DNA of 23,578 nucleotides. Source: Acrasis kona (taxonomy: Eukaryota > Heterolobosea > Eutetramitea > Acrasida > Acrasidae). The position numbers and the translations under genes are program-made. Under the pieces are notes generated by a model. That model did not search any database and was not told the DNA's origin. It saw nothing but the letters and a program-made list of their open reading frames with translations. The stretch lies in the NCBI GenBank assembly GCA_026419775.2, contig JAOPGA020001594.1, positions 1 to 23,578 of the forward strand. The letters run 5' to 3'. Shown here piece by piece: positions 1-23,578 of this stretch. Within the stretch, counting starts at the first letter, position 1; each line of letters begins with the position of its first letter.

Positions 1-234
1 CGCAGAAACTTGCCATACACATAGTGATGCAATGCGATCAATTAATGAACTGATTAGCAGCAATTTGCTGCCAGGTTCACTATAAGGGCTCATTTAAACT
101 CTGGGGTACTCCTTTTACACTGTATAGAGTGGTTTGNTTTGATGAACATCTATGACTGACAAGCGTAAAGCTACTATTTATGCTAGTCTACTTGGTTACA
201 CTAGTATGGATGTAGTTAAGCGTTTTTCTAGTAA

Positions 235-393
235 GATACCAGTCAAAAAGCCACTCCAAGTGTTGAGGAAGATATCAACCATTTTGATGGAGACCTCTTA
301 CTCCATCTGGCACGCGCGTTGCGCAACGCACGCCATCAAATCCGCCAAGCTAGGCTGGCATTCGGCTGTATAGAGTCATCTATAAATATGTAA
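235..393 (+). pseudogene. Possible 3' terminal exon or remnant of an unidentified gene
   Basis: A frame open from 235 to the TAA at 391-393 encodes about 52 residues with coherent protein-like composition (an acidic stretch, then an Arg/Leu/Ala-rich segment LLLHLARALRNARHQIRQ that could be an amphipathic helix). AATAAA follows at 403-408, matching the tight stop-to-poly(A) spacing of the host genes in this window. Upstream the frame meets TAG and TAA at 229-234, and no preceding exon could be joined cleanly. Other short open pieces in different frames (2-85, 61-162, 152-373) look like fragments of something decayed. I do not recognise the protein. It may be the end of a real gene whose 5' part lies outside the window or has been broken. 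Position 137 is an N, so a sequence error is possible. Confidence 0.35.
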
Positions 394-505
394 ATTTATT
401 CTAATAAAGCTTTTCGCAGAATGCAATTTATAAAAAAAAGTTGTCAAAGCAACACATATGTATCCTGGCTTTATAGCACCCCCTAGCATTAATATGAAGG
501 GTTGT

Positions 506-538
506 ACAAAATCTGTTCAAAATCTGGGCATAATCTGT
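506..538. repeat. Three imperfect 11-bp tandem repeats
   Basis: ACAAAATCTGT, TCAAAATCTGG and GCATAATCTGT lie head to tail at 506-516, 517-527 and 528-538. They sit in non-coding sequence between the possible terminal exon and the acidic ORF. Their function is unknown; subterminal repeats of a decayed transposon are one possibility. Confidence 0.5.
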
Positions 539-584
539 GCTATCATCCTAGTACATTATTTGCATGAACGTGTAGATATTCATA

Positions 585-713
585 ATGCAAGACGAGGACT
601 GTATGAATGAGTCAGATGATGATTATACTCCATAGGACGATATTGATGAAGACTTTGAAAATGAAGAGTTTGATGATGAAAATTCTGATCTTGAGTATTT
701 TCAACAATATTGA
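585..713 (+). pseudogene. Broken acidic ORF, possibly a transposase N-terminus
   Basis: From ATG 585 the frame reads 16 codons to an in-frame TAG at 633-635, then continues as a dense Asp/Glu-rich stretch to TGA at 711-713. The composition (runs of D, E, N, F, Y) resembles the acidic N-terminal part of the Tnp2-like protein at the other end of the window (minus strand, 23466-23578). The resemblance is only compositional. It could be the 5' end of a decayed transposase gene cut off by the neighbouring element, or a chance acidic low-complexity frame. The internal stop argues that it is not functional. Confidence 0.35.
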
Positions 714-776
714 TGAAAATTACACTTAAACAGACTTATTAGCAAGCCAGTTGAAACAGTGTGACATAAGTAGTTA

Positions 777-793
777 AGGCTTTTCGGAATGAA
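777..793 (+). repeat. Left terminal inverted repeat of the ISL2EU-like element
   Basis: The 17 bp AGGCTTTTCGGAATGAA are perfectly complementary to 3079-3095. Weaker similarity continues inward around an AATAAAT block (about 819-826 on the left; the complementary block lies near 3050-3056), so the original TIR may have been longer. Confidence 0.9.
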
Positions 794-845
794 ATTATTT
801 GTTGTTTTTGTACCCCTAATAAATTTCTGAAGTTTCCGCTGGTTT

Positions 846-910
846 TTCAATTCCTTCCGCACACTCCGCTAACTTCCAAGGGAAGTTGAAATCAATTGGA
901 AGGAATTGAA
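846..910. promoter_or_regulatory. Nested inverted repeats upstream of the transposon zinc-finger ORF
   Basis: An outer 13-bp perfect inverted repeat, TTCAATTCCTTCC (846-858) against GGAAGGAATTGAA (898-910), encloses an inner 7-bp hairpin, AACTTCC-AAG-GGAAGTT (871-887). The block sits just inside the left TIR and about 40 bp before a TATA-like box. That is where transposase binding or self-regulatory sites are often found in DNA transposons. A role is inferred only. Confidence 0.55.
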
Positions 911-947
911 CTTTATCCGTGTGAATTTGAAGTTCTAGACCGTACCA

Positions 948-955
948 TATAAATA
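948..955 (+). promoter_or_regulatory. TATA-like box for the transposon zinc-finger ORF
   Basis: TATAAATA lies 47-54 bp upstream of the ATG at 1002, in the right place for a core promoter with a short 5' UTR. The A-rich context before the ATG is like that of the host genes here. Confidence 0.5.
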
Positions 956-1001
956 GACCATTGATTGAAGTTATGGATCAATTAAAACAAACACAAGTAC
1001 A

Positions 1002-1901
1002 ATGAGTGACGAATATGACCAGACACAGATCAACAACTCTCAAAGACAGAGAGGTGATGACTCTCTGAGCTCACTACTGGGAAGTACGATATGCCCGTTG
1101 TGCAATGAATATTTGGATAGTGTAATTGTGTACCCTCACGTCAAGAACTGTCTATGCTCCTACGAGAAGAAGCACAGGCTTGGTATTTATTCTGAAGAAT
1201 TTCAGATTCACAACCGAGGGAACACAACTTTGGTTGAGCAACCTGTCAAAAAACAAAGGCTCACATCGTCATCTCAAAAGCCAATTTACGCTGACGATGA
1301 AGATAGTGTAGAGTCACCGCTGAACAATGTTGGTTACCAGGAATCCCCTTACAACAGCAAGAAGCCCATCAGTAAGCAATTGGAATGTGTGNTACATGAC
1401 ATGAAATCCTGCCCCCCTGTCTGCAATTCAAAAGTCCGTGGAAAAACAATGGTACAATTAATACCAATATGTAATCCTACCAAGCCATACAACAACAAGG
1501 AAAATGTGATTGTTAACATCTGTGGAACCGTGTCGAAGGTATGTAGAGTCTCCCACTTTCAAGAACAATCAATGCTCGAGGCGCTTACAAAGCACTACCA
1601 GGAGCTTGTCGAGGATAACGGCACTGACACAGAGTCCGATAACGAACAAGAGAACGGTACATCTAATTGTGTGTTTTGTAAAAAAAATAAGGCGAGAAAA
1701 GAGTTTACGGTAAAGCCAAGAGACGCACCAGATGTTAACAGCTTGGATTCCTGCTCTTTGGTGTGCCTGTTAAGACACATGGCATTATCTATGAAATTGG
1801 CAGATTGGAAGGAGTACGTGAAGAAAGCAGGTTCTGAACCATCAAAAGGACCAGCCAAAGACCTATCGGATACCTTGAATACTTTTTTTGCAGACAAGTA
1901 G
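1002..1901 (+). CDS. Transposon-borne zinc-finger accessory protein (UBZ4-like finger)
   Basis: This is a 299-residue open frame between the TIRs, starting at an ATG preceded by a TATA-like box. Near the N-terminus Cys31, Cys34, His46 and Cys50 fit C-x2-C-x11-H-x3-C, the spacing of Rad18-type (UBZ4) C2HC fingers. Later cysteines include Cys137 and Cys141, and Cys223 with Cys226 (C-x2-C) followed by Cys251 and Cys255, so a second metal site is plausible. The middle is basic and low in complexity, with a possible nuclear signal (KKQRL, about residue 83); residues 203-220 are acidic. There is no catalytic motif. It is probably the element's second protein, perhaps for DNA binding or nuclear delivery of the transposase. 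Fusion to the downstream transposase by an intron was considered: a weak donor at 1831 joined to an acceptor at 1950 is in phase but unproven. The N at 1392 leaves residue 131 unknown. Confidence 0.7.
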   Translation: MSDEYDQTQINNSQRQRGDDSLSSLLGSTICPLCNEYLDSVIVYPHVKNCLCSYEKKHRLGIYSEEFQIHNRGNTTLVEQPVKKQRLTSSSQKPIYADDEDSVESPLNNVGYQESPYNSKKPISKQLECVXHDMKSCPPVCNSKVRGKTMVQLIPICNPTKPYNNKENVIVNICGTVSKVCRVSHFQEQSMLEALTKHYQELVEDNGTDTESDNEQENGTSNCVFCKKNKARKEFTVKPRDAPDVNSLDSCSLVCLLRHMALSMKLADWKEYVKKAGSEPSKGPAKDLSDTLNTFFADK

Positions 1902-1952
1902 GGGCAGGATGACGTCAGCACCTTAATTAAAATAATACTAACTGTAATAGAT

Positions 1953-2918
1953 TTGTTTTCTGTTTTGTTTTTATATCCATCCTTGTTCATGAATATTATA
2001 GGCTTGTCTTGTGGTGACTTTGAGAAATTATTAAAAGATGTTGAGGGTGACCTCTCACTTACAAGCCTTGACAATCCTAATGTAATTAAAACAAGTAAAA
2101 GTGGAAGGAAAAAAGAATTAACTGAGCGTGATCAACTTTTAATGTGTTTGTTTTGGATGAGACAATACGTAGTACTATATGTAATAGCATGGATAACAGG
2201 GTTATCTCCATCCACAGTCCAAAAATATAACAAAGCCACAATAGCAGTTCTCTATAAGTACTTTGACCCAAAGATTCACATTCCATCCTACTGGTTGCGT
2301 AGAAAGAATGGTGCAGTATTGAGACGAGCTCTGATTACAATTGTATTGGATGGGTCGGAACAAGGNATCAACAAGCCACATGATAAAGCTGTAGAACAAT
2401 CACTTTTCTCAGGTAAGAACACAAACTTCTTGCATTTCTAATAACTGTAAGGTAAAAAAGCAAAACACACTTTCACAATGCTTATTGCATGTGCACCAAA
2501 TGGTTACATTTATTATGTAAGCCCATCGTACAACGGTTCATTGAACAACAAAAATTTGATTGATATGGAGGAGAACAAAATCTATGTACATTTACGGGAA
2601 TCAGAGTGGATTGCGGCAGACTTGGGTTTCCGTGGACTCCAACATGACTATTCAAGAGTAACATTCCCTTACCCTGACAATACTGTACAGTTAAATGAAG
2701 AACAAAAGCAGTTCAACAAGGAATTTAAAAACATTAGAATAATTGTTGAAAACGCAATTATGTACATTAAAATGTGGAAAGTCTGCAAGTACACTTATAG
2801 GTCATATAAAACAGATATCAAGGAGGTACAAAGGGAGCATCATAAGTTGTGGGTCATCGCGGCTGGTTTAGTGAGTAAGTTTGTGATGCCGGTCCGACCA
2901 GACCTTTACAATAGATAA
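1953..2918 (+). CDS. DDE_Tnp_4-type transposase (ISL2EU/Harbinger-like), two exons
   Basis: The second exon follows a 39-nt intron (2413-2451, GTAAGA..CTAATAACTGTAAG). Splicing joins the frames as FSGKKAKHT, the conserved block after the first catalytic Asp in this family. The first exon carries a helix-turn-helix (residues about 65-90: LLMCLFWMRQ... then LSPSTVQKYN) before the catalytic core. The acidic triad is complete: D in VLDGSEQ (codon 2349-2351), D in AADLGF (2619-2621) and E in IIVENAIMYIK (2748-2750). The enzyme would cut the 17-bp TIRs and insert at TA. The start is uncertain: the first ATG at 1953 gives 308 residues, but the tract before FMNIIGLSCGDFEKLL is hydrophobic and T-rich and could be intronic, with real coding beginning upstream by splicing. 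AATAAA starts on the last two bases of the TAA stop. The N at 2365 is in a GGN glycine codon and does not affect the protein. Confidence 0.85.
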
Positions 2919-3078
2919 TAAAAGCATTGTTCAATATCCGATTTCCATTGATCCGCAGAAATCCCCGCAGTTTTTTGATATTTTTTGTGGTTTTTCTGTA
3001 TTTTTCACGATTTTCCAAGACATTTGATCGTTCGTAAAAAACATGAAGATTTATTGGCAGTTTTCGAGGTTAAACACA

Positions 3079-3095
3079 TTCATTCCGAAAAGCCT
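3079..3095 (-). repeat. Right terminal inverted repeat of the ISL2EU-like element
   Basis: TTCATTCCGAAAAGCCT is the exact inverse of the left end, and TAAG follows it. It lies about 160 bp beyond the transposase stop. Confidence 0.9.
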
Positions 3096-3180
3096 TAAGT
3101 CAGATGTCTCTCGATTAATTGTCTTGGAACAACAAAAGACTTTTTTGACAGCATCGAAATAACTCTAGATTCGAATTTTT

Positions 3181-3215
3181 CAAAAATACCCCCTTTCTCC
3201 AAAAATACCCCCTTT
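3181..3215 (+). promoter_or_regulatory. Direct repeat in the transaldolase promoter
   Basis: Two perfect copies of CAAAAATACCCCCTTT lie at 3181-3196 and 3200-3215, with a 3-bp gap and 19-bp period, 65-99 bp upstream of the transaldolase ATG. The spacing and position suggest paired binding sites for a transcription factor on one face of the DNA. The C-rich core stands out in an otherwise AT-rich tract. No factor can be named. Confidence 0.5.
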
Positions 3216-3279
3216 ATTTCAAAATCACGTTCCTATCAAAAAGGATTTAAAACAGAAACAACTAAAATAAAACAAAACA

Positions 3280-4248
3280 ATGACCCTCCTCGACAACATT
3301 AAGAAGAACACTAAAGTCGTAGCAGATTCTGGCGACTTCGGTTCTATCAAAGAGTTTACCCCACAAGATTCTACAACAAACCCCTCATTGATCTTAGCCG
3401 CTGCTCAATTAGACTCATACAGCAAGCTGGTTCAAGACGCAGTAGATTATGGTCTAAAGCACGACGGAAAGGACCAACTAGAAAAGACAATGGATAAACT
3501 TTGCGTTAACTTCGGCACAGAAATTTTAAAGATAATTCCTGGAAGAGTCAGCACGGAAGTTGATGCTCGCTTGTCCTTTGATACGGAGGCCACTGTAGCA
3601 AAAGCCCATGATTTAATTAAATTATACGAGGATAACAACATCAGCAAGGATCGCATTTTGATTAAAATAGCGTCAACCTGGGAGGGATTGAAAGCAGCAC
3701 AAATTCTAGAGAAGGAAGGCATTCATTGCAACCTTACATTGATGTTCTCTTTGGCGCAAGCCGTAGCCGCTGCACAATTTGGCTGTACTTTAATTTCTCC
3801 ATTCGTCGGTAGAATTTTGGACTGGTTCAAGGCCCAAGATGCCAAAGGCGATTTTGCAAAGGAGAACGATCCTGGAGTAAAGAGTGTGACAGAAATCTAC
3901 AATTACTACAAAAAGTTTGACTACAAGACCGTTGTGATGGGTGCTTCATTCCGTAACACTGATGAGATTGTGGAGTTGGTTGGTTGTGACTTTTTGACCA
4001 TTTCACCAAAGCTGCTAAAGGACTTGGCAGGATCAAGTGATGATGCAGATCCCAAATTGAGCGTGGAAAAGGCCAAGCAGAGCGATATCAAAAAATGGGA
4101 CGACATCACAGAGAGCAAGTTTAGATGGGAACTCAATCAAGATGCGATGGCAACTGAGAAGTTAGCGGAAGGAATCAGAAAGTTTGCGGAGGACATTATC
4201 AAGTTGGAAAAGATTGTATCAGAGAAACTCATTCCTGTAAACAAATAA
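3280..4248 (+). CDS. Transaldolase
   Basis: The 322-residue protein is the usual length for this enzyme. It moves a three-carbon dihydroxyacetone unit from sedoheptulose 7-phosphate to glyceraldehyde 3-phosphate in the non-oxidative pentose phosphate pathway, in the cytosol. Lys129, in [11 protein letters not shown], is the Schiff-base lysine. Asp16 (VVADSGD), Asn34 (TTNPSL) and Glu93 ([11 protein letters not shown]) are the other active-site positions. The substrate-phosphate region [16 protein letters not shown] is present as LTLMFSLAQ...[12 protein letters not shown]. There is no intron. The ATG follows an A-rich leader. AATAAA (4244-4249) contains the TAA stop, and the convergent BBIP1-like gene ends 18 bp away. 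Confidence 0.97.
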
Positions 4249-4266
4249 ATTCAACGTTTATTTACA

Positions 4267-4509
4267 TCATTCATACTGTGGTTGTTCGTTTTTAAATCCA
4301 CGATCTGCTGCTTCCTTCTCCATTTGTTCAATCTTTTCTAATGTTACACTCTTTAATGGCATTATTTTTGGCTTGCATAATATTTCGCTTAGCGTTGACT
4401 TCTCCGAGTACACAAGACCCGCTCTAGCGAGAACTTCTTCAATTGGCGCACCTCGCTTGTATGGTGAATAAGATCACTCAACAAATATTAGTCTTACTTT
4501 CTTATCCAT
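4267..4509 (-). CDS. BBIP1: BBIP1-like BBSome-interacting protein, two exons
   Basis: This small gene codes for 66 residues. Exon 1 (4498-4509) encodes Met-Asp-Lys-Lys. A 42-nt intron (4456-4497, GTAAGACTAAT..ACAAG) follows, and exon 2 (4267-4455) gives the remainder. The core EVLARAGLVYSEK followed by LCKPKIMPLKSVTLEKIE closely matches the signature of BBIP1/BBIP10, whose hallmark is an LCKPK..PLKS.TLEK.E block. In animals BBIP1 is the smallest subunit of the BBSome, the coat that moves membrane proteins in cilia, and it also affects cytoplasmic microtubules. The length matches the family. The stop lies 18 bp from the transaldolase stop, with AATAAA (minus strand, 4257-4262) just after it. 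The gene shares a 118-bp divergent promoter with the F-box gene. Its presence suggests flagellate ancestry or life stages, which is inference. Annotators could easily miss it. Confidence 0.85.
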
Positions 4510-4557
4510 TCGATGATAGTTGTTGGCGCCTGTACGAATTATGTAACAATACCTCCT

Positions 4558-4620
4558 GGTCAATCGAATTTTATTTTCATGAATAGGTCAACCAGATGAC
4601 CATAAACCATCAAACTGACC
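4558..4620. promoter_or_regulatory. Four GGTCA/TGACC half-sites in a divergent promoter
   Basis: GGTCA occurs at 4558-4562 and 4586-4590, and its complement TGACC at 4597-4601 and 4616-4620. The central pair forms an inverted repeat, GGTCA-ACCAGA-TGACC. All four fall in the 118 bp between the ATGs of the BBIP1-like gene (minus) and the F-box gene (plus). They are candidate shared regulatory sites; the binding factor is unknown. Confidence 0.4.
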
Positions 4621-4627
4621 GTCATTG

Positions 4628-6445
4628 ATGGAATATTCATACCTCTGTAGAGTTCATGTATTTCCTAATGGAACACTACATCACGGCAAAGTATTAGCAT
4701 TCGAGCGCTCCACGGCAACATTTGAGGATGTATTGCTATTAGCAGCAAGGAAATTTAATGTGGACGTGGAAGGTGCAATGCTTAATATGGGCCCATACTC
4801 AACGAATCATCCAAGGTTATTTACAATAAAAGGTTCCGAAGTTGGTGATTTGTGCGAAATCGTTAGCGACGATATACTTGTATTTGTTCCTCCCAACGAG
4901 ACCTTCATACCGCCAGTACCTCTAGAACAAGTCATACTGAGCTATGTGTCTCCACACTCACATGCCGTGCCAAGTAGCAGCTATTATGCATCCCAAAATT
5001 ATAATTATAATGTATACAACAATCCAGTTAATTCAAACATTTATGGAGGGTTTCCCACCGAGAACCAGGCAGCCACCAACAATACAATGTTCCAAACAAG
5101 ACCCAAACAGAAAAGTAGTGCGCCAAATGGACCCTCTGGCGTCGTTCAACAAGCCATCAGCCCCCTCCACTCACATGCAAGACCACCATCACCTTATTGC
5201 TCTGTATCACCGCGCACGAGTGCTTCCTCTTCAAAACAATTGTTTGCTCAATCTTTGGAGGTGTACGATAACTTTAAAACATCTTCAAGCATACACTCAA
5301 ACCGCTTGTTGATGGGCAGCGCTCAAATACAACAAATGAACTTCATACCTGACATTTACCTGCTCATATTCTCCTTCCTGGACCACAAGGACATCTTGTT
5401 AACCATCGCACTCACATGTCGACAGTGGAACAATGACTATGCAAAGAGCGAAGCCTTATGGAAGGAATTGTGCATGAACGTTCAATACTATAGAGAGCAG
5501 AGAAGAAGGCTGCATTCCTCATTCCACAATGCATTCTCCATCGTCGGCGACACTTCATCACCAGTCAGTTCATTTTCGCTCAAGGAGATCAAGGACACAT
5601 ATCGCGAGCTGGCCAGACCTCCCATGGAATACAAGTCGTGGAAAACATACTATCGGTACTATAGTCATTGGGCAGGAGCGCTCACATGGGACACCACCGA
5701 ACGCGGACCCAACGTCAAGTTTCAGAATCAAAACCTGACCGTGTACAGAGATGACAACATTACGTATCACTGGCAAACCGTACGATCCACGACGCCCATC
5801 ATCATTCCGACCGAAAAACAAAAGACAGGCGTCATGAGCGCATTGAGCGGAGTGAGCGACGACATTGCCATTTACGAGTGGGAGATCGTGATCAACAAGT
5901 TCGACAAGAACCACAGCAACGGTTGGTGGGTGGTGATTGGACTGGAGACCGAACATTTTCCGTACAAGGAGAGCACGCCTACAAACTTGGTCGGATACGA
6001 CAGACACATGGGATGGGGATATGCTTGTGGAAATGGAGATGCATTACATTGTTACAGCAACGTTACTTTGAAGAACAAACAACCGTTCACTTGCGATCCG
6101 GTGACTGCATGGATGAATGTGCCTTACGGACAGGGCGATGTGATTAGAGTGCGCGTCAAGTACTTTACAAAGTGTTGCGTCGATGCCATCGATCCAAAAG
6201 AGAACATTGGTGCCACGTTGGACTATTATGTGAATGATAAATGGATGGGTCAAGCGTTCAGAAACATTACTGGCGTCGTTTATCCTGCGGTCAGCTTGTT
6301 GACGAATCAGGCCATAACGCTGAGGCACGTGGATCCGATCGTGAGCAGGATGATTCAAAAGAAAAACGATCAACTATCAGAGAGGGAGGTAGACAGTAAA
6401 TTAAGTATCGTGAGCATAGGTCCTCAAAGTAAAAATAAAATGTAA
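4628..6445 (+). CDS. KHA domain, F-box and SPRY protein
   Basis: The 605-residue protein starts at ATG 4628; the frame extends three bases further to a TTG, which is not a likely start. Three modules are visible. Residues about 5-97 resemble the KHA domain (a ubiquitin-like fold also found at the N-terminus of KCTD9): RVHVFPNG..GKVLAF, then LFTIKG, then DDILVFVPP. A Ser/Pro/Asn/Tyr-rich linker runs to about 230. Residues about 238-285 are an F-box (FIPDIYLLIFSFLDHKDILLT followed by CRQWNND and LWKELC). Residues about 375-570 form a SPRY-like domain: YEWEI, GWWVVIGLE, GWGYACGNG, LDYYVNDKWMGQAF and VYPAVSLL. F-box proteins recruit substrates to SCF ubiquitin ligases through Skp1; SPRY would be the substrate reader, and KHA may dimerise. 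These roles are inferred from the domains. No intron was found. Confidence 0.85.
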   Translation: MEYSYLCRVHVFPNGTLHHGKVLAFERSTATFEDVLLLAARKFNVDVEGAMLNMGPYSTNHPRLFTIKGSEVGDLCEIVSDDILVFVPPNETFIPPVPLEQVILSYVSPHSHAVPSSSYYASQNYNYNVYNNPVNSNIYGGFPTENQAATNNTMFQTRPKQKSSAPNGPSGVVQQAISPLHSHARPPSPYCSVSPRTSASSSKQLFAQSLEVYDNFKTSSSIHSNRLLMGSAQIQQMNFIPDIYLLIFSFLDHKDILLTIALTCRQWNNDYAKSEALWKELCMNVQYYREQRRRLHSSFHNAFSIVGDTSSPVSSFSLKEIKDTYRELARPPMEYKSWKTYYRYYSHWAGALTWDTTERGPNVKFQNQNLTVYRDDNITYHWQTVRSTTPIIIPTEKQKTGVMSALSGVSDDIAIYEWEIVINKFDKNHSNGWWVVIGLETEHFPYKESTPTNLVGYDRHMGWGYACGNGDALHCYSNVTLKNKQPFTCDPVTAWMNVPYGQGDVIRVRVKYFTKCCVDAIDPKENIGATLDYYVNDKWMGQAFRNITGVVYPAVSLLTNQAITLRHVDPIVSRMIQKKNDQLSEREVDSKLSIVSIGPQSKNKM

Positions 6446-6478
6446 CATTTATGCATTTGTGTGCTTGATTGTGAATGT

Positions 6479-6497
6479 TGATGTTGTTGTTGTTGTT
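6479..6497 (+). repeat. Short (GTT)n microsatellite
   Basis: This is a TTG/GTT triplet run in the gap between the F-box gene stop and RACK1. No poly(A) signal AATAAA is visible close after the F-box stop, unlike most neighbours. Confidence 0.6.
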
Positions 6498-6659
6498 CTT
6501 GCTGCTTTGACTGGTGGTGATTTTTAAATTGAATGTTATTTCTGGGTTGTGTTAAATGTTTTATTGTAATCAAACCAGTCACGGACGAATTATATAATCG
6601 CTGGTTTCAAGTGAAAAATTGTTTGAAAACTTTTGCCAAAAAGAAAGTCACACACAATA

Positions 6660-7684
6660 ATGTCCAAGGATTCCAGAGATCACCTAATGTACAGAGGCCA
6701 ACTCAAGGGTCACGATGGCTGGGTTACCTCAATTGCCACCACACCCGCCAACCCCAACATGATTATCTCAGGTTCAAGAGGTAAGATTACACATTTTTCA
6801 CAAACCTCTAAACATGGCATCTTCTTTTCATACTTTATTTCAAAATAGATAAGAGTGTTTTGGTTTGGGAGCTCACCCGCGAACAAGGAAACTACGGATA
6901 CGCCAAGAGATCTCTAAGAGGTCACTCACACTTTGTCAGCGACGTCGTCTTGTCCAGCGATGGTCAATTCGCCTTGTCTGGTTCATGGGATAAGACACTA
7001 CGTTTATGGGAGTTGAGCACCGGTCAAAGCACCAAGACCTTCATCGAACATCAAAAGGATGTCTTGAGCGTTGCATTCAGCACTGATAACAGACAAATCG
7101 TCTCCGCCTCAAGAGACAAGACCATCAAGTTATGGAACACTTTGGGAGAGTGCAAGTTCACCATCGCCCAAGATGGCCACAACGACTGGGTCAGCTGCGT
7201 CCGTTTCAGCCCAAACAGCAACGAGCCATTGATTGTCAGCGCTGGATGGGACAGAGTCGTCAAGGTATGGAGTGTCGCCGATAACTTCAAGTTGAGCACC
7301 AACTTGCACGGACACGGAGGTGTTGTCAACTCCGTCACCATCTCACCCGACGGTTCATTGTGCGCATCAGGAGGAAAGGACGATGTCGCCATGCTATGGG
7401 ACTTGAAGAAGGGAGAGCACTTGTACTCTTTGGAAGCCGGTGATACCATCAATGCTTTGGTATTCTCCCCCAACAGATACTGGTTGTGCGCCGCCACCCC
7501 ATCATGCATCAAGATTTGGGATTTGGAGAGCAAGAGCGTCGTTGCCGAGTTGGTACCCGAGAGCAAGGGCGACAAGAAGGCACAATGCTTGTCATTAGCC
7601 TGGTCAGCTGACGGTACTACTTTGTACTCTGGATACACCGATAACCTTATCCGCGTCTGGTCCGTTTACACCAGCAACGCTTAA
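6660..7684 (+). CDS. RACK1: RACK1, WD40 scaffold and 40S ribosomal protein
   Basis: Exon 1 (6660-6780) and exon 2 (6849-7684) are joined across a 68-nt intron (6781-6848, GTAAG..AATAG), giving 318 residues, the standard RACK1 length. The splice restores [15 protein letters not shown]. The seven-bladed propeller is readable from its repeated GH...WD/WN units: [19 protein letters not shown] with [47 protein letters not shown] with [21 protein letters not shown] and a final IRVWSV. RACK1 binds the small ribosomal subunit near the mRNA exit site and scaffolds kinases; it is the eukaryotic G-beta-like protein. The ATG at 6660 is preferred over the ATG at 6633, because the extra nine residues are absent from the family. 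The next gene starts only 61 bp downstream, and an ATTAAA-type signal follows the stop. Confidence 0.98.
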
Positions 7685-7745
7685 ATTAAAAAACACAAAT
7701 TTTATAAAATTATTGTAAATGTCGCTTCTTTTTAGTCAACCATAA

Positions 7746-10592
7746 ATGTCACAGCCACAGTCACCCTCCATGGAGGTGGCCTCTCACATGTTGAGGAGCA
7801 GGAGTGGACGTGCCGAGAACAACATGATGAGCACCACCAGTTTGTTGTCACAAGTTGGCGGTGGAGGGGATGACTTTATTCTTGCTTCGCTCGTGGAGAG
7901 CGGATTCATAACGGGCAGCATCAAGACGGTTCTGGAGCGAGGCAAGCAGGATGCATTCCAGGATAGTTTGGATCGTTTCCTGGACAAGCAGAGAAGAGAA
8001 ATACAAACGCTGTGCAGCGACAATTATGAAGAATTCTTGAAGAGCGTTTCCCACTTGAAGAAGGTGAGAGACGACGCACAACAATTACGCAAGCGCATCG
8101 AAGATTTAAACAAGCAAGTACAAGATGCAGGAAGGACGGCGCTTGATCGTGGCAAATCGCTGCTCACCTTTCGAACCATCGGAGACAATGTGCAATCGGC
8201 AATGGACACGGTGGAGATGTGTCGATACGTGTCGTCGCTGAGTGCCAAGGCCAATCAACAAATCAACGATCAAAAATATTATCCAGCGCTCATCACCCTG
8301 GACGAATTGGAAAAATCACTACGCAACGTGCATCGATTCGAATTTGCTCAATTCCTGGACAAACACGTCCCCAAATTCAAACAAAAGATAAAAGCGTGCG
8401 TGGAGAGAGATTTCAACGACTGGCTGGTCGATGCCAAATCGAAATCACAAAAGATTGGAGAGCTCATGTTGGATCACTCCATCAACGACCACCGCGGCGG
8501 CACCAACACCAGCATTCGCTCTCAACAATATCAACAGTACGTGACCGATCCAGACGACACCGACGCAACCAGGAGCGTGTTCGAAATTGTAGAGTTGGGA
8601 TTTGCACCAGTGTACACTTGCAAGCACATCTTCGAGACCATGTACTGCTACGAACAGTTCAAGGGACTGCACTACAAGCGCAACAGGGACATTCAACTGC
8701 GACACGAATTGGATCACTTCCCGTCGCCAGTCGGCAACGAAACCAATCATCACCTGATACCTGATTTGAAAAGGTGGATGGAGAGAGTGTTGGGCTTCTT
8801 TGCGGTGGAGAATGCAGTGTTGCACAGCACCAGTAGTTTGTTATCGAGCGTGGAAATTTCTAGCATGTGGGAGAGAACGCGCATGCAAATCATATCCATA
8901 CTGGATGCCTTCTTGACCAGAGAAACAAAGAAGCACGCCTTCTTGAGCATCAAGAATTTAACATTAAACTTTAGCACCGCCGTCAGCACCATGTTGAACT
9001 TGGACATTGCGCCGGTGATTGATTTGTTGGTGGGATATCGAAGCGCGTTCGAAGACGTGCTCAAGAGTCATGCCAGAGATTGCATGTGCATTCAAATCTT
9101 TCAGCACGAACCGTACGAACCTTATGATTTGTACAAGAATTATGGCGCGACGAATCAATTGGATAATTCTTCGCCCAGGGGCAACGGATCGCCCGCTGGG
9201 TCATCGTCATCGCCCATCGCCGAATCGACGTTCCCCAGCGACGAGAAGCAAAAGATTAGTCAGTTGGAAAAGTTTGATCTGATCGAATCGGATCTTCATC
9301 AAATCACGACCAACAAGAGTCCATCGTCGCCAGCAACATCGCCCACCGGTCGATCCTCTCGTTCGAAGAATACATCATCATCATCATCCTCGGTCGCACC
9401 AGCGGCGAGAAGAACGCCGCCCACGTTTAGCTACTCGTTGGTGCTGTGTGCATGGTTCGTGGAGAATTACATCAAGGAGTACATGGCCTATCGCAAGAGC
9501 ATCATTTCTCCCAGCAGTCACTGCGAAGAAGTAAAGTCGGGCATAGTGGAATTGCTCACGTTGATTCACACGTGCATGGGCACCACGTTCGATGCCAACG
9601 ATAATCTACAGGACGATGACGACGATCGCAGTCAATCGCTAAAGAGGAATGCTCAAGTGGTGGTGAATCTACAGTACATGTTGGATCGATTGGTGCCATA
9701 CTTTGATAAGGTGTATCGTGACGACGTGATCAAGGAATCATCGCCATCGCCACCACGCAGCGTGATTTACCTGACCAGCCTGCGCAATCAAGTGTTGGCC
9801 ACTTTACAGAGGGGCGAGACCAGTTTGTTGAAGAGCGTGACCAAGCGTTGTTCGTTCGTATTGAATGCAGGTAAGCACGAAGTGGATTGGGCGCCCACGC
9901 TGCCTGCATTTCCATCGTCATCGTCATCGCCACCACCACCAGACGATGGAGAACCACACGCCTACGTGACTCAATTGGTCACCTATTTGAGAAGAGTGGA
10001 CGATTGTACGAAATTCGTCGCCTACGAAACGAGGGAGCGACTCTTTTTGCGCACCTTCCAATACATTTCGCAATTCTTGTTTGATTTGTTGTGCTCCACT
10101 CGATACGAAGATGACGTTCCCAAATCGCTCAACATGATGAGCATCAAATCGCTCCAGAAGGACATGTGTTATTTGAACGATCGACTCATCAAGAGCGTGC
10201 CCGTGATGAGCGCAGGTCTCACCAGCAGCATACAAAACTTGACCATTCTGTTCGATTTCTTGATCAAGGAGAACGTGAGGGAGTTGGCGTTGATGGACGA
10301 GAGGGTGATGAGGTTACTGCAGGATGCAGTGAACGATGACGGAGTGGATATTGATCAATTGGATGTTTATCAACACGATAAGAATCAATACTATGACGAG
10401 TTGATCGAAGATTTTTGTAAGAGATATAATATTGCCAACGTGAACGCCGAGAGGGTCAAGCAGTTGAGCGCCGTGCTCGACAAGATGAGACATTATCAGA
10501 TCGAACTGTTGAAGGAAGTTGCAGAGAATGCGAGGAAATCACGCAAGAAGACTACCAATAGAAATTTCTTGTTTGGCTTCAAGAAGAAATAA
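7746..10592 (+). CDS. EXOC6: Exocyst complex subunit Sec15/EXOC6
   Basis: The frame encodes 948 residues without an intron. Sec15 is the exocyst subunit that receives Rab GTPase signals on secretory vesicles and links them to tethering at the plasma membrane. The N-terminal region (about 42-130) has the family pattern: DDFILASLVESG, then YEEFLKSVSHLKKVRDDA and a coiled coil LRKRIEDLNKQVQDAG. The central diagnostic block lies at about 277-320 (FEIVELGFAPVYTCKHIFE followed by YKRNRDIQLRHEL). The C-terminal helical region carries FLFDLLCS and LTILFDFLIKENVREL. Low-complexity Ser/Pro/Thr insertions at about 480-560 and 720-740 explain the extra length over the roughly 800 residues of animal EXOC6. 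AATAAA (10588-10593) contains the stop. The TCATCA and TCGTCATCG codon runs in the insertions suggest triplet slippage. Confidence 0.92.
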   Translation: MSQPQSPSMEVASHMLRSRSGRAENNMMSTTSLLSQVGGGGDDFILASLVESGFITGSIKTVLERGKQDAFQDSLDRFLDKQRREIQTLCSDNYEEFLKSVSHLKKVRDDAQQLRKRIEDLNKQVQDAGRTALDRGKSLLTFRTIGDNVQSAMDTVEMCRYVSSLSAKANQQINDQKYYPALITLDELEKSLRNVHRFEFAQFLDKHVPKFKQKIKACVERDFNDWLVDAKSKSQKIGELMLDHSINDHRGGTNTSIRSQQYQQYVTDPDDTDATRSVFEIVELGFAPVYTCKHIFETMYCYEQFKGLHYKRNRDIQLRHELDHFPSPVGNETNHHLIPDLKRWMERVLGFFAVENAVLHSTSSLLSSVEISSMWERTRMQIISILDAFLTRETKKHAFLSIKNLTLNFSTAVSTMLNLDIAPVIDLLVGYRSAFEDVLKSHARDCMCIQIFQHEPYEPYDLYKNYGATNQLDNSSPRGNGSPAGSSSSPIAESTFPSDEKQKISQLEKFDLIESDLHQITTNKSPSSPATSPTGRSSRSKNTSSSSSSVAPAARRTPPTFSYSLVLCAWFVENYIKEYMAYRKSIISPSSHCEEVKSGIVELLTLIHTCMGTTFDANDNLQDDDDDRSQSLKRNAQVVVNLQYMLDRLVPYFDKVYRDDVIKESSPSPPRSVIYLTSLRNQVLATLQRGETSLLKSVTKRCSFVLNAGKHEVDWAPTLPAFPSSSSSPPPPDDGEPHAYVTQLVTYLRRVDDCTKFVAYETRERLFLRTFQYISQFLFDLLCSTRYEDDVPKSLNMMSIKSLQKDMCYLNDRLIKSVPVMSAGLTSSIQNLTILFDFLIKENVRELALMDERVMRLLQDAVNDDGVDIDQLDVYQHDKNQYYDELIEDFCKRYNIANVNAERVKQLSAVLDKMRHYQIELLKEVAENARKSRKKTTNRNFLFGFKKK

Positions 10593-10838
10593 ATTGTAAA
10601 TTTTATTCATTGTAAGCTTAATGGTTGACCCATGTCATCATCAACGTCATGAGTGGTTTTGGAATAATGTGGCGAATGTTTGTGATTGTGAATTGATGGA
10701 TGGGTGGCTGATGTTTTTTTATTTAAATTTTTGGTACCAAAAATAACTGTGTTGACTTGAAATTGACTTTTGCCATTGGCAGACGCCAATCAACGACAAA
10801 TCACACAAACGCCAACCTTCACTAAAGTCGGGCTTGAC
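10593..10838. other. Intergenic region upstream of the TALE gene
   Basis: These 246 bp probably hold the promoter and 5' UTR of the homeodomain gene. A T-rich stretch (about 10710-10731) is followed by TTGAC repeats and CATTGGCAG (10774-10782), which would serve as a 3' splice site. An additional 5' exon is therefore possible. A 41-codon frame from ATG 10621 to TAA 10744-10746 has no recognisable features. Confidence 0.4.
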
Positions 10839-12092
10839 ATGATGAGCGCAGGCGGCACGCAGCAATTACATGGTGCTAGTTATCACCAGGATGCTAATGG
10901 ATCTGTTACGGTGTCCTTGGGGGATGATTCGCCCATTCAGATTCCAAACGCCGCAACCATAATTTGTAGAGGAAACTTGCCAAAAGCTGCAGTGGAAGAG
11001 TTAAAGAATTGGCTCTTTAGTAAGTGACCATGATGCGCACTTGCATTAAACCCAAACAGAACATTTTCATAATCCATACCCCTCCGATGACGACAAGAAG
11101 GTACTAATGTCAAAAACAAGTAAGCTCCATCGTATCATGTCGCTAAACATTTTTCAGACCTCACCATGACCCAGGTCAACAATTGGTTCATTAATGCAAG
11201 AAGGAGAATATGGAGGCCCATCGTGGAGGGAAGACACCAGAATGGAGAAGCAAAGAATGAAGGCTCCCTATCAAAATCACCTAGGAACAACAACAACAAC
11301 ATGATGGGACAGCAGCAGCAACCAATCAACATTCAACCACACGCTGCCACCGCTTCACAGAACAATCTAATGTACAACCCATCAGCACCACAACAAACAT
11401 CTTCATCCCACATGGCACCTCCATTCGGTCAGCATCAAGAAGACGTCGCTGAGGCAAGACTATTGATGACGTCCGAAGTCGAGCAGTACCTGTCCAACAC
11501 CGAAAATTTAAACGACGGCAATACGATCGAAGCGCCAAAGAAGAATCCGCTGTTGGTGATGAGCATGGAGGGCGTGGAACCAACCACATCATCAAGAAAA
11601 AGAAAAAGAAGCGAACAGGTCACCGATCCTACCAACGACTACAAGAGCAAGGAATCATTCGTCGAAGAGAATTACCAAAGCATGCTCGACGAATATTACC
11701 GCCTGAGAAGAGAAAACGTCACGTTGAAGGGAGAATTGAATCGACTGAGCAACAGCTTTCAAAAAATGTACGTGGACATTACCAGAAGACATTCCAACAT
11801 GGAGACGAAAATAGTGGAGATGGAGGCGTTGAGGGCTCATCTAGAAGTCGGCAACAGCGAACTGTTGAAAAGAATCGACGAGACTAGGAAGGTGAGTTTG
11901 ATGCGTCCGAGCGGATCCAAGGTAACGACCAACGAAACGCCTGCATTCCAGACCTCATCTCCGACCACAACATCGACGACGCACAATGTACTTTTATCCG
12001 CTAGTGATGGTGCTTTTAGGGCAAAGAAGCAAAAGACCAATATATCCTTCATCGATTCGAACAAGGAATCCTCCTCTGTTTTGATTGTGTAA
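10839..12092 (+). CDS. TALE-class homeodomain transcription factor, at least three exons
   Basis: Exons 10839-11019, 11060-11119 and 11158-12092 are split by introns of 40 nt (11020-11059) and 38 nt (11120-11157) and encode 391 residues. Both introns interrupt the homeodomain (residues about 42-102). Splicing restores LKNWLFKHFHNPYPSDDDKK and LTMTQVNNWFINARRRIW. The PYP in the three-residue loop and the isoleucine of WFINARRR are TALE hallmarks. A basic cluster RKRKR lies downstream as a likely nuclear signal. A Leu/Arg-rich coiled coil (about residues 250-320) could dimerise the protein. In fungi, amoebae and green algae TALE factors often control mating or development, but nothing here shows a specific role. 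The open frame extends upstream to 10770 only through a TTG; 10839 is the first ATG, and a further 5' exon remains possible. AATAAA overlaps the stop. Confidence 0.9.
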
Positions 12093-12117
12093 TAAATAGA
12101 TGAATTGTAAAATATTT

Positions 12118-13977
12118 TTATTCTTCCAACCACGGATTCATGTCGATGGTCTTTTTGCTTCGATCTCCATAATCATGACGAAGTTCCTGTCCCATTCGAA
12201 TCGCACAGCAACTAAACATGCACAACCTGGGCACGCCGTTCACGATAATCTTTCTAGCGAACACGTTATTGTTTGGTTCCTTCCTGTGATTGACCAATCT
12301 AGCGACGCCATACCTCTCGTCGGTGGCATCGATGCACATTTGTTTTCGATGTAAAAAGTACATCATGTAACATCCCTTGTTTTGGCTCTCGTATCGTTCT
12401 TCTCTGATGATTGCCTCCTTCCTGTCTATCAAATCTCCCTTGTATTCGAACAGAAAGGACCCCCTGGGAATGTCACACTTTGCAAAGATGCCGCGTCCAA
12501 TCACATCTCCGAGAAATACAATCTATGAATTAATGATGACCAGCGCGCGTGCATGCTTACGTCTACGGGTATCACATAATCAATGTTAATCTTGTGAATG
12601 ACGGTGGCGCGCGTCTCTGTTAATTCGCGCGACCGCACATCATCAATCACGAATGGATTCATGGATGCATTGGGTGATGGTGGATTTAATGTTGGTGATG
12701 GTTGTTGTTGTTGTGGTGGTGGTGAATCTGGCGAGTAGTAGACCTTTTTTGTTAAACTTCTCTTTGATCGATGGCCAACGTCTTGTTTTGTCGTACTGTT
12801 GGGCGATGGCGATGGTGATGGCGATGATGGTTGGTTGGTGATGGAGGTTCGCGTGCGTCTTTGTGTGGATTTGATTTGTTCGATTGTTAATTCCTTGATG
12901 AAATCACAAGCAGTGAGGTAGCATTGCTCAATGTCACATCCATTCAAGAAGATTTCTTGTACTTGTTTTCTTGCAGCTGTTCTCGCCGCTGCATTACCTA
13001 TTTGTGTATATAGCGATACCAATTGTTCATTAGACTAGAATGATGATGACGATGATGATGATGTCATGCTTACCTTTGATGGGAATTTCGCGTGCTTTTG
13101 AAATATTTTGCAATCATCGGTACAAACATCAAAGATGCGATACACTGTGCTCATTTCATGTTTGGGACATGACGTGGTGTATTCGACATTTTCTTGATTA
13201 TTTGATGGCGATGATGCTCTGCTTCTTTTATTCACTGTGGGTTGATCGGTTGTGATTTTGTTTGATTCGCTTTGTGATGCATCTAGTGCTGTCGTTTCAT
13301 TTTGTACATCATGTCGTTTGATTTGATTGGTATTGTCGCCTTTGGACTTTTTTGGAGTTGGTTCTTTTCGTGAATTGGATGATTTTCTCTTTTTTATATT
13401 GTTGGGATTGGGCGAACCATCCACCGTTTCATCAACTTTGACCTTCTTTGGAGTTGATTCATTTTGTATCATTGATTGATTGTCTTGTTGAATGATTTCG
13501 TTCCGTAAATGTTCGTCTTGTTGTTTCACATCATTGGGTTCGATTTGTACGATGGATGAAGTCATCTTTTTTGTTTCTTGTTCGAGAGAGCGATTGCAAT
13601 CATCAACTATAATCACTGATGGTGGTGGTGGTGGTGGCGATACAACAACTCTACGATAATTATACTTGACGAGTATGGAGCTATAGCACTGCTCTTGTGT
13701 GTTTGATGTGAGACGAAACATTCGAAAAATGTCCTGTATCAAATCCAACCTCTTGATGCTCTCTCGCTCGAACGAATTAAACAAGTACAGCAAGTCCTCG
13801 TTTCCCTTGACACACGGTCACGCTCGTGCATGTTCGAATACTTACTTGTGCAAGAAAGTGTGGCGTCCATGCCTTGCAAATCGAACAGTTCTGTTCGTCG
13901 CAATGTCTCTCGCTGCTGGTCACAAAGTGAAGAGGACAAATCACCACGCTCGATTCATCAAATCCAAAAGAACACAT
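12118..13977 (-). CDS. KMT5A/SET8-like histone H4K20 methyltransferase, four exons
   Basis: Exons on the minus strand are 13846-13977, 13074-13805, 12561-13034 and 12118-12522, separated by introns of 40, 39 and 38 nt. All junctions are phase 0 and the protein has 580 residues. The C-terminal SET domain (about 447-580) matches the KMT5A type: GRGIFAKCDIPRG, FEYKGDLIDRKEA, GCYMMYF, RLVNH and HDYGDRSK, ending in NPWLEE. Such enzymes monomethylate histone H4 Lys20 using S-adenosylmethionine. The first exon is Cys/His-rich (Cys2, Cys14, His17, His25, Cys26, Cys31, Cys34), a likely zinc-binding module, and a second cluster (CPKH then CTDDC) closes exon 2. Between them is a low-complexity Ser/Asn/Lys/Pro linker. 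The ATG at 13977 is used because the codon before it is TTG. The start is only 27 bp from the S1P lyase stop. AATAAA contains the stop, 25 bp from the TALE gene end. Confidence 0.88.
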
Positions 13978-14004
13978 CAATTACAACAAAAAGTTTAAAA
14001 TAAT

Positions 14005-15821
14005 TTAATTAATGTCCAGCATCAAGTCAATCACGTCGCTAATCAAATCGCCGACGACAGCCTTGTCGGGCATGCTCACGGCCATACCATACACGGGCGC
14101 CATGCCATGAACAAACTTCTCCTGGTGATTCACCACGTCATACACGCTCTTCTTTAAATCCTTGATCAACTCGTTGGCCATGCCCTTGTGTTGAGCGGTC
14201 ACGCAAATGTGAAGGCTCTTTGGATTCTGCAACGTGCTCAATTCCCAACCAGCAGCATGCATGGCGTCGCCAATCTGATAAATGTCGATGCCGTTGCATG
14301 CATCGAAGCTGACCACGGGTCCCACCGGATTGCCCAATATCCTCAGCTCCGGTATTTGTTCGCGTATGCCCTTGATCATGTCGTCGCATGTGGTCATGAT
14401 CAATTCGGCTTGTTCCATGTATCCTTGTTTGCCGGTGCGCATCATGGCAGCCCAGCACGTGGCGATCAGTGCTCCTGGACGTGATCCTGGCATGGTTGGC
14501 GATGCGTACATGCCGCCCATCCAGTTGGGACTGATGAAGTACATGAACTTGCGAGTGTATTTGGAATCGAACAAGAGCACGCTGCTTCCCTTCGGCGCCA
14601 GTCCGTACTTGTGAGTGTCCGCAGAGATGGTGGTGACGCCCTTCAATCTAAAATCGAAATCTGGAACGTTCGGGTTCAACAGCTTCGCGAACGGCAAGTA
14701 GAATCCACTATAATGGTGATTAGAATGGCATGAATCGATCAGCATACCCCAGGCACGAATCGACGTGAAGGCTCAAATTGTACTTGATGGCCAGTTCGGA
14801 CAGCTCGCTGATGGGATCGATGGTTCCTTGCGAAAAGTTGGGCGCGCTTCCCACCAGACCGATGGTGTTCTTGTTGATTCTCTTGCGCACGTCCTCGCTC
14901 TTCACCACGAACGTGCTCGGATCCACGTCGACGTGAACCAACGTCATGCCCAAATATTGACAAGCCTTCTCGAATGCAGCATGGACGGTCTTGGGCGCAA
15001 TGATCTGTGTGGAATGAATACAAATGTTGACGCGTTGCGTACCTCTGGTTTGGTGATGTGTGGCTTTTCGAATCTAGCCTTGTCGCGGAAGGCCTTCATG
15101 GCCATCAATATGCTCTCCGTTCCGCCGCTCGTCAAGCAACCGACCACATGGTCCACGCTGTCGTCTTCGGGATTGTAGTTTCCGTGGAACAAGCTGGCGG
15201 TCATGCGAATGACCTCGCTCTCGAACTTTTGGGTGCTTAGGAACGTGTCAGAGTGCAGGGGATTCGTGTTCATGAACAGTTCGTATGCTTGTGCCATGGT
15301 TCTGCAGTGTTGGTCGTCGGGAATGTAGATTGTTCCTGTTCGCGTGTCAATTTAACATTGAATGGAGTTTGGGGTACCTGATAGTTTGTGGTTGTTGTAC
15401 TTGTGTACCTCTTGCGACTTGATGTTCTCCATCATGCTGACCAGGGACTCGTCGGACATTCCTTCCGTCGGTATCGACAGATTAACCTATTGTGATGGTG
15501 AGCGCGTGTAATTGGGTGTTTTACCTCTTGATTCAACTTTTTTTTGGAGCTCTTCATCTTTTTAATCATGTCCTTCCTTTGATTTTCTAACAAGGTTCTA
15601 GCGCCAGGCACTGCCTTGATAACCTTGATCAAGTTTCCAAAAACAACGCCTGCAGCCCCTCCTGGATGTTCAAGCGAGGCCTGTACAAATCTCTCGACTG
15701 CGTATGCGCTAATCAATGCACCAGCAGTCCCTAATAAAATAGTGGATGGCTGGTATTGACCGAGCTTTTCATTCACCTTGTCCAAGTAGGGTATCTGTGA
15801 GTGGGTATTTGTGTGTTGCAT
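14005..15821 (-). CDS. SGPL1: Sphingosine-1-phosphate lyase, five exons
   Basis: Minus-strand exons are 15525-15821, 15378-15486, 15043-15335, 14748-15004 and 14005-14707, with introns of 38, 42, 38 and 40 nt, giving 552 residues (human enzyme 568). It is a PLP enzyme that splits sphingosine 1-phosphate into hexadecenal and phosphoethanolamine, normally in the ER membrane. The hydrophobic segment STILLGTAGALISAYAV near residue 30 is the likely anchor. Landmarks are SGTIY, NPLHSDTF, CLTSGGTESILMA (the PLP-phosphate loop), HVDSCLGG (Asp pairing with the PLP ring) and ISADTHKYGLAPKGSS, where Lys352 forms the internal aldimine. Each junction is confirmed by the family sequence running through it. 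A 210-bp divergent region separates it from the ATPase gene. An ATTAAA-type signal overlaps the stop, and the SET gene begins 27 bp on. Confidence 0.96.
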
Positions 15822-16031
15822 TGGATAATTGCAAGGTTAATTGACTGGGTTAAATCAATCAAAATAAAGCAATAACCGTGTGACGCTTGTTTCATCCCAA
15901 CACATTCCATGCTCACTCGTATTATATTAATCGGTGAGACATGAGTGGATTTCTCCTTGCTTAATTTATTGCCAAACTCAGTTTCGCCTATTCTTCCAGG
16001 TACTTCTTTACAATTCTATTAATACTTTACT
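15822..16031. promoter_or_regulatory. Divergent promoter region of the S1P lyase and ATPase genes
   Basis: These 210 bp lie between two start codons facing away from each other. They contain an imperfect dyad, CTCACTCG..CGGTGAG (about 15912-15938), centred on an AT-rich TATTATATTAAT. No classical motif is certain. Confidence 0.4.
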
Positions 16032-17477
16032 ATGAGTCTAACGAGAGGTGCTCATCGTCTTGTTTTCAAAACTATTTTGTGTAAGCGATGGTACAGCAAG
16101 TCGGTGCCGTCATTTGCAGACGTTTTGTTACCGAGTGACAAACCTTACTTTATAAAAGCGAGAGAGGCAGTTGCGACAAATATTGCAACATCGCAACTAA
16201 AACACGAGAGACCTACGGTTTACGAATTTGAAAGAGCATCTGAGATGAGGCAATTAAATAAAGCCATAGACGACAGGGAGGTAGTCATTGTGACAGGTCT
16301 TAGAGAAGCTGGAAAAGTATGTCTTGATATAGTTTGATTATAATGATTCCAGACTTCATTATGCGTTCAAGCACTGCAAGAAGATGTTGTAATATACATT
16401 AATCTAAAACTACGCAATCCAAGGAACGAATCAGAAATGTTCGTCACGTTCGTTAGACAAATAGCAGGCTCTTACCGTAACATTGTCCGTGATACTGCAG
16501 TTGTCAATGAAATCTTTTCAAACTTTGGCCTCAAGTCACACCTGAATCACAAAAAAAGAGGACAAGTGCCGAGGTGGGAAAATCTTAGCGAGTTAATGTT
16601 TTACATAATCACCCAAATCAGAAGCGAGTTAGACAGGTCTAATTCAAGCAGAAGGTTGGTTGTTTTCATCGACGAGGTTAATTTGTTATATAAACTGTCC
16701 GAATGGGCACCAACTGCTGTCCAAACTTTATTCTCAATGTTCACGTCCTTGTCCAAAGAATTCAAACGCTGTAGTATTGTTCTTCCAACGGCCACTGGCT
16801 TCTTTCTAAAGTGGTCCGAAAGAAGGACTCAGTTAACTGGAGATAGTAGAATTGTAATATGCGTGGGCGATCTAACCTACGAACAAAGCGTTCAATATTG
16901 GACCATATGCCGCAAAAAGCAGTATGGGGAAAACATTGACCAAAGGTTAGATTTGTTTCAAAAGGCATACGATGTAGTCAAAGGTAGAATGATCAATCTC
17001 GATCGGTTGGCTTCACAACCAGACGATCATAGTTTCCAAGCTGTTCTTGACTCTTTCCTGGGAAGAGCGAAGAGAGAGCTTTTGGATAGCTTATATAATC
17101 CTATTTCTTATCTTCATGATAGGGCTGACTGGTTCGCAATGCGTAGAGGAGAGCCGAGAGAGATTGAACTGTGGAATGGGGCAGAAATGATGAAACTAAT
17201 TAATTTATTATGTGAATCTCCATATGTTGGCGTTGTAAGTATTGATGATGCGTTGAGAGTGATGGAGAGGTCTGTTATTAATTCTTTTATTTATTCTGGT
17301 CTTTTGTGCAACTTGCCTAACCCTGTGTCGTCTCTTCCACTTGTTCCTGATGACATGTATCCTGTTTTATGTCTCGAGTCAAATGCCATGCTCTACGTCA
17401 TGTTGGATTACTACAAGAATGCACCAAAGCAGGACGAAATGAACGTAGACCTTCTCTTTAGCACCAAGAGGAGGTAA
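16032..17477 (+). CDS. P-loop ATPase, probably mitochondrial, two exons
   Basis: Exon 1 (16032-16316) joins exon 2 (16353-17477) across a 36-nt intron (16317-16352) that falls inside the Walker A motif; the splice restores GLREAGKTS (Gly89 to Thr96). The protein has 469 residues. Walker B is VVFIDEVN (Asp202, Glu203), and a sensor-like strand IVLPTATGFF follows at about 238. The fold type is the AAA+/STAND-like group that includes archaeal-type ATPases. The N-terminus (about 1-25) has Arg, Lys, Ser and hydrophobic residues with no acid, typical of a mitochondrial import signal. The C-terminal half is helical, with no recognised domain. The biochemical role is unknown. AATAAA starts on the last base of the TAA stop. 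Confidence 0.8.
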
Positions 17478-17561
17478 ATAAAACTGTTGTTCTTGAAAAT
17501 TCAATACATTCATGTTCGTTGTTTAGTCTTGTGATGTATTTTACAAAAAGATTACAAAACC

Positions 17562-18869
17562 ATGATGCGGTCACTGATAACATACGGTAGCACCATAGCG
17601 TTGCAAAGTCCCACATTTAAGCGCTACCTCAGCGCAGAAGAAAGCGGAAATCTCTCGTGCAACAGTCAAACTCCAGTTCAAAACGAATATTTTATTATTG
17701 AAAAAGCACCAAGGATTGGAATAGAGAGATATACGAACTCAAAGGAGCAGAGAGATGCCTCGCTTGGAATGCCTGTACAATATTATGACTTGATTCACCT
17801 CAGGTCTATGAGTGGAAAGTTTGTCCTGGCAGACGACTCCGGAAAAGCACTATGCAATGCAACAATACCCCTGTTATGGGAAACTTTTTCAATTAATTCA
17901 TCTACTGGAAGGGATCACGGACCCATTAGTACGGGGGCAACAATCAATTTATTCTCAGGACAGCATCATCGTTACTTGGTGGTGGAAAGAAATCTAAGGG
18001 TAAATTGTGACAGAAGAGAACCAAAAGAGTTTGAAAAGTTCAACGTCATATTAATCAATCAGTACACCAGGCCCTATTACAACACAACACAAAATCCATA
18101 CATGTCACAACCAAACTATACAATCCATCAAAACTACACACAACCACCACATATATCAATGTATCCAAGCATGCAACCGCAACAACCACAACAATATCAA
18201 CTACCAACGAGCTATAACACACAATATCCTTCGCTACCTGCACCAGCCTATCAGACAACATTACCATACTATCAACAATACGTAGTCAACACGCAGCCAC
18301 AACAACAACAGCAACAACAACAACAACAGCAATTCTTACCCTACAATCCTCCTATACAAGCCAACGTATTGAGAGCGTCTCCCGAACCATCACCTCAAGC
18401 AAAATTCGAGTCCATGTACAGCCAACTCAAACGCGAAACCGTTCAAAGCGGAAAGTTACAAATCACACAAAATTATTTCAAGGATCAGTCGACGCCCATA
18501 CTTTTAGTAGACAATGTGATTAGCGTCCTACGCGAATTCACATTATCCAATTACAGGATGGAATCATTAAAGTCAATGATCTATGAAGAAAAGATTAAAG
18601 TACCAGTGGATCACTTACAGGATATTATTGGTTTATATCAACAGGACTGCGATCGGTTAAAGTCATTAAAAGTTCTAATGGAACAAAAAGATATTGCTGG
18701 AATCAATTGCAAGCAGCTGTGTGTTTTGTTGAGATTGTTTAGTGTAGACTATCACAGGAGTCAGGCCCTCAAGTCCTTAAAAAATTATTTGATCGACGCC
18801 GACAGCGTTGAGATTGCTAATGAATTTCGTTTTGTTAAATTTTCTGAACAAGCAATAAATGAAGTGTGA
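17562..18869 (+). CDS. Beta-trefoil (fascin-like), polyQ and DUF4476 protein
   Basis: The 435-residue, intronless protein has three parts. Residues about 5-168 hold three repeats of a beta-trefoil pattern: start of strand GSTIALQS / DLIHLRSMSG / ATINLFSGQH, then a Y/F-L/V-A/V-E/D turn, then an L-C/N-C-N strand, and usually an E-F ending (WETFSI, EKFNVI). Fascin and other actin- or sugar-binding trefoils use this fold. Residues about 170-280 are a Tyr/Pro/Gln-rich linker with a polyglutamine run (CAA/CAG at about 18300-18331). Residues about 283-430 match the DUF4476 style of tandem helical units (TLSNYRMESLKSM, then DCDRLKSLKVL, then DYHRSQALKSLKNYLID). Function is unknown; cortical actin or surface binding is a guess. 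No AATAAA is visible near the stop. Confidence 0.75.
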   Translation: MMRSLITYGSTIALQSPTFKRYLSAEESGNLSCNSQTPVQNEYFIIEKAPRIGIERYTNSKEQRDASLGMPVQYYDLIHLRSMSGKFVLADDSGKALCNATIPLLWETFSINSSTGRDHGPISTGATINLFSGQHHRYLVVERNLRVNCDRREPKEFEKFNVILINQYTRPYYNTTQNPYMSQPNYTIHQNYTQPPHISMYPSMQPQQPQQYQLPTSYNTQYPSLPAPAYQTTLPYYQQYVVNTQPQQQQQQQQQQQFLPYNPPIQANVLRASPEPSPQAKFESMYSQLKRETVQSGKLQITQNYFKDQSTPILLVDNVISVLREFTLSNYRMESLKSMIYEEKIKVPVDHLQDIIGLYQQDCDRLKSLKVLMEQKDIAGINCKQLCVLLRLFSVDYHRSQALKSLKNYLIDADSVEIANEFRFVKFSEQAINEV

Positions 18870-18935
18870 TTGTTAGTGATGGGTGGTTTTGTTTTTTAAG
18901 AGTTTGTGTTTTTGTTGTAATCAAATGATTGAAAG

Positions 18936-20700
18936 ATGATGACAAAGCCCAATGAGGAGGTGCTTTATGACTCGGTAGATCAGGACGAAGATGAGTACGG
19001 AGGACAGGGATATACGTTCGACGAAGCGTTGGATAAAATAGGAATAGGTCCCTATCAATATTTATTGATGAGCGTGATGGGTGCAGGATATTTTGTACGA
19101 CAACATTTTCTCACGTTACTAAAATCTCAGTTCGATGGAGTCGAATTAAATCTAGCAAGTTTTATTGTGCCGCATCTAACGAGGGCGTATGACATTACAC
19201 CTGTTCAGGCTGGCGGCGTCGAGAGCATCGTCTTTGCAGGGATGGCAGTTGGAGCATGGTTCGGAGGTATAATATCTGACCGTTACGGACGCAAAATCAT
19301 CTTTTTGTCGTCCATTCTTGCAATGTCGGTGTTCGGCCTGCTGAGCGCGCTTGCACCAAACTATTGGGTATTCATGTTACTAAGGCTAGGTCTTGGCATT
19401 GGACTTGGGGCGTTGGCGCCCACCGATTTCTCGCTCCTCATGTACGTCGACCTCAACATTTATCGATAACCCGTAGGGAGTATACACCGAGTCGAAACAG
19501 GGGCGTTGTTCTTGGTGGTGAGTTGATGCTTCGAATGCCTAAATAACAATGTAGCGCTACAAATATTCGGTGCACTTGGACAAATGTATACTTGTCTCAT
19601 TTCGTGGTTGTGCCTGACGTACTTACCGAAAGATGATTGTAAGCGGCCTTTTCTTTTCCTTTTTTTGACTTTTTAGCGTGGAGATACTTGATCGTTGTTG
19701 GTGCGTTGCCAGGTTTTTTAATCTTCTTTGGAAGATTATTCGTCAAGGAGTCTCCCCGATTCATGCTGCTTAATCATCGGTACGAAGAGGCCAGGCAAGT
19801 CCTTTACAGCATCACAAAGATGAACGGAAAGGCCACCTTGCAAGGTCGGCTGGTGGCGCCTCATGTGAAGGGAAGCATCGGCTTCTTCGCTCAATTCAAA
19901 GGAATATTCGTAAACGGATACTGGAAGTTATCATTGTTGTTGTGGATCATGTGGTTTTGGTATGAATGATTCGTCACGACGTCACTAAAACATTTTTAGC
20001 ACCAGCTATGGCGGATGGGGCTTCAACTTTTTCGTACCCATCGCATTCACCAAACTAGGAACCAACGAGTTCCTTGCCACTTTTTACGTGCAGAGCGTCA
20101 ACTTGGTAGCGTCCGTGGTCACCATACTCATCATTGAGAGAATACCAAGGAAGAACTTCATGGCCATGACGTATTTACTTTCAGGGATCGCCACCATGTT
20201 GATCGGCCTCAGCACCAACACCAATTATGTGATCGCACAGGCTGCAATCTCTAGTTTCTTGTTGAACATTCCGTGAGTGGTCCTTTTTTAATTGTCTAAC
20301 GCATCAAAGGTGGGGCGTCATTTACGTGTACACTCCTGAGAGTTACCCTACAATGTTTAGAGCGTTTGGAATGGGGACGTGTGCTGTGTTTACGAGAATA
20401 GCAGGAACAGTGACCCCGGTGGCAAGTCAAGCCTTGGCAGAACATGGTCATTACTTGCCATTCTTGACTTTTGGAATCGCATTGTTTGTGGCTGGAGTGG
20501 TTGCAGTCTTTTTGCCTTCCGAGACTTTGGGAAAGCATCTTGACGACATTTCGCCATCAATTGTAAGTGAAGGTCATGTAAAGGAATACACAAACGAAGC
20601 AATCCAAGTGGAGGATGCACTATTAACACTTGGTTCGCCTGTGGATGATTCAAAAGATCCAATCGTCGCCAGACTTTTGGAAGCAGAATGTAACAAATAA
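18936..20700 (+). CDS. MFS transporter, SVOP/sugar-transporter-like, seven exons
   Basis: Exons are 18936-19094, 19131-19441, 19477-19517, 19555-19638, 19677-19959, 20000-20272 and 20310-20700; the six introns are 35-40 nt. The total is 513 residues, a normal size for a 12-helix transporter. The first intron (36 nt, 19095-19130) has no stop and is a multiple of three, so it reads through as 12 extra residues; removing it gives GAGYFFDGVELNLASF, the family pattern of helix 1. The MFS loop motif GGIISDRYGRKIIF follows helix 2, and SPRFMLL is the sugar-porter-type helix 6 exit. Other joins restore LLMEYTPSRNRG, MWFCTSYGGWG and NIPWGVIYVYTPESYP. The substrate is unknown; SVOP relatives include organic-ion and sugar carriers. 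An acidic N-terminus and an acidic C-terminal tail are likely cytosolic. AATAAA contains the stop. Confidence 0.92.
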
Positions 20701-20742
20701 AAAACAGTACAAAAACATGGAACACCAAATTAAATATTAAAC

Positions 20743-20962
20743 TCATGTCATTTGAGTGAATGAATTGCTCATCTTTTTAGATGTACAGCGAATTTCATTC
20801 TTGAAACGATTCTTCGTTTGATGTGAATGTGTATCTTGTAGGGGATATGTCTTTTGCACCGTTCACTTTCAATACTTCCAACATTTTACATAGTTATAAT
20901 TCTTCAGATCTTTGAACAGTTGTTGAGTTTGTGTTCTCTTGTCGATGTAACAAATCTTTACC
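20743..20962 (-). CDS. Possible small gene or gene remnant, last two exons
   Basis: Minus-strand segments 20890-20962 and 20743-20850 can be joined across a 39-nt GT..AG interval (20851-20889), giving a frame that continues to TGA at 20743-20745. The joined peptide of about 60 residues is basic and protein-like (KICYIDKRTQTQQLFKDLKN then TKNRFKNEIRC and SKKMSNSF). A CTAG acceptor lies just upstream (20963-20966), but I could find no in-phase upstream exon with an ATG before the Tnp2-like gene end. Without splicing, a second frame gives a 29-residue ORF from ATG. It may be a gene truncated by the neighbouring transposon or a very short gene. I do not recognise it. Confidence 0.3.
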
Positions 20963-21071
20963 CTAGCAGAAAATTATGAATTGTTATTTGTAATTTTTGG
21001 TATCCTTTTTTAAAACATATTTATTTACCTTTTGGAAATAATAATTATCTAACCTGTATTCGTATTTATTG

Positions 21072-21106
21072 TATAAGTCATTAAACACACATTATATGTC
21101 ATTAAA
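21072..21106. repeat. Two near-identical 14-bp direct repeats beyond the Tnp2 gene
   Basis: TATAAGTCATTAAA (21072-21085) and TATATGTCATTAAA (21093-21106) differ at one base and are 21 bp apart. EnSpm/CACTA-type elements carry short subterminal repeats that bind transposase, so these may mark that end of the element. The tract is AT-rich, which weakens the case. Confidence 0.35.
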
Positions 21107-21140
21107 ACAATTATTTTTTTATTCATTTATTAATATTAAT

Positions 21141-23578
21141 TTAAGAACTCACATCAACTAGGGTGCGGTACGGATTAACATAATCGTTGTTATTTCCTTT
21201 GAGTTTGTATACAATGGGATCACAAACATCTACAGCCACCAGCTTTTTGACAATCTGGGATCCTGATACAAGAGTAAACCCTAACCCAGGATCAAGCGAC
21301 GTTAATCTGTACTGCCCTGTTGCATGTACTCCATAATCATTATGTAATGATACAACAGCAAATAAATGATTGTTAAAGAGGACAAATGCCCTTATGACGC
21401 CAATATAAGATGTTTTTTCGATATATGGATTATTTCTCTCAGCGTTGGGAAATACTAGCTCTACAATATAAGATTGCCTTACAACTGGCCTTTTGTAGAG
21501 TGTCGAGTGAAATACAACCTCGTTAATCATTGCACGATTGAATACTTGATAATGAGAAACACTGAGTCTAGCATCATGAAACAACGTGCGCATTAAGTTG
21601 ATATCCAGTTTATGATCCGTGACACTTTTTCCTTTCAGAATGTACTCAGAGCCATCCCAGCTAGTACATACAATACCCTTCTTTGAATCGCCATTTCTTG
21701 TCAGTAGAGTTGTTGGAAGTGGTAGATTTGTATTATTATATCCCTCTAACGCTTCTAGCATCCCATACAATCTAATGTCCCTAAACATGGACTTATCGAT
21801 ATTGCCGGTCCCATGAGTAGTATTCCTGATGATTGACAGAAGGTTCTCCAACTCAAAGCACCATACATTACAGAGTGGTCCTTGATATTCGATATATCGT
21901 CTGAGTTGTCGTAGTAGCTGCATCTTGAATGTAATGCGTTTTGTATCGAATTTCGATTTGATGGTGTTAACAATTTCATTGCCAAGCTGGTCAATCTTGT
22001 CAACATCTTCACTGGTGTACTTTTCTTTAACAAGTAAGCGAACAAGGTTCTGCAGCTTCAACCAGATGCTAATAATGTAATTTGGTAGGTTCTCAACGTT
22101 GGATAGTAGAACTGGCATGTACCATAAAGTGTAATACTTGAGCTCATCTGCCTTCATGCTGTTGATATTAGAGAGGTCACGAAAGCATCTATGATTATCA
22201 TGAGAACTTCGAAATATCATTGTTTTTGTAACAGTTATGATGTCTTTTTTCAAAGTTGGTACAGCCTTGTAACAAAAGTCAAGCAACTGATTAAAGACAC
22301 CTTTTACAAAGAAAATGTGCATGATGTCGATTGGTGATCCCTTCACTGGACAAAAGTAGGAAATGCATGTAAATACTGATAAACCGTGTTGACCATTAAC
22401 AGTTTCATTACAATCAATTGCGTTCAATCCATCTCTCAAGTGAGTTGTTCGATCTCGTAGTTGTTCGCTCTTATTGTTTGGCCAATAAATATGTTTGTTC
22501 ACTTGGCCATTCTTCTTCTTACCAATGACAACAGACTCTCCAATACTATAGTCAATATAGTTACCATTATAGCTACCCCATGATGTCTGCTTTTGTACAA
22601 GATATCTAGCTTGAAGATCACAATCGTTAGAAATTAAAGCAATCTTCCACTCTTCTCTGCGCTTTGTGTAACTATTGTACATTGGAAATGAGTGAGAATA
22701 AGAGTATTCATATTCCCAAACCGCTGGTAGTAGAACATCATCTATGCAATCTGGTTTAACCAAATACGTCTGTAATGCTGTTACAAAAGCGAATCTAGGT
22801 TGCCTTCGAAGTTCCTTTGGTAACATCAAATTTTTAATAACTGCCGGCCATGTATCTTTATATGAACTTTTGGATGTTTTTAGTCCATCGTACCCAACAG
22901 ACGAGTATATGACATTTTGATTTGGAAACAAATCGATTGTACTTCTTCCAACAGTGCCATCATACCAGTCTTGATAACCTTGGTGTGCTCTATCAATTTT
23001 ACTCAATTCCCTGCTGAATTTTGTAACTATTTCCGCAAATGATTTATCGCCAGCAAACATCACACTCAAATATGATGTGTATGGAGTGTAGTGCACCAAG
23101 GATTTCTTTGTACTTTTGCAACATGGGCATTCAATATTCTTCGCAATCTTTTCAGTAGTAGGCCAAACATATCGATGGCAAACTCCACATCCGGTGAGTT
23201 CGTAGGTAACAATCCCAAATTCATCCAATTGCTTTATCATTGTATTGAAATTTTTTGGTACATTGTGCCCGAGCATTACTAATAAACCAAGAAAAGAGTC
23301 CAAGGTAGATATACTGAGTCTGTGAGTCTCCTTCATGCACAAGAGATATAGCATTAGGTACATATTCGTAACAGATCCCCCAACTATATCCTTCCAGAAT
23401 TTTGACGGAGTGGGTTTTGTTTTATGTTTGTCTCGCTTGTGTTTATCAAAGAATTCGAACCACAAATCTCGGTCTCTTCTGGGGTCACTCTTATAAATGT
23501 TTGGATTTGCAATATCCTCTTCAATATCTGATTCGTCGCTATATTCAAATTCGTAGTTGAAGCCGTCTTCGTCACTCC
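21141..23578 (-). CDS. Tnp2-like transposase (EnSpm/CACTA-type superfamily), 5' end outside the window
   Basis: The frame is open from the TAA at 21141-21143 to the window edge, at least 811 residues; no ATG is visible at the true start. The Tnp2 pattern is clear: GYDGLKTSKSSYKDTWPAVI (catalytic Asp, codon 22887-22889), then LPKELRRQPRF, then the second acidic site in LISNDCDLQARYL. KGSPIDIMHIFF is the equivalent of the D-MH block, and GPLCNVWCFELENLL supplies the third acidic residue (Glu). A Cys pair cluster (CGVC..CPCC) about 90 residues before the first Asp is a likely zinc site. The visible N-terminus is strongly acidic. There is no internal stop, so the copy may still code for an active enzyme. 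Terminal inverted repeats were not found on the side inside the window. It belongs with fungal and protist Plavaka/EnSpm-like elements rather than plant CACTA in the narrow sense; this is my judgement from motif order. Confidence 0.85.
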   Translation of the reverse strand, partial: SDEDGFNYEFEYSDESDIEEDIANPNIYKSDPRRDRDLWFEFFDKHKRDKHKTKPTPSKFWKDIVGGSVTNMYLMLYLLCMKETHRLSISTLDSFLGLLVMLGHNVPKNFNTMIKQLDEFGIVTYELTGCGVCHRYVWPTTEKIAKNIECPCCKSTKKSLVHYTPYTSYLSVMFAGDKSFAEIVTKFSRELSKIDRAHQGYQDWYDGTVGRSTIDLFPNQNVIYSSVGYDGLKTSKSSYKDTWPAVIKNLMLPKELRRQPRFAFVTALQTYLVKPDCIDDVLLPAVWEYEYSYSHSFPMYNSYTKRREEWKIALISNDCDLQARYLVQKQTSWGSYNGNYIDYSIGESVVIGKKKNGQVNKHIYWPNNKSEQLRDRTTHLRDGLNAIDCNETVNGQHGLSVFTCISYFCPVKGSPIDIMHIFFVKGVFNQLLDFCYKAVPTLKKDIITVTKTMIFRSSHDNHRCFRDLSNINSMKADELKYYTLWYMPVLLSNVENLPNYIISIWLKLQNLVRLLVKEKYTSEDVDKIDQLGNEIVNTIKSKFDTKRITFKMQLLRQLRRYIEYQGPLCNVWCFELENLLSIIRNTTHGTGNIDKSMFRDIRLYGMLEALEGYNNTNLPLPTTLLTRNGDSKKGIVCTSWDGSEYILKGKSVTDHKLDINLMRTLFHDARLSVSHYQVFNRAMINEVVFHSTLYKRPVVRQSYIVELVFPNAERNNPYIEKTSYIGVIRAFVLFNNHLFAVVSLHNDYGVHATGQYRLTSLDPGLGFTLVSGSQIVKKLVAVDVCDPIVYKLKGNNNDYVNPYRTLVDVSS

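Follow-up and report, generated by a model that had tools for sequence, protein, structure and literature searches.

The small BBSome subunit BBIP1, or BBS18, has been described at the structural level in the human complex, where, in the portion of PMC7018512 devoted to it, the protein is 93 residues long, is almost wholly unfolded and threads the TPR superhelices of BBS4 and BBS8 as a U-bolt-like clamp, while the helix that follows the U-bolt touches BBS1 loosely. Acrasis kona, an aggregating heterolobosean amoeba, has been considered aflagellate, according to the passages on this organism in a 2025 paper on TPPP proteins (PMC12731214); these cite Panek et al. 2025 for the proposal of a cryptic flagellate stage, a recent finding that covers both A. 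kona and A. rosea, and the A. kona genome paper for the identification of flagellum-associated genes such as IFT in the two species. In its main text the genome paper itself (PMC11589745) contains no flagellar, ciliary, intraflagellar or axonemal terms, and a paper on Naegleria tubulins (PMC9036621) reports, in the lines that mention A. kona, that its sequences group with flagellate and with mitotic tubulins. Among the open-licence literature we found no paper on A. kona BBIP1, judging from the titles and abstract openings of the matches listed.

Our study concerns a 66-residue open frame in a stretch of 23,578 nucleotides (the window) of A. kona contig JAOPGA020001594.1. The frame lies in a gap of 379 bp between the stop codon of a transaldolase gene (4248) and the ATG of an F-box gene (4628), and its spliced translation runs over two exons on the minus strand, 4509-4498 and 4455-4267. 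The preliminary description, made from the letters of the window, had placed a 66-residue gene with a coding first exon of 12 nt in a gap of this size, and both the gene and the gap are as it stated. Without splicing, the frame from the ATG closes at a stop after eleven codons. A scan of all GT..AG pairs of 20 to 120 nt that would link the conserved exon to an ATG no more than 300 nt upstream of it gave two joins with an open frame, the 42-nt intron of the table and a 27-nt alternative with a GTTGAG donor, which we judge to be the poorer of the two. Introns read by eye elsewhere in the genome measure 68 nt in a gene of the same window, which we take to be RACK1-like, 40 nt in BBS2 and 37 nt in BBS5. 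Since the genome paper gives a span of 9-95 bp for A. kona introns in its statement on intron size (PMC11589745), the length of 42 nt is normal for this organism. By the account of annotation in the same paper, acceptance of a deposited gene model could rest on RNA-seq coverage, a Pfam domain or both (PMC11589745). The deposited protein AKO1_011420 has exactly the 42-nt-intron model, and the BBIP1 gene of A. kona is real, intact and ordinary in its features.

Table. Features of the window, with positions in the window, followed by profile matches in the A. kona assembly.
Feature	Position	Strand	Support
DDE-type transposase pieces, two open frames	1953-2918		HTH_Tnp_4 and DDE_Tnp_4
Transaldolase, convergent	3280..4248	+	PF00923, E 2.8e-97
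AATAAA	4244	+	
AATAAA	4257	-	
BBIP1 coding exon 2, 62 codons and TGA; core LCKPK-MPLKS-TLEK	4267..4455	-	PF14777 (E 6.2e-23), PDB chains, alignment
Predicted BBIP1 intron of 42 nt (GTAAGA...TACAAG), each frame with a stop	4456..4497	-	
BBIP1 coding exon 1, 12 nt, MDKK	4498..4509	-	N-terminus identical to deposited AKO1_011420
GCGCCAA site upstream of BBIP1	4523-4529		
F-box protein, divergent	4628..6445	+	F-box-like PF12937, E 7.6e-8, over cut-off
Homeobox-KN match end (+) and SET domain (-), in open frames	11166-13022	+ and -	Homeobox-KN below cut-off
435-residue protein	17562-18869		DUF4476 and a fascin-like stretch below cut-off
Open frame of 811 residues, continuing past the end of the contig	21141-23576	-	No Pfam match at 1e-3
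BBS9, assembly			Best match 6.3e-46
BBS5, assembly			Best match 8.6e-88
BBS2, assembly			Best match 4.0e-25
BBS1, assembly			Best match 2.3e-45
BBS7, assembly			Best match 1.1e-59
IFT52, assembly			Best match 1.6e-90
IFT140, assembly			Best match 7.1e-31
Radial spoke (PF04712), assembly			Best match 6.3e-102
SAS-6, assembly			Best match 2.2e-28
KAP, assembly			Best match 4.0e-139
Tubulin, assembly			19 matches; 13 of 14 control genomes also match

The identity of the protein is carried by several lines of comparison. A profile search, which could have given no BBIP1 match, returned Pfam PF14777 (BBIP10) at E = 6.2e-23, scoring 80.6 bits where 26 is the cut-off, with residues 6-56 of the protein aligned to positions 5-54 of the 64 in the profile. 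Searched with the same profile, the contigs of the A. kona assembly (37.35 Mb in 1021 contigs, for a genome estimated at 44.02 Mb in the size figure given by PMC11589745) yielded a single match, at E = 1.3e-20, and the 14 control genomes, by name well-known prokaryotes, yielded none. PDB chains entitled 'Bardet-Biedl syndrome 18 protein' (E 3.3e-10) and 'BBSome-interacting protein 1' (E 6.9e-8) were matched, and a protein search retained 170 of 171 candidates at E <= 0.001, all 120 of those listed carrying PF14777. The best of the matches listed is AKO1_011420 of A. kona itself, which UniRef names BBSome-interacting protein 1 and which is also present in NCBI; named BBIP1 relatives from Naegleria, Diplonema, green algae and others stand in the same list. 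In an alignment of 13 proteins, the A. kona protein and 12 homologues hand-chosen from the 120 listed of 170, 20 columns are identical, and A. kona BBIP1 contains the conserved core AGLVYSEK...LCKPK.MPLKS.TLEK. A BBIP1 of 54 residues on a 10 kb JGI metagenome contig shares 91% identity with the A. kona protein across 83% of the query; as a guess, it perhaps belongs to an unsequenced acrasid.

On its sequence, the 66-residue protein is thus BBIP1 (BBS18/BBIP10), the smallest BBSome subunit, and the BBIP1-like identity and the LCKPK-PLKS-TLEK signature of the preliminary description are upheld by the profile, the PDB chains and the alignment. That the frame is open by chance and resembles BBIP1 by accident might be entertained for a product of a mere 66 residues whose 12-nt first exon has no direct homology support. 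Set against the E-value of the PF14777 match, the one match in an assembly of 37.35 Mb and the 170 homologues, this explanation deserves practically no credence, and we reject it. Two claims of the preliminary description did not survive: the gene was called hidden, and BBIP1 of A. kona was implied to have been overlooked. Neither is so, because an identical 66-residue protein had already been deposited as AKO1_011420 with the very same splice model and a UniRef name, although the reading of the sequence was itself exact.

The gene is closely flanked on both sides. BBIP1 and the transaldolase gene stand tail-to-tail with 18 bp between their stop codons, while BBIP1 and the F-box gene stand head-to-head with 118 bp between their start codons. 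As AATAAA occurs on both strands in the tail-to-tail interval and its margin, the 3' ends of the BBIP1 and transaldolase transcripts are likely to overlap. The F-box neighbour has a further match to SPRY that falls below the cut-off (E 3.1e-5, 24.5 against 26.3 bits). Among the other features of the window, the transposase pieces are presumably Harbinger-like, and the 811-residue frame has the look of a putative transposon protein.

The preliminary description had further held that other BBSome and IFT genes would persist in this genome. That expectation proved correct, because the assembly matches over the Pfam cut-offs in all eleven families searched besides PF14777, including BBS1, BBS2, BBS5, BBS7, BBS9, IFT52 and IFT140 as well as KAP for the IFT motor, SAS-6 for the centriole and PF04712 for the radial spokes, whereas the BBS, IFT, radial-spoke, SAS-6 and KAP profiles matched in 0 of the 14 control genomes. 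All five BBSome subunits searched besides BBIP1 (BBS1, 2, 5, 7 and 9) are present. The matches fall exon by exon, and the pieces of BBS9, BBS5, IFT52, BBS1, BBS7 and SAS-6 contain stop codons, two TAA in the case of SAS-6, which we assume to be intronic; one intron in BBS2 and one in BBS5 were modelled in addition to that of BBIP1. The radial-spoke matches on contigs C704, C262 and C433 lie in stop-free frames of 555, 554 and 599 aa, respectively.

These three radial-spoke (PF04712) genes are strong, and two are nearly equal in score (345.1 and 345.0 bits); they may be either paralogues or redundant contigs. The gene counts exclude a weak match to the radial-spoke profile (C1), two weak ones to KAP (C609, C706) and a second BBS7-profile match on C516 beside the BBS2 match, and of the 23 matches to the IFT140 profile the two on C396 were taken as IFT140 and the others as WD40 proteins. 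By eye, the probable start of BBS7 (MDLNLPRIDLTKVG..., locus L013, just upstream of 1501) is off-frame relative to the remainder of the first exon, owing either to a sequencing error or to an intron that escaped notice.

What this gene set is kept for can be read in more than one way. In A. kona the BBSome, with BBIP1 as part of it, might have lost its ciliary site and now serve vesicle traffic in the amoeba, in which case it would have no bearing on a flagellate stage; such re-use would sit well with an organism considered aflagellate in the account given by PMC12731214 and with a genome paper whose main text is free of the flagellar and ciliary terms searched (PMC11589745). It would leave unexplained the three stop-free radial-spoke frames, together with the matches to SAS-6 (its two TAA being taken as an intron), IFT52, IFT140 and KAP, and we regard it as very unlikely. 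To our knowledge, radial spokes have no role outside the motile axoneme. The ciliary set therefore points to a motile flagellum rather than to a BBSome re-used elsewhere.

A second possibility is that BBIP1 and the other ciliary genes fell out of use recently and are relics that can still be recognised. While the aflagellate reputation of A. kona (PMC12731214, in its remarks on the species) and the stop codons in several ciliary matches, intronic by assumption, would fit such decay, the BBIP1 frame is intact, the metagenome relative has kept 91% identity over 83% of the query, and the other families match over cut-off without exception (11 of 11), all of which makes decay highly improbable. 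The flagellate ancestry or stages that the preliminary description had inferred follow from the gene set, and for A. kona they are already in print in the passage of PMC12731214 that cites Panek et al. 2025.

We also compared the regions upstream of the ciliary genes. The 150 bp upstream of BBIP1, BBS1, BBS2, BBS5, BBS7, BBS9 and IFT52, with starts chosen by eye, were set against a background of 80 promoters, each preceding the first ATG in an ORF of 200 aa or more, taken from 20 stretches of other contigs and the window and unscreened for ciliary or transposon genes. A GTCAAC motif was rejected, being found in 4 of 7 ciliary and 18 of 80 background promoters (one-sided Fisher p = 0.065). GCGCCAA, a sequence we assume to be E2F-like, occurs within this distance of three of the seven ciliary genes (BBIP1, BBS2 and IFT52) and in 1 of 80 background promoters. 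It is absent, by eye, from the region upstream of IFT140, the single later gene that was readable, and with IFT140 added the count becomes 3 of 8 (p = 0.002, uncorrected, for a motif picked post hoc with nine patterns scored). The motif is a weak lead only, because it was picked after the sequences had been viewed. E2F drives ciliogenesis in animals. That the ciliary genes of A. kona, including BBIP1, form a silent regulon jointly switched on through GCGCCAA sites immediately before the start codon is a speculation that we think very unlikely to hold; if true, the control of these genes would be deeply parallel to that in animals.

The reading we favour, and hold with high confidence, joins three elements: the gene is BBIP1, its role by homology would be that of a BBS4/BBS8 clamp, and the ciliary set would be kept for a motile flagellate stage. 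Because the protein aligns to the solved chains and shares 20 identical columns with its homologues, we propose the same scaffold role for it. By homology with the human complex, A. kona BBIP1 would bind the TPR domains of BBS4 and BBS8 within the BBSome; mostly unfolded, it may wind through their superhelices and clamp both. This clamp would support assembly of the BBSome, which could then act as a cargo adaptor on IFT trains in the flagellum. Selection for a motile flagellate stage, rare or unseen in culture, may maintain the ciliary set including the radial spokes, and it is the presence of radial-spoke genes in the retained set that suggests selection for motility.

BBIP1 of A. kona is already annotated and its main implication already published, and so our analysis is a confirmation and not a discovery. 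The evidence that an "aflagellate" aggregating amoeba retains the gene set of a motile flagellum gains one intact small subunit, and the case shows that the letters of a sequence alone can suffice for a correct reading of a two-exon gene of 66 residues.

Comparison with the known BBIP1 proteins places the locus among them. AKO1_011420 is equal in length and identical at all 66 residues, and represents the same gene. Two relatives in the genus Naegleria, FDP41_000738 of N. fowleri (71% identity over 88% of the query) and C9374_004411 of N. lovaniensis (78% over 77%), have the core in common with A. kona, but both are 77 residues long, with longer N- and C-termini, and have LSKPK where A. kona has LCKPK. 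Residues 9-62 and 9-55 of the A. kona protein align with the solved BBS18/BBIP1 chains of 6vbu and 6xt9, which we take to be the bovine BBSome and a human core complex, respectively, and both alignments include LCKPK.PLKS.TLEK. The human protein exceeds that of A. kona by 93 residues to 66 and would have a longer N-terminus.
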